54,016 bases of DNA from Bacteroidales bacterium (lineage in GTDB: Bacteria; Bacteroidota; Bacteroidia; Bacteroidales; UBA932), in NCBI GenBank assembly GCA_017399865.1, contig JAFQAT010000055.1, positions 1 through 54,016 on the forward strand. Reading direction: 5' to 3'. The position numbers and the translations under genes are program-made. The notes beneath the pieces are model-generated. The model searched no databases. It was not told where the DNA came from and saw only the letters and a program-made list of their open reading frames with translations. Within the stretch, counting starts at the first letter, position 1; the number at the start of each line of letters is the position of its first letter. This document shows positions 1 to 54,016 of this stretch, piece by piece.

Positions 1-15
1 ACAACCTGCATTAAA

Positions 16-40
16 GATGCTTCACTTCGTTCAGCATGAC
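16..40. repeat. Family A REP-like hairpin, copy A1
   Basis: A short palindrome with stem ATGCT/AGCAT around a CTTCG-containing loop, followed by GACA. The same layout recurs at 983-1009, 2621-2646 and 14512-14536 with different but still complementary stem bases. This is seen directly. A mobile or structural role is inferred. Confidence 0.6.
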
Positions 41-100
41 ATGCTATACTTTAAATCCCACTGAAGCTTCTACATCACAAAACCGTCAGCCGCCGCCAAA

Positions 101-310
101 AATGTAGGCGGAGGAGCACTCCGTATGTCCGAGAGACGGCTGATAACGGGCGTATGTGACCCTTGGGTGGGGATGTGCTTGATCTGTCTGACATCGCACC
201 CCGTCGCCATAAATGTAGCCGGAGGAGCACTCCGCATGTCCGGGGAGGGCCGATAGCGGGCGTATGTGACCCTTGGGTGGGGATGTGCTTGATCTGTCTG
301 ACATCGCACC
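101..310. repeat. Two tandem copies of a ~111-bp repeat
   Basis: Copy 1 runs from about 101 to 211 and copy 2 from about 212 to 310. Both contain AATGTAG, GGAGGAGCACTCC, CGGGCGTATGTGACCCTT and GATCTGTCTGACATCGCACC in the same order, with about 111-bp spacing and a one-base indel near 240. The second copy runs into the family B element at 279-371. Overlapping open frames here are composed of the repeat and look non-coding. The 1-393 stretch otherwise holds no gene I can support. Confidence 0.85.
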
Positions 311-371
311 CCCGCGTAGGGGGAGGGGCCCACAAAGTGGGAGGGGGTCACGGCAGAACAAGCATATCCCC
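279..371. repeat. Family B nested-hairpin element, copy B3
   Basis: The outer arms 279-296 and 354-371 are inverted repeats matching at 16 of 18 positions. The core between them carries GACATCGCACCCCC, a CCCCC/GGGGG hairpin (about 308-323) and GGGGGTCAC. This matches the core layout of the elements at 18292-18395, 32302-32417 and 47485-47584. It lies just downstream of metG on the minus strand, so it may also act at the 3' end of that transcript (inference). Confidence 0.65.
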
Positions 372-393
372 GCACATTCACATATGACCGTTA

Positions 394-2586
394 TCAGCCA
401 ATCTCAGCACCATTGCAAAGAGTCTCCGCAGGCGTAATGAACCTCATCTTGCCGTCATTCTGACGAGCCATGAGGATCATACCCTTCGACTCGATGCCAC
501 GGATCTTGCGCGGAGCAAGATTCGCAAGGATGCATATCTGCTTGCCCACCATCTCCTCAGGAGAATACTGCTCGGCAATACCTGAAACGATCACACGCTT
601 GTCGATACCTGTATCTATGGTAAGCTTAAGAAGCTTGTCAGTCTTAGGCACACGCTCCGCCTCAAGGACAGTCGCAGTCCTTATGTCCATCTTGCCGAAA
701 TCATCGAATGTGCACTCCTCCTTCTGCGGAGTCACGACCGCAGCCTCGGCAGCCTTTGCTGCTGCCTCGCGCTCTGCACGGATGGCCTCGAGACGGGCAA
801 TCTGGCCGTCCACAACATCATCCTCGATCTTCGCAAAGAGAAGTTCAGGCTGGTTGAGCTGATGGCCGTCAGGAAGAAGGGAACTGTTTCCGAGATCATC
901 CCATGAAAGCACTATACCGTCATGAGAAACACCTGTATGAAGAGCTGCGCCTTCGCCAGGCTGATAACGGTTTTCGTATGGAGATCCCTCGACTTCGCTC
1001 GGGATGACATCGTATGATTCACCTGCACGATGGTCAGCACCGGCGGCGATGCCCACATTCAGAATGCCGCGGAGCTTCTCTGCAGAGAACGGAAGGAAAG
1101 GCTCGAACGCGATTGCAAGCGAAGCGCATATCTGAAGCGATACATTCAGTATAGACGCGGTCCTGTCCATATCTGTCTTCGCAACCTTCCATGGCTCTGT
1201 GTCAGTAAGGTACTTGTTTCCGAGGCGTGCGATGTTCATTGCCTCCTTAAGGGCCTCACGGAACTTGTATCCGTCGAGATACTTCTCCATAGCCTCCTTC
1301 AAAGGCTGAATCTGCGCAAGTGTCTCTGCATCAACTGCCTCTGGCTTCAGATCCGCCGGAACCTTACCATCGAAATATTTATGTGTAAGCACCACTGCAC
1401 GGTTCACGAAGTTTCCGAGGATGGCAACCAGCTCGCTGTTGTTGCGCGCCTGGAAATCCTTCCATGAGAAGTCATTATCCTTGGTTTCAGGAGCATTGGC
1501 TGTGAGCACATAACGGAGCACATCCTCCTTTCCAGGGAACTGCTCGAGATACTCATGAAGCCACACAGCCCATCCGCGTGAAGTAGAGATCTTGTCACCC
1601 TCGAGGTTGAGGAACTCGTTTGCAGGGACATTTTCTGGAAGGATATAACTGCCGTCTGCCTTCAGCATGGACGGGAACACGATGCAGTGGAACACGATAT
1701 TGTCCTTTCCGATGAAATGGACGAGCTTGGTATCCTCGCTCTTCCACCACTTCTCCCATGTCTGCGGAAGAAGCTCCTGGGTGTTGGAAATATATCCGAT
1801 TGGAGCATCGAACCATACATAAAGGACCTTTCCTTCTGAGCCATCGACAGGCACAGGAACGCCCCAGTTAAGGTCACGGCTGACCGCACGCGGCTGGAGG
1901 CCGCCGTCGATCCAGCTCTTACACTGTCCGTAGACATTGCTTCTCCACTCCTTATGTCCTTCGAGGATCCACTCGGAGAGCCATCCTTCGTACTTGTCAA
2001 GAGGCAGGTACCAATGCTTGGTCTCCTTCTTAACGAGCTCGCCGCCGCTGAGGGCTGACTTCGGATTGATCAGCTCGTCAGGGCTGAGGGTAGCGCCACA
2101 CTTCTCGCACTGGTCGCCGTATGCGCCTTCAGCACCGCAGCGAGGACATGTACCTGTAATGTAGCGGTCTGCGAGAAATGTCTTCGCCTCCTCGTCATAG
2201 TACTGTTCGCTTACCTTCTCGATGAACTTTCCCTCGTCATAAAGTCTGCGGAAGAAGTCAGCCGCATTCTTGTGATGGGTCTTCGAAGAAGTGCGTGAGT
2301 ATATGTCGAAATTGATTCCAAGTCCGGTGAAGGAATTCTTGATGATCTTGTGATACCTGTCCACGATGTCCTGCGGAGTACAGCCTTCCTTCTGCGCCTT
2401 GATGGTGATAGGGACTCCGTGCTCATCCGATCCGCAGACATAGAGTACATCCTCTCCCCTCATCCTCAGGTACCTGACATAGATGTCCGCAGGTACATAC
2501 ACACCGGCGAGGTGGCCGATATGGACCGGACCGTTCGCATATGGAAGCGCACAAGTCACAAGCGTTCTGTTGAATTTCTTGTTCAT
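394..2586 (-). CDS. metG: Methionyl-tRNA synthetase
   Basis: Charges tRNA-Met with methionine in the cytoplasm. The class I signature HIGH is at residues 22-25, a CxxC-xn-CxxC zinc knuckle follows near residue 145, and the KMSKS-equivalent loop reads KISTS near 331-335. The C-terminus (about 625-730) is the EMAPII/Trbp111-like tRNA-binding domain, so this is the long 730-residue form. The start is the ATG beside the catalytic N-terminus. Unusually, residues about 526-537 are encoded by a family A palindrome that inserts 12 codons in frame between the anticodon-binding and tRNA-binding parts. The gene lies 84 nt downstream of dnaG, which reads the same way, so they may be co-transcribed. Confidence 0.97.
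974..1016. repeat. Family A hairpin inserted in metG, with 7-bp direct repeats (copy A2)
   Basis: The palindrome (stem ATCCC 984-988 / GGGAT 1001-1005) is bounded by the direct repeats TCGTATG at 974-980 and 1010-1016. Element plus one repeat is 36 bp, exactly 12 codons, so the metG frame is kept. The layout looks like an insertion with target-site duplication. The duplication is inferred because the empty site is not available here. Confidence 0.7.
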
Positions 2587-2620
2587 ATATATTCTATTTT
2601 TAACATTTAATCACTTTAAA

Positions 2621-2646
2621 GATCCCTCGTCAAGCTCGGGATGACA
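2621..2646. repeat. Family A hairpin between dnaG and metG, copy A3
   Basis: ATCCC/GGGAT stem with a loop variant (CGTCAAG), followed by GACA. A second partial GGAATGACA follows at 2658-2666, suggesting a degenerate tandem copy. It sits in the 84-nt gap between dnaG and metG and could affect mRNA stability or readthrough (inference). Confidence 0.55.
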
Positions 2647-2670
2647 AAGGGACGCCCGGAATGACAAGGG

Positions 2671-4707
2671 TCATACACGTCCCAACTCGTTGTTCAGGCG
2701 GGCGCGTGCCTTGTTATACTCCCCGATCCTGGTCATTATCTCGACCTGCCGTTCCGGATCATCAGTACGGGTAAGCTCTACCGTCAGTTCCTTGAGGAAA
2801 AGCTCGACCTTCTTCACCTGATAGGTCAGAAGAGTCTTCGGCACATAGATCACCAGACGTGTCGAAACAGCAGTCAGGGACTGTTCGTAATTCTTCACCG
2901 TAAGCTGATGCTTCGCTATCAGAAGTTCCTTTGCCACCGCAGAGACTTCCTCATCCATGCTGTCCAGAAGGCGTTTCTGGATCAGCTGCTGCGGCAGGCC
3001 TTCGTCATACATGTGGAAATATTCTTCATACACCTTCCTGTATGACCTGTTCACAAAATGTGCATCATCATCAGCCAGGATGCCGTCTATGAATTCCGCG
3101 ACGTTTACGGTCTCCCCTTCCACATAAAACTTTGAATCCCTGTCAAAGTCAAGTTCCGTACATCCTTCCTCCAGTATGAATCCCAGAAGTTCCTTTTCAC
3201 ATGGGGCAAGGTGCGGTTCATTGATGACCACCCCACCTTCCAGAACCGGCTCCTCCGGTACATCAGCCACCGGTTCGTCGTATTCCGACGGTATGTAATC
3301 GTCATACGACGGAGGAGGCACATCTCCTGCCTGCGGCTGTTGGAGTGCGGCGCGGTTCTCCTCCCTCTGACGGGCCCTTTCCTTCTCCTTCTGCTCCGCA
3401 AGGAGCATGTCCGTCCTCGAACGGCTGACGCGGTCCGTCAATATCTGTTCGTCTATCTCGAACTTTGCAGCACATGCCTGCACATATACTGCCCTCTTCA
3501 CGGCGTCAGGTATGAGCGAGATCGTATCCGCCACATCGTTTATCAACGTCGCACGCTTGAGCGGATCACTTCCCGCCTCTCCAAGGAGAAGGTCGGTCTT
3601 GAAGCTTATGAAGTCCTGCTCATTGCGGGCGATATGGTCCTGAACCTCTTCCAGCGTATGCCTGCGGGCGAAATCGTCAGGGTCCTGTCCTTCCGGAAGA
3701 AGGACGACCTTGACGTTCAGGCCCTCCTTCAGCACAAGGCCGATGCCCCTCAGGGCGGCCTTGATGCCGGCACCGTCGCCATCATAGATGATGGTCACGT
3801 TGCTGGTGAACTTGCGTATAAGGCGTATCTGCTCGACGGTCAGCGACGTGCCGCTGGAAGCGACTACATTCGTGATTCCCAGCTGGTGCATCGAAAGCAC
3901 ATCGAGATATCCTTCCACAAGGATGCACTTGTCCTGGCGGGACATCTCGTTCTTCGCGAACCAGATTCCGTACAGGGACCTGCTCTTCACATATATCTCC
4001 GTCTCAGGGGAGTTCACATACTTTGCGACGCTCTTGTCAGTCTTCAGCGTACGGCCTCCGAAAGCTATCACACGGCCGCTCACAGAATGAATCGGGAAGA
4101 TCACCCTGTCGAAGAAACGGTCCACAAGGCGGCCGTCATCATACTTGATGCTCAAGCCGGTCTCCACAAGGAACTCCTCCTTGTAGCCAGCTGCCCTGGC
4201 GGCCTCCGAAAGCGCCTTACGGCTTACCGGAGCCCATCCCAGGCCGTATTTCCTGATGGTCTCGTCTTCGAGTCCGCGACTTTTGAAATACTGGTATCCG
4301 ATGGCCTGTCCTTCAGGGGTCTGAAGGCTGTCCTGGAAGAATTTGCCGGCAAATTCAGAAACCAGAAGCAGACTTTCATTACGCTGTCTGTTCGCGATTT
4401 CCTCGGCGCTCTCCTCCTTCTCCACCACTTCGATGTGGTACTTCCTCGCCAGATATTTCAGAGCCTCTACATACGAGAGGTTCTCATGCTCCATTATGAA
4501 GCCGACAGCAGTGCCGGACTTTCCGCATCCGAAACATTTGTATATTCCCTTTGACGGAGAAACAACGAAAGACGGTGTCTTCTCGTTGTGGAAGGGACAG
4601 CAGGCCATATGGTTGGCTCCGCGCTTCTTCAAGGTCACGAAGTCTCCCACGACATCAACGATCTGTGCCGCATCCAATATCCTGTTCACCGTCTCCTGGG
4701 GAATCAT
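2671..4707 (-). CDS. dnaG: DNA primase
   Basis: Makes RNA primers for chromosome replication with the replicative helicase. The CHC2-type zinc-binding domain is visible near the N-terminus (C37, H40, C58, C61). The TOPRIM fold has VEGYLDVL near 262-270 and YDGDGAG near 307-313. The C-terminal third, after an acidic proline-rich linker, would be the helicase-interaction domain. At 678 residues it is a normal length for Bacteroidetes. The start lies 1 nt past the stop of the upstream DUF308 gene, implying translational coupling. Confidence 0.97.
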   Translation of the reverse strand: MIPQETVNRILDAAQIVDVVGDFVTLKKRGANHMACCPFHNEKTPSFVVSPSKGIYKCFGCGKSGTAVGFIMEHENLSYVEALKYLARKYHIEVVEKEESAEEIANRQRNESLLLVSEFAGKFFQDSLQTPEGQAIGYQYFKSRGLEDETIRKYGLGWAPVSRKALSEAARAAGYKEEFLVETGLSIKYDDGRLVDRFFDRVIFPIHSVSGRVIAFGGRTLKTDKSVAKYVNSPETEIYVKSRSLYGIWFAKNEMSRQDKCILVEGYLDVLSMHQLGITNVVASSGTSLTVEQIRLIRKFTSNVTIIYDGDGAGIKAALRGIGLVLKEGLNVKVVLLPEGQDPDDFARRHTLEEVQDHIARNEQDFISFKTDLLLGEAGSDPLKRATLINDVADTISLIPDAVKRAVYVQACAAKFEIDEQILTDRVSRSRTDMLLAEQKEKERARQREENRAALQQPQAGDVPPPSYDDYIPSEYDEPVADVPEEPVLEGGVVINEPHLAPCEKELLGFILEEGCTELDFDRDSKFYVEGETVNVAEFIDGILADDDAHFVNRSYRKVYEEYFHMYDEGLPQQLIQKRLLDSMDEEVSAVAKELLIAKHQLTVKNYEQSLTAVSTRLVIYVPKTLLTYQVKKVELFLKELTVELTRTDDPERQVEIMTRIGEYNKARARLNNELGRV

Positions 4708-4708
4708 C

Positions 4709-5344
4709 CTACTGCTCCTCTACCTTTTCGTAATCGACATCCTTTACGACAGTCACTGTCGTGTCGTCCTGGACTGCCTGACCCTGCGTATTCGTCTGAC
4801 GGATCTCGTATTCATCTATCGCCTTGCGCATCTTCCACGACGAGAACAGCTCCGACACTCCGTAGACGATCAGCGCTGCGCCTGCGACAACTCCTATGGC
4901 CTCACCGAGGAATGACGGCTTGGTCATCAGGAATATTCCGGCAGCAAGCACGAGGAAAGGCAGGACATATGACCACAGGCCAAGCTTCACCACGCGGCTG
5001 GCGCTGCCAAGGCCCAGAAGCTGGAAGAATCCGAAGCATATGAGCACGAAAGCGATCAGATAGATCAGAAGACCTGCGACAAAGCCAGGGAAAAAGAAAA
5101 GCAGAAGGCCGAGTATTATGTCCACTACTCCGTTGAATCCCATCAGTCCCATGGTACCGTTCTTCCTCTGCCTGTATCCAACTATCAGGGAGACTATTCC
5201 TGATGCGAAAAGGAATGCAGCGATTATCTGCACAGCCAGTTCCAGAGCATTGGTCCTGCTTATCACCATCACGATACCGATCGCGATGGCAGTCAGCGCC
5301 CTGAGCGGGCCGTTGAACTTGTTCTTATAACCGAATGTTATCAT
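4709..5344 (-). CDS. DUF308 / HdeD-like membrane protein
   Basis: A 211-residue integral membrane protein with about six hydrophobic segments in pairs separated by short polar turns (for example RQRKNG and RVVK), the layout of DUF308 (HdeD) proteins. HdeD of Escherichia coli is linked to acid resistance; the role here is unknown. The C-terminal 50 residues are polar and probably cytosolic. It is the first gene of a likely operon with dnaG, with 1 nt between them. A Bacteroidetes -7 box is at 5382-5389 on the minus strand. Confidence 0.85.
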   Translation of the reverse strand: MITFGYKNKFNGPLRALTAIAIGIVMVISRTNALELAVQIIAAFLFASGIVSLIVGYRQRKNGTMGLMGFNGVVDIILGLLLFFFPGFVAGLLIYLIAFVLICFGFFQLLGLGSASRVVKLGLWSYVLPFLVLAAGIFLMTKPSFLGEAIGVVAGAALIVYGVSELFSSWKMRKAIDEYEIRQTNTQGQAVQDDTTVTVVKDVDYEKVEEQ

Positions 5345-5381
5345 ATCCGTTGTGTTTTAAAGCCTTAAATGGCATAATCTG

Positions 5382-5389
5382 CAAAAATA
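5382..5389 (-). promoter_or_regulatory. -7 box for DUF308-dnaG
   Basis: Read on the minus strand this is TATTTTTG, an exact TAnnTTTG match about 38 nt before the ATG at 5344. The -33 element is not clear. Confidence 0.6.
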
Positions 5390-5401
5390 CTAAAAAATCA
5401 C

Positions 5402-5409
5402 TAACTTCG
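5402..5409 (+). promoter_or_regulatory. Probable -7 box for the PHP phosphatase gene
   Basis: TAACTTCG, one mismatch from TAnnTTTG, 21 nt before the ATG at 5431. It is divergent from the box at 5382-5389. Confidence 0.4.
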
Positions 5410-5430
5410 CAGGCGTTTTCGTGTTAATTG

Positions 5431-6270
5431 ATGATGCATCTGTTCGATAACCATAATCACAGCCAGTTTTCATTCGACGGGAAAAGGTCTTCCGTCGAAG
5501 AATGCGCCAATGCGGCGCTGTCACAAGGCCTTTCAGGCATGGCATTCACCGATCACTGCGACTTCTTTGTCCCCGCGATGAAAGCATCATATGAGAACCT
5601 CGTGCCGGAAGTCTTCGACGTGCCTGCCCAGCAGGAGGAAATCGACAGGGTGCAGGCACTCATTGACAATGGAGGCGGAAACCTGAAGTTGCTGAAGGGC
5701 ATCGAAATCGGGATGCATGAAGACCACCATGACGACATCCGCAGGACCCTTGCAGAAAACAGCTTCGACCAGGTCATAGCATCCGTCCATTATCTGGACG
5801 GTATAGACCCTTTCTACGGGGGATATTACGAAGACAAGGACTGGAAACTGGCCTACGGCCACTATCTCGAGACCATACATACCGAGATGACATGGCTCCG
5901 GGACTTTGACATCATGGGCCATTTCGACTACGTCGTCAGGTATGCCCCCTATCCGGAGGCATGCATCAGATACCGGGACTTCAGCGACATCCTGGACGAA
6001 ATGTTCCGATTCATCATCCACGAAGGGAAAGCCCTGGAAATCAACACGAAGAGCTACCAGGAACACAAAGGACGTCCTGTCACCTTGGACACGGATGTAC
6101 TCATCCGCTACCGCGAGCTCGGAGGTGAAATCGTCAGCCTCGGCTCAGACTCCCACGACCCGTCACGTGTCGGCTACGGCTTCAGCCGTTTCGCCGGACT
6201 TCTGAAGTCCCTCGGATTCCGCTGGACCGCCCATTACGAAAAACGGAAGCTTGTCCAGCTTCCGTTATAA
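5431..6270 (+). CDS. PHP-domain phosphatase, histidinol-phosphatase (HisJ-like)
   Basis: PHP-family metal-dependent phosphoesterase, probably converting L-histidinol phosphate to histidinol in histidine synthesis. The metal-binding motifs are HNHS near residue 8, DHCDF near 45, GHFDYV near 170 and SDSHD near 245, in the order expected for the HisJ class. The length is about 279 residues. The start is one of two adjacent ATGs (5431 or 5434); a TTG just upstream is less likely. No other his gene is nearby, so substrate specificity rests on family resemblance alone. Confidence 0.8.
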   Translation: MMHLFDNHNHSQFSFDGKRSSVEECANAALSQGLSGMAFTDHCDFFVPAMKASYENLVPEVFDVPAQQEEIDRVQALIDNGGGNLKLLKGIEIGMHEDHHDDIRRTLAENSFDQVIASVHYLDGIDPFYGGYYEDKDWKLAYGHYLETIHTEMTWLRDFDIMGHFDYVVRYAPYPEACIRYRDFSDILDEMFRFIIHEGKALEINTKSYQEHKGRPVTLDTDVLIRYRELGGEIVSLGSDSHDPSRVGYGFSRFAGLLKSLGFRWTAHYEKRKLVQLPL

Positions 6271-6290
6271 TCGAATCTATTTCCTGTTCC

Positions 6291-6725
6291 CTAGAATGGA
6301 AGGTCATCCTCTTCCAGAGGAGCGCTGTATGCGCCTGCGCTTGCAGCATATGGATCTTCCTGAGTGATCGGAGGTACGCCCTGAGCCCCTGTAGGAGCAG
6401 CATAGGCACCTGCCGAAGCAGCATAGTCAGGTCCCGGTGCAGCCTGGGCCGCAGGCTCGATTCTCCATGCCCTTACGTCAGTATACCAACGGCCGTTATA
6501 TTCACGACTGCTGAGATTGAAGGAGATCTTCACCTTGTCGCCTACCTGGTACTTGTCAAGTTCCTTGACCTTATCGTCTCCCCAGACATTCATGCATACC
6601 TGGGAAGGATAGTTGCCTTCCTGATATTCGAAGATGAATTCCTGCTTCGCCCAGGCACCTCTTGCCGATGTACCTGACTGGACATTAAGCTTGCGGACAA
6701 TCCTGCCCTCGAGTTCCATTGCCAT
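6291..6725 (-). CDS. DUF3127 protein (SSB-like OB-fold)
   Basis: Residues 1-90 form a compact beta-rich domain typical of DUF3127 in Bacteroidetes, proposed to resemble single-stranded DNA-binding OB folds. Residues 90-144 are a low-complexity Ala/Pro/Gly/Tyr tail (AAPGPDYAASAGAYAAP) ending in EEDDLPF. An acidic-aromatic tail of that kind is known in SSB proteins, where DDxPF binds partners. Its start overlaps the FKBP stop as TAATG, so translation is coupled. The function is inferred from the tail and fold. Confidence 0.8.
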   Translation of the reverse strand: MAMELEGRIVRKLNVQSGTSARGAWAKQEFIFEYQEGNYPSQVCMNVWGDDKVKELDKYQVGDKVKISFNLSSREYNGRWYTDVRAWRIEPAAQAAPGPDYAASAGAYAAPTGAQGVPPITQEDPYAASAGAYSAPLEEDDLPF

Positions 6726-7462
6726 TACTTCTCAGACTTTGGAGTGAACTTGCCGACCTTGAGGACCTCAACATCGAAGATGAGGGCAGAGTTTGGCTCG
6801 ATAGCCTGGTTTCCTCTTGCGCCGTATGCAAGGTCTGAAGGGATGTAGAGAGTTGCCTTTCCGCCTTCGCCGAGAAGACCGAGACCCTCTGTCCATCCTC
6901 TGATCACGCGGTTAGCCACGAACTTTGTAGAGTCGTTCTCATCGAATACCGTACCGTCGATAAGGGTACCCTTGTAGTTCACCCATACAGTGTCGTTAGG
7001 AGCGATCTTCTCGTCAGCGCCTGCTGCGATGATAGTGTACTGGAGACCGCTTGCAGTAGTGTCTACGTCAGCTCTCTTTGCGTTCTTTGCAAGGAATTCC
7101 TTTGACTTTGCAGCGTTGACAGCAGCCTTGTAGTTCTGCTTCTTCATCATGTACTCGTTGAAGATCTGGTTCATCATGTTAGGGTTGATGTCGAACTGCT
7201 CCACGAACTCAGGATCATACTGTGATCCCTCTGCATTCATGAAATCGTTCATACCCTTCTTGAACTCAGCCATGTTGATGTCGTCGAGGTCATCAGCAAA
7301 GTTCTTGATGAAAGAGCCTACATTGATACCGATGAGGTAGCTTACAGAGTCTACCTGACCCTGGGTAGGAAGTTCTGCGTCAACCTTCACATTGGTCTTT
7401 GGACCGCACGAAAGTGCGAGTGCAGCGACAAGGGCTGCGGCGATAATTCTGATTGCTTTCAT
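6725..7462 (-). CDS. FKBP-type peptidyl-prolyl cis-trans isomerase, lipoprotein
   Basis: Starts with a lipoprotein signal ending in ALALSCG, so it is probably anchored in the cell envelope. Residues about 35-130 match the FKBP N-terminal dimerisation region. Residues about 145-240 are the catalytic FKBP domain (NDTVWVNYKGTLIDGTVFD, then YGARGNQAIEPNSALIFDVE). It catalyses proline isomerisation and chaperoning in the periplasm. A TAnnTTTG box is at 7505-7512 on the minus strand. It is co-transcribed with the DUF3127 gene. Confidence 0.93.
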   Translation of the reverse strand: MKAIRIIAAALVAALALSCGPKTNVKVDAELPTQGQVDSVSYLIGINVGSFIKNFADDLDDINMAEFKKGMNDFMNAEGSQYDPEFVEQFDINPNMMNQIFNEYMMKKQNYKAAVNAAKSKEFLAKNAKRADVDTTASGLQYTIIAAGADEKIAPNDTVWVNYKGTLIDGTVFDENDSTKFVANRVIRGWTEGLGLLGEGGKATLYIPSDLAYGARGNQAIEPNSALIFDVEVLKVGKFTPKSEK

Positions 7463-7504
7463 TTCCTTATAATTTTAATTGTTCATAATTTTCAATACAA
7501 CCGG

Positions 7505-7512
7505 CAAATATA
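7505..7512 (-). promoter_or_regulatory. -7 box for the FKBP gene
   Basis: TATATTTG on the minus strand, 42 nt before the ATG at 7462; an exact consensus match. Confidence 0.6.
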
Positions 7513-7666
7513 ATCATTTTTTCAATATGGTGCATTTTTATGCAATTCATTCATCCGATGCCCCATTTTTCCGAGCGGTTCAGGCTGTTTTTTTCAACAT
7601 TGTGACATGGAAAATTTTGAGGAGTCAAAAAAATCATTTAATTTAGTAATCCAAATATTTCGTGTC

Positions 7667-9862
7667 ATGACAATAGACTCCGCTCTGCTTCACGGCAAGT
7701 TGAAGGAATTCTTTGGATTTGACTCCTTCAAAGCTGATCAGGAAAAGATCATCACACATCTTGCCAACGGTAACAACGCCTTTGTCCTCATGCCTACAGG
7801 TGGAGGAAAGTCCCTCTGTTATCAGCTGCCGGCCCTCGTGATGGAGGGAACTGCGATTGTCATATCTCCTCTCATCGCCCTGATGAAGAACCAGGTCGAT
7901 GCCATCAGAGGCTTCGTTTCCGGAAACGACGGCATCGCCCACTTCCTGAACTCTTCCCTGAGCAAGGCGCAGATAGCGGACGTCAGGAACGACCTCATGT
8001 CCGGAGCGACAAAGCTACTGTATGTGGCTCCGGAATCCCTGACGAAGGCAGAGAATGTAGCGATGCTGAAGGAGATAAAGATCTCGTTCTACGCCGTAGA
8101 CGAGGCCCACTGCATATCCGAATGGGGCCATGACTTCAGACCGGAATACAGACGCATACGAAATATAATCGAGGAGATCGGAGTCTCCCCTATCATAGCC
8201 CTGACAGCGACTGCGACCCCGAAGGTCCAGAGCGACATAATCAAGAACCTCGGCATGACCGACGCCACCGTCTTCAAGTCGTCGTTCAACCGTCCTAACC
8301 TGTATTATGAAATAAGGGACAAGTCCGACCCGAAGAGAGACATAATCAAGTTCATCCGTCAGAACCCGGGCAAATCCGGAATCATCTACTGTCTGAGCAG
8401 GAAGAAGGTGGAGGAGCTTGCCGAGCTTCTGAACATAAACGGTATCAAGGCGGCGCCATACCACGCAGGACTGGACGCAAAGACCAGAGCCGACAACCAG
8501 GACAGATTCCTGATGGAAGACATTGACGTCATCGTAGCCACCATTGCCTTCGGAATGGGAATCGACAAGCCTGATGTAAGGTTCGTCATCCATTACGACA
8601 TACCTAAGAGCATCGAAGGCTACTATCAGGAGACCGGCCGCGCCGGCAGAGACGGTCAGGAAGGCAAGTGCATCACGTTCTACAGTTACAAGGACATCCA
8701 GAAGCTGGAGAAGTTCATGCAGGGAAAACCTATCGCCGAGCAGGAGATCGGAAAGCAGCTCCTGATGGAGACCGTGGCATATGCGGAATCCAACTCATGC
8801 CGCAGGAAACTCCTTCTGAACTACTTTGGAGAAACATACGGCGTAGAGAACTGCGGGGCATGTGACAACTGTCTCCATCCGAAGAGACAGTTCGACGGAA
8901 GGGAAGAGATGGCGATGGTCATCGAACTCATCCAGACCCTCCCTGAAAGATTCAAGCTGGAACATCTGTCCAACATACTTGCCGGAGAGATGAACTCCAT
9001 CATTAAGTCATACAGACACGACAAGCTCGAGCTTTACGGCGCAGGAAAGGACCACTCGGTGAAGTTCTGGTGCGCAGTGATCCACCAGGGCCTTGTCCGG
9101 CACCTGCTCCATAAGGACATCGAATCATACGGGCTGATCTCCGTAACCCCTGAAGGTCAGGCATTCTATGAAAAGCCTTATGAGCTGATGCTTACGGAAG
9201 AAAGGGAATTCGCGGAAGGAGAAGACGATGATGAAGATACGGCTGCAGCCGCAAGAGGAGGCGGAGGAGGAGACCCTCAGCTTCTCGCGATGCTGAAGGA
9301 CTTAAGAAAAGACGTGGCCAAGAGGCTAAGGCTCCAGCCTTGGGTGATATTCGGAGACCCTTCTCTGGAAGACATGTCCATCATGTACCCTATAACCATC
9401 GACGAACTGAAGAACTGTCAGGGCGTAGGAGAAGGAAAGGCCCGCAAGTTCGGAAAGGAATTCCTGGAGCTCATAGCAAAGTATGTCGAGGAAAACGAGA
9501 TTGAAAGGCCTGACGACTTCGTGATGAAGTCAATGGTCAACAAATCCGTAAACAAGGTATACATAATCCAGAACATAGACCGCAAGATACCTCTGGAAGA
9601 CATCGCAGACTCCAAGGGAATGGACATGGAAGAGCTTCTGGACGAAATAGAGGCAATAGTTGCATCCGGAACCCGTCTGAATCTGGACTATTACATAGAG
9701 CAGACCCTTGACGAGGATATCGTAGACGAGATATTCGAATACTTCCGCGACGAAGCCGAATCAGATTCCCTCGAAGCAGCCATGGAAGATCTCCGTGACG
9801 ACTACGACGAGCCGGAAGTCCGCCTCGTCCGTCTCAAATTCCTCTGCGAAGTCGCCAACTGA
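7667..9862 (+). CDS. recQ: ATP-dependent DNA helicase RecQ
   Basis: A 3'-5' DNA helicase of recombination and repair. Visible parts in order are Walker A (PTGGGKS, about 43-49), the DEAH box (about 144-147), helicase motif VI (QETGRAGRDG, about 326-335), the RecQ zinc site (one Cys near 378 plus CGACDNC near 396-402), a winged-helix region, a Gly-rich linker (RGGGGG) and an HRDC domain (about 545-608). An acidic extension of about 120 residues follows. An in-frame ATG at 7607 exists, but MTIDSALLHGKL at 7667 fits the family N-terminus better. A hairpin of the downstream repeat array begins 17 nt after the stop and may end the transcript. Confidence 0.95.
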   Translation: MTIDSALLHGKLKEFFGFDSFKADQEKIITHLANGNNAFVLMPTGGGKSLCYQLPALVMEGTAIVISPLIALMKNQVDAIRGFVSGNDGIAHFLNSSLSKAQIADVRNDLMSGATKLLYVAPESLTKAENVAMLKEIKISFYAVDEAHCISEWGHDFRPEYRRIRNIIEEIGVSPIIALTATATPKVQSDIIKNLGMTDATVFKSSFNRPNLYYEIRDKSDPKRDIIKFIRQNPGKSGIIYCLSRKKVEELAELLNINGIKAAPYHAGLDAKTRADNQDRFLMEDIDVIVATIAFGMGIDKPDVRFVIHYDIPKSIEGYYQETGRAGRDGQEGKCITFYSYKDIQKLEKFMQGKPIAEQEIGKQLLMETVAYAESNSCRRKLLLNYFGETYGVENCGACDNCLHPKRQFDGREEMAMVIELIQTLPERFKLEHLSNILAGEMNSIIKSYRHDKLELYGAGKDHSVKFWCAVIHQGLVRHLLHKDIESYGLISVTPEGQAFYEKPYELMLTEEREFAEGEDDDEDTAAAARGGGGGDPQLLAMLKDLRKDVAKRLRLQPWVIFGDPSLEDMSIMYPITIDELKNCQGVGEGKARKFGKEFLELIAKYVEENEIERPDDFVMKSMVNKSVNKVYIIQNIDRKIPLEDIADSKGMDMEELLDEIEAIVASGTRLNLDYYIEQTLDEDIVDEIFEYFRDEAESDSLEAAMEDLRDDYDEPEVRLVRLKFLCEVAN

Positions 9863-9878
9863 CATATACATTATCAGT

Positions 9879-10015
9879 CAAAAGCACAAAAACGGACGTT
9901 TTTGTGCTTTTGAACCGTTTTTTCACCTCCTAAAGAACAAATCCGGCTTGTTTTGTTCTTTAGAATTGTCAAACCACTTCAGCCAAGACAGCTATCCATT
10001 TGGCACTTTGCAGAA
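9879..10015. repeat. Upstream 51-bp-period hairpin array
   Basis: Unit 1 (from 9879) is a near-perfect palindrome: CAAAAGCACAAAAACG at 9879-9894 pairs with 9897-9912. Unit 2 (from 9930) has CTAAAGAACAAA pairing with 9952-9963. A degenerate third unit follows from about 9981. The starts are 51 bp apart, the same period and core as in the array at 11100-11330. The first hairpin is followed by a T run and may serve as the recQ terminator. The remaining DNA up to 10146 shows nothing else I can name. Confidence 0.8.
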
Positions 10016-10146
10016 TAATGCATAGATTTGTCCCTGATATTGCGTGGGCATTGTTATGTATCGTGCTCTGCAGGCTGTTCTGGCCGGGGTATCTGAAGCC
10101 CCTTACAAGACGCGCATTCCTTAATTTTTATAAATGAAATTGCATT

Positions 10147-11094
10147 ATGATGAAGAATGACTCTACTGCAGTTTCGTTTCGAGATCTGGAATGGAACTGC
10201 GAACTACAATTCAAAAAGCACAAGCACTATTGGCATCTGTACACCAACGGGAAGGATGTAGATGTCATTTTCAGCAATCGTGAGGAAATGACAGCGGGCA
10301 TGAACATTATGGGCATATGCTGCTTGAACATTCCCGAGGTGAAAGCGTTTACGTTCGAACTGATGAACAATCACCTCCACATTATTCTAGCCGGAGAGCG
10401 TGCTCGCTGCGAAGATCTGTTCTGCATGTTCAAGAAAAAGATTTGGAAGTATTTCTCCAGAAATTCACGAATAGTGGATCTGCGAAAGTTTGAATGCGAA
10501 CTTTTAGAGATAACCTCGCTGCAAAGCCTACGTAATGAAATCATATACGCAAACAGGAACGGATACGTCGCAAGACCGGACTGCACACCTTTCTCATATC
10601 CATGGGGAGCGGGGGCATGGTTCTTCAATCCTCTTATGGCAGAACTGTCTAGCGTCTCGTTCAAAGACCTGACAATCAGAGAGAAAAGACAGATCTGTAG
10701 AAGCAACGACGTCGATCTTCCGGCAGATGATATACGAATATTCAACGGAATGATTCTCCCGTCATGCTTCTGCGACATAAAGACAGCGGAGTCATTCTTC
10801 CGGAGCGCGCATCACTATTTCCAGCAGCTGTCCAGGAAATTCGAAGCATATGGTGAAATAGCTGCCCGTCTGCATGAAAGCGTATTCATTGCAGACGAAG
10901 AAATGTACGCTGCAGTATGTATGCTGTGCATGAAGCTTTTCGACGTCAAGCATCCGGGACTTCTTGCAGCCAATGACAGGATCGAGATGGCAAGGAAGAT
11001 GAAGCAGGAGTACAACGCTTCAAACCGGCAGATAAGAAGTATACTCAAACTGGACAAAGATCTGGTAGACCAACTGTTTCCACCAGCCGTCTGA
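10147..11094 (+). CDS. REP-associated (RAYT-like) Y1/HUH transposase
   Basis: A 315-residue protein with hallmarks of Y1 HUH single-strand transposases of the IS200/TnpA-REP class. The HUH motif lies in NNHLHIIL (H76, H78). The candidate catalytic tyrosine is Y134 in EIIYANRNGYV, followed by a YPW motif (about 151-153) as in RAYT proteins. The C-terminus (about 285-310, NRQIRSILKL) looks like a small helix-turn-helix. Palindromic arrays on both sides fit the REP/RAYT arrangement. The family calls come from motifs read by eye; overall similarity to characterised RAYTs looks low. The start is the first of two tandem ATGs. It appears intact. Confidence 0.78.
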   Translation: MMKNDSTAVSFRDLEWNCELQFKKHKHYWHLYTNGKDVDVIFSNREEMTAGMNIMGICCLNIPEVKAFTFELMNNHLHIILAGERARCEDLFCMFKKKIWKYFSRNSRIVDLRKFECELLEITSLQSLRNEIIYANRNGYVARPDCTPFSYPWGAGAWFFNPLMAELSSVSFKDLTIREKRQICRSNDVDLPADDIRIFNGMILPSCFCDIKTAESFFRSAHHYFQQLSRKFEAYGEIAARLHESVFIADEEMYAAVCMLCMKLFDVKHPGLLAANDRIEMARKMKQEYNASNRQIRSILKLDKDLVDQLFPPAV

Positions 11095-11099
11095 ACAGT

Positions 11100-11330
11100 C
11101 CGAAGAACAAAACTAAGCGGTCCCGTACCTTAGGCGTCTGGAACTCCGGTCTAAAGCACAAAAGTGGGCGGTTTTGTGCTTTAGAAGGTTGCAAACTATG
11201 TCTAAAGAACAAAAATGAGGCGTTTTGTGCTTTAGAAGGTTAGAAACTAGGTCTAAAGAACAAAAGTGGGCGGTTTTGTGCTTTGCAGAGCTGGAAATGC
11301 AGTCCAAAGAGCGAGATAAGGGTTGAAGAA
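11100..11330. repeat. Downstream 51-bp tandem hairpin array
   Basis: Units start at 11100 (degenerate), 11151, 11202, 11253 and 11304 (partial), with a period of exactly 51 bp. In units 2-4 a 34-nt hairpin (arm CTAAAGCACAAAA or CTAAAGAACAAAA, loop near GTGGGCGG, arm TTTTGTGCTTTAG) is followed by a 17-nt spacer. The array begins 5 nt after the transposase stop codon. A minus-strand open frame over it is only the repeat translated as 17-residue units and is not called as a gene. Confidence 0.9.
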
Positions 11331-11348
11331 ACACATGGAGAGCATTAA

Positions 11349-12281
11349 CTAAAGCTCCAGCCAGCGGATGTCCTTGTCGCGGCCCCAGTAGGAGAGCTGG
11401 CGCTTGGCGTAGCGGCGGGTGTTGCGCTGGATCAGCTCTATAGCGCGGTCCAGCGACGTTACCGGGCCGTCGCCGGGAGACCCACCCCGGCGACCAGCAG
11501 CAAAACCAGCAACAGGACCGGAAGTCAGGCCGTCCTGCCAGTCGAACCAGTCGAAGATCTCCTTATAACCTACGGTCTGAAGCGCAGCAAGGTCGCGGTA
11601 GGCAGTCAATGAGCGCACCTCATCTACAAGCCCATCGTCTATCATCTGAATGACACGTCTGTTGATGCGGTCATAAAGGACTTCGCGCGGACGCGTAAGC
11701 CCGATCTTCTCAATCTCAAAATCGCGAGCCTTGCGTGGCGAAGTCTTGAACGAAGAAAACGGTTTTCCTGTCATCAGGCACACCTCAAGAGCACGTACGA
11801 CCCTTTGTCCGTTGGCGATGTCGATCGTTGCATAGCTTTCCGGATCCAGAGCCTTGAGCTCCAGACGCAGAGACTCGACCCCTTCTTCACGCAGACGCCT
11901 CATAAGCTCCTCACGCAGAGGCAGATCTGCCGACGGAAAGTCGTCAAGTCCGTTAACCAAGGCATCGATATAGAAACCTGAGCCTCCTGCCATCACAAGA
12001 GTCTCATGCCCCTCGGAGAAAAGACGGTTTATCAGCTCCAGCGCCTCCAGCTCATACTTTCCTGCAGTATAAAGCTCGGTAACCGTATGGGAATGGATAA
12101 AATAATGCTGAACAGAGTCAAGCTGCTCAGCAGAAGGCACTGCCGTGCCGATGGTCATTTCCTTATATATCTGACGCGAGTCGCAGGATATTATCGGAGA
12201 ATCATATTTGAGCGCAGTCTCGATGCTGTAGTCAGTCTTGCCTACAGCAGTGGGACCGAGAATGATGACAAGCTTATTCAT
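11349..12281 (-). CDS. miaA: tRNA dimethylallyltransferase, paralogue 1
   Basis: Adds a dimethylallyl group to A37 of tRNAs that read UNN codons. The P-loop GPTAVGKT is at residues 9-16, the DSRQIY motif follows near 34-39, GGSGFY is near 98-103, and the C-terminal motif NTRRYAKRQLSYW is intact. The start at 12281 is set by MNKLVIILGPTA; its ATG overlaps the stop of the upstream gene (ATGAATAA). About 25 Gly/Ala-rich residues before the final helix (GFAAGRRGGSPGDG) are absent from typical MiaA and are encoded by a palindrome at 11469-11494, so an in-frame insertion is likely. A second miaA lies at 32107-33189. Confidence 0.93.
   Translation of the reverse strand: MNKLVIILGPTAVGKTDYSIETALKYDSPIISCDSRQIYKEMTIGTAVPSAEQLDSVQHYFIHSHTVTELYTAGKYELEALELINRLFSEGHETLVMAGGSGFYIDALVNGLDDFPSADLPLREELMRRLREEGVESLRLELKALDPESYATIDIANGQRVVRALEVCLMTGKPFSSFKTSPRKARDFEIEKIGLTRPREVLYDRINRRVIQMIDDGLVDEVRSLTAYRDLAALQTVGYKEIFDWFDWQDGLTSGPVAGFAAGRRGGSPGDGPVTSLDRAIELIQRNTRRYAKRQLSYWGRDKDIRWLEL
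11469..11494. repeat. Palindrome inside miaA paralogue 1
   Basis: GTCGCCGGG (11469-11477) and CCCGGCGAC (11486-11494) form a perfect 9-bp inverted repeat around an 8-nt loop. It encodes the extra Gly-rich stretch of MiaA. The CCGGCGACC edge also occurs at the family B element at 18313, but whether they are related is uncertain. Confidence 0.6.
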
Positions 12282-12810
12282 CGTCATCCTCGCCGAAGAT
12301 CTCTTCGGTCTCATCGTCTTCCGGCTCTTCGTCGTCTTCGTCGAAGTCGTCGAAATCATCGTCATCCGGGTCCTTCTTCTTGTCGTCAGGAAGGTCCTCG
12401 AACGCCACATAGCCGTTCTCGAACTCTATAGGATTAGGGCCCTTGGTCTCGACGAGAAGCGGATAGATCACGTTCCTGCGTTCCTGACTTTCGCCATCGA
12501 AAGTCACGATCACGCTCTTCACATTCGTCGTGTCATAGAAATAGATGAACCTGTCCTCCCCCCTCTTGTGGCACTCGCCGAACGTTACATTGTCGATTGT
12601 ACCGAAACCGAAATCCGTGAATACGCTGTATCTGGCAGCAACATCGCCGTCAAGACCGAAAGCCTTGAAGAGCACTACCTGGTCCTGTGGAAAATCCATA
12701 TCTGCCCTCATCTGTTTGTGAAGGCTATATAGAGAGGCGGTTGACTTCACCTCGTATACTCGTGCAAATCCCTTGATTCCGGGAAGAGAAACCCTATATT
12801 TCAGTATCAT
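12274..12810 (-). CDS. pRiA4b ORF-3-like domain protein with acidic tail
   Basis: The first 125 residues (MILKYRVSLPGIKGFARVYEV, then FGLDGDVAARYSVFTDFGFG) resemble the plasmid pRiA4b ORF-3-like domain, whose function is unknown. The last 45 residues are almost entirely Asp/Glu (DDDDFDDFDEDDEEPEDDE), giving a strongly acidic disordered tail. Its stop overlaps the start of miaA, so the two are translationally coupled. A -7 box lies at 12868-12875. Confidence 0.7.
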   Translation of the reverse strand: MILKYRVSLPGIKGFARVYEVKSTASLYSLHKQMRADMDFPQDQVVLFKAFGLDGDVAARYSVFTDFGFGTIDNVTFGECHKRGEDRFIYFYDTTNVKSVIVTFDGESQERRNVIYPLLVETKGPNPIEFENGYVAFEDLPDDKKKDPDDDDFDDFDEDDEEPEDDETEEIFGEDDDE

Positions 12811-12867
12811 AGACAGTTAGAATTGTTCTTGGTTAAAAATAGCCTCCAGAACTACTGGAAGCGGAAT

Positions 12868-12875
12868 CAAAGATA
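12868..12875 (-). promoter_or_regulatory. -7 box for the pRiA4b-like/miaA operon
   Basis: TATCTTTG on the minus strand, an exact TAnnTTTG match, 58 nt before the ATG at 12810. Confidence 0.6.
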
Positions 12876-12939
12876 ATAATTTTTCTCTCGACAGAGACAA
12901 AAAAATTATAGAAACATGCAAAGTGAAATATAAAATGCT

Positions 12940-12947
12940 TAAATTTG
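12940..12947 (+). promoter_or_regulatory. -7 box for the IMPACT-family gene
   Basis: TAAATTTG, an exact TAnnTTTG match. The preferred ATG at 12957 begins 9 nt after it, so the transcript would be nearly leaderless. Confidence 0.5.
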
Positions 12948-12956
12948 ATGTTTGGT

Positions 12957-13571
12957 ATGGACACTACACTGATCCAAGATTCGTACAAGAGCATCGCGGC
13001 AGAAGCGAAGGGTCTCTTCAAGGACAATGGAAGCCGATTCATTGCCCATGCATATCCCGTCGAAACAGAAGAAGAAGTCAAGGAAATCATCGCAGCTCTC
13101 AAGAAGGAATACTACGACGCCAGGCATCACGTATATGCCTACAGGCTCGGCTATAAGGGCGACAGGTTCCGTGCGAATGACGACGGAGAGCCTTCCGGTT
13201 CGTCAGGAAGGCCCGTCCTGGGACAGATCGATTCATACGGACTGAGCGATATCCTCGTCGTGGTGGTACGATACTTCGGAGGAATAAAGCTGGGCATCCC
13301 CGGGCTCATAAGGGCCTACAAGACATCGACGGCAGATGCGCTTGCCAACGCCGAGATAGTAGAAAAGATAGCATCGAAGATGTATCGGGTCCATTTCGGG
13401 TACATGAGCATGAACAGCGTGATGAAGGTGTTCAAGGACATGGGACTGGATCAGAAGAACCAGAAGTTCGACATGGAATGTACCATGGACACGAGCGTAC
13501 GACTGTCGCTGGTCGACACCTTCCTCGAAAGGATGGGCGATGTCGAAGGCTGCCGGATAGAAGAGATATAG
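12957..13571 (+). CDS. IMPACT/YigZ family protein (UPF0029)
   Basis: Residues about 15-120 carry the YigZ/IMPACT N-domain signatures: DDGEPSGSSGRPVL and VVVRYFGGIKLGIPGLIRAY. The C-terminal part (about 130-205) fits the DUF1949 domain. Members are thought to act on ribosome- or translation-linked RNA, but the reaction is unproven. An upstream ATG at 12948 would put the start on the promoter box, so 12957 (MDTTLIQDSY) is preferred. pyrB starts 29 nt downstream. Confidence 0.88.
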   Translation: MDTTLIQDSYKSIAAEAKGLFKDNGSRFIAHAYPVETEEEVKEIIAALKKEYYDARHHVYAYRLGYKGDRFRANDDGEPSGSSGRPVLGQIDSYGLSDILVVVVRYFGGIKLGIPGLIRAYKTSTADALANAEIVEKIASKMYRVHFGYMSMNSVMKVFKDMGLDQKNQKFDMECTMDTSVRLSLVDTFLERMGDVEGCRIEEI

Positions 13572-13600
13572 ACGCAGATTTATAGAACAACATAAGCAGT

Positions 13601-14509
13601 ATGAGCAAGAAAAGTTTGATTTCGATCTGGGACTTCACGAAGGAGGAGATCCTCCATGTCCTGGAAACCGCCAAGGAGTTCGAGCAGAACAGGGTACAGA
13701 ACTTCCTTGAAGGAAAGGTCATTGCAAGCCTCTTCTTCGAACCGTCTACAAGGACCAGGCTCAGCTTCGAGACAGCCATCAACCGTCTCGGAGCGAAGGT
13801 AATAGGTTTTTCAGACGCATCCAACACCAGCCAGAGCAAGGGCGAGACCCTAAAGGACACCATCAAGATGGTCAACAATTATGTCGACATGATCGTGATG
13901 CGCCACCCTCTCGAAGGAAGTTCGCGCTATGCATCGGAAGTGGCCACAGTACCAGTCGTAAACGCTGGAGACGGAGCCAACCAGCACCCTTCCCAGACTC
14001 TTCTCGACCTCTACTCGATCCTTCAGACCCAGGGCAGGCTTGAGAATCTGACCATCAACATGGTTGGCGACCTCAAATACGGAAGGACTACCCACTCGCT
14101 TCTCCAGGCCATGTCCCATTTCAATCCGAAATTCATATTCACAGCACCGAAGGAACTCGAGATGCCGCAGGAATACAAGGACTTCCTGGACAGCAAGGGC
14201 ATAGAATACATCGAGACAACTTCCCTCGACGAGCACCTCAACGACTGCGACATCCTTTACATGACCCGCGTCCAGCAGGAAAGGTTCACCGATCCGATGG
14301 AATACGAAAGGGTGAAGGACGTGTACCGTCTTGAAGCTTCGATGCTCTCGGAAGTAAGGAACAACATGAAGATACTCCATCCGCTCCCTCGCGTGAACGA
14401 GATCGACCAGGATGTCGACGAGACTCCTTACGCATATTATTTCAAGCAGGCTGAAAACGGACTTTATGTCCGCATGGCGATCATATCGTATCTGCTGGGA
14501 TACCGTTAG
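13601..14509 (+). CDS. pyrB: Aspartate carbamoyltransferase, catalytic chain
   Basis: Condenses carbamoyl phosphate with aspartate, the committed step of pyrimidine synthesis. The carbamoyl-phosphate site STRTR is at 49-53, the SK pair at 79-80, and HPSQ at 129-132. The length of 302 residues is normal. It works as the partner of the regulatory chain encoded next. A family A palindrome lies between its stop and pyrI. Confidence 0.97.
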
Positions 14510-14511
14510 AA

Positions 14512-14536
14512 GATTCTTCACTTCGTTCAGAATGAC
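14512..14536. repeat. Family A REP-like hairpin between pyrB and pyrI, copy A4
   Basis: Stem ATTCT/AGAAT with loop TCACTTCGTTC, followed by GACA. Relative to the copy at 16-40 the stem changes from ATGCT/AGCAT with both sides altered together. It lies 3 nt after the pyrB stop and about 10 nt before the pyrI ATG. Confidence 0.7.
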
Positions 14537-14546
14537 AGTTTAAATT

Positions 14547-14999
14547 ATGAGTAGAAAGGAATTAGTAGTAAGCGCATTGGAGAATGGTACCGTACTGGAC
14601 CATATACCCGCTGAAAACGTATACAAGGCTCTTGAAATCCTGAATCTCAAGGGAATAGAAAGCCAGATCACAATAGGAATCAACCTTGCCAGCAAGGTTC
14701 ACGGCAAGAAAGGCATCATCAAGATTGCGGACAAGTTCTTTGAGAACGACGAACTCAACAAGCTTGCCCTGATTGCTCCGGACGCAACCGTGAATGTCAT
14801 CCGCGACTTCAAGGTTGTCGAGAAGAAGAAGCTGGAGATGCCGGAAGAGGTAATAGGTATCGCAAAGTGCAGAAACCCTAAGTGTGTGACCAATCACCAA
14901 CCGATAAAGACCCGTTTCGCCACAGTTGTAAAAGATAACGAAATACAACTTCTTTGCCATTTTTGCGAAAAAATCACCACAACAAAGTATATTTATTAA
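14547..14999 (+). CDS. pyrI: Aspartate carbamoyltransferase, regulatory chain
   Basis: The 150-residue regulatory subunit that binds CTP/ATP and joins catalytic trimers. The structural zinc site is complete: C108, C113, C137 and C140. The allosteric N-domain covers about 1-95. Encoded 37 nt after pyrB and expected to be co-transcribed. Presence of this chain predicts an allosterically controlled holoenzyme. Confidence 0.97.
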   Translation: MSRKELVVSALENGTVLDHIPAENVYKALEILNLKGIESQITIGINLASKVHGKKGIIKIADKFFENDELNKLALIAPDATVNVIRDFKVVEKKKLEMPEEVIGIAKCRNPKCVTNHQPIKTRFATVVKDNEIQLLCHFCEKITTTKYIY

Positions 15000-15056
15000 A
15001 ATAAATCATTACCTTAGGCCCGATTTTAGATTACAAACTATAACCAAATACTGACA

Positions 15057-16130
15057 ATGAAAAAGGTTCATAATTTTACAGCAGGACCATGCGTCCTGCC
15101 ACAGCAGGCGATTGACAACGCAATCGAAGCTTTGAAGGACTTCAAGGGAACAGGCATTCCCGTAATCTCGATCTCACACAGAACAAAGGAATGGGAGGCA
15201 GTCATGGACGAGTGCCGCGCACTCTGGAGAGAGCTTCTCAACATCCCTGAAGATTATGAAATCCTTTTCCTCGGAGGTGGAGCAAGCATGGGCTTCCTCT
15301 ACGTTGCAATGAACTTCCTTGAGAACAAGGCAGGATACCTGGAGACAGGCGTATGGGCAAAGAAGGCGCTCAAAGAGGCAAAGGGACTCGGAAACGCATA
15401 CGCTGTCGCTTCTTCAGCAGAAACTGTATTCAATTATATTCCTAAGGGATATGAGATCCCAAGCGACCTGGATTACTTCCACATCACATCAAACAACACA
15501 ATCTACGGAACCGAGATCCTCGAAGACCTCGACTGCCCTGTTCCGCTTATCGCCGACATGTCTTCAGACATCATGAGCCGTCCTGTGGACGTGAGCAAGT
15601 ATGCGATGATCTACGGCGGTGCACAGAAGAACGTGGGCCCTGCAGGCGTTGCATTCTTCATCGTGAAGAAGGACCTCCTCGGAAAGGTAAGCCGCTATAT
15701 CCCTACAATGCTTGACCTCCGCACCCATATCGACGGCAAGTCAATGTTCAACACCCCTCCTGTATTCTCGATCTACGTGATGAACGAGACACTCAAGTGG
15801 CTCAAGGGAATCGGCGGAGTGGAGGCGATCCAGAAGATCAACCAGGAGAAAGCTGCCCTTCTTTACGCAGAAATCGACCGCAACCCTCTCTTCAAGGGCA
15901 CTGCAGCTGTCGAAGACCGTTCGCTCATGAACGTATGCTTCGTGATGGCAGACGGATACGAGCATCTCCAGGACGAGTTCATGGCATTCGCAAAGGAGAA
16001 GGGAATGACCGGAATCAAGGGCCACAGGTCTGTAGGAGGTTTCCGCGCATCCATCTACAACGCATGCCCTGTTGAAAGCGTACAGGCGCTCGTAGACTGC
16101 ATGAAGGAGTTTGAACAGCTTAAGAAATAG
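15057..16130 (+). CDS. serC: Phosphoserine aminotransferase
   Basis: PLP enzyme converting 3-phosphohydroxypyruvate to phosphoserine. The PLP lysine is K191 in [12 protein letters not shown]. The N-terminus [11 protein letters not shown] and the C-terminal [15 protein letters not shown] are family signatures, and the length of 357 residues is usual. It forms a tight cluster with serA (2 nt gap) and a DUF1015 gene. Confidence 0.97.
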
Positions 16131-16132
16131 TA

Positions 16133-17044
16133 ATGAAGGTACTTGTAGCAACTGAGAAACCGTTCGCTGCAGCTGCGGTCAACGGAATAAGAGAAATCGT
16201 AGAGAAGGCAGGACACGAGCTTGTCCTTCTGGAGAAATACACTGAAAAGGCACAGCTTCTTGAAGCTGTTGCAGATGCTGACGCGCTTATCGTACGCTCA
16301 GACAAGGTTACGGCTGAAGTCGTTGAGGCAGCCAAGGACCTCAAGATCGTGGTACGTGCCGGAGCAGGATACGACAACATAGACCTCAAGGCCTGCACCG
16401 ACAAGAACATCGTGGTGGAAAACACTCCGGGCCAGAATTCAAACGCTGTAGCCGAGCTCGCCATCGGACTGATGATCTACATCTCACGCAACCAGTTCAC
16501 TCCGGGCACAGGCAGCGAGCTGAGCGGCAAGAGACTCGGAATCCAGGGATTCGGCAACATCGGACAGCTGGTAGCAAAGAAGGCAGTTGCCCTCGGAATG
16601 GACGTAGTGATCTACACCAACGAGGTCAAGGAAAAGCACCAGAGATGGAAGGCGACATTCTCGCTCGAGCATCTTTACAGCTCATGCGACTTCATATCCA
16701 TCAACATCCCTGCGACCCCTTTCACCATGAGGACCGTAGACTACAACCTCATCTCGAAGATGCCGAAGGGAGGATGCCTCATCAATACCTCACGCAAGGA
16801 GATTATCTGCGAAGATGGACTTGAGAAGGCCCTTTCAGAAAGGCCTGACCTCAAGTATGCGACCGACATCGCTCCTGAAAGATATGCAGAATTCAAGGAG
16901 AAGTTCGGAAAGCAGATCTTCGCGACCCCGAAGAAGCAGGGAGCGGAGACAGGCGAGGCGAACATAAACGCCGGTCTTGCTGCCGCACAGCAGATCTGCG
17001 ACTTCTTTGAAACAGGTTCTACAAAATTCAAGGTCAACAAATAA
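16133..17044 (+). CDS. serA: D-3-phosphoglycerate dehydrogenase, short form
   Basis: First step of serine synthesis, NAD-dependent oxidation of 3-phosphoglycerate. A GAGYDNID motif is near 79-86, and the Rossmann NAD loop reads GIQGFGNIG (about 128-136). Only 303 residues; no ACT or ASB regulatory domain follows, so serine feedback through such a domain is not expected. The usual catalytic His in TPHxG is missing: the site reads TPKKQG (T265-G270). The arginine site (NTSRKE) is present. Context with serC supports the assignment despite this change. Confidence 0.92.
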   Translation: MKVLVATEKPFAAAAVNGIREIVEKAGHELVLLEKYTEKAQLLEAVADADALIVRSDKVTAEVVEAAKDLKIVVRAGAGYDNIDLKACTDKNIVVENTPGQNSNAVAELAIGLMIYISRNQFTPGTGSELSGKRLGIQGFGNIGQLVAKKAVALGMDVVIYTNEVKEKHQRWKATFSLEHLYSSCDFISINIPATPFTMRTVDYNLISKMPKGGCLINTSRKEIICEDGLEKALSERPDLKYATDIAPERYAEFKEKFGKQIFATPKKQGAETGEANINAGLAAAQQICDFFETGSTKFKVNK

Positions 17045-17048
17045 GACT

Positions 17049-18287
17049 ATGGTAAGAATCAGACCATTCGCGGCGGTACGCCCGCCGAAGCAGTATGTGG
17101 AAGAAGTGGCTGCAAGGCCATACGACGTGCTCAACTCGGCCGAGGCAAAGGCCGAGGCCGGAGAAAAGTCGCTCCTGCACATCACAAAGCCTGAAATCGA
17201 CTTCGACCCCATCATCGATGAGCACAGCCAGCCGGCATACGACAAGGCCGTAGAAAACTTCAAGGCATGGCAGGAAAAGGGATGGCTCGTCCAGGACGAG
17301 AAGCCATACTACTATGTATATGCGCAGACAATGGAAGGACGTACACAGTACGGACTCGTGATGTGCGCCCATACGGACGACTATGCCGAAGGCAAGATAA
17401 AGAAGCACGAGCTCACCCGCAAGGACAAGGAAGAGGACCGCATGATCCACGTCCGCATCCAGAATGCGAACATCGAGCCTGTATTCTTCTCATATCCTGA
17501 CAATGAGGAAGTCAATGCAATTGTAGGCAGGTACATCGCGCAGGATGCCGAATACGACTTCGTCGCTGAGGATGGGTTCGGACACCATTTCTGGGTGATC
17601 GACAACCAGGCGGACATCGACCGCATCACAGAAATCTTCGCCGGAATTCCTGCATTCTATGTAGCTGACGGCCACCATCGTACAGCCGCGGCCGCTCTCG
17701 TCGGAGCAGAAAAGAAGGCACAGAATCCGAACCATACCGGAGAAGAGGAATACAACTACTTCATGACAGTGGCATTCCCTGACAGCCAGCTCAAGATCAT
17801 CGACTATAACCGCGTCGTAAAAGACCTTAACGGACTGACTCCTGAAGAGCTTATCGCAGCAGTTTCGGAAGACTTCGACGTTCGCGAAGAAGGCTGTGAG
17901 ATATACAAGCCTGGCAAGCTCCATGAGTTCTCGATGTACCTTGAAGGCAAGTGGTACTCGCTTGTTGCAAAGGAAGGACGCTACGACGACAGCGACCCAA
18001 TCGGGGTTCTCGATGTGACCATCCTGTCGAACCTCGTGCTTGACAAGATCCTTGGCATCAAGGACCTCCGCACATCGAAGAGGATCGACTTCGTGGGAGG
18101 TATCCGCGGACTTGGCGAGCTTTCACGCCGCGTTGACAGCGGCGAGATGAAGGTCGCGTTTGCGCTCTACCCTGTCTCAATGAAGCAGCTTGTGGACATC
18201 GCCGACTCAGGCAACATCATGCCTCCGAAGACCACCTGGTTCGAGCCGAAGCTCCGTTCCGGCCTCGCAATCCACAAGTTAGCGTAA
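17049..18287 (+). CDS. DUF1015 family protein
   Basis: A 412-residue cytosolic protein of the DUF1015 family, with the signature VADGHHRTAAA near residue 205 and the N-terminus RIRPFAAVRPP. The function is unproven; proximity to serC-serA suggests a link to serine metabolism. The ATG at 17049 lies 4 nt past the serA stop and is preferred over an in-frame ATG at 16977 inside serA. A large hairpin (18292-18395) begins right after its stop. Confidence 0.93.
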   Translation: MVRIRPFAAVRPPKQYVEEVAARPYDVLNSAEAKAEAGEKSLLHITKPEIDFDPIIDEHSQPAYDKAVENFKAWQEKGWLVQDEKPYYYVYAQTMEGRTQYGLVMCAHTDDYAEGKIKKHELTRKDKEEDRMIHVRIQNANIEPVFFSYPDNEEVNAIVGRYIAQDAEYDFVAEDGFGHHFWVIDNQADIDRITEIFAGIPAFYVADGHHRTAAAALVGAEKKAQNPNHTGEEEYNYFMTVAFPDSQLKIIDYNRVVKDLNGLTPEELIAAVSEDFDVREEGCEIYKPGKLHEFSMYLEGKWYSLVAKEGRYDDSDPIGVLDVTILSNLVLDKILGIKDLRTSKRIDFVGGIRGLGELSRRVDSGEMKVAFALYPVSMKQLVDIADSGNIMPPKTTWFEPKLRSGLAIHKLA

Positions 18288-18291
18288 ACCT

Positions 18292-18395
18292 GTAAAAAGA
18301 ACAGCACATTATTCCGGCGACCCCCACCTGCCTTCGGCAGGCACCCCCTAGCCGGGGGTGGCATGTCGCACTACATAATGTGCTGTTCTTTTTAC
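18292..18395. repeat. Family B nested hairpin (copy B1) inside a 21-bp inverted repeat
   Basis: Perfect 21-bp arms at 18292-18312 and 18375-18395 enclose a 62-nt loop. The loop, read on the minus strand, is the family B core: GCGAC/GTCGC closing pair, CCCCCGGCTAGGGGG hairpin and CCTGCC/GGCAGG hairpin. The outer arms contain AAAAAGAACAGCAC and end in TTCTTTTTAC, so the outer stem can terminate transcripts from both sides (DUF1015, plus; the 18413 gene, minus). It looks like a terminator whose loop was invaded by the element. Confidence 0.8.
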
Positions 18396-18412
18396 CAGTC
18401 CGGATATGCATA

Positions 18413-19381
18413 TCATTCTGCTAGCCAGGTAATACTGAGGGAATGATCGATATCCCTATGCTCCACTCCTTCATGATCCTCATAGCTGTCATTGTAGAAA
18501 TAACGGATAGTTTCTCCAGGAGTAAGGATGCGTTTTTCCGTTCCGTGACGGAAAGTGATCTGGCTGTCGGTGATTTCAGTAATGCATAGACCGATAAAAC
18601 CGTCATATTCAAGCGAACCCGTCCTGGCCTGAATGGTCTCATCTGTTGATTCATCCCATTCACTGTTCATAAGAGCCCAGCCTTTCTTATGCCACCTGAT
18701 ATTCAGCCGGATATCGGTCGCTTCTCCCTGAGGGACATTCCATGATACCCTTTCTCTGAGTTCATCTGCATCAGCTATGATGACATAAGCCTCATCCTGA
18801 CCCAGAGCGTTACGAAGCACTCTCTCTGCCTTGTCCCAATTCTCTTCCGGATGGTCTCCGCAGAGGGCCTTTACCGTCTCCAGAAAAGCCTCGTTGAATT
18901 TATCCCAGTCCTTCTCACGCTCGAAAGACGCAGTGGAAAGAATGACAAAATCCCTGCCTTCGCAGAAATTGAAATTTTTAGACCGAAGAAAATCACTCTG
19001 ACAAGTCAGTTCCAGTCTGATAGTCATCAGATCAGCAGACATACCCATCATATCAGACTTCAAGGCATATGGCTCGGAAGGATATTTTCCTACCACTTCG
19101 TTTATGTTCTTATAACATATATCATTCCATCCATAATCGTTGGTACGCGGATTACGGTAAAAAGACAACACTGGAGATTCTGTAGGCAGATCCTGGATAA
19201 GGTTTTCCCTTTCACTGTAACTGAACCAATCAAACTTGGCCGCACCTTCCAGAAAAGCAGCAATAGCCTGTTCCGAATCATCTCCCTTTGCTATAATGCC
19301 TGTCATCCATCCATGCACTTCTGCACAGACTGCTCTGGCATTGCCTTTAGCGGGATTGAATGCTTTTGCTATTATATCCAT
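18413..19381 (-). CDS. Unknown protein, 322 residues
   Basis: Not recognised. It lacks a signal peptide and membrane segments and is acidic, with many Trp residues. The N-terminus MDIIAKAFNPAKGNARAVCAEVHGW and the helical first half look cytosolic; the C-terminal half contains alternating strands. It lies 27 nt after the M3 metallopeptidase gene in the same direction, so it may share that transcript. Composition is coding-like and unlike a shadow frame. Confidence 0.75.
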   Translation of the reverse strand: MDIIAKAFNPAKGNARAVCAEVHGWMTGIIAKGDDSEQAIAAFLEGAAKFDWFSYSERENLIQDLPTESPVLSFYRNPRTNDYGWNDICYKNINEVVGKYPSEPYALKSDMMGMSADLMTIRLELTCQSDFLRSKNFNFCEGRDFVILSTASFEREKDWDKFNEAFLETVKALCGDHPEENWDKAERVLRNALGQDEAYVIIADADELRERVSWNVPQGEATDIRLNIRWHKKGWALMNSEWDESTDETIQARTGSLEYDGFIGLCITEITDSQITFRHGTEKRILTPGETIRYFYNDSYEDHEGVEHRDIDHSLSITWLAE

Positions 19382-19408
19382 ACCGGTCTGATATTAGATG
19401 AAACAATA

Positions 19409-21403
19409 TTATAGTCCACGACCACGGAGGAGGGCGCCGGAGTCTGGGTCGGCGCCGCGGAAGCGCTTGTAAAGAACCATCGGTTCTTCGCTTCCGCCCA
19501 TCTCAAGAACATTCTTTCTGAAAGACATGGCGGTTTCCTTGTCATAGATGCCCTTCTCCTTGAAAAGTTCGAAGGCATCCTTATCGAGAACTTCTGCCCA
19601 GAGGTAGCTGTAGTAACCTGCGCTGTATCCGCCGCTGAAGATATGGGCGAAATATGTACTGCGGTAGCGTGGGATGATCTCGTCGATAAGGCCCATCTCC
19701 TTGCATGCCTGAGTTTCGAAAGCCATCGGGTCGAGTCCGTCTACAGAAGAGAGCATATGCCACTTGAGGTCAAGGATAGAAGCTGCTGCAAGCTCGGTCG
19801 TCATAAAGCCCTGGTTGAATGTATCGGCTGCCATGATCTTGGCTACGAGCTCGTCAGGAATGACTTCTCCGGTCTGGTAATGGCGTGCATATTTTGCAAG
19901 GACTTCCTTCTGGAACGCCCAGTTCTCCATGATCTGGGACGGGAGCTCGACGAAGTCGCGAGCGACCGATGTTCCTGCAACGCTCTTATATGTACACTGG
20001 CTGAGAAGGCCATGGAGAGCATGTCCGTACTCATGGAAAAGAGTCTCGACCTGATCAAGGGTAAGAAGAGAAGGAGTGTCGGCTGTAGGCTTCGCAAAAT
20101 TGCCCACATTCACGATCACAGGGCGTACTCCGAGCTCCTGCTCCACGAAATTGGTCATCCATGCTCCTCCCCTCTTGGTGCTGCGAGGGAAATAGTCTGT
20201 CAGGATAACTCCGATGAGGGAACCGTCAGCATCAGTCACCTTGAAGCCTTCCACATCAGGATGGTATGCAGGAATGCCCTCAAGCTTCTCATACTGAAGA
20301 CCGTAAAGGTCTGTGGTCAGGTCGAATACGCCCTGACGCACGTTCTCCATCTGGAAATAAGGCTTTGTCTGCTCTTCATCAAGAGCATACTTCGCCTTGC
20401 GCACCTTCTCGGTATAATATGCCCAGTCCCAAGGCTCGATCTTCGAGCCTGCAGGGGCTGCGCCTGCCTTGATGTCCTTGTCCATCTCCACCTGCATGTC
20501 TGCGATCTCCGCCTTCGCCTTCTTCACAGCCGGTGCCATGATCGAAGCAAGGAACTGGTCGACAGCCTCAGGTGTACCAGCCATCTTGTCTGCGAGGATC
20601 ATCTGTGCCGGATTCTCATAGCCCAGAAGCTTCGCCTTCTCGATGCGCAGGGCCATCATCTTCATGATGAGGTCCTTATTATCATACTGGTTGCCGTTGT
20701 TTCCACGGGTAGAATATGCCTTGAACATCCTCTCCCTGAGGGCACGGTCTGCAGTCGTCGCCATCGCTCCAGGATACTCTGAGATAGTCACTCCGAATTC
20801 CTCTGCGAAAGCATTGTTCTCCGCGAGAAGGTTGTTGCCGAATGTATTCGAAAGGGACGAGAGCTCGAGGTTAATCTCGCGCATGCGTGCCTGCTCAGCT
20901 TCTCCGAGGGCGATTCCGTTCTTCACGAAACCGTTATGGAGCTTCTTGAGAACCATCTGCTGCTCCCTTGTCAGACCAAGATTGTCCATATCCTTGAAGA
21001 GGACATCGACCTTCGCGAAGAAGTCTGGGTTCATCATTATGTTGTCGCTGTGGACAGAGATAAGAGGAAGAGCCTGCTCGACGATCTTCTGGAGAGACTC
21101 GGTAGCGTCCGACTCGGAAACATTGAAAAGAACGCTTGTAACGCGGCCCAGAACGGCTCCGGACTTCTCATAAGCCTCGACTACATTCTCGAATGTAGGG
21201 GCGTCTGTATTGGCGATTATTGCCGCGATCTCGGCCTCCTGCTGGCGGATGCCTTCCTCGATCGCAGGAATGTAATGTTTCTCCTCTATCTTGCCGAAAT
21301 CAGGAATTCCATACGGAGTGTCCCACTCCGAAAGGAACGGATTCTTGTCTGTACATGATACTGCTGTCATGACTGCTATAAGCGAAATGAAAATCTTTCT
21401 CAT
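19409..21403 (-). CDS. M3 family metallopeptidase (Dcp/oligopeptidase-like) lipoprotein
   Basis: Zinc peptidase cleaving short peptides. The M3 zinc motif HEYGH is at about 456-460 in FHEYGHALHGLLS. The length of 664 residues fits peptidyl-dipeptidase Dcp or oligopeptidase A. The N-terminus is a lipoprotein signal (MRKIFISLIAVMTAVSC), so the enzyme is in the envelope, unlike cytosolic E. coli Dcp. It probably trims peptides for uptake. It lies 28 nt after the nuclease gene, likely in one operon. Confidence 0.93.
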   Translation of the reverse strand: MRKIFISLIAVMTAVSCTDKNPFLSEWDTPYGIPDFGKIEEKHYIPAIEEGIRQQEAEIAAIIANTDAPTFENVVEAYEKSGAVLGRVTSVLFNVSESDATESLQKIVEQALPLISVHSDNIMMNPDFFAKVDVLFKDMDNLGLTREQQMVLKKLHNGFVKNGIALGEAEQARMREINLELSSLSNTFGNNLLAENNAFAEEFGVTISEYPGAMATTADRALRERMFKAYSTRGNNGNQYDNKDLIMKMMALRIEKAKLLGYENPAQMILADKMAGTPEAVDQFLASIMAPAVKKAKAEIADMQVEMDKDIKAGAAPAGSKIEPWDWAYYTEKVRKAKYALDEEQTKPYFQMENVRQGVFDLTTDLYGLQYEKLEGIPAYHPDVEGFKVTDADGSLIGVILTDYFPRSTKRGGAWMTNFVEQELGVRPVIVNVGNFAKPTADTPSLLTLDQVETLFHEYGHALHGLLSQCTYKSVAGTSVARDFVELPSQIMENWAFQKEVLAKYARHYQTGEVIPDELVAKIMAADTFNQGFMTTELAAASILDLKWHMLSSVDGLDPMAFETQACKEMGLIDEIIPRYRSTYFAHIFSGGYSAGYYSYLWAEVLDKDAFELFKEKGIYDKETAMSFRKNVLEMGGSEEPMVLYKRFRGADPDSGALLRGRGL

Positions 21404-21431
21404 TGTCTTTACGTTGTATTATTGAAATGCC

Positions 21432-23081
21432 TTATAATTTCCAGACTGAATATGATGTAGGGTCCTGAGCTTCCACCGCAGCGGCATTGTCCGCTCCGAC
21501 CTGGCCGGCAAGATTCACGAAGAAGTCCATTCCGGTCAGTTCCTCAAGCTCGTCGATGGACATTGAAACAGCCTTGAGGTCCTCATTGCTCGAACCGTAG
21601 TTCTTATGCTCGGTATAGAATCCTGCGGCAGTCCATACGTTCGCGTCACCCTTCTTATAGCGGAGCACTGCCTTGAAAAGCGCCACCGGAACAGTGATGT
21701 CCTTTCCGTCCGAATCCTTCTCTATGACCGTCGATCCTTCGACGACGCATCCGGTAACCACATATGTAGTATCCGAATCATTGGCGATATTCCTTATATT
21801 GTTCTCGAGGTTCTGCCAGATTCCCTCATTGTGTTCATTGAGCTGAGGGATGATGTTGGTGCCATAGAACGTCTGTTCGTTCGCTGCCTTGCAGCAAAGA
21901 CGGTCGGCCGAAGGCACCTGATGGCCTCTGGCGTAGTCGCCTGCATAACCGGAGAACGGAGCGACAGAAAGGTCTTTGCCGAGGATAGGATCATACGCCC
22001 ATGCATCCGTCCTGTCCACCACCTTGGCTGTATATGTCTTGCTGAGCGGATAGGCCATCCATACGGATACCAGATCCTTCTGGCTCCATGCGAACGAATA
22101 GTTCCTGTACACCTCGCCGTTCATCGGGAAGCTGTGTGAATAATAACCATATGCCTCGTTATCCATGGCAGGAAGTTCCATCCACTGGACGGTCTTGGGA
22201 TCCACATTCGGAACCACCACTTCCTCATATTCACCTGACATCACAGACACATTGCGGACTTCCCATGTACCGGCCTTTGTCGCTGTGCTGAAATACTTGA
22301 AGCCGAGCTTGATCTTGCTGCCGGCATACTTACCGAGATCCCAGTTGCCGGCATTGATGAATGTCCAGCTTGTAGGATAGTCATCCGGATCTATGGCAAG
22401 CTGCTCCCAGTCGCCTCCGTCCTTAGATACCCACACGGTAGCCTCATTGGCAGGAGTACCGAAATAGCCTCCTGCATGCTCGAATGTCAGATATGCCTTC
22501 ATTCCGGCTGGAATCGTGATTTCAGGAGAAATGAGCCAGCTTTCGGAAGCATAATTGTTCGGATTGCTGAAAGCCGTCGCCTTCATGCACTTGTATTGGC
22601 TTGAGAACTCCCATACGCAGGACATCTGCTCAGGCACTGCGACGTCTTTGATGGTGAAGCTGCCCATGCTGGTTTCGAACGCTTCAAAGAAAAGGACTCC
22701 CTCCGGAGCATCGCCGCCAAACGAATGGTTCTGCTTGATCTTCACTTCCTTGGTAACGCCTTTGTTGGCAAATATCAGGACTGCCTCCCTTGCGCCTCCG
22801 ACATTTTCCTGGACAGTAACAGTCACAGGCTGGTCATAATTCGATCCGTCACCGGACATCGGGGCAACAGTCATCCATGATGGAACCCCACTGACAGTCC
22901 AGTCCACATTTGACCAGATCTTCAAGGTGAGATCTCCTCCTGACGACGACACTGCATCAGGTGCTGCTGGAGTAACCTTCAGCTCCGGAGTCTTTTCCAC
23001 CGGTGCCGTCTCCTTCTTGTCACAAGATACGGTAACTGCAAGCACGGCAAGAAATGCCATGATCAATCTTTTCATCTTCAT
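21432..23081 (-). CDS. BACON/choice-of-anchor-J lipoprotein with DNA/RNA non-specific endonuclease
   Basis: A lipoprotein (lipobox VTVSC, Cys20). Domains in order: BACON (about 32-117, SNVDWTVSGVPSWMTV), a choice-of-anchor-J-like beta domain (about 128-285, FFEAFETSMGSF, WEVRNVSV) and a His-Asn metal-dependent nuclease domain (about 295-549). The catalytic motif reads ARGH (384-387) rather than the usual DRGH, followed by NIIPQ (409-413) and LE (426-427) as in NucA/Serratia nucleases. It probably degrades extracellular nucleic acid at the cell surface. A -7 box is at 23133-23140. Confidence 0.85.
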   Translation of the reverse strand: MKMKRLIMAFLAVLAVTVSCDKKETAPVEKTPELKVTPAAPDAVSSSGGDLTLKIWSNVDWTVSGVPSWMTVAPMSGDGSNYDQPVTVTVQENVGGAREAVLIFANKGVTKEVKIKQNHSFGGDAPEGVLFFEAFETSMGSFTIKDVAVPEQMSCVWEFSSQYKCMKATAFSNPNNYASESWLISPEITIPAGMKAYLTFEHAGGYFGTPANEATVWVSKDGGDWEQLAIDPDDYPTSWTFINAGNWDLGKYAGSKIKLGFKYFSTATKAGTWEVRNVSVMSGEYEEVVVPNVDPKTVQWMELPAMDNEAYGYYSHSFPMNGEVYRNYSFAWSQKDLVSVWMAYPLSKTYTAKVVDRTDAWAYDPILGKDLSVAPFSGYAGDYARGHQVPSADRLCCKAANEQTFYGTNIIPQLNEHNEGIWQNLENNIRNIANDSDTTYVVTGCVVEGSTVIEKDSDGKDITVPVALFKAVLRYKKGDANVWTAAGFYTEHKNYGSSNEDLKAVSMSIDELEELTGMDFFVNLAGQVGADNAAAVEAQDPTSYSVWKL

Positions 23082-23132
23082 AGTACTATAAACAATTAAT
23101 TTCTAACGCTATTATCACCATATAGTAAACTA

Positions 23133-23140
23133 CAAAGATA
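23133..23140 (-). promoter_or_regulatory. -7 box for the nuclease gene
   Basis: TATCTTTG on the minus strand, an exact TAnnTTTG match, 52 nt before the start at 23081. Confidence 0.6.
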
Positions 23141-23169
23141 ATAAACCAGCCCCAAAAAACAATAAAAAA

Positions 23170-23197
23170 TCCGGCGGCCATGAGTGTGGTCGCCGGA
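23170..23197 (-). terminator. Rho-independent terminator after the Rpn gene
   Basis: On the minus strand, TCCGGCGACCA pairs with TGGCCGCCGGA (one mismatch) around a 6-nt loop, followed by TTTTTTATTG. It is nearly identical to the hairpin at 24362-24389. Confidence 0.85.
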
Positions 23198-23223
23198 AAT
23201 TACATTCATCATTAAAGGCATGC

Positions 23224-24156
23224 CTATAGAGCCTCAACCTCATCTGCATTCAGCCCCACAATTTCAGCTATATCCTCTACGGACATTCCCATATCCTTAA
23301 GGTTCCTCGCGATTTCCCTTGCCTTTTCCAGACTCCCTTCTGCTCTTCCTTCTGCTCTTCCTTCTGCGAGTCCTCTTTCACGTCCCTCTGCGAGACCTCT
23401 TTCACGTCCCTCTGCGAGACCTTCTTCGATAGCCTCTTTCCTTGCATAGGCCATCTGATTTCTTAAATCTCTTTCTGTTGTCATCTTTTCTATAACTTTA
23501 GAACGCGTTTCTTCATCCATATTCAAGAGTTCAGACGCCTGGAACATCTTCTTGAAAACATCGTGTCCAAGCGCTTCCGGACGGTCTTGGAGGCTTGACA
23601 TATTCTTGAAGCAGAAGTACATTCCTTCAAGGATATCACCGTCAAGATCTTCTTCTCTTTTCTTGAACTTGGATAGTTCAAGAAAGATGAAAGTCAACCT
23701 GTCAGTCAGAAGAGCACCTGTTTCATCCTCATGCAATCTGTATACCGTCCGGACATTTTGGTTGCCTCTGTTCTGGTCCATATCAAAGTCAAGAATACTT
23801 ATGACATAAACCGGACAGAAATCGTAATCACCGGAACCGGCTTCTATCTGCCTGCTCACCTGAAAGGTCGAATAATAAATAGCCCTTTCAGCATAGGTGG
23901 ACTGCTTGCGCCGCTGTACTTCCACTACTATTCTTGACCCATCATCCGTATGACAAAACATGTCGTACACAGAACTCTTGCGATTTCTGTCCATAGGATG
24001 CATTTCCTTGTCCATGAAATCCAGATCTACAATATTCCTGTCGGTAATCACACGATTAAGGAATTCGATCATTACATCCTTGCTGGACTCCTGTCCAAAT
24101 ACCAACTTGAAAACATCATCGTCCAGCAAGTCGGCATACTTGAATTTTCTTGACAT
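23224..24156 (-). CDS. Rpn-family PD-(D/E)XK nuclease / transposase-like protein
   Basis: Belongs to the PD-(D/E)XK family transposase / recombination-promoting nuclease (Rpn) group. Candidate active-site residues are D65 (SSVYDMF) and E79/Q81 (IVVEVQ). Rpn proteins of E. coli promote RecA-independent recombination and some act in phage defence. The C-terminus carries near-perfect repeats of GLAEGRER and AEGRAEG followed by an HTH-like end (MSVEDIAEIVGLNADEV). The repeats are also visible at DNA level (23335-23425), so repeat number may vary. It is flanked by two near-identical terminators. Confidence 0.88.
   Translation of the reverse strand: MSRKFKYADLLDDDVFKLVFGQESSKDVMIEFLNRVITDRNIVDLDFMDKEMHPMDRNRKSSVYDMFCHTDDGSRIVVEVQRRKQSTYAERAIYYSTFQVSRQIEAGSGDYDFCPVYVISILDFDMDQNRGNQNVRTVYRLHEDETGALLTDRLTFIFLELSKFKKREEDLDGDILEGMYFCFKNMSSLQDRPEALGHDVFKKMFQASELLNMDEETRSKVIEKMTTERDLRNQMAYARKEAIEEGLAEGRERGLAEGRERGLAEGRAEGRAEGSLEKAREIARNLKDMGMSVEDIAEIVGLNADEVEAL
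23335..23425. repeat. In-frame tandem repeats in the Rpn gene
   Basis: 12-bp units (CTTCTGCTCTTC) and 24-bp units (CTCTTTCACGTCCCTCTGCGAGAC), read on the plus strand, encode the AEGR/GLAEGRER repeats. Confidence 0.85.
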
Positions 24157-24361
24157 AAAACATTAAATTTTTAAAATTAAACTTAGCCTGATAAGGCCTT
24201 AAATGTTTTATATCAAGTCCCCCTTTACTTCCCGCAAAAATGAGTAAAAAATCAAGAGATGTCAAGACCTTGCATGCAGGTTTTTCCGTTTTTATATGCA
24301 GATTTTTCTTTTTTTTATTGTTCAAAGGAGAACGAAGACCTGACGTATCCATAAAAAAGAA

Positions 24362-24389
24362 TCCGGCGGCCATGGGTGTGGTCGCCGGA
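24362..24389 (-). terminator. Rho-independent terminator after the OB-fold lipoprotein gene
   Basis: Same stem as 23170-23197, with loop CACCCA on the minus strand, followed by TTCTTTTTTATGG. It ends the receptor/lipoprotein operon. Confidence 0.85.
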
Positions 24390-24415
24390 CTAGTTGATAT
24401 ATTGCCTATTGTAGA

Positions 24416-26464
24416 TTACTCAACAAACTTGTAGAGTTCAGGGAAAGCATAGCCGTCCTGACCGTTCTTATCTACATAGCACCTGTAGTAAGCACCATTG
24501 CTTGTGTTTGCATAAAGATAGTAAGCCACATCCTTACCTGAAGGAACGCCACCGATCTTTACACCGGCATCTGTATATTCGAAAGTGAGGTCAAATGCTT
24601 CGTCGCAAAGGAGGCAGCCGTTATGCTGCATACCGAAGTACTTGCCGTCAGAAAATGCCATTGAATATTTTTCGCCGTTCTTTACTACTGTCATAACAGC
24701 AGAAGCAAGGTCTGCGGAAGCCTCGATAGCACCGTCAACGATAGTTACGGCTGCCGTTGCGTTAAGGTCCTTCTTTCCTGAAAGGAGCGAAGCATGAGCA
24801 TTTCCGTCCCAAACGATAAGGTACTTACCGGACCAGTCAGCAGGAGCAGATGTAACCTTTACATACTTGCCAGAGGCAGGAGTTACAGGGGTTTCTTCTT
24901 CGCCACCTTCAGCAGCAGCTTCGTGAGAGATGTAGTATGCAGGACCGCCTACCTGTGCAGTTCCCTTGTACTCAGCTCTTGTACCGACGAGGGTAACCTT
25001 GTCACCTTCCTTGATGCCGAGAGTAGGGAATGACTTGTCGTTCTTTGCAACAGGAGCAACAGTAAGACCGTAAACATATACTGAACCAGTCTCGTCTACG
25101 AGGTCGAAGTTGCCATAGTCACCAGTCTGAAGGTTTGTAACTGTACCAGAGAGCTTGTACCACTTGTCAGCAGCAACAGACTGCGCAAGAAAGTCAGCTA
25201 CCGTAGACTCAGTATGACCTACATGGCTTACATAGTAAGCTGGGCCACCTACCTGTGGAGTGTCCTTGTAAGAAGCTCTTGTACCGATAAGGGTAACAAT
25301 ATCGCCTTCCTTGATGCCGAGGGTTGGGAATGACTTATCATTCTTCTCTACCTGAGTAGCTGTAAGACCATATACATATACTTTACCTGTTGCATCAACG
25401 AGGTCGAAGTTGCCATAGTCGCCAGCCTGGAGGTTAGCTACCTTACCTGTAAGCTTATAGAGAGCTGTTCCCTCTGGAGCTGCGAGGAAGTCAGCGACAG
25501 AAACCTCAGCGATAGCGCCGAGCTGGTCGATGTCTACCATTGCGATATAATCCTTTCCGCCTACATTTACCTTGAAGGTAACGGTAGTCGAACGTGCACC
25601 AGCCTCATTAGCTGCAGCTGTGAGCTCGACAGAAGTCATGCCACCTACAGTACCTGGCTCGCCTGCAGTAAGCCAAGCCGCATCCTCAGGAATAACGATC
25701 TCAAGGTCGCCTTCCTTGATAGTAAGGAGAACTGTAGCAACACCGCCGTCCTTTGGAAGAGCAGTAGCAGGGATCACCTTCTCAGCCTTGATGAGAGACT
25801 TCTCAAGAGAGAGGATAGTCACGTCATCGAAGTTGCCGTATGATGTCCAAGGACCTTCGAATGAGATGATGTCACCAACCTCTGGGCTGAACTGAGTAGG
25901 GTTCATTGAACCATATACATATACAGTTGCAGTACCGTCGTTGATGTAGAAGCATCCGTACTTGTCATAGTTGGTAAGGTCTGTGATGGTACCCTTACAC
26001 TTGTAGACCTTGCCTATGTTGTTCTCCTTGAGAACTGTTGCGCAGTCTGTAAGAGGAACCTCAACCTTTGCAGCCATCTGAAGAACAGTAACCTGCTGTG
26101 TAGCACCTGCACATTCGATGCCGAGATTAAGCTCTCTTGTCTCCTTTGTAGCCTCAGCAGAGAAAGTTACCTTTGTCTCACCGGCAGCACCTGATGTAAC
26201 GTCCACCTTAAGCCATGACGGTGCAGTAGAAGTCACTTTACCATCTTTATCTCTCTGAACAAACTCTGGCCACACATCTTTTATCTCTGCAAACTTCCAG
26301 TCGGCAGTTGCAGTTACAGTAATCTCAGCAGAACCACCGTTCACATCAATAGAAACGGTAGACTGAGAAACCTGTACTTCATCAAGGAATCTCTCCCCTT
26401 CCTGGCAACCCACAAAAGCGAGGGCTGCAACGGCAAGAGCTGTGAAAATATTTCTAAGTTTCAT
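24416..26464 (-). CDS. BACON and OB-fold repeat lipoprotein
   Basis: A lipoprotein (KLRNIFTALAVAALAFVGC). An N-terminal BACON-like domain (TVSIDVNGGSAEITVTATADW) is followed by three OB-fold-like modules, each with YKLxGxVxxLQxGDYGNFDLVD and VYVYG. The last two modules (about 25510-25211 and 25210-24900) are near-identical, each about 100 residues. The C-terminal 130 residues form a beta domain starting SGKYVKVTSAPADW. It lies 18 nt downstream of the TonB-dependent receptor and is probably its surface partner. The ATG at 26464 is chosen because it starts the signal peptide; an in-frame ATG at 26479 also exists. The ligand is unknown. Confidence 0.82.
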   Translation of the reverse strand: MKLRNIFTALAVAALAFVGCQEGERFLDEVQVSQSTVSIDVNGGSAEITVTATADWKFAEIKDVWPEFVQRDKDGKVTSTAPSWLKVDVTSGAAGETKVTFSAEATKETRELNLGIECAGATQQVTVLQMAAKVEVPLTDCATVLKENNIGKVYKCKGTITDLTNYDKYGCFYINDGTATVYVYGSMNPTQFSPEVGDIISFEGPWTSYGNFDDVTILSLEKSLIKAEKVIPATALPKDGGVATVLLTIKEGDLEIVIPEDAAWLTAGEPGTVGGMTSVELTAAANEAGARSTTVTFKVNVGGKDYIAMVDIDQLGAIAEVSVADFLAAPEGTALYKLTGKVANLQAGDYGNFDLVDATGKVYVYGLTATQVEKNDKSFPTLGIKEGDIVTLIGTRASYKDTPQVGGPAYYVSHVGHTESTVADFLAQSVAADKWYKLSGTVTNLQTGDYGNFDLVDETGSVYVYGLTVAPVAKNDKSFPTLGIKEGDKVTLVGTRAEYKGTAQVGGPAYYISHEAAAEGGEEETPVTPASGKYVKVTSAPADWSGKYLIVWDGNAHASLLSGKKDLNATAAVTIVDGAIEASADLASAVMTVVKNGEKYSMAFSDGKYFGMQHNGCLLCDEAFDLTFEYTDAGVKIGGVPSGKDVAYYLYANTSNGAYYRCYVDKNGQDGYAFPELYKFVE

Positions 26465-26482
26465 ATTATTCCCGATCATAAA

Positions 26483-29400
26483 TTAGTTAAACATATACTT
26501 GATACCAACTGAAGCATACCAGCACTGACCGATACCTACTGAAGGGATCCACTTCTGAGTTGAAGGGTTTACAGCTGCTGGAGTAGAGAATGTAGCATAA
26601 CCGTCTGCATCGTAGCCCTCATACTTGAGGATACGTCCTTCACCAAGAGCAGGGTTCATGTACTGGAATACACCCCAGTTAGAGTTGAAGAGGTTAAGGA
26701 TATTCTTGAAGTCAACATTGAGCTGAAGGATGTTGGTAGTCTTGCCTGCCTTTACCTTGAAGTCATGCTTGTAGCTGAAGTCGAGTCTGTGGAGCCAAGG
26801 AGCGTGAACGCTGTAAGCCTCTGCGTACTTGCCCTGGTTCTGGCTGAGATACTCATCTGCGTGAACGAAGTCCATGAAACGCTTCTCATCGTCAGCCGAT
26901 ACGAAACGGAACTCTCTGTTTGCAACCTGCTCGTCTGTAGGGATGTAGATGAGGTCATAGTTGTAACCGTCACCGTTCATGTCGTTAGCTGTCAGGTAAG
27001 TGTAGTTTCCGCTTCTGGTTGCCTCATATATAAGGCTGAAGTGGTTTCCGCTCTTGTCGCTATGAGTTACAGATGCGATGAAACGGTCTGGAGTCACATA
27101 CTCTGAGTTGTGGAGACCAGGATCGTTAGGACCATAGATTGTACCCATATAGTTCAATACTGAAGAAGCGTTTGAACCAGGCATACCTGTGAGTTCCTTT
27201 GACACTGTGTGTGTATATGCAGCCATGAGAGAGAGACCCTCGACTGGACGCATGTTCATAGTGAGTGTTCCTGAGTAACCGTAACCCTTGTTAGTGTTCT
27301 CGAGGACATATGCTGCCGGAAGGTTGTTACCTGCCGCATCCTTCTGCTGGAAGTCCTTGTAAAGAGGACGGTTGTCAGCACCGTTGAGTCTTGGGAAACC
27401 GTTTGCTGACTTCACGCTCCAGTCACGGATTACAACGCCATTTATAGTCTTGTTGAGGATACCCTCAGCGCTGATGGTGAATGGGAATGGTGTAGGAACA
27501 TTGAAATCGATAGCCAATGAGGTCTTCCATACCTGAGGCATCTTGAATTTAGGATCCACTGCTGAAATCTCGGCAGGAACTGTACCATCCTTTGGAGAGA
27601 TCTTGTTAGGATAACCCATTGAAATGAGTTTTTCAAGGAGTTCCTCACGCATAAGGAGACCGCCTGCGAACTGGCTCATGTCAGTCTGTACACCGCCGTT
27701 CTTTCCGGTTCCGTTAAGCTTCGCCTGATACTGGACCATACCTGAGTTGGTAGGCATGTTGGTAAAGAACACCAGAGGGAGACGGCCAGAGAAGAGACCC
27801 GTACCTCCACGGAACTTGATTGTATTGTTACCGAATACGTCCCAAGAGAAACCGACACGTGGAGAAAGCGTGATGGTAGAAGATGGCCACTTGCCTGTGT
27901 CAATGTGACGCTTCTCGCCGTCAACGATGTACTCGAGGTCATAAATGGCCTGGTTTGTCATGAGGTCCTGGTTGTCGAAGAAGAGACCGTCAACACGAAG
28001 ACCCGCTGTAACCTTGAGGTTATCTGAGTAGTTCCACTCGTCTTGTGCATAGACACCTGCCTTATGGAATCTTACACGTGCTGCAGGGTTAGCCTCGCCG
28101 TCATAACCGTAAGTAAGACAAACGACTTCAGGAGCTGCACCGTTAATGAAGTCATCAAGGCTGTTGTAACGATAGTAACCTGTACCGTTTCTCATGTATG
28201 AGTTGTCGGCCATCTGATATTCGTAGTTCAGACCTGCAGTGAACTTGTGGTCACCTGCATAATATGTAAGGTCATCCTTGATGCTGAGGTGGGTGTTGTG
28301 CACACCGTTGTTCCATGTGAAGAGCTCGTATCCGAGAGCAATGTAAGGAAGAACAGAACTTCCGTCATCCTTACGGATGTCAACGAACGGCATGTCGCTT
28401 GAGTTTGTGCCACGCATGTCATCGAGCTTCGAATAAGTCGCGAGGAACTGGTTCGACACGTTGTCGCCGAGACGGCTGTTGAGGTCGAAAGACAATGTGC
28501 TCACGAGGTTGTCCATAGAGTAGAGTGAGTTAGCATATGCCATACCATACTCTGAGAAACGGCTGAATCCTGAACGAGGACCACCGTCCATTGAAGAACC
28601 GTTTGTAGCGTTCCAAGCCTGGTTGAGAGTGTAGTTATATCTTACGGCAAGCTTATGGTTGTCGTTGATGTTCCAGTCGATACGCGCAAGGAACTTGGTA
28701 TTGCTCTCAGTTGCAGGGAAATCTGTCCATGAACCGGTATCATATCCGTACTTCTCCTTTACGAAGTTCGAAACCTTCTCGAGGTCAGCGAGAGTAGTAC
28801 GTGAAATCTTTCCATCAGGATTAGCTATACCGTTGCCGTCAGCATCAACATCAGAAGTTCCTCTCCATCTGTTAACCACTGTAGGAATGGTAGAGTACTC
28901 TGCGTTCACAAAGAAGAAGAGCTTGTTCTTGATGATAGGTCCGCCGAGAGTGAAACCGTAAGTAGTGTTGCGGTCCTTGTCACGTGCACCTGAAACCTCC
29001 TTGCCTGCTACGATGTTACCACGCATGTTCTCGTTGCGGTGATATACATATGCAGAACCCTTGAGGGTGTTTGTACCTGACTTTGTGATGGCGTTCACAC
29101 CACCACCTATGAAGTTGGTCTGGCGCACGTCATATGGAGAGATAACCACCTGCATCTCCTCGATTGCATCGATAGAGATAGGGTTTCCACCACCTGGAAG
29201 ATTTGATGAAAGACCGAAGTTATTGTTGAAGTTCGCTCCGTCGACTGTGAAGTTTGCTGTACGTCCGTCAGCTCCTGCGAAGCTCATGCCGTTACCTCCG
29301 TATGGAGAAAGTCTTGTAACGTCAGTAATGTCTCGGCTTACTGTAGGAACCGCAGAGATCTCGTTGCTTGAGATGTTGGTTGCAGAACCCATCTTCTGAG

Positions 29401-29794
29401 CAGAGAACTTTGAAGCTGCGACGCCGATTACCATGGCCTCGCCGAGCATCTGAGTGTCCTCGTTAAGTTCAGCGTTCAAAGAGAATGTCTCTGCAAGCTG
29501 AAGGTTAAGATCTGTAAAAGTCACAGTCTGGAATCCCAGGCATGAGACCTCAACTGTGTAAGGGCCGCCGGCACGCATACCGTTGATAGTATAACGTCCT
29601 GACTCGTTGGTGATGACAGGGTAAACAGTACCTGAAGGAGTGTGGGTAGCAATCACTGCTGCGCCCACTACAGGCTCTCCGTTTCCGTCAACAACGCGTC
29701 CACCCAGAGCTGATGTGGTCACCTGTGCAAAGGCAGCCACGCTCACAAGCATCGCTGCAAACACAGCGAAAATACACTTAATTGTTTGTTTCAT
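26483..29794 (-). CDS. TonB-dependent receptor with carboxypeptidase-regulatory-like N-domain (Oar-like)
   Basis: A 1103-residue outer-membrane protein with signal peptide MKQTIKCIFAVFAAMLVSVA. Residues about 24-115 are the CarboxypepD_reg-like domain (GGRVVDGNGEPVVGAAVIA). The plug follows at about 125-250 (RDITDVTRLSPY, IDAIEEMQVVISPYDVRQ), then the long beta-barrel. The RTANFTVDGANFNNNFG and GGGVNAITKSGTN motifs fit the Oar-like branch rather than SusC. The gene downstream encodes a lipoprotein, as is common for such receptors, though not a SusD-like one. The substrate is not predictable. Confidence 0.92.
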   Translation of the reverse strand: MKQTIKCIFAVFAAMLVSVAAFAQVTTSALGGRVVDGNGEPVVGAAVIATHTPSGTVYPVITNESGRYTINGMRAGGPYTVEVSCLGFQTVTFTDLNLQLAETFSLNAELNEDTQMLGEAMVIGVAASKFSAQKMGSATNISSNEISAVPTVSRDITDVTRLSPYGGNGMSFAGADGRTANFTVDGANFNNNFGLSSNLPGGGNPISIDAIEEMQVVISPYDVRQTNFIGGGVNAITKSGTNTLKGSAYVYHRNENMRGNIVAGKEVSGARDKDRNTTYGFTLGGPIIKNKLFFFVNAEYSTIPTVVNRWRGTSDVDADGNGIANPDGKISRTTLADLEKVSNFVKEKYGYDTGSWTDFPATESNTKFLARIDWNINDNHKLAVRYNYTLNQAWNATNGSSMDGGPRSGFSRFSEYGMAYANSLYSMDNLVSTLSFDLNSRLGDNVSNQFLATYSKLDDMRGTNSSDMPFVDIRKDDGSSVLPYIALGYELFTWNNGVHNTHLSIKDDLTYYAGDHKFTAGLNYEYQMADNSYMRNGTGYYRYNSLDDFINGAAPEVVCLTYGYDGEANPAARVRFHKAGVYAQDEWNYSDNLKVTAGLRVDGLFFDNQDLMTNQAIYDLEYIVDGEKRHIDTGKWPSSTITLSPRVGFSWDVFGNNTIKFRGGTGLFSGRLPLVFFTNMPTNSGMVQYQAKLNGTGKNGGVQTDMSQFAGGLLMREELLEKLISMGYPNKISPKDGTVPAEISAVDPKFKMPQVWKTSLAIDFNVPTPFPFTISAEGILNKTINGVVIRDWSVKSANGFPRLNGADNRPLYKDFQQKDAAGNNLPAAYVLENTNKGYGYSGTLTMNMRPVEGLSLMAAYTHTVSKELTGMPGSNASSVLNYMGTIYGPNDPGLHNSEYVTPDRFIASVTHSDKSGNHFSLIYEATRSGNYTYLTANDMNGDGYNYDLIYIPTDEQVANREFRFVSADDEKRFMDFVHADEYLSQNQGKYAEAYSVHAPWLHRLDFSYKHDFKVKAGKTTNILQLNVDFKNILNLFNSNWGVFQYMNPALGEGRILKYEGYDADGYATFSTPAAVNPSTQKWIPSVGIGQCWYASVGIKYMFN

Positions 29795-29920
29795 AACGGT
29801 TTAATAGTTGTTAATAGGATATTTATGCCGCGAAGATACAACATTTTAGCGATGTTATGAAATTTTATGAAGGTTTTTAACACCTTTGAAACAACAAATT
29901 AATGATTTGTTACAAAACCA

Positions 29921-29950
29921 TTTGCATATCGAAATTTTTGTATATCTTTG
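29921..29950 (+). promoter_or_regulatory. metK promoter
   Basis: TTTG at 29921-29924 and TATCTTTG at 29943-29950, 18 nt apart, close to the Bacteroidetes -33/-7 pattern. It would start transcription just before the SAM-II riboswitch. Confidence 0.7.
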
Positions 29951-29964
29951 CGCCCCGAAAACTT

Positions 29965-30016
29965 GAGATGTGGAGAGATTTGCCTGCTTGCAACCACGTT
30001 AAAAAATGCTAAAAAT
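29965..30016 (+). ncRNA. SAM-II riboswitch upstream of metK
   Basis: The sequence matches the SAM-II pseudoknot layout. Stem P1 is ATGTGG (29968-29973) with CCACGT (29994-29999). Its loop has GAGATTTG then CCTGCTTGCAA, and the 3' strand is TTAAAAAATGCTAAAA (29999-30014). The known SAM-II has the same UGAUUU, UUGCAA and GCUAAAAA blocks in that order. It senses S-adenosylmethionine and would repress metK, the SAM synthetase. The switch lies 5' of the inverted repeat at 30095-30126. The call is by eye, not by covariance model. Confidence 0.87.
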
Positions 30017-30094
30017 CATACGATGTTTTTGTGTTTTTGTGACGGCTCCGCATTTCTGTGGGGCTTATTTTATTATACACCAGCAACTTACGCA

Positions 30095-30126
30095 AAATCG
30101 CCTGAGGCAAATGGCGCAGGCGATTT
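30095..30126 (+). promoter_or_regulatory. Leader inverted repeat before metK
   Basis: AAATCGCCTG (30095-30104) pairs perfectly with CAGGCGATTT (30117-30126). No T run follows, so it is not a standard terminator. It lies between the riboswitch and the metK ATG and may be part of the expression platform. The rest of the 29795-30167 gap shows only the promoter and riboswitch. Confidence 0.5.
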
Positions 30127-30167
30127 AACAGAAGTGATTGATTGACAGAATATTATAGAATACGGAT

Positions 30168-31487
30168 ATGAATTATCTTTTTACATCAGAATCAGTATCG
30201 GAAGGACATCCTGACAAGGTGTCCGACCAGATTTCAGACGCGATCCTCGACGAGTTTCTTCGCCAGGACCCTGAGTCCAAAGTGGCATGCGAGACATTCT
30301 GCAGCACAGGCCTCGTGGTAGTAGGCGGCGAGGTACGCTCGGAAGACGCATACGTGGACATCCCTAAGACTGTCCGCAGGGTAATCAACAAGATCGGCTA
30401 CAACAAGGCAGAATACATGTTCGACGGCAATTCATGCGGCATCCTCTCCGCTCTTCACGAGCAGAGCGTGGACATCAACCGCGGAGTCGTGGGAGAGGAC
30501 GCAGACGCGCAGGGAGCCGGCGACCAGGGAATGATGTTCGGCTACGCATGCCGCGACACGGAAGAGTACATGCCTCTTCCTCTCGCGCTCGCCCACCAGG
30601 CCCTCCTGATGCTCGCGAAGATCCGCAAGACCCAGCCGGAGCTCATGCCGTACCTCCGTCCGGACTCGAAGTCGCAGTTCACCATCGAATATGACGGCGA
30701 CACGAATGAACCTGTACGTGTACATACCATCGTGATCTCGACCCAGCATGACGAGTTCACCCCTGCAAGCCTCGGCAACATGTCGTATGCAGACGGATGC
30801 GCGCAGTTCGGCCAGAAGAGGGTGGACGAGGAGATGCAGAAGAAGATCCGCGAGGACGTGCAGAACATCCTCCTTCCTATGCTCATAGAGACGCTCGCAC
30901 CGGAGACCGCAGCCCTCTTCAAGGGCGACTATATCCTCCATGTGAACCCTACAGGAAAGTTCGTGATCGGAGGTCCTCACGGAGACACAGGTCTTACCGG
31001 ACGCAAGATCATCGTGGACACATACGGCGGCAAGGGCGCACACGGCGGCGGAGCATTCTCAGGAAAGGACCCGTCGAAGGTAGACCGTTCGGCAGCATAT
31101 GCTGCACGCTACATCGCGAAGAACATGGTGGCGGCAGGAGTGGCCAGAGAGATGCTCGTCCAGGTGTCATACGCCATCGGAGTGGCACGCCCGCTCAGCA
31201 TTTTCGTCAACACATACGGAACTGCAGCTGAAGGACTTAGTGACGCAGTGATCGCACAGAAGATAAGCGAGATCTTCGACCTCCGTCCTGCAAAGATCAT
31301 CGAGAAGTTCGGTCTCAAGAAGCCGATCTACGAGCCTACCGCATCCTACGGACATGTAGGACGCACCCCATACAAGGCATCGGTTACAATAAGACGTGAC
31401 GGAAAGAACGTACAGGAACTCGTACAGTTCTTCGGATGGGAGCTCCTCGACTCTGTCGACATGGTTCGCTCCGCCTTCAATCTGTAA
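30168..31487 (+). CDS. metK: S-adenosylmethionine synthetase
   Basis: Makes SAM from methionine and ATP. The N-terminal signature [29 protein letters not shown] and the C-terminal [20 protein letters not shown] are intact. The length of 439 residues is slightly longer than the about 385 of E. coli, as is usual in Bacteroidetes. It is controlled by the SAM-II riboswitch upstream (29965-30016), giving feedback by its own product. A strong terminator follows at 31520-31553. Confidence 0.98.
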
Positions 31488-31519
31488 TCCACAAGCCACT
31501 GCACATCAGACACTTACGC

Positions 31520-31560
31520 AAACTGCGTGCTCCCCTTCGGCAGCACGCAGTTTTTATATA
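31520..31560 (+). terminator. Rho-independent terminator after metK
   Basis: AAACTGCGTGCT pairs perfectly with AGCACGCAGTTT across a CCCCTTCGGC loop, followed by TTATATAA. Confidence 0.9.
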
Positions 31561-31599
31561 ACGCTGATTTGCAATGCTTTACATTTTGGGACTACGGAG

Positions 31600-32049
31600 C
31601 TACAGGCGTTCCATCTCGCGGCGGAGGTCCTTCTCCTTGATGGAAGCGCGCTTGTCATATTCCTTCTTACCGCGGGCAAGAGCTATCAGAAGCTTGGCAT
31701 AGCCGTTATCGGCGACATACAGTTTGACTCCAACGATAGTCAGTCCCTTTTCCTTGACTGCGCGTTGGAGTTTATTCAATTCCTTGCGGCTCAGAAGAAG
31801 CTTGCGGTCGCGGCGAGGGTCATGCTTCCCCCAGCTGCCCCACCAGTATTCCGCGACATGCATATTCTTGACATACAGTTCGTTGCCGCTGAAATAGCAG
31901 AAAGCATCCACCAGCGATGCCTTGCCCGCCCTGATGGACTTTATCTCTGTACCGGTAAGCACAATTCCCGCCTGGAAGGTCTCGATGAACTCATAGTCAA
32001 ACGACGCCCTCCTGTTCTTTATCTCTACACTGCTTTTTGCTTTCGGCAT
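31600..32049 (-). CDS. smpB: SsrA-binding protein
   Basis: Binds tmRNA and brings it to stalled ribosomes for trans-translation. The N-terminal [27 protein letters not shown] and the basic C-terminal tail [15 protein letters not shown] are signatures. Length is 149 residues from the ATG at 32049 ([12 protein letters not shown]). An upstream ATG at 32082 would lie on the promoter side of the -7 box at 32072-32079, so 32049 is preferred. Confidence 0.96.
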
Positions 32050-32071
32050 AATCTTCAATCTTAAACAAGGG

Positions 32072-32099
32072 CAAAGATACATCTTTTTGCCTATCTTTG
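32072..32099. promoter_or_regulatory. Divergent -7 boxes for smpB and miaA paralogue 2
   Basis: Minus strand: TATCTTTG (32079-32072) serves smpB. Plus strand: TATCTTTG (32092-32099) serves miaA, whose ATG begins 7 nt later at 32107, implying a nearly leaderless mRNA. Confidence 0.65.
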
Positions 32100-32106
32100 T
32101 GCAATC

Positions 32107-33189
32107 ATGGCAAAGAAAGCGTTCACACCGATTCCACCGATGGCAGAGCTCCCGCCTGCAGAGGAAATCAACGTCAGGGAGGTTCTTGACAAATATCTTA
32201 CCGGAGAAATCGACCTGATTTGTGTCCTGGGGCCCACCGCCTCCGGCAAGACCCGCTATGCCGTCAAGCTTGCCAGGGAGATCAACGCCCTGCTGGCAGA
32301 CCCTTCTGCCGAGGCGTCAGCAAAAGAAAAGCGTGCTACCCCCCTGGCCGCAGGGGGAGGGGCCCGCTCCGAAGGAGTGGGAGGGGTTCTTTTCGTTGCT
32401 GATGGCTCGGCAGAAGGAGCAGGCGCAGAGATAATCTCGGCAGATTCCAGGCAGGTCTACAGGGGAATGGACATCGGAACCGGAAAGGATCTGTCTGAAT
32501 ATGAGGAGATTCCGTACCATCTCATGGACATTGTGGACGCAGGTACCAAATACAACATCTTCGAATATCAGAGGGACTTCGAAAGGGCATATAAGGACAT
32601 TTTGGACCGCGGCGGGATCCCGATCCTGTGCGGCGGCAGCGGCCTGTACATCGAGGCCGCCACATGCGGCTACTCGCTGCCCGAAGTGCCGCCGGATCCT
32701 GAGCTGAGGGCAGAGCTTGAAAAGAAAAGCGACGACGAACTGATCGCACAGCTCGCCTCCCTAAAACCCCTCCACAACACCACCGACTACGACACGCGCA
32801 AGCGTCTCATAAGAGCCTTGGAGATAGCACTTTACGAAGCGGAGCACCCCGTAACACGCACCTCCTTCCTCCCGAAGAACACATATTACATCGGCACATT
32901 GGTCACCCGCGAAGAACGCAACGCCCGCATAGACCGGAGGCTTGACGCCCGTCTTGAGGAAGGCATGACCGAAGAGATCCGCGGCCTGCTCGAAAGCATC
33001 CCGGCGGAAGACCTGATCTACTATGGACTTGAGTACAAGTTCGTCACCCTCCACCTGACCGGAGAGCTCACCTTCGACCAGATGCGCACCCAGCTCGCCA
33101 CCGCCATCCACCAGTTCGCAAAACGCCAGATGACATGGTTCCGCGGCATGGAGCGCAAGGGCATCCGCATCCATTGGACGAAAATCTGA
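32107..33189 (+). CDS. miaA: tRNA dimethylallyltransferase, paralogue 2, with in-frame insertion
   Basis: A second MiaA with P-loop GPTASGKT at 42-49 and intact [18 protein letters not shown] at 112-129. Its C-terminus [15 protein letters not shown] is the usual end. Residues 62-107 ([10 protein letters not shown] through GSAEGAGA) are an extra segment between helix 1 and strand 2, rich in Gly/Ala. That stretch is encoded by a family B nested hairpin (32302-32417) whose arms are inverted. Removing it would rejoin EINA to EIISADSRQ, the normal MiaA sequence. An N-terminal extension of about 37 residues precedes the P-loop. Whether the enzyme tolerates the insert is unknown. Confidence 0.93.
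32302..32417. repeat. Family B nested hairpin inside miaA paralogue 2, copy B4
   Basis: Arms 32302-32331 and 32389-32417 are inverted repeats sharing CCTTCTGCCGAG, TCAGCAA and GAAAAG. They enclose a core with CCCCCTGGCCGCAGGGGG and GGAGGGGCCCGCTCCGAAGG, the family B pattern. The arms extend loosely outwards (CGCC..TGCT). The element keeps the reading frame. Confidence 0.8.
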
Positions 33190-33190
33190 C

Positions 33191-33240
33191 ACTTTTTCCA
33201 CTTTTCTGCTACTTTTTCCACTTTTTTGTCACATTTCCCA
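33191..33240. repeat. 20-bp tandem repeat upstream of the fimbrial operon
   Basis: ACTTTTTCCACTTTTCTGCT at 33191 is repeated at 33211 (ACTTTTTCCACTTTTTTGTC), with a partial third copy at 33231. It begins 1 nt after the miaA stop and lies about 40 nt before the -7 box at 33272. Confidence 0.75.
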
Positions 33241-33271
33241 ACTTAAATGTACGCGCGCGCAAATATTTTCG

Positions 33272-33279
33272 TATATTTG
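33272..33279 (+). promoter_or_regulatory. -7 box for the fimbrial operon
   Basis: TATATTTG, an exact TAnnTTTG match, about 65 nt before the ATG at 33345. No clear -33 element. Confidence 0.55.
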
Positions 33280-33344
33280 TGTTTCATGCGCTACTGTTGT
33301 TTGCAAGGAGCGCTTTAGGTTTTGTTTTAGACAGGAAATCGCTG

Positions 33345-34580
33345 ATGCAGAAGTTGATTTTGTCGCTTATGATTCTGTTACTTTCCCCATTGACAGTCTT
33401 TGCCGACGGGGCAGATATATCTGTGCATAAGGACACGGTGATTTCCGAATCATTCTACATCTACTACAAGGTCGACAGCACCGACATAAACCCGACCTAC
33501 CTCCAGAACAAGGAAAACATAGCCCACATCAGGAACTATCTCAAGAACTCTCCGAGGATAGACAGCATCACCATCTACGCATGGGCATCTCCAGAAGGAG
33601 GATACAGGCGCAACGCATGGCTCTCCAAGGAACGTGCAAAGACAGCGAAGCGCTTCCTGCTCGAGACCGTTGCAGACTCTTCAAGACTCAATTCAGGCAA
33701 GATAAACATCAGCCCGCTGGCCGAAAACTGGGCGGGACTGGAACAGATAGTATCCGAGCGATACACCCGCCACGACCGTGAAAAGGTCCTCAGGATCATC
33801 AGAGACAGGTCGATCGGAGACGAGACCAGAAAGTGGAGGCTCCAGCAGCTTGACAATGGCTACACATGGACCCTCCTCAAGCGAAGGTACATGCCTGAGC
33901 TTCGTGCGGCGACATGGATCTGCGTATGGGCGGAGGTGATCGACCCGCTGCCGAAGGTCAAGCAGCAGTCGGTACAGGCCATACCGGTGGAGGACAAGGG
34001 AGTCATCCCGGCGCAGCCGATAGCCATGACCCTTGAACCGTTCCGCCCTGCCCCTCTCTTCGCGGTAAGGACCAACCTTCTCGTTCCGGCCCTCAACATA
34101 GGCGCCGAAGTGCCGATAGACGACAGATGGTCAGTCAGCGCGGACTACTACTATCCGTGGATATGGCCTTCGAAGACGAACAGAAACTGCTTCGAGCTCC
34201 TCGGATGGTCGGCTGAAGGACGCTACTGGTTCGGCAAGGACCGCACGGCCGCAGACCGACTCCAGGGCCATTCGGCCGGAGTCTACGCCGCGGCAGGCTA
34301 CTATGACTTCGAGAAGAACTTCCGCGGAATGCAGGGAGAATTCTTCAGCACCGGCCTCGACTACACATACTCGATGCCGATAGGACGCACCAGACGCGCG
34401 AACCTCGAGTTCACCATCGCAGTCGGCTACATCCGTTCATGGGGAAGGACCTACAACGTTCCGGGAGAATACGGAGACCTCTATCCAGACGAAGGTACGG
34501 TGATATGGGACTACTTCGGACCGACAAAGGCTGCCGTCAGCCTCGTCGTGCCGATATTCAGAAAGGAGGACAGGCGATGA
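33345..34580 (+). CDS. DUF3575 outer-membrane protein
   Basis: A secreted or outer-membrane protein with signal peptide MQKLILSLMILLLSPLTVFA. Residues about 35-190 look OmpA-like (IDSITIYAWASPEG, LSKERAKTAKRFLL). Residues about 235-411 are the DUF3575 beta-barrel-like domain (FAVRTNLLVPALNIGAEVPI, GRYWFG, YGDLYPDEG). In Bacteroidales, DUF3575 and DUF5119 genes typically head fimbrillin operons. The ATG at 33345 is chosen because the signal peptide starts there; the frame opens earlier. It overlaps the next gene by 4 nt (ATGA). Confidence 0.88.
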   Translation: MQKLILSLMILLLSPLTVFADGADISVHKDTVISESFYIYYKVDSTDINPTYLQNKENIAHIRNYLKNSPRIDSITIYAWASPEGGYRRNAWLSKERAKTAKRFLLETVADSSRLNSGKINISPLAENWAGLEQIVSERYTRHDREKVLRIIRDRSIGDETRKWRLQQLDNGYTWTLLKRRYMPELRAATWICVWAEVIDPLPKVKQQSVQAIPVEDKGVIPAQPIAMTLEPFRPAPLFAVRTNLLVPALNIGAEVPIDDRWSVSADYYYPWIWPSKTNRNCFELLGWSAEGRYWFGKDRTAADRLQGHSAGVYAAAGYYDFEKNFRGMQGEFFSTGLDYTYSMPIGRTRRANLEFTIAVGYIRSWGRTYNVPGEYGDLYPDEGTVIWDYFGPTKAAVSLVVPIFRKEDRR

Positions 34581-35566
34581 AGAAGACGATTCTCATAACA
34601 GCCCGCCTGACCCTGGTGGCCCTTTGCGCGATAGCCTGCCAGCGCCGTCCGTTCGTCGAGCACACGACCGGCGTGAACCTCATCCTGAAGGTAAACACCG
34701 AGATCGTCAACGCAGGCGACGTCCCTCTTCCTGAGACCATGCGCGTAGACCTCTTCGACCCGCAGACCGGAAAGGTCAGGTACACCGACTATATCAGTGC
34801 GACCGGAGGCTACATCTACCCAGCCCCCGGAGACTACGACATGATCCTGTACAACATCGGAACCGAAAGCACGATCATACGAAACGAAAACTCATACGAC
34901 AACGTCGAAGCATACACCAACGAAGTGTCCTCATTCATCAAGGGCCAGATAGCCCAGTTCCTCGCAAGCCGAGCGGAAGCGAAGGCGGAAAGAGGAAAGA
35001 CCAAGGCAGACGAGGTCGAGCGCATAGTGAACCAGCCGGACCACCTGTTCGTAGCGACAGGGCATAGAGTCAGCATCCCTGCCCTTCTCGAAGGTGAGGA
35101 AGAAAGAGAAGTGACCATCGAAGTGGATGCCCACACCGTGGTGGAGACATGGAAGGTCCATGTCACCAGCGTGATCGGTCTCCAGTGGGTCCAGAGCGCA
35201 GTAGCAATCATGTCGGGCCAGGTGGAATCGACCTTCCTCGGAAGCGGAGAGGACTCTGACGAAGTGGTCAGCATCTATTTCGAGATGGAGAAGAACGAGG
35301 AAGCCGGAATGATCGAAGGAACATTCCACACCTTCGGAAAGCACCCTGGCGAGCTGAGCGAGCTAAGCTTCGACGTCAACATCACCGACACCGGCGGCGA
35401 CGAACACCACTTCCACTTCGATGTGACCGAAGACTTCTTCGACAACCCTGAAAACCTCATCATCGTCGAAGACCCGATCGAGATCGAAGAGCCAAAGACC
35501 GGAGGCGGAGGATTCGACCCGTCGGTAGAGGACTGGGAAGACGTAAAGACCGACATCATACTGTAA
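34577..35566 (+). CDS. DUF5119 lipoprotein, Mfa2-type anchor candidate
   Basis: A 329-residue lipoprotein (lipobox ALCAIACQ). Residues about 25-130 contain VNLILKVNTEIV and GGYIYPAPGDYDMILYN, fitting DUF5119, a family found beside fimbrillin genes and thought to act in fimbria assembly or anchoring. The stop codon of the preceding gene overlaps the start (ATGA), so translation is coupled. The C-terminus ends in a Gly/acidic tail. The anchor role is inferred from position and fold. Confidence 0.82.
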   Translation: MKKTILITARLTLVALCAIACQRRPFVEHTTGVNLILKVNTEIVNAGDVPLPETMRVDLFDPQTGKVRYTDYISATGGYIYPAPGDYDMILYNIGTESTIIRNENSYDNVEAYTNEVSSFIKGQIAQFLASRAEAKAERGKTKADEVERIVNQPDHLFVATGHRVSIPALLEGEEEREVTIEVDAHTVVETWKVHVTSVIGLQWVQSAVAIMSGQVESTFLGSGEDSDEVVSIYFEMEKNEEAGMIEGTFHTFGKHPGELSELSFDVNITDTGGDEHHFHFDVTEDFFDNPENLIIVEDPIEIEEPKTGGGGFDPSVEDWEDVKTDIIL

Positions 35567-35613
35567 AACAATTTATTAACAATTCAATATCAACTTCTTA
35601 AACTTACTTTATT

Positions 35614-36552
35614 ATGAAACGTATTTTAATTTGCGCAGCAGCAGCGATAGTTGCTCTCGCATCATGCAGCAAGACTCAGGTAGTCTACAACGACGCACCA
35701 GAGGAAATCGGCTTCAAGGCGGTTACTGGGGTGATGACTAAGGCGGTAGATGAGTGGGATAGTTCTACTGAAGTTATGGGTGTCTTTGCAAATCCTAATG
35801 GAGAAACTGCTCTTTACCTGAATAATGTTCAGTTTAAAAAAGATGGCACACAGAGCTATTTCGTTGGTTGGGATGGTTCAGCACATAAGCCATATTATTG
35901 GCCTCTCGGCAAGAATCTGGATTTTGTAGCATATGCTCCTTATAAGAATGGTGTAACATATGATGCTTCAGCTTCAAAATTGACAATATCAGTTGATAAT
36001 ACTAGTGCTTATACTGATATTCTTTATGGTGCAGAAAAATTGGTCAACAAATCTAAACAAGTAAACGCATATCCTCTTAATATGAGTCACGCTCTTGCAT
36101 GGATACAGGTAAATGTTGTTGCCGATCAGGATGGCGTGCTCGATATTACTAGTTTTGACCTTACAGAAATCGTTAAGTCGGCTACTCTTATTGTCGAATA
36201 TACAACACCTGCTACTCCTTCATTATCATGGTCCGATAAGTCAGCGAGTGCTCCAGTATCTTTGCTCACCGGAAGCGTGGGTACGGCAGGTAGCACAGTT
36301 GACATCTTAGTTATTCCTGCTGCTGAACAGACTACTTTTGCCATGAACTATGATCTCGGAAGTAATACAGGCTTAACGTGGAATAAGGATCTTGAAGGCT
36401 CTTGGGTAGCTGGATATAAGTATATTTACAATATCTCAGTTGGCGCATCTGAAATCAAGATAACTCCAGAAGTAACTGCATGGGATGAGGATGTTAATAA
36501 CAATGACACTGAAGATGATACAATCGATCTTGAGATTAATCAAGGAGCATAA
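35614..36552 (+). CDS. Fimbrillin-like lipoprotein 1 (likely major subunit)
   Basis: A 312-residue lipoprotein (ALASCSK) of the fimbrillin A/Mfa1 type. The motif HKPYYWPLGKNLDFVAYAPY is at about 90-109, a hallmark of the Bacteroidales fimbrillin family. In type V fimbriae, precursors are lipidated and then cut after a basic residue; MTK|AVD near residue 44 is a candidate (inference). It has visibly A/T-richer codons than the two upstream genes. A strong hairpin follows at 36564-36595, separating it from the next subunits, which suits a highly expressed major subunit. Confidence 0.85.
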   Translation: MKRILICAAAAIVALASCSKTQVVYNDAPEEIGFKAVTGVMTKAVDEWDSSTEVMGVFANPNGETALYLNNVQFKKDGTQSYFVGWDGSAHKPYYWPLGKNLDFVAYAPYKNGVTYDASASKLTISVDNTSAYTDILYGAEKLVNKSKQVNAYPLNMSHALAWIQVNVVADQDGVLDITSFDLTEIVKSATLIVEYTTPATPSLSWSDKSASAPVSLLTGSVGTAGSTVDILVIPAAEQTTFAMNYDLGSNTGLTWNKDLEGSWVAGYKYIYNISVGASEIKITPEVTAWDEDVNNNDTEDDTIDLEINQGA

Positions 36553-36563
36553 TTTAATCTTCT

Positions 36564-36595
36564 AACCCACCGGCCCCTGACCGGGCCGGCGGGTT
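36564..36595 (+). promoter_or_regulatory. Intercistronic hairpin after the first fimbrillin
   Basis: AACCCACCGGCCC (36564-36576) pairs with GGGCCGGCGGGTT (36583-36595) with one mismatch. CCAATGCC follows, not a T run, so it is not a simple terminator. It could stabilise the upstream message or attenuate downstream expression. Confidence 0.6.
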
Positions 36596-36608
36596 CCAAT
36601 GCCAAAGT

Positions 36609-37709
36609 ATGAAAGATGTGATAAACATACTACGACCCATATCCTTGCTTCTTGTGTTGCTGGGACTTTTGTCGTGTTCCAAGGAGACGGTTCGTGACAA
36701 TGTCCGTTCAAAGGACATATCATTCTATCCCGTTTCGCTTCCTGCAGTCAAATCTGTGACAGGACCGGTCACTCCTGGCACAGGATATCCTGATGACGAG
36801 ATATTCGGCGTATTTTCATACTATTCACCAAAGACAGGTTCATGGTCTGCCAGTGACTTGAATTCGTCCATTCTATATATTGATAAAGGCGAATTCAAGA
36901 AACAGGATGCTTATTGGTGCGGATGGAAAGAAGGTGCAGCACATCCATATTACTGGCCTCTCGGCGGTTCTTTGATATTTGCAGGATACAGCCCGTATTA
37001 CCAAGCGAATGGAGTATCTCCTGTCAATGTTGTCTTCAATGCTCCGGCCAAGACTCTATCTTTTCCAGAGTATGTCGTTGAGGATTATTCCGTAAGAACT
37101 CCTGAGACTGTGACCGCAGGTAATCTGAATGACTCTCAGAGCGATCTTATGTACTTCCTTCCTAGATTTGACCTTAACAATGATTTCATAGGGGTCAGAA
37201 ATCCGAACGATGCCTATTCCGCTATGTTTTATCACTCTCTTTCACTTGTCGGTTTCCGCGTCAAGGCAAAATCGTCGGGAGATGTGGATAAAATCGATCT
37301 TCATAGCATTGTCTTAAAGAATGTCGTTCATAAAGGGTCTTTCTCGGTTGTTGCAGAGACTTCCGCTGCCGGATTACCAGAATGGACGCTTGATCGTGAT
37401 GATTTGAGTTACACAAAAGATATCGTCGTGTTTGATGCTGGAAAGGCGGGAGAAACAGACAACGGCCTTGTATTGTCCGATGTATATTCAAGCATCGCAG
37501 AAATATTGATAATACCGGGCCTTACACATGATATCGAGATTGAATACCGCCTTCATGTGACAGAGAACAAGATGATTACAGAGAAGGCGGTCATCAAGCC
37601 TGCTGAAATTGGAATTGCCGAGTGGCTGATAGGTAAAAGGTATACTTATGACCTCGTGCTGGGAGTTGATGATATAGAAATAATACCTGCGTTAGACGAA
37701 TGGAAGTAA
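36609..37709 (+). CDS. Fimbrillin-like lipoprotein 2
   Basis: A 366-residue lipoprotein (LLGLLSCSKE). The motif HPYYWPLGGSLIFAGYSPY at about 112-130 matches that of fimbrillin 1, indicating a shared fold. The second half contains repeated strands typical of the fimbrillin C-domain. It is probably a minor or accessory fimbria subunit. It overlaps the next gene by 10 nt. Confidence 0.83.
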   Translation: MKDVINILRPISLLLVLLGLLSCSKETVRDNVRSKDISFYPVSLPAVKSVTGPVTPGTGYPDDEIFGVFSYYSPKTGSWSASDLNSSILYIDKGEFKKQDAYWCGWKEGAAHPYYWPLGGSLIFAGYSPYYQANGVSPVNVVFNAPAKTLSFPEYVVEDYSVRTPETVTAGNLNDSQSDLMYFLPRFDLNNDFIGVRNPNDAYSAMFYHSLSLVGFRVKAKSSGDVDKIDLHSIVLKNVVHKGSFSVVAETSAAGLPEWTLDRDDLSYTKDIVVFDAGKAGETDNGLVLSDVYSSIAEILIIPGLTHDIEIEYRLHVTENKMITEKAVIKPAEIGIAEWLIGKRYTYDLVLGVDDIEIIPALDEWK

Positions 37710-38794
37710 GAGGAATCATATCTGTTTTGCTTGTTGCTGCCCTGATGTCAGGATGCAGCCGTAGCATCATTGATGAGGTGGAGAGAGATCCATCCATTGC
37801 TTTCCGCGTGGATATGCCGGAGGCAAAGTCTCTGATAGCTCCGTCCAACATCAATACACCAGGAAATAGAATGAAGGTGTATGATGTACATACGAGGACA
37901 AGTCCTACTGAGGCCGATCAGTCGGGAGCGGGTCTGTTCCAGTATCTTGACGGACAGTCTTTGAAATGTACTGACGGAGGAGGTAACTGGAGTTTCATAG
38001 ATGGAGAAGGCAATACGATAGACATACCATGGACCAAAAGAGGAACTCATAGTTTTTTTGCCCACAACACCTATGATGCCTCTGCAGAACAAAGCCTACC
38101 TGTAACTGTGACATACCTGTCCTTTGAGGATGATGCGGCTCTTTATCCGACAGAAAAAGACCAGCATTTATCTTTGGCACCTTGGACGATGACTCCAGAT
38201 AACCAGTTTGACTTCATTTATGCATCAGCCGAAAGGGATGTTATGGCGTCGTCAGATCCGGCGGTGCGTTATGCTCCTGTACAGATGTCCTTCTCGCATC
38301 TTTTTGCGTCCGTGGTCTTCAGGGTACTGGTGACATCTTCTGAAACAGTGACTTTGACATCCTTCGCTTTGACTGACATGTACAATAAAGGTGAAGCGAA
38401 GATTTCATTCAATGGAAATGTCAGCCTCGATTTAAGTTACGACGGTACGAACGCTGACTTCTACAGAAACAACATGGATGAACAGATCAAGACAGGCGAA
38501 TCATTTCTGGTGCACGCAGGGAGGGGAAAGATAGGGATCGATGGAGCTTTCCTGATATGGCCGCATTCAAGAGCACAGTTTGCCGACGTGTCTATGTCAA
38601 TAAGCTATAAATTAGGAAGCAGTGATGAGATACATACAGTTCAAGGAAAGCTTAACGAGCTGTTTGTTGTAAACAATTGGGCTGCCGGCAGCAGGTATAC
38701 ATATACTATCACTATTGCTGACGAGTATGTCGTATACGATGTGGTTGAAGTTGTGGACTGGATAAATAATGATGTGGAAATAGAAGAACGATGA
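37700..38794 (+). CDS. Fimbrillin-like lipoprotein 3
   Basis: A 364-residue lipoprotein (AALMSGCSRS) with an N-terminal region like the preceding two (FRVDMPEAKSLIAPSN, RTSPTEADQSGAGLFQYLDG). It carries the same beta-rich layout and a YTYTITIAD C-terminal strand near 335-345. It overlaps its neighbours on both sides, so subunits 2-4 and the tip genes are translated as a coupled series. Confidence 0.8.
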   Translation: MEVRGIISVLLVAALMSGCSRSIIDEVERDPSIAFRVDMPEAKSLIAPSNINTPGNRMKVYDVHTRTSPTEADQSGAGLFQYLDGQSLKCTDGGGNWSFIDGEGNTIDIPWTKRGTHSFFAHNTYDASAEQSLPVTVTYLSFEDDAALYPTEKDQHLSLAPWTMTPDNQFDFIYASAERDVMASSDPAVRYAPVQMSFSHLFASVVFRVLVTSSETVTLTSFALTDMYNKGEAKISFNGNVSLDLSYDGTNADFYRNNMDEQIKTGESFLVHAGRGKIGIDGAFLIWPHSRAQFADVSMSISYKLGSSDEIHTVQGKLNELFVVNNWAAGSRYTYTITIADEYVVYDVVEVVDWINNDVEIEER

Positions 38795-39834
38795 GAACAC
38801 GCTTGTTATATGGAATATGTCTGGCAGCGCTTCTGACCTTTTCATGTGAGAAGGTCTCGAAGCCGGATCTTTCATGTCCGGACAATGAGATCGGGTTTTA
38901 TATACATAAAGACAATTTTACTGCTCCGCTCTCAAAAACTATAATAGAGAACACTTCTGTTCTGGAAAACCTGGCTCTTCCTCTTTATGTAACTGACATG
39001 ATAAATCCGGAGTCTACGTTTAACAATCATCTGGTCACTTATAACGCTCAAACCGGTTTCTGGAAGTCATCAAAGACATGGGAAAATCAGAATTATAGTT
39101 TTTATGCATATACTTATTCCGTAAGGAATGAAACAGGGGCTGGAATAAGTGTTAATGGAAAGGATTCGAAAAACTTCGGTTATTATGTGAATCTTTATGA
39201 ACCGACATCATATTCGCACGATGACGATGCATGGACAGATTACCTTATGTCGTATAGAACTTCAAATATTGATGGGGCACAGAAACCCCTGGTCGAATTC
39301 CAGCTGGAGAGAATAACTGCCGGAGTCGAATTGTTCATATCTGCTCCTGAAGGTTCGCATACTGAGGTAACTGACATTCATATATCAGATGTCACCAGGG
39401 CCGCTGCTTATACTATGAATGATCATGCTGTTGCCTCCCAGAACAGCCAGGGAATCCGCAACGTCTGGCGTTATTCTTATCTGGAATCTCCTGTCACATA
39501 TTCTCGTTCAGAAGAGACTTTGCCGGTCAGAAACATCACTGAAGAGGATGACAAGTATGATGATAAATTTAGAATGATGCGCTTCATAACTGTCCCTCAG
39601 AGCGTCTCCAGTACATTGACAATAGTTTACAAGGTACAGGAAAGCAACTCTGTCTGGACTGAGCATAGTGTGAGTATAGAACTGGATGATCTTCCTGTCA
39701 AGGAGTGGAGATATGGTTATAAGACAAGATATTATATAAATCTGGATTCTTCGATTGAGGTGGAGGGAACCATAGCCGAATGGACAGATGTTGAATATGT
39801 GGAAGGTGTATTCCTGCCACAGCTCCCAATATGA
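38791..39834 (+). CDS. Fimbrillin-like lipoprotein 4
   Basis: A 347-residue lipoprotein (LLTFSCEKV). The N-terminal beta region includes LALPLYVTDM and TWENQNYSFYAYTYS, and the C-terminal strand reads GYKTRYYINLDSSIEVEG. It overlaps the previous gene by 4 nt (ATGA) and shares ATGA with the start of the tip gene. It is probably an accessory subunit; the exact position in the fimbria is unknown. Confidence 0.8.
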   Translation: MRTRLLYGICLAALLTFSCEKVSKPDLSCPDNEIGFYIHKDNFTAPLSKTIIENTSVLENLALPLYVTDMINPESTFNNHLVTYNAQTGFWKSSKTWENQNYSFYAYTYSVRNETGAGISVNGKDSKNFGYYVNLYEPTSYSHDDDAWTDYLMSYRTSNIDGAQKPLVEFQLERITAGVELFISAPEGSHTEVTDIHISDVTRAAAYTMNDHAVASQNSQGIRNVWRYSYLESPVTYSRSEETLPVRNITEEDDKYDDKFRMMRFITVPQSVSSTLTIVYKVQESNSVWTEHSVSIELDDLPVKEWRYGYKTRYYINLDSSIEVEGTIAEWTDVEYVEGVFLPQLPI

Positions 39835-42800
39835 TAATAATGATGAATAAGTTACAGTTCATATTGCTTACATGTCTGACGATTGTTTTCTACAGTTGTC
39901 AGGACACGTTGGTAGAGCCGGATCACGATAAGGAAATCCGGCTGAAGTCATTTGTGCCGTCAAAACCTGAATCCAAGTCCTCTGCTGCCGGATATGATTA
40001 CAACACCGAGTTCGCAGGCGACGGTCTTGACATATCTGTGATCCGCTGGGATGCCGGAGGAAGCAATGATCCTAAGGATATGTCTCCTCTGAAAGCAGTA
40101 TTAGGCAATCCTGATGCTTCAGACTCCTGGAAGCGCGACATCACCATTACTCCACCGGAGTATTATAAGGATGCGTCTTCTGAGGTAGGATTCGCAGGTT
40201 GTTATCCGCCTGTCTCGGAAGACTACCTGACAGACAGCAGTGAGAAAGGTAAATGGGTAAAATCCGGCTCCTCATTCTTAAGTGAAAAAGAGGGAACAAC
40301 GGTCATGACATATAACATCGACGGACAAACAGATGTCATGGTATCAGATTTCAAGAAAGGAACATTGACAAAGGGCATCGAACCGCTGACATTCAACCAT
40401 GCCTTGTGCATGTATAAGGTCTATACCTACGCAGTGGATGAACAGGCACAGGCTCAATGGGGAGATCTTTCTGAAATCACTTTTTTGAATCTTCCCGAAC
40501 AGTTGTTTGTGAATCTGCCTGATGACATTACCAACGAAGACGTGGAGTTTTCATTTACTCCGGAACCCGCATCTACTGAAGATTATTCTCCTGCATCTAT
40601 CTCAATTCCCGAAGGCAGCAGAAGTCTCAATATAGGAATGAGCAACAGGACTTATGTAGGTACCTATCTAGGCGGACCTCCGGCGATTGGTGTTCTGGGA
40701 GTCAGCGTCTCTGCATCTGAACAGACTTCAGTAAGTCCTATTTCCATTGCCAGGAACTTTCAGCCGGGACATGCCTACAGTCTCATATTAAGATTCTCCA
40801 CTCATGGAATCATAAATGCAGAAGTTATCGTTGATGATTGGAATAAAGAAACTGTTGTACTGCCTCCTGCCGTGGTTGCAACGAAGTTCTATACAGACTT
40901 ATCACGATATGGTACAGCCAATTCATATGTCGTTACCTCAGCAAATATGGGTTATTCTTTTGATGTTACAGTGAAAGGTAACGGAGTAAATGTATTGAAC
41001 GGTTTCAAGCAGTCTATAACTCTTCCGGATACTGATGTGCGTCTTAATACAGCTTCCGTCAGACTTATCGAGTCGGATGCCAGTTTCAAGTGGGATGAAG
41101 AGCAGAATAGATATGTTCCTATAACTGAGCCGGAACGAAGGAAGAATGCTCCCATGATTGAAGTTGACAACGAACTTAGTGATGGAAAGGCCAGGTTTGT
41201 TGTGCCAGGATCTGACAATTCAGAGGATTACCATCTGATTTATAAGGGAAATGCCTTGATAGGAGCATATGACATAATGGGTAATCTGATATGGTCATGG
41301 CATATCTGGGTTACAGATAAGCCGCTGAACATAAATTATGGCAACGGATATGTCGTAATGGACAGAAACCTCGGCGCTGTATCTTCAGATCCTGCCGACT
41401 ACATCAATAAGACCTATTCTTTGTCGGCATTATGTTACCAGTGGGGAAGAAAGGACCCTCTGGATATTCTGGATCTGAATCTGTATAAGGAGACTCATGT
41501 ATTACCTGGACCATTGGATATTTCTTCATCTCACGAGAACCCTGGAAAATTCATCTCCTTGACGACAGCCCAGTATGACGCAGGACAGCATGACTGGACA
41601 ACTCAGACATCACCGCATCTTTGGGGATACATATCAGATAGGGATGACATCCAGAAGACGTTGTATGATCCATGTCCTCCGGGATACAGGGTAAACGGCA
41701 ATCAGCTTTGGGAGTATGGCGGGGTAGATATGAAGGACCCTCAATATACCACCAAGACTATTGACGGCAACGAAGTTAGGACAGGATATATATTCGGTAT
41801 AGAGAATTATACAGATATATACTATCCCGCGAATACTTTTATAGAGTATGACGGTTCTTTAGTTGAAAACAGCGGGCATGGAAGCACAGATAACGGAGAC
41901 CCGTATGTATATCAATATTCTGCAACTCCATATGTCCCTTCTGAGGGAGAGACGAATATGTCAGGATTGTCATATCATTTCAGATATAATAAGACATCCA
42001 TGACCTATGACGATTACAGCAATCTTGCATATACTCCGGAGCTATGCGGTGGCAGAGTCCATGCATACCCAGTAAGGTGCGTTTATGAAAACTCAAGGAA
42101 AGCCATAACAGACCTAAGCGCCGAGCAGACATCAAATTCATATATCATAGATGAGGCTGGCTATTATAAATTCAATGCCAATGTGCCAGGTAATGGTGTC
42201 GGTTCTCTGGCTGTCCAGCATACAAATGGATCGATTCAGCAGATTCTCTTTGACGGTGGTATAGGAACAACCTTGAAAAATAAGGTCAAAAGGGTGGATG
42301 TACTATGGTGGCAGGGGGATCTGACAACAGATAGTCGATACATGACATTCTGCAATACTGATCCTGGTCAGGAAGCTATGGAAGATGAATGTCCGGTAAT
42401 CATTCTGGATGGAGGACTGCTTGATGGTGAGGATGCAGTTTTTTATATTCCTAAAGACAAATTCCAGAATGCTAATGTCATCCTTGCAGGATATGACGAT
42501 AATGATGCGATTGTCTGGACATGGCATCTTTGGATTCTTGACGGTGGAATAAATGTGGTAAAAGTAGGAAAGTATTCTGTGATGGACAGAAATATCGGTG
42601 CGACATATGCTCCAAAGTCCTTGGAAGATATTAAAGAAAATAACGTCGCATCAACGTATGGTTTCTTCTACCAATGGGGACGTAAGGATCCTTTTGTGCC
42701 AAGAGCAGCTTACGACTCCAATTCAGGGTCAGTGTGGTTCTATAAGAATAATGATGGGCAATGGAGCAAGAAGACGGGGATTGATACATATTCCGGATAC

Positions 42801-43433
42801 TTTACAGACATTGCTGCATCAGTGTCAAATCCAACCAGCTTTGCTGTTTCTGGTGATTCATATCATGCATGGCAATCACAGTATCCTAATGCTTCAGCTG
42901 CCGGAACAACGAGCACAAGCCCGGCTAACCAGTTATGGGGATATACAGGTGTTCCAGGAGCATGGGGCGACACATTTGCAAAGACAATGTGGGATCCTTG
43001 TCCTCCAGGATATAAATTATCGACTCAGACCACATATGACTCAGGGGGAATCTGGTATGGTGATTCCATTCATGGGGCCGTAGGTGATGAGAGTCACTGG
43101 GGAACCATAAATGGAGCTGATTTCAAGAGTAAATTCGGTGTTTTTCTAGATAAGCATGACTATATTACTAATGTAAAGTATGGTAGCGTTATGGGCACAT
43201 ATGACATATCTGAAGATGGATTATGGTTCCCTTTTAATCTGATGATTAATCATGAAGATGGTGAATATACACATTTGAGAACAGAATTACGCGAAATGCA
43301 CATGCATACAGCATGTCCTACAGGTGGTCAAGGTTCACGAGAAATGGTAATCTATTATAATAATGGAGATATTTTGTCTCAATATACTGCCCCTACAGCC
43401 AGAGGTGCTTCGGTCAGATGTCTTAAAGAGTAA
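39831..43433 (+). CDS. Giant fimbria-associated lipoprotein, tip candidate, with two FSM-like modules
   Basis: 1200 residues; lipoprotein signal LQFILLTCLTIVFYSCQ. The first about 330 residues are fimbrillin-like. Then two copies of a module follow: MDRNLGAV (about 511), YQWGRKDP (534) and DPCPPGYRV (613), then MDRNIGAT (918), YQWGRKDPF (946) and DPCPPGYKL (1054), ending in ASVRCLKE. These motifs fit the Fibrobacter succinogenes major paralogous (FSM) or sulfatase-modifying-like fold seen in large surface proteins. Linkers read NSYVVTSANMGYSFDVTVKGNGV. It is probably the tip adhesin (inference). The start could be 39831, 39840 or 39843. Confidence 0.8.
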   Translation: MIIMMNKLQFILLTCLTIVFYSCQDTLVEPDHDKEIRLKSFVPSKPESKSSAAGYDYNTEFAGDGLDISVIRWDAGGSNDPKDMSPLKAVLGNPDASDSWKRDITITPPEYYKDASSEVGFAGCYPPVSEDYLTDSSEKGKWVKSGSSFLSEKEGTTVMTYNIDGQTDVMVSDFKKGTLTKGIEPLTFNHALCMYKVYTYAVDEQAQAQWGDLSEITFLNLPEQLFVNLPDDITNEDVEFSFTPEPASTEDYSPASISIPEGSRSLNIGMSNRTYVGTYLGGPPAIGVLGVSVSASEQTSVSPISIARNFQPGHAYSLILRFSTHGIINAEVIVDDWNKETVVLPPAVVATKFYTDLSRYGTANSYVVTSANMGYSFDVTVKGNGVNVLNGFKQSITLPDTDVRLNTASVRLIESDASFKWDEEQNRYVPITEPERRKNAPMIEVDNELSDGKARFVVPGSDNSEDYHLIYKGNALIGAYDIMGNLIWSWHIWVTDKPLNINYGNGYVVMDRNLGAVSSDPADYINKTYSLSALCYQWGRKDPLDILDLNLYKETHVLPGPLDISSSHENPGKFISLTTAQYDAGQHDWTTQTSPHLWGYISDRDDIQKTLYDPCPPGYRVNGNQLWEYGGVDMKDPQYTTKTIDGNEVRTGYIFGIENYTDIYYPANTFIEYDGSLVENSGHGSTDNGDPYVYQYSATPYVPSEGETNMSGLSYHFRYNKTSMTYDDYSNLAYTPELCGGRVHAYPVRCVYENSRKAITDLSAEQTSNSYIIDEAGYYKFNANVPGNGVGSLAVQHTNGSIQQILFDGGIGTTLKNKVKRVDVLWWQGDLTTDSRYMTFCNTDPGQEAMEDECPVIILDGGLLDGEDAVFYIPKDKFQNANVILAGYDDNDAIVWTWHLWILDGGINVVKVGKYSVMDRNIGATYAPKSLEDIKENNVASTYGFFYQWGRKDPFVPRAAYDSNSGSVWFYKNNDGQWSKKTGIDTYSGYFTDIAASVSNPTSFAVSGDSYHAWQSQYPNASAAGTTSTSPANQLWGYTGVPGAWGDTFAKTMWDPCPPGYKLSTQTTYDSGGIWYGDSIHGAVGDESHWGTINGADFKSKFGVFLDKHDYITNVKYGSVMGTYDISEDGLWFPFNLMINHEDGEYTHLRTELREMHMHTACPTGGQGSREMVIYYNNGDILSQYTAPTARGASVRCLKE

Positions 43434-43439
43434 AAGGTT

Positions 43440-46037
43440 ATGAAGCGAAAGAGTTTGATATTTCCGATATTAGTGATGACAACTATGCTTTTCAGTTGTC
43501 AGAGTATCGATATTGTCGAAGAGGGCAGGCAACCAACATTAGCTCCTTGTGCTGAAATATCTGCGGTATCATCGTCAGCAACGGCTGTAGGCAGATTGAC
43601 TGATCGGGAGAAATCGTTTACAAAGGCCATGGTTAGTCAGACGTCTACGTCTTCGTTCCTCAAAGGCAATTTCATCAAGGTAGATGAAACAGCACCTGCC
43701 GGAGAGGATTGGACGCAGGAAAGTCAATACGACATGACAAGGACAGTGAAACGTGGATTCGAGGATGCTCAGATTGTCGAGGCCGAAGTTTTTTCTTCGC
43801 CGGACAATACTGCCGGATACAATTTCCGTTCGATTGTATTCAATCCGAGAATGATTTACAATTACACTCCATTGGATGCTGTATTTGATCCGGAAGTTGC
43901 TTTTGTATCCAGAATGGTGGGATGGTATCCGATGACATATGAGGTCCCTGAAGGTCTGGGTGACGAAAAAGCCAATGCTTTATTCTCGGCATCCAACTCC
44001 ATGAAAATCATAAATGGAAAGGTTTGTGTAGAATTCAAGAATAAGCTTGATGGCCAAACAGATATCATGATGTCTGACATGCGAGAAGGACGAATGTATA
44101 AGGAAGGCTTCAAGCATACCCCTGGTCCTGACGTGGATGTCCAGCCATATGGACACTATTTTTCTGATCCGTTGAATCAGAACAGCATGGTCTATCATAA
44201 CTATTTTACTTTCAATCACTATCTTACATGCATCCGAGTTTCTCTGACGTCCAGCGGGGGCTCTCTCAATGACATTTCATGGCGTACCTTGAATAATATT
44301 GTAGTTTGTGATCAGCCCTCTACAGTTACTATTGCTCTCCCGGTCGAACAGGCAAGAGACGGATCGAAGACTGCTGACATTGACGGAACGACCGCCTCTC
44401 TTCCTTGTGAGGATGTTGCTCCGATTTTTGGAGAAGTTGTTTCATGGGCGGATTCAAAGGATTTCGGATTGATTCGTACGCCTATGTTCGAACTTGATCC
44501 GCCTTACGAGGAATGGGGCTATGAATCGCCGCTGCCATATAATCTGCCACGCGTCGGCGTGCTTCCGTCTGAAGGCGTATATGTCGGATATGCTCTTGTG
44601 CGCCCGGAACAGGATACCAACCTCCAGCTATTTACGGATGCAGGTACATATAATGTTACCATACCGAAGACAGTAAAGGTTGATGATGAAGATGTTGACA
44701 TCCTGAAAGCCGGTTATGTTTATGACGTCTGTGTCAATGTCAATTCAGTCGGAGTTCTTGATGTGGTGGTGAAAAATGATGATGCGGATAAGTTCCGTGA
44801 TCTTACGCCATATAATGAGACATATGGAGATTACAAAAGTGCGAACTGCTATCTTATCACTCCTTCTTTAGTAAAGATGGATGAGAATCAGGATTATGAT
44901 GGATTCTTTTTCCGTCCGAATGTGCCGGGCAGGGGGCCGAAGGGAGATATTGCAGGGGATCCCTATGAAGAGAATTTTGAATTTGAGCCACATACTGTCA
45001 AGATAATCAGTCAGATTCCTTCTCCATCTTCTTCAGGAGGACAGGCTGCCCTACCTTTGGAACATGTGGAACTTGTACAAGGCTATGTGAGATTCTCCCT
45101 TAATCTGAATTCCACTTCGTCCAGTCTGGTTGAAGGCAATGCTATCATTGGTCTGTATGATGAGAACGATAATATAATCTGGTCATGGCATGTCTGGGTG
45201 TGTGATGATGTTAAAGACATATCTTTGAATGGAACAACCTTCATGGATAGGAATCTGGGAGCTGTATTTGCTCCAGAGAATGCCAGTGCGGTACAAACAA
45301 CGAATGCTTTGGAGACTTATGGGCTTTATTATCAGTGGGGAAGAAAGGATCCGACTCCTGGACCGGAATCTTATAATTATTCCTTGTATGATATGAGGAC
45401 GGCCCAATACTATACCTTGGACGGCATCAGGGATGATGTTGATGAAGTTTATATGGTGGGAGAGGCACCGACTATCGCAGATGCTGTTGCTTCCCCAACT
45501 GTAATATTGGCACCTTCCACTCCATACTTTGATCCTGAACAGGCTATTGTGTATAATGAGGATTGGTTGTATATGAAGAATGATGACTTGTGGGGCGGGA
45601 TATCTGACAAGAAGACAATATATGATCCTTGCCCATATGGTTACAAGGTGCCTAAGACTGAATTACGAGATATGTTTAAAGCAATCACCCCAACTGGTGG
45701 TTCAGTCGGTTTGTACTATGATACTGACGATGGTTTCATGTACTTCCCTTATGCAGGATGTAAAGGAGATGACGTGAATCGTGGTTCAAGGACTCATGCA
45801 TGGTTCTGGTGTGGACACGCAGGCGATTATATGGATGCAGAAATTCATGATAACGGTTATAGAGGCAGGAGCATGCTGTCAAAAGATGTTACATCTGTAA
45901 AGTTGACAGGAGACGTTTATAATTTGTATAATACTGGGTTCAATGACTATACAATAAAAAGCGGGCAGCAGGTATATGGAACCAAGCGAGGAGTTGCTGC
46001 TTCCGTCCGTTGCATAAGATACTCGGAAGAACCATAA
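43440..46037 (+). CDS. Large fimbria-associated lipoprotein, second tip candidate, with one FSM-like module
   Basis: 865 residues; lipoprotein signal ILVMTTMLFSCQ. It resembles the preceding protein: a fimbrillin-like first half, the linker SANCYLITPSLVKM, then one module with MDRNLGAVFAPE (about 602), YYQWGRKDP (630) and YDPCPYGYKV (728), ending in AASVRCIRYSEEP. It starts 6 nt after its neighbour. Two such genes in tandem suggest duplication and divergence of tip proteins. Confidence 0.82.
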   Translation: MKRKSLIFPILVMTTMLFSCQSIDIVEEGRQPTLAPCAEISAVSSSATAVGRLTDREKSFTKAMVSQTSTSSFLKGNFIKVDETAPAGEDWTQESQYDMTRTVKRGFEDAQIVEAEVFSSPDNTAGYNFRSIVFNPRMIYNYTPLDAVFDPEVAFVSRMVGWYPMTYEVPEGLGDEKANALFSASNSMKIINGKVCVEFKNKLDGQTDIMMSDMREGRMYKEGFKHTPGPDVDVQPYGHYFSDPLNQNSMVYHNYFTFNHYLTCIRVSLTSSGGSLNDISWRTLNNIVVCDQPSTVTIALPVEQARDGSKTADIDGTTASLPCEDVAPIFGEVVSWADSKDFGLIRTPMFELDPPYEEWGYESPLPYNLPRVGVLPSEGVYVGYALVRPEQDTNLQLFTDAGTYNVTIPKTVKVDDEDVDILKAGYVYDVCVNVNSVGVLDVVVKNDDADKFRDLTPYNETYGDYKSANCYLITPSLVKMDENQDYDGFFFRPNVPGRGPKGDIAGDPYEENFEFEPHTVKIISQIPSPSSSGGQAALPLEHVELVQGYVRFSLNLNSTSSSLVEGNAIIGLYDENDNIIWSWHVWVCDDVKDISLNGTTFMDRNLGAVFAPENASAVQTTNALETYGLYYQWGRKDPTPGPESYNYSLYDMRTAQYYTLDGIRDDVDEVYMVGEAPTIADAVASPTVILAPSTPYFDPEQAIVYNEDWLYMKNDDLWGGISDKKTIYDPCPYGYKVPKTELRDMFKAITPTGGSVGLYYDTDDGFMYFPYAGCKGDDVNRGSRTHAWFWCGHAGDYMDAEIHDNGYRGRSMLSKDVTSVKLTGDVYNLYNTGFNDYTIKSGQQVYGTKRGVAASVRCIRYSEEP

Positions 46038-46052
46038 ATGAAATTTATTTAT

Positions 46053-46060
46053 TATCTTTG
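46053..46060 (+). promoter_or_regulatory. -7 box for the 91-residue protein gene
   Basis: TATCTTTG, an exact TAnnTTTG match, 34 nt before the ATG at 46094; it separates this gene from the fimbrial operon. Confidence 0.6.
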
Positions 46061-46093
46061 CGGACGTTATAACAATTTAAATACGTATTTACC

Positions 46094-46369
46094 ATGAACC
46101 TTAGAGTTTTCAAGAAAGACATCGAATTTTTCGTTGCAGAATTCATTGATGACTGCGCACTCTTCGTAGCGCTGAATCCACACAAGGATAGCGACGAAAT
46201 CGTAGCGATAATCGATGAGGCTGTAGACCTTTACAATGACCTCAAGACCAGGGCAAACCACCCTGAGGGACCAAAGAAGGCATACTACAACGGTCTCACA
46301 AAGGAGATGTTCGAGAAGCTTGACGAGCTCTGCGAGAAGCTTAGCGCAGTAGTTTCAAAGCAGGAGTAA
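46094..46369 (+). CDS. Small conserved Bacteroidetes-type protein, 91 residues
   Basis: A small soluble, all-helical, acidic protein (MNLRVFKKDIEFFVAEFIDD; LTKEMFEKLDELCEKLSAVV) with strong coding character. It has its own promoter and terminator, so it is an independent unit. I recall no function for it. Confidence 0.8.
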   Translation: MNLRVFKKDIEFFVAEFIDDCALFVALNPHKDSDEIVAIIDEAVDLYNDLKTRANHPEGPKKAYYNGLTKEMFEKLDELCEKLSAVVSKQE

Positions 46370-46393
46370 TCTCCCCAATGTCATAAGACAGAA

Positions 46394-46434
46394 ACAGTCC
46401 GGAACCCTTATGGATTCCGGACTGTCTTGTTTAT
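46394..46434 (+). terminator. Bidirectional-type terminator between the small gene and atpG
   Basis: ACAGTCCGGAA (46394-46404) pairs perfectly with TTCCGGACTGT (46415-46425), with CTTGTTTATA after it. On the minus strand TTTC follows, so it may also serve the atp operon. The remaining bases to 46528 show nothing else. Confidence 0.75.
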
Positions 46435-46528
46435 ATACCACGGATTACCCCATGACTATGTGTCTAAGCATAGATTGTCATCCTTAGCGTGACTGGTCAG
46501 GTGCTGCGGATGGTGAGTCTGGCAGGAT

Positions 46529-47464
46529 TCAGTCCTGCATGCCGCCGGCGAGGTCGAGGATTTCGGCTGTGATTTCCTGCTGTCGGCCCTTGTTGTAGGC
46601 AAGGGTAAGTTCGGAGATGAGGTCTTTGGCATTGTCTGAAGCGACCTGCATTGCGACGGTCCTGGCAGCGTGTTCCGCTGCCGAGGCGTCGAGAGCGACC
46701 GTATAGATCTTCAGGTTCAGGACAAGAGGAAGAAGTTCTCTGACAAGTTCCAGCGGATCGGGTTCTATGATATAATCCACAGGCTCCGCAGTTTCATTAT
46801 AGTCCTCAAGAGCAAGAGGAAGGTAATTCTCCCTCACGGAAGGCTGGGAAGACATTGACGCAAAATGATTATATATAAGTATTACCTGCCCCACTTCTCC
46901 GGAAGCAAAGCGACCCACGAGGTCTTCCGCAAGAGCAGAAGCCTTCGTATAGTCAGGCTTGTCTGAAAGATCCGGAATATCCATATAAGAAGCATATCCG
47001 TCCCTTCGGACAGCATCAGCAACCTTTCGACCGACCGTGTAGATGTCGATATCTTCCGGCTCATAGCCAGCCTCTATAAGGAGGCTCATGGTCTGCGAAA
47101 ACTTCTTGATTACATTGGCGTTGAAGGACCCGATAAGGGAAGAATTCGAAGAGAAGACCACTACGGCAACGCGCGGCACTTCTTCCTTTACAGGAACCGC
47201 GTCGCGGGACGTATCCTGAAGAGCAACAGGAGACCTGTCTCCGCTTCCGAAGCCGAGTTCCTTGCGGAGAGCATTCTGGAGATCATCATCCTGGAGCATT
47301 CCAGAAAGCATCTTATGGAGCTTCTGCTCATACGGAAGCTTGTTTCCGATGGCAGACTGGGCCTTGTGAAGCTTGGCTGACGCGACCATCTTCATTGCAG
47401 AAGTGATCTTCAGCGTATTCTTCACAGATGCTATCCTGCTCTTTATTTCCTTCAACGATGCCAT
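46529..47464 (-). CDS. atpG: ATP synthase gamma subunit
   Basis: The central rotor shaft of F1. The N-terminal MASLKEIKSRIASVKNTLKITSAMKMV and the C-terminal SELTLAYNKGRQQEITAEILDLAGG helices are the coiled-coil signatures. 311 residues. It is the last gene of the atp operon; a family B hairpin (47485-47584) lies between it and atpA. Confidence 0.97.
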   Translation of the reverse strand: MASLKEIKSRIASVKNTLKITSAMKMVASAKLHKAQSAIGNKLPYEQKLHKMLSGMLQDDDLQNALRKELGFGSGDRSPVALQDTSRDAVPVKEEVPRVAVVVFSSNSSLIGSFNANVIKKFSQTMSLLIEAGYEPEDIDIYTVGRKVADAVRRDGYASYMDIPDLSDKPDYTKASALAEDLVGRFASGEVGQVILIYNHFASMSSQPSVRENYLPLALEDYNETAEPVDYIIEPDPLELVRELLPLVLNLKIYTVALDASAAEHAARTVAMQVASDNAKDLISELTLAYNKGRQQEITAEILDLAGGMQD

Positions 47465-47484
47465 TGATTATAATTTTTTACTGC

Positions 47485-47584
47485 AATGGAATGGAACCTT
47501 AAGTACGGATGTGACATGCCACCCACGGCTAGGGGTACCCTCGAAGGGGGCGGGGTCACAGGAGTATCATGGTTTCATTCCATT
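47485..47584. repeat. Family B nested hairpin between atpA and atpG, copy B2
   Basis: Arms 47485-47498 and 47571-47584 are inverted repeats matching at 13 of 14. The right arm is the 3' end of atpA itself, so it encodes the last residues N-G-M-K-P. The enclosed core has GTGACATGCCACC, CACGGCTAGGGG and GGGGTCAC, matching the element at 18313-18374 with the closing pair changed from GCGAC/GTCGC to GTGAC/GTCAC. Confidence 0.78.
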
Positions 47585-49153
47585 GACAATAGACAATGCT
47601 TCCTTCTCTATTATGGATGCAATCACGTCATCAATAATGCCCTTCGAAAGCGGTTCCAGCACGTCTTCCGCATGGAAGGCCCTCATCTTGCTGAGGAAAG
47701 TCACCTGAAAATCCCCCACCATATCTATCGGAAGTTCCTTGAGGAGCCCCTTCGTACCACAACAAAGTATCGCCACCTGTTCTCCTACAGGCATTGGCGA
47801 ATACTGCGGCTGGACCAGAAGCACATTGTTCTTTCGTCCCTTGTCCAAAGCCATTGCAGTAACAGGGTCGAGGTCGCTGCTGAACTTCGAGAACGACTCA
47901 AGTTCACGATACTGCGCCTGGTCGATCTTCAATGTTCCCGCAACCTTCTTCATGCTCTTTATCTGGGCGCTTCCTCCCACACGTGAAACAGAAATTCCGA
48001 CATTCACCGCCGGACGGAAACCCTGGTTGAAAAGGTCCGTCTCCAGGAATATCTGGCCGTCGGTGATGGATATGACATTGGTAGGGATATATGCCGACAC
48101 ATCGCCAGCCTGGGTCTCTATGATAGGTAGAGCCGTCAGTGAACCGCCTGCCTTCACCTTTCCCTTCAGCGATTCAGGAAGGTCGTTCATGTTTTCAGCG
48201 ACTTCCTGCTGCGAGATGATCTTCGCAGCTCTTTCGAGAAGTCTCGAATGAAGGTAGAAGATGTCTCCAGGATATGCCTCGCGTCCCGACGGACGGCGAA
48301 GGATAAGGGACACTTCCCTATATGCGACCGCCTGCTTCGAGAGGTCGTCGTAGACCACAAGCGCATGTCTTCCCGTATCACGGAAATACTCGCCTATCGC
48401 CGCTCCGGCAAAAGGAGCATAATATCGCAGCGCAGCAGTATCGGCCGCTGTAGCCGCCACTACTATCGTATAATCCATCGCGCCCTTCTCCTTCAGGGTG
48501 TTCACCAGGGACGCGATCGTCGATCCTTTCTGACCTATGGCGACATAGATGCAATATACCGGTTCACCTCTCAGATATGCCTCACGCTGGTTGATTATGG
48601 TATCGATGGCGATGGCTGTCTTTCCGGTCTGGCGGTCTCCGATGATGAGTTCTCGCTGGCCTCGTCCTATCGGAATCATGGCATCTATGGCCTTCAGGCC
48701 TGTCTGGAGAGGTTCGGTCACAGGCTGGCGGAAGATCACTCCAGGAGCCTTTCTCTCGAGCGGCATCTCCACCAGATCTCCTGTAATGGTGCCATTGCCG
48801 TCAAGAGGTTCTCCAAGAGGATTGACGACACGGCCGACCATGGATTCTCCGACATTTATCGAAGCTATCCTGCCTGTCCTGCGGACTGTCATGCCTTCCT
48901 TTATCTTGTCTGTCGGTCCCAGGAGCACGGCACCCACATTGTCCTCCTCCAGATTCATGACGACAGCCATGACACCGTTGTCGAACTCCAGGAGCTCACC
49001 GGCCTCCGCGTTGAGCAGGCCGTATATGCGGACTACTCCGTCGCTTACCTGCAGGGTCTTGCCGACTTCCTCGTACCTGAAGTTGTCGCTTATCGCCTTC
49101 AGCTGGTCCAGCAGAACCTCCGATATTTCGCTCGGTCTGATTGTTTCTGACAT
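47567..49153 (-). CDS. atpA: ATP synthase alpha subunit
   Basis: Regulatory nucleotide-binding F1 subunit. The Walker A motif GDRQTGKT is at 172-179, followed by [24 protein letters not shown]. 528 residues. atpH ends 2 nt before its start. Its last codons are one arm of the inverted repeat with the family B element. Confidence 0.98.
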
Positions 49154-49155
49154 AT

Positions 49156-49710
49156 CTATACTATTCTGTTGTTCTTTTCAATAAGCTGGCGCCTTATCCT
49201 GCGGAACTGGTTCTCCACGCTGGCATCCAGCCTGTACCCGTCCATCTCGAATATGAATCCTCCGAGAATCTCCGGGCTGATCTTCTCATAAATCTGTATG
49301 TCCGCCCCTGTGCGCTCACGGAAAAGCGTTTCAAGCCTCTCCTTGAGACCGTCGACAGGCACTGCGGTCACGACACGTCCCACCTTCATGTTATGGGCGG
49401 CACGATACAGGGAGATGAAGTGATAAAGCATCCTGGAGAAGTACTCCATTCTTCTTTTCGCGGATACAAGACGCACGAAACCGACAAGCTCCGGAGCCAG
49501 AGTCTCGCCCAGCGCCGATTCGAGAAGTTCGAGCTTCCTGTCTACAGAAAGCTCAGGATGGGTCTCGATAAAGTCCCTGAGCTGACGCACTTCCATCAGC
49601 CGGAGGGCAAGGACGCATGCCTGGGAATATGCCTTATCCCCGGCACCGGCCTCATCCGCATACTTAAGAAGAGCCTTGGCGTATCTTGATGCTATTACCC
49701 CTGAATTCAT
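49156..49710 (-). CDS. atpH: ATP synthase delta subunit
   Basis: The peripheral stalk clamp of F1 to the b-subunits. It has the OSCP-like N-domain ([15 protein letters not shown]) and the C-terminal [19 protein letters not shown]. 184 residues. It overlaps atpF by 4 nt, so the two are translationally coupled. Confidence 0.95.
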
Positions 49711-50195
49711 GTCAATTCATCAAATATCCTGTCGACCAGTTCCTGCTGACCGGCATCAGTGGAAAGTTCCTTGCGGACCACCTTCTCTGCAATGGAGACA
49801 GACAGGACGGCAACCTCACGTCTGATATCTCTCAGGGCGGCTTCCTTTTCCTGCCGTATCCTTTCTCTTGTCTCGTCCATTATCTTGCCCGCTTCAGCTC
49901 GCGCCTGTTCCTGGGCGGCTGCAATCAGTCTGTCGCGTTCCGCAGCCGCTTCCTTCAGGATCCGGTCATGCTCAGCCCGGGCTTCTTCGATCATCTTCTC
50001 CTGCTGCGAAGCCAGTCCCATGAGTTTTGATTCAGCCTCACGGGCAGCGCCGATAGCATCGTCTATCCTCTTCGTGCGCTTCTCGACCATACCCGTAATC
50101 ACAGGGAAGCCGAACTTCGCAAGAAGAAAGAAGACAATGGCGAAGATGATGGTCATCCAGAAAAGGAGACCACTGTCTGGAAGCATCAGGTTCAT
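49707..50195 (-). CDS. atpF: ATP synthase b subunit
   Basis: Peripheral stalk: an N-terminal membrane helix (LLFWMTIIFAIVFFLLAKFG) and a long charged helix (RTKRIDDAIGAAREAESK to REVAVLSVSIAEKVV). 162 residues. It lies between atpE and atpH. Confidence 0.97.
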   Translation of the reverse strand: MNLMLPDSGLLFWMTIIFAIVFFLLAKFGFPVITGMVEKRTKRIDDAIGAAREAESKLMGLASQQEKMIEEARAEHDRILKEAAAERDRLIAAAQEQARAEAGKIMDETRERIRQEKEAALRDIRREVAVLSVSIAEKVVRKELSTDAGQQELVDRIFDELT

Positions 50196-50202
50196 GGGCG
50201 GC

Positions 50203-50460
50203 CTACATCACGACTGCCAGCAGGCAGGCAAGGATGGCAAAAAGGCAGGCACCTTCGACAAGGGCACCGATGATGATCATGGTGGTACGGATGTTTCCTG
50301 CCGACTCCGGCTGACGTGCCGTAGCCTCCATGGCAGATGCACCGATCTTACCGATTCCCCAAGCTGCAGCTATCGCTGCTATGCCGGCTCCTATCGCGCC
50401 GGCTGCCTTTCCCCATACAGCTGCTCCTGCAGCCTGAAGCAAAATTGTTGAAAGTAACAT
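50203..50460 (-). CDS. atpE: ATP synthase c subunit
   Basis: Two-helix Fo ring subunit. The ion-binding acid is E69 in GALVEGAC; the next residue is Gly rather than Ser/Thr, which favours protons over sodium as coupling ion (inference). The loop RQPES follows the first helix. 85 residues. Confidence 0.97.
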   Translation of the reverse strand: MLLSTILLQAAGAAVWGKAAGAIGAGIAAIAAAWGIGKIGASAMEATARQPESAGNIRTTMIIIGALVEGACLFAILACLLAVVM

Positions 50461-50479
50461 AGTTATGTTGTTTTAAAGT

Positions 50480-51538
50480 TTATTGATTCTCTGCATGCGC
50501 TCCCTGTCGGGACAATCCGATGAATACCGCCGAGAGCATCGTGAACACATAAGCCTGTATATATGCCACAAGCAGCTCCAGACAGTCCATGAACACTCCG
50601 AAGAGCATCGTGATGACAGTCATTGACCCTCCTATGACCGGTCCGATCCTGGCAGCGACGAATATCACCGAAACCAGCCCAAGTATCATCGCGTGTCCTG
50701 CCATTATGTTCGCGAAAAGCCTGATCATCAGCGAGAAAGGCTTTGTGAACATACCTAATATCTCGATCACCTGAAGGATCGGTATCGGACACTTCAGGAA
50801 TATCGGACCGTCAGGCCAGAATATCTCCTTCCAGTAATGCCTGTCGGCAAACAGATTGACGGCTAAGAACGTGCACATCGCCAGCACAAATGTCACCGCA
50901 ATGTTGCCCGTCAGATTGGCCCCGCCCGGAAAGAAGGGAACGATACCCAGGAGGTTGTTGAGAAAGATGAAGAAGAATGCCGTCAGAAGATATGGGGCAT
51001 ACTTCCTGTGATCGGGGCCGACCGCGTCCTTGATAAGGTCGTCATGGACCATCATCACCATCATTTCCATCAGTCCCGTGAACCCTCCCGGAGCCTTTTC
51101 CACCGCGTCATGCTTCCTGTACCAGCGGGCGCATGAAAGCACCAGAAGCACAAGAAGCGCGCTTCCGAACATCAGGGAAGCCACATTCTTAGTTATGGAA
51201 ATATCGAACGGACGGACAAGATTTCCATCCGGTCCCATCTCCACTATCTTATCGGCATATCGGCCCTCCTCCGCAATGAAAAGTCCCTTGTATGCGTGTC
51301 CATGCTCGATTTTCGAAGACATGAAGACATGCCATCCCGTGCTGCTGCGGACGATGCACGGCAACGGAATGACCACATGGGAACCGTTCCATTCGGTGAT
51401 GTGCCAGCCGTATGAATCTCCGATATGGCCGAATATCACCTCGGCCACATCCACCTTCTCTTCCTGAGAGCCGGATGCGGCTGCCGGCTGGGCCGCAAAG
51501 CCCAGCATCCCGATCAATATGAGAGCTATCCACCTCAT
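50480..51538 (-). CDS. atpB: ATP synthase a subunit
   Basis: Fo channel subunit. The key Arg is about residue 274 in FSLMIRLFANIMAGHAMI. The protein begins with a signal-like segment (IALILIGMLGFAAQPAAASG) and a long polar N-terminal domain, as in other Bacteroidetes. Two ATGs are possible: 51550, or 51538, which overlaps the atpC stop as ATGA. The latter is chosen. Confidence 0.95.
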   Translation of the reverse strand: MRWIALILIGMLGFAAQPAAASGSQEEKVDVAEVIFGHIGDSYGWHITEWNGSHVVIPLPCIVRSSTGWHVFMSSKIEHGHAYKGLFIAEEGRYADKIVEMGPDGNLVRPFDISITKNVASLMFGSALLVLLVLSCARWYRKHDAVEKAPGGFTGLMEMMVMMVHDDLIKDAVGPDHRKYAPYLLTAFFFIFLNNLLGIVPFFPGGANLTGNIAVTFVLAMCTFLAVNLFADRHYWKEIFWPDGPIFLKCPIPILQVIEILGMFTKPFSLMIRLFANIMAGHAMILGLVSVIFVAARIGPVIGGSMTVITMLFGVFMDCLELLVAYIQAYVFTMLSAVFIGLSRQGAHAENQ

Positions 51539-51789
51539 ACTTCGGCACATACGGTTATCCTGTTTTCATTAACCTCGGCAAAGCCGGCCAGGATATGAAT
51601 CCTGCCCTCCTTGCCTTCCGACATGTAGACAAGGTCACCTTCCGTCAGCGACGATATCACAGGAGCATGATTCCTGAGCACCATGAAACTGCCCTTGGAA
51701 CCGGGAAGGGTAACTTTGCTCACCCCGGCTTCCAAAAGCGTCCTTTCTGGCGAAAGGACCGTAAGGATCATGGTATCAGCTGCTTCCAT
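51535..51789 (-). CDS. atpC: ATP synthase epsilon subunit (short form)
   Basis: 84 residues: the N-terminal beta-sandwich of epsilon (LTVLSPERTLLEAGVSKVTLPGSKGSFMVLRNHAP) without the usual C-terminal helical hairpin. The absence of the inhibitory helices fits a Bacteroidetes pattern. It follows atpD by 1 nt. An in-frame ATG at 51771 is a possible alternative start. Confidence 0.93.
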   Translation of the reverse strand: MEAADTMILTVLSPERTLLEAGVSKVTLPGSKGSFMVLRNHAPVISSLTEGDLVYMSEGKEGRIHILAGFAEVNENRITVCAEV

Positions 51790-51790
51790 A

Positions 51791-53314
<1,524 letters not shown>

Positions 53315-53342
53315 TCAAATAGTTTAAGTCGACGGCAAAATC

Positions 53343-53381
53343 GCCGTATCCTTCAAAGTTATATAATTTTTCGGATACGGC
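53343..53381 (-). promoter_or_regulatory. atp operon promoter with flanking inverted repeat
   Basis: TAACTTTG (-7 box, 53361-53354 on the minus strand) lies inside a perfect 9-bp inverted repeat, GCCGTATCC (53343-53351) and GGATACGGC (53373-53381). The repeat could be an operator or a terminator of the DoxX gene upstream. Confidence 0.6.
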
Positions 53382-53387
53382 AATAAC

Positions 53388-53870
53388 TTAGGTCCGTTGT
53401 TTTGCGTCAGCTTTGGAAGTCTCCTTTCTGAACTTAATATCGAGCAGATAATCAATTGAGAATCGTCCTGGTCCGACAAAGTACAGAACCACGAAAACGA
53501 CAAGATAGATCAGCGAAAGCTCTCCTTGCGGAAACATGGCATCATGGATGTCAAAGAAGGCGACTGCCATAGAGACAATCATCGGCAGAAGCATTATTCT
53601 GAAGAGGAGACCGGTCATGAGGAAAAGCGAGCAGCAGAATTCACAGAAGATCGCTACCATCAATGTCATGTAGCTTCCGAAGCCAAAGACACTTGGGTAG
53701 GTCATGGAAAGTTCCGAGAAGTTCATCATCTTGCCGAGGCCATGGATGAAGAAGAGCACTCCGAAGAATATTCTGAGGACAAGTATGAAGGCGGATACGC
53801 CTTTGCCTCTGAAGTGCTGGGGGAATAAGAAATTGTAAAACATATCAAGTCCGTTTATTCGTTTCCCCAA
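53388..53870 (-). CDS. DoxX-family membrane protein
   Basis: A 160-residue membrane protein with four hydrophobic segments. The signature VLRIFFGVLFFIHGLGKMMNF is characteristic of DoxX. Members are poorly characterised; some act with terminal oxidases or sulfur metabolism. It is encoded between the 5S rRNA end and the atp operon. Confidence 0.85.
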   Translation of the reverse strand: MGKRINGLDMFYNFLFPQHFRGKGVSAFILVLRIFFGVLFFIHGLGKMMNFSELSMTYPSVFGFGSYMTLMVAIFCEFCCSLFLMTGLLFRIMLLPMIVSMAVAFFDIHDAMFPQGELSLIYLVVFVVLYFVGPGRFSIDYLLDIKFRKETSKADAKQRT

Positions 53871-53900
53871 CCATTTTCAAACTTCCTGCCATACAACAAA

Positions 53901-53930
53901 ACACCCCGTCATCGGATGATGACAGGGTGT
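53901..53930 (-). terminator. Terminator after the 5S rRNA
   Basis: On the minus strand, ACACCCTGTCATC pairs with GATGACGGGGTGT (one mismatch) across a 4-nt loop, then TTTTGTTG follows. It lies just 3' of the rRNA. Confidence 0.85.
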
Positions 53931-53941
53931 CGTATAAGAAA

Positions 53942-54016
53942 GTGGCAGCTACCTACTCTCCCACCTGGTGGGGCAGTACCATCGGCGATGGTGAGCTTAA
54001 CTTCTCTGTTCGGAAT
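53942..54016 (-). rRNA. rrf: 5S ribosomal RNA, 3' part
   Basis: On the minus strand the sequence contains AGAAGTTAAGCTCACCATCG, GGTACTGCCCC and GGGAGAGTAGGTAGCTGCCA, the conserved 3' two-thirds of 5S rRNA. The 5' part runs off the window, so an rRNA operon probably lies to the right. Confidence 0.95.

Follow-up and report, generated by a model that had tools for sequence, protein, structure and literature searches.

The question raised by this locus is whether the palindromes on both sides of a RAYT-like transposase gene belong to the enzyme that the gene encodes, as in REP/RAYT pairs, or serve instead as the ends of an insertion sequence, as transcription terminators or as the sites of a regulator. 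The window analyzed here is the whole of a 54,016-nt contig (JAFQAT010000055.1; C48) of a Bacteroidales genome (G000) of 2.19 Mb in 83 contigs that is 78% complete. The locus is, with high probability, a REPtron, that is, a domesticated HUH/Y1 single-stranded DNA (ssDNA) transposase of the RAYT/TnpAREP kind with arrays of its cognate REP-like palindrome on both sides, and the evidence supports assigning it to a new Bacteroidales branch of RAYT/REP (REPIN-like) systems. The features discussed below are collected in the table. Two other repeats were observed elsewhere in the window: a 110-bp unit in two tandem copies that match at 92% (90-312), and 12- and 24-bp tandem repeats (23336-23429) near the 3' end of a minus-strand ORF (23224-24156).

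Table. Features of the transposase locus in window coordinates
Feature	Position	Strand	Basis
recQ, left neighbor of the RAYT-like gene	7607..9862	+	domain/family match
Left array, hairpin 1	9879..9912	.	pattern, period, shuffle test
Left doublet spacer	9913..9929	.	period analysis
Left array, hairpin 2	9930..9963	.	pattern, period, shuffle test
RAYT-like HUH/Y1 transposase ORF, P0001, 315 aa	10147..11094	+	ORF list, homologues, Y1_Tnp via relatives
HUH motif, codons H76-L77-H78	10372..10380	+	H76 and H78 invariant in 81/81 and 24/24
Candidate catalytic Y134	10546..10548	+	invariant in 81/81 and 24/24 aligned sequences
N138	10558-10560	+	weak hhalign register with N119 of E. coli RayT
Half-site (decayed; only the left arm) on the 51-bp register	11100..11111	.	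pattern, folding
Right array, hairpin 1	11151..11184	.	pattern, period, shuffle test
Right array, hairpin 2	11202..11235	.	pattern, period, shuffle test
Right array, hairpin 3, lacking its outermost pairs (11285-11286)	11253..11286	.	pattern, period, shuffle test
Decayed half-site in register with 51-bp period	11304..11313	.	pattern
miaA, right neighbor of the RAYT-like gene	11349..12410	-	domain/family match

Five intact palindromes of the form AAAGMACAAA-N10-TTTGTKCTTT flank the ORF, two on the left (9881-9910 and 9932-9961) and three on the right (11153-11182, 11204-11233, and 11255-11284), with a period of exactly 51 bp inside each array. The first-pass annotation had proposed this spacing and a common palindrome core on both sides of the gene, and both were borne out: the pattern matches five times in the window compared with a mean of 0.00 in 100 dinucleotide shuffles, even at three mismatches. 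All five stretches with intact units that were folded as ssDNA, two from the window and three dispersed, yielded z scores between -5.1 and -7.8. Two additional right-hand units, claimed at 11100 and 11304, proved to be half-sites rather than hairpins, and the segment 11099-11140 folds no better than shuffled sequence (165 of 200 shuffles were at least as good); a "degenerate" third unit on the left (9981) was not recognized. The right array is also traversed by a minus-strand open frame of 73 aa (11113-11334), for which chance had been suggested at the outset. Because this frame has no significant Pfam match (best E value, 0.053) and the orthologous array of a congeneric genome (G021) has a period of 52 bp, it is probably a by-product of 51 being 3 x 17, and the 52-bp period led to the rejection of a coding reading of the array.

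The protein itself has no significant match in Pfam, NCBIfam, or PHROG, and an HMM search against Y1_Tnp, proposed in the first-pass annotation, gave nothing for P0001 but reached some of its relatives: 12 of 24 aligned members, P0001 among the 24, touched PF01797 (Y1_Tnp) at E ≤ 1 (best, 4.3e-5), and a paralogue on contig C17 of the same genome exceeded the cutoff (24.1 bits versus 23). When a profile of the 24 members was compared with the PDB, the best match was 2xm3, a transposase (E = 0.0042), presumably ISDra2 TnpA. The HUH residues H76 and H78 and the candidate tyrosine Y134 are present as originally claimed and are invariant in 81 of 81 sequences and in all 24 of the more diverse members; N138 is present in every one of the 81 sequences and in 90% or more of the 24. 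In an hhalign comparison with E. coli RayT, the 24-member profile placed HUH on HUH and YANRN on YIYIN, weakly (E = 0.055), and the A3 profile fell into a wrong register. Judged by its sequence, P0001 is a remote Y1_Tnp relative, connected to that family through its homologues.

Five further matches to P0001 are found at four loci of its own genome (E values from 1.7e-79 to 1.8e-9), including two neighboring pieces on contig C16 that look like one split gene. A single-sequence search (E ≤ 1e-5) identified homologues in 31 of the 36 other congeneric genomes and in none of 24 genomes from other families of the order, and within the GTDB family a nine-sequence profile (E ≤ 1e-10) matched 60 of 149 genomes, spread over 11 of 25 genera, a distribution that fits the notion of a new Bacteroidales branch. 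Several analyses below use the best 80 of 187 homologue loci from genome contigs, which range from 77 to 36% identity and include the named Candidatus Cryptobacteroides. Plasmid and phage records contained no match at E ≤ 1e-3. One 36% homologue was observed in IMG/VR (IMGVR_UViG_3300020112_002877; L074/L155) on a contig classed as viral, although this contig may be cellular and misassigned.

The hairpin also occurs outside the transposase locus, as a genome-wide search of the kind suggested in the first-pass annotation established: the genome has 14 exact palindromes, of which 5 belong to the arrays beside the gene and 9 are scattered over six other contigs, compared with no copies of a reversed control pattern. 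Copy numbers are low, with 11 to 16 exact copies in G000, G061, G062, and G063, and these are lower bounds because the related genomes are mostly metagenome assembled and many are incomplete. The dispersed copies come in a regular form. All 36 dispersed loci examined in six genomes hold several units, 33 as doublets and 3 as triplets, with no single hairpin; 30 of these loci were reached with a single-palindrome pattern, and the remaining six (L198-L203) were reached with doublet DNA and are hence biased. The 39 spacings at these loci were 51 bp (28 cases), 52 bp (9 cases), or 50 bp (2 cases). A doublet consists of a hairpin, a spacer of ∼20 nt, and a second hairpin, a unit of ∼88 nt with a hairpin at both ends. 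TCA is common at the hairpin foot (T, 86%; C, 72%; A, 73%), and a GTAG/GTGG foot was seen in 2 of 152 feet compared with 6.8 expected. Of the first 11 dispersed loci, 3 (L061, L063, and L064) overlap a predicted ORF, and the other 8 are located in the gaps separating ORFs of 110 aa or more.

The hairpins are near-perfect palindromes, pairing at 611 of 660 stem positions within hairpins and at 604 of 660 across the doublet, and their relative orientation consequently cannot be read from the stems. The loops of 24 adjacent pairs are more alike when read directly than when inverted (mean, 3.0 versus 1.0; permutation values, 0.0105 and 0.98), a likeness that is helped by duplicated units at the gene arrays. 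Kissing loops between the two hairpins of a doublet, sought by eye, were not consistent. Related repeats were also observed beyond these genomes. Three arrays in G081 (L209, L210, and L211) have the same stem, 9-nt loops, a period of 51 to 52 bp, and an A-rich foot; each copy in this genome, for which no close orthologue is known, is accompanied by another unit at a distance of 51 or 52 bp, in some cases one with three mismatches. In another family of the order, G045 (L050) contains one perfect palindrome with the same stem and no partner at 51 bp. Finally, a second dispersed repeat of ∼80 bp, GC-rich and partly palindromic, adjoins a hairpin triplet on contig C76 of G000 (L068, ∼2160-2245); it also occurs at several places in G021, G061, G063, and G074 and is apparently unrelated to the hairpin.

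To what extent gene and palindrome occur together was examined across genomes. Within the genus, the palindrome is present in 1 of the 36 other genomes, namely, G021, which has 16 copies and the 74% orthologue; the REP/RAYT-like architecture initially proposed is supported, with palindromes that are dispersed and, among congeners, found where a close orthologue is found. A wider survey covered 43 genomes reached through 44 of the 80 best loci (G062 being G021 again). The AAAGMAC palindrome occurs in 6 of the 43, and 46 of its 50 copies are in genomes where the cognate gene is present: the genomes with the 77, 74, and 59% orthologues contain 14, 16, and 11 copies, respectively, and another 5 are in that of L088, a locus with the near-identical CGAAAGCAC as its own palindrome. 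Palindromes without a known cognate gene were seen in G045 (one), G064 (one), and G081 (three). All 31 copies of a second palindrome, GTTTGTTCC, lie in exactly the 7 genomes that have it at the gene flanks (the seventh, G079, holds L118), with none in the 36 others; all exact copies are at the gene in G088 and G094, and, as judged from the coordinates, some are elsewhere in the other five genomes. For a third, TCGGCCAC, 14 of 16 copies are in the 4 genomes with that flank and one each in 2 others. Because the patterns were picked from gene flanks, copies at the genes are expected, and what counts as evidence is the presence of copies away from the genes and the lack of any in the remaining genomes.

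Palindromes also accompany three paralogues of the same genome. The C4 paralogue (40% identical) is accompanied on one side by a different palindrome, GCCAGAAAATAGCCCGAATTTCTGGC, like that of L090; this type was not found in L091, L092, or L101. The palindrome of the C17 paralogue has two exact copies in the genome, both near the C17 gene, and is not dispersed. These are identical 33-bp palindromes 2.3 kb apart (C17:13511-13543 and 15813-15845; L005, L205, and L206) that bracket the paralogue. A repeated palindrome, GTGTACA...TGTACAC, was also observed beside the C52 paralogue (L003, 913-948 and 1365-1400).

Palindromes at the gene flanks change with the protein. Flanks were compared at 76 of the 80 loci, 4 being dropped for flanks shorter than 200 bp: hairpin-arm octamers are common to both flanks of the gene at 40 loci, and none are common at 36. 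Control windows at the same loci shared arms in 0 of 180 cases, and as these windows are mostly coding DNA, a control with mismatched flanks was added. Flanks of different genes shared arms in 12 of 4,840 pairs when the proteins were less than 45% identical, in 43 of 728 pairs at 45 to 70%, and in 80 of 132 pairs at 70% or more. In a pairwise comparison of 41 loci (the window and the 40 with shared arms), at least 8 nt of the hairpin are shared by 33 of 34 pairs at protein identities of at least 70%, by 15 of 34 at 55 to 70%, by 10 of 87 at 45 to 55%, and by 44 of 665 below 45%. The Mantel correlation between hairpin and protein over these loci (rho = 0.21) was reached by none of 2,000 permutations. 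Eight palindrome classes were assigned by eye to 28 of the 81 rows of a maximum likelihood protein tree, the 53 classless rows being left out. Together they need 7 changes, which is the minimum and is matched by none of 200 shuffles, in a test that near-copies favor; taken singly, the AAAGMAC and CGGCCAC classes need 2 changes, not 1. The palindrome classes follow the protein tree near the minimum of changes.

The RAYT-like gene adjoins miaA in G021 and at L075 and L077; it also adjoins recQ at L077, as it does in G021 with one extra ORF between. The same gene neighborhood recurs in relatives at 59 to 77% identity, and the gene appears to be vertically inherited. The transposase gene keeps its place but has the opposite orientation to the window in G021, L075, and L077, and the hairpin arrays may have acted as recombination points. 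At L075 (SIG152), the recQ block was observed to be inverted and moved away from the gene, with the breakpoint at a hairpin array. A separate observation concerns contig C9 of G021 (L058:5800-6657), where a 286-aa ORF with RNase_T (7.3e-15) and BRCT (2.2e-9) matches lies between two hairpin doublets by the gene; this ORF is not present at the window locus.

Dispersed units are present at some sites and missing from their counterparts in relatives. A triplet upstream of a conserved gene on contig C76 of G000 is missing from the aligned intergene of G021 and G061, and the longer orthologous intergenes of G063 and G074 contain no unit at up to two mismatches. A triplet of G074 is likewise missing from the short orthologous intergene of G063, which also misses other flanking DNA. 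The comparison of strains for empty sites that the first-pass annotation recommended yielded empty orthologous intergenes in relatives, a contrast that gain and loss would fit alike; the intergenes are too diverged for a base-exact junction. No long target duplication is visible at the compared occupied and empty intergenes. At L066, there was no aligned flank pair, and at a further site the sequences of G000 and G063 have diverged too far for a comparison. Units are shared by two species at three sites (G000/G021 twice and G021/G074 once), with flanks that align at ∼71 to 85%; there, stems are identical at 112 of 120 positions and loops at 35 of 65, a contrast that is suggestive only, as the stems were partly picked by the search pattern.

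Placed among known systems, the locus shares with the RAYT/TnpAREP superfamily the HUH and single-tyrosine residues, the cognate flanking palindromes, and the dispersal of a separate palindrome family for each gene type, with the C17 paralogue, G088, and G094 as exceptions to the last. As in REPINs, the dispersed unit is a doublet of REP-like hairpins, or a triplet, at all 36 loci; the GTAG/GTGG foot of canonical REPs is absent from these hairpins. The E. coli RayT/TnpAREP system with its BIME/REPIN elements (subclass 2.2) is similar in that cognate flanking palindromes are dispersed as multiunit elements and in that the HUH...YxxxN core falls, weakly, in the same register. P0001 continues past the HUH core with a C-terminal half of ∼150 aa, whereas the whole of E. 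coli RayT is 165 aa and only weakly similar. The REPs of E. coli carry the GTAG motif and a bulge (PMC8266576) and can account for as much as 1% of the chromosome (PMC6006769). Group 3 REPtrons of S. maltophilia and Marinomonas are alike in their perfect palindromes and the coevolution of enzyme and REP, whereas GTAG is still present in them and the protein group is different (PMC8266576).

The closest published description is that of subclass 2.6 (RAYT group 5) in PMC6006769: in Bacteroidetes, atypical hairpins without GT[AG]G flank these genes and have copies elsewhere, and class 3 is also listed there without the GTAG foot. The present group resembles subclass 2.6 in its occurrence in Bacteroidetes, atypical flanking hairpins, genomic copies, and an NH[LIV]H-type HUH motif. 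For subclass 2.6, the same source gives a value of 179 (taken as the length in amino acids), YIH[QN]NP and WQ motifs, a 21-aa insertion, and a median HuH-Y distance of 82; in contrast, P0001 has 315 aa, 56 to 58 residues from HUH to Y134, a YANRN motif, no conserved W between HUH and Y, and the long C-terminal half. Because the published size and motif values (length, HuH-Y distance, YIH[QN]NP, and WQ) do not apply to it, P0001 was not filed in subclass 2.6, and its group looks, from the protein sequences, like a further, longer RAYT subclass. Given the description in PMC6006769, RAYTs with flanking hairpins were already known from Bacteroidetes; as far as searched, the novelty consists of the subclass, of dispersal regularly taking the form of a two-hairpin unit, and of hairpins that track the protein over many pairs. 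In a literature search naming Cryptobacteroides, with a coverage that leaves out most subscription journals, none of the papers listed (20 of 23) contains that name.

The palindromes could also be accounted for without a REP/RAYT system. Were the locus a full IS200/IS605-type insertion sequence, the arrays would be its ends and the whole gene would be mobile as one unit. The enzyme superfamily is indeed the same HUH/Y1 superfamily, with IS200/IS605 TnpA (2xm3) as the best PDB profile match, and hairpins stand on both sides of the gene. However, an element of this type moves as a unit in several copies, whereas here the nearest copy of the gene in its own (78% complete) genome is 40% identical, compared with 14 palindromes, and multiple copies of the same subfamily are missing from that genome; the neighborhood is fixed, the gene lying beside miaA in three relatives; the arrays comprise several units rather than one end hairpin; and TnpB is not among the scanned neighbors (recQ, miaA, and a PRiA4_ORF3-like protein). 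This makes an insertion sequence very unlikely. Even less can be said for ordinary bidirectional terminators or mRNA-stabilizing hairpins that lie near the gene by coincidence, an explanation with hardly any credibility left: the intergenic position of 8 of 11 dispersed loci and the strong folding of the intact stretches would agree with it, but the regular doublet unit, the link to genomes with the cognate gene, and the tracking of the protein tree would all go unexplained, and Rfam has no match at E ≤ 1 within 9600-11600. A secondary role as terminators may nevertheless accrue to the palindromes.

A further alternative holds that the palindromes are not ssDNA substrates but duplex sites of a regulator, for instance, with the C-terminal half of P0001 acting as an autorepressor and global regulator. 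Palindromes that are almost perfect, with stems conserved and loops free to vary, would suit a dimeric binder of duplex DNA, and ∼150 aa beyond the HUH core could supply one. Still, a pure binder would have no use for the invariant HUH and tyrosine residues, and the fixed doublet and the empty sites point to mobilization, so this alternative is improbable, if somewhat less so than the two above.

For the favored REPtron, a mechanism can be outlined from the kinship and invariant residues of the protein, the flanking arrays, the doublets and triplets, the matching of gene and palindrome between species, and the occupied and empty sites. The protein would recognize its cognate hairpin as folded ssDNA, probably on the lagging-strand template, and would read the outer half of the stem, which varies between subfamilies. 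Y134 would cut near the foot of the hairpin, with H76 and H78 holding the metal, and the two-hairpin unit of ∼88 nt would be excised and rejoined. The doublet would thereby be a dispersed nonautonomous element whose spread the enzyme causes, while the gene itself would stay beside miaA and recQ.

A broader proposal, for and against which the balance is even, is that the proteins form an unclassified, Bacteroidales-specific RAYT-like subclass with a long C-terminal half that has radiated in one GTDB family (including Cryptobacteroides). Each genome would have several of the many resulting paralogous enzyme/hairpin pairs, and each pair would mobilize an obligate element of two hairpins (∼88 nt, no GTAG foot), with specificity residing in the outer stem and switching at ∼55 to 70% protein identity. 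The locus also widens REP/RAYT biology to Bacteroidales of the rumen and hindgut that are uncultured, and P0001 is missed there by the Pfam model. The automatic REP search of the 2018 survey (Quentin et al. 2018; PMC6006769) relied on the GT[AG]G signature, which the hairpins described here lack. What RAYTs offer their hosts and how each recognizes its own REP are open questions. A single family with many divergent enzyme/hairpin pairs, from 77 to 36% identity among the best 80 of 187 loci, and with hairpin switches among them provides material for a recognition code, which, if the proposal is true, would be readable from sequence alone.
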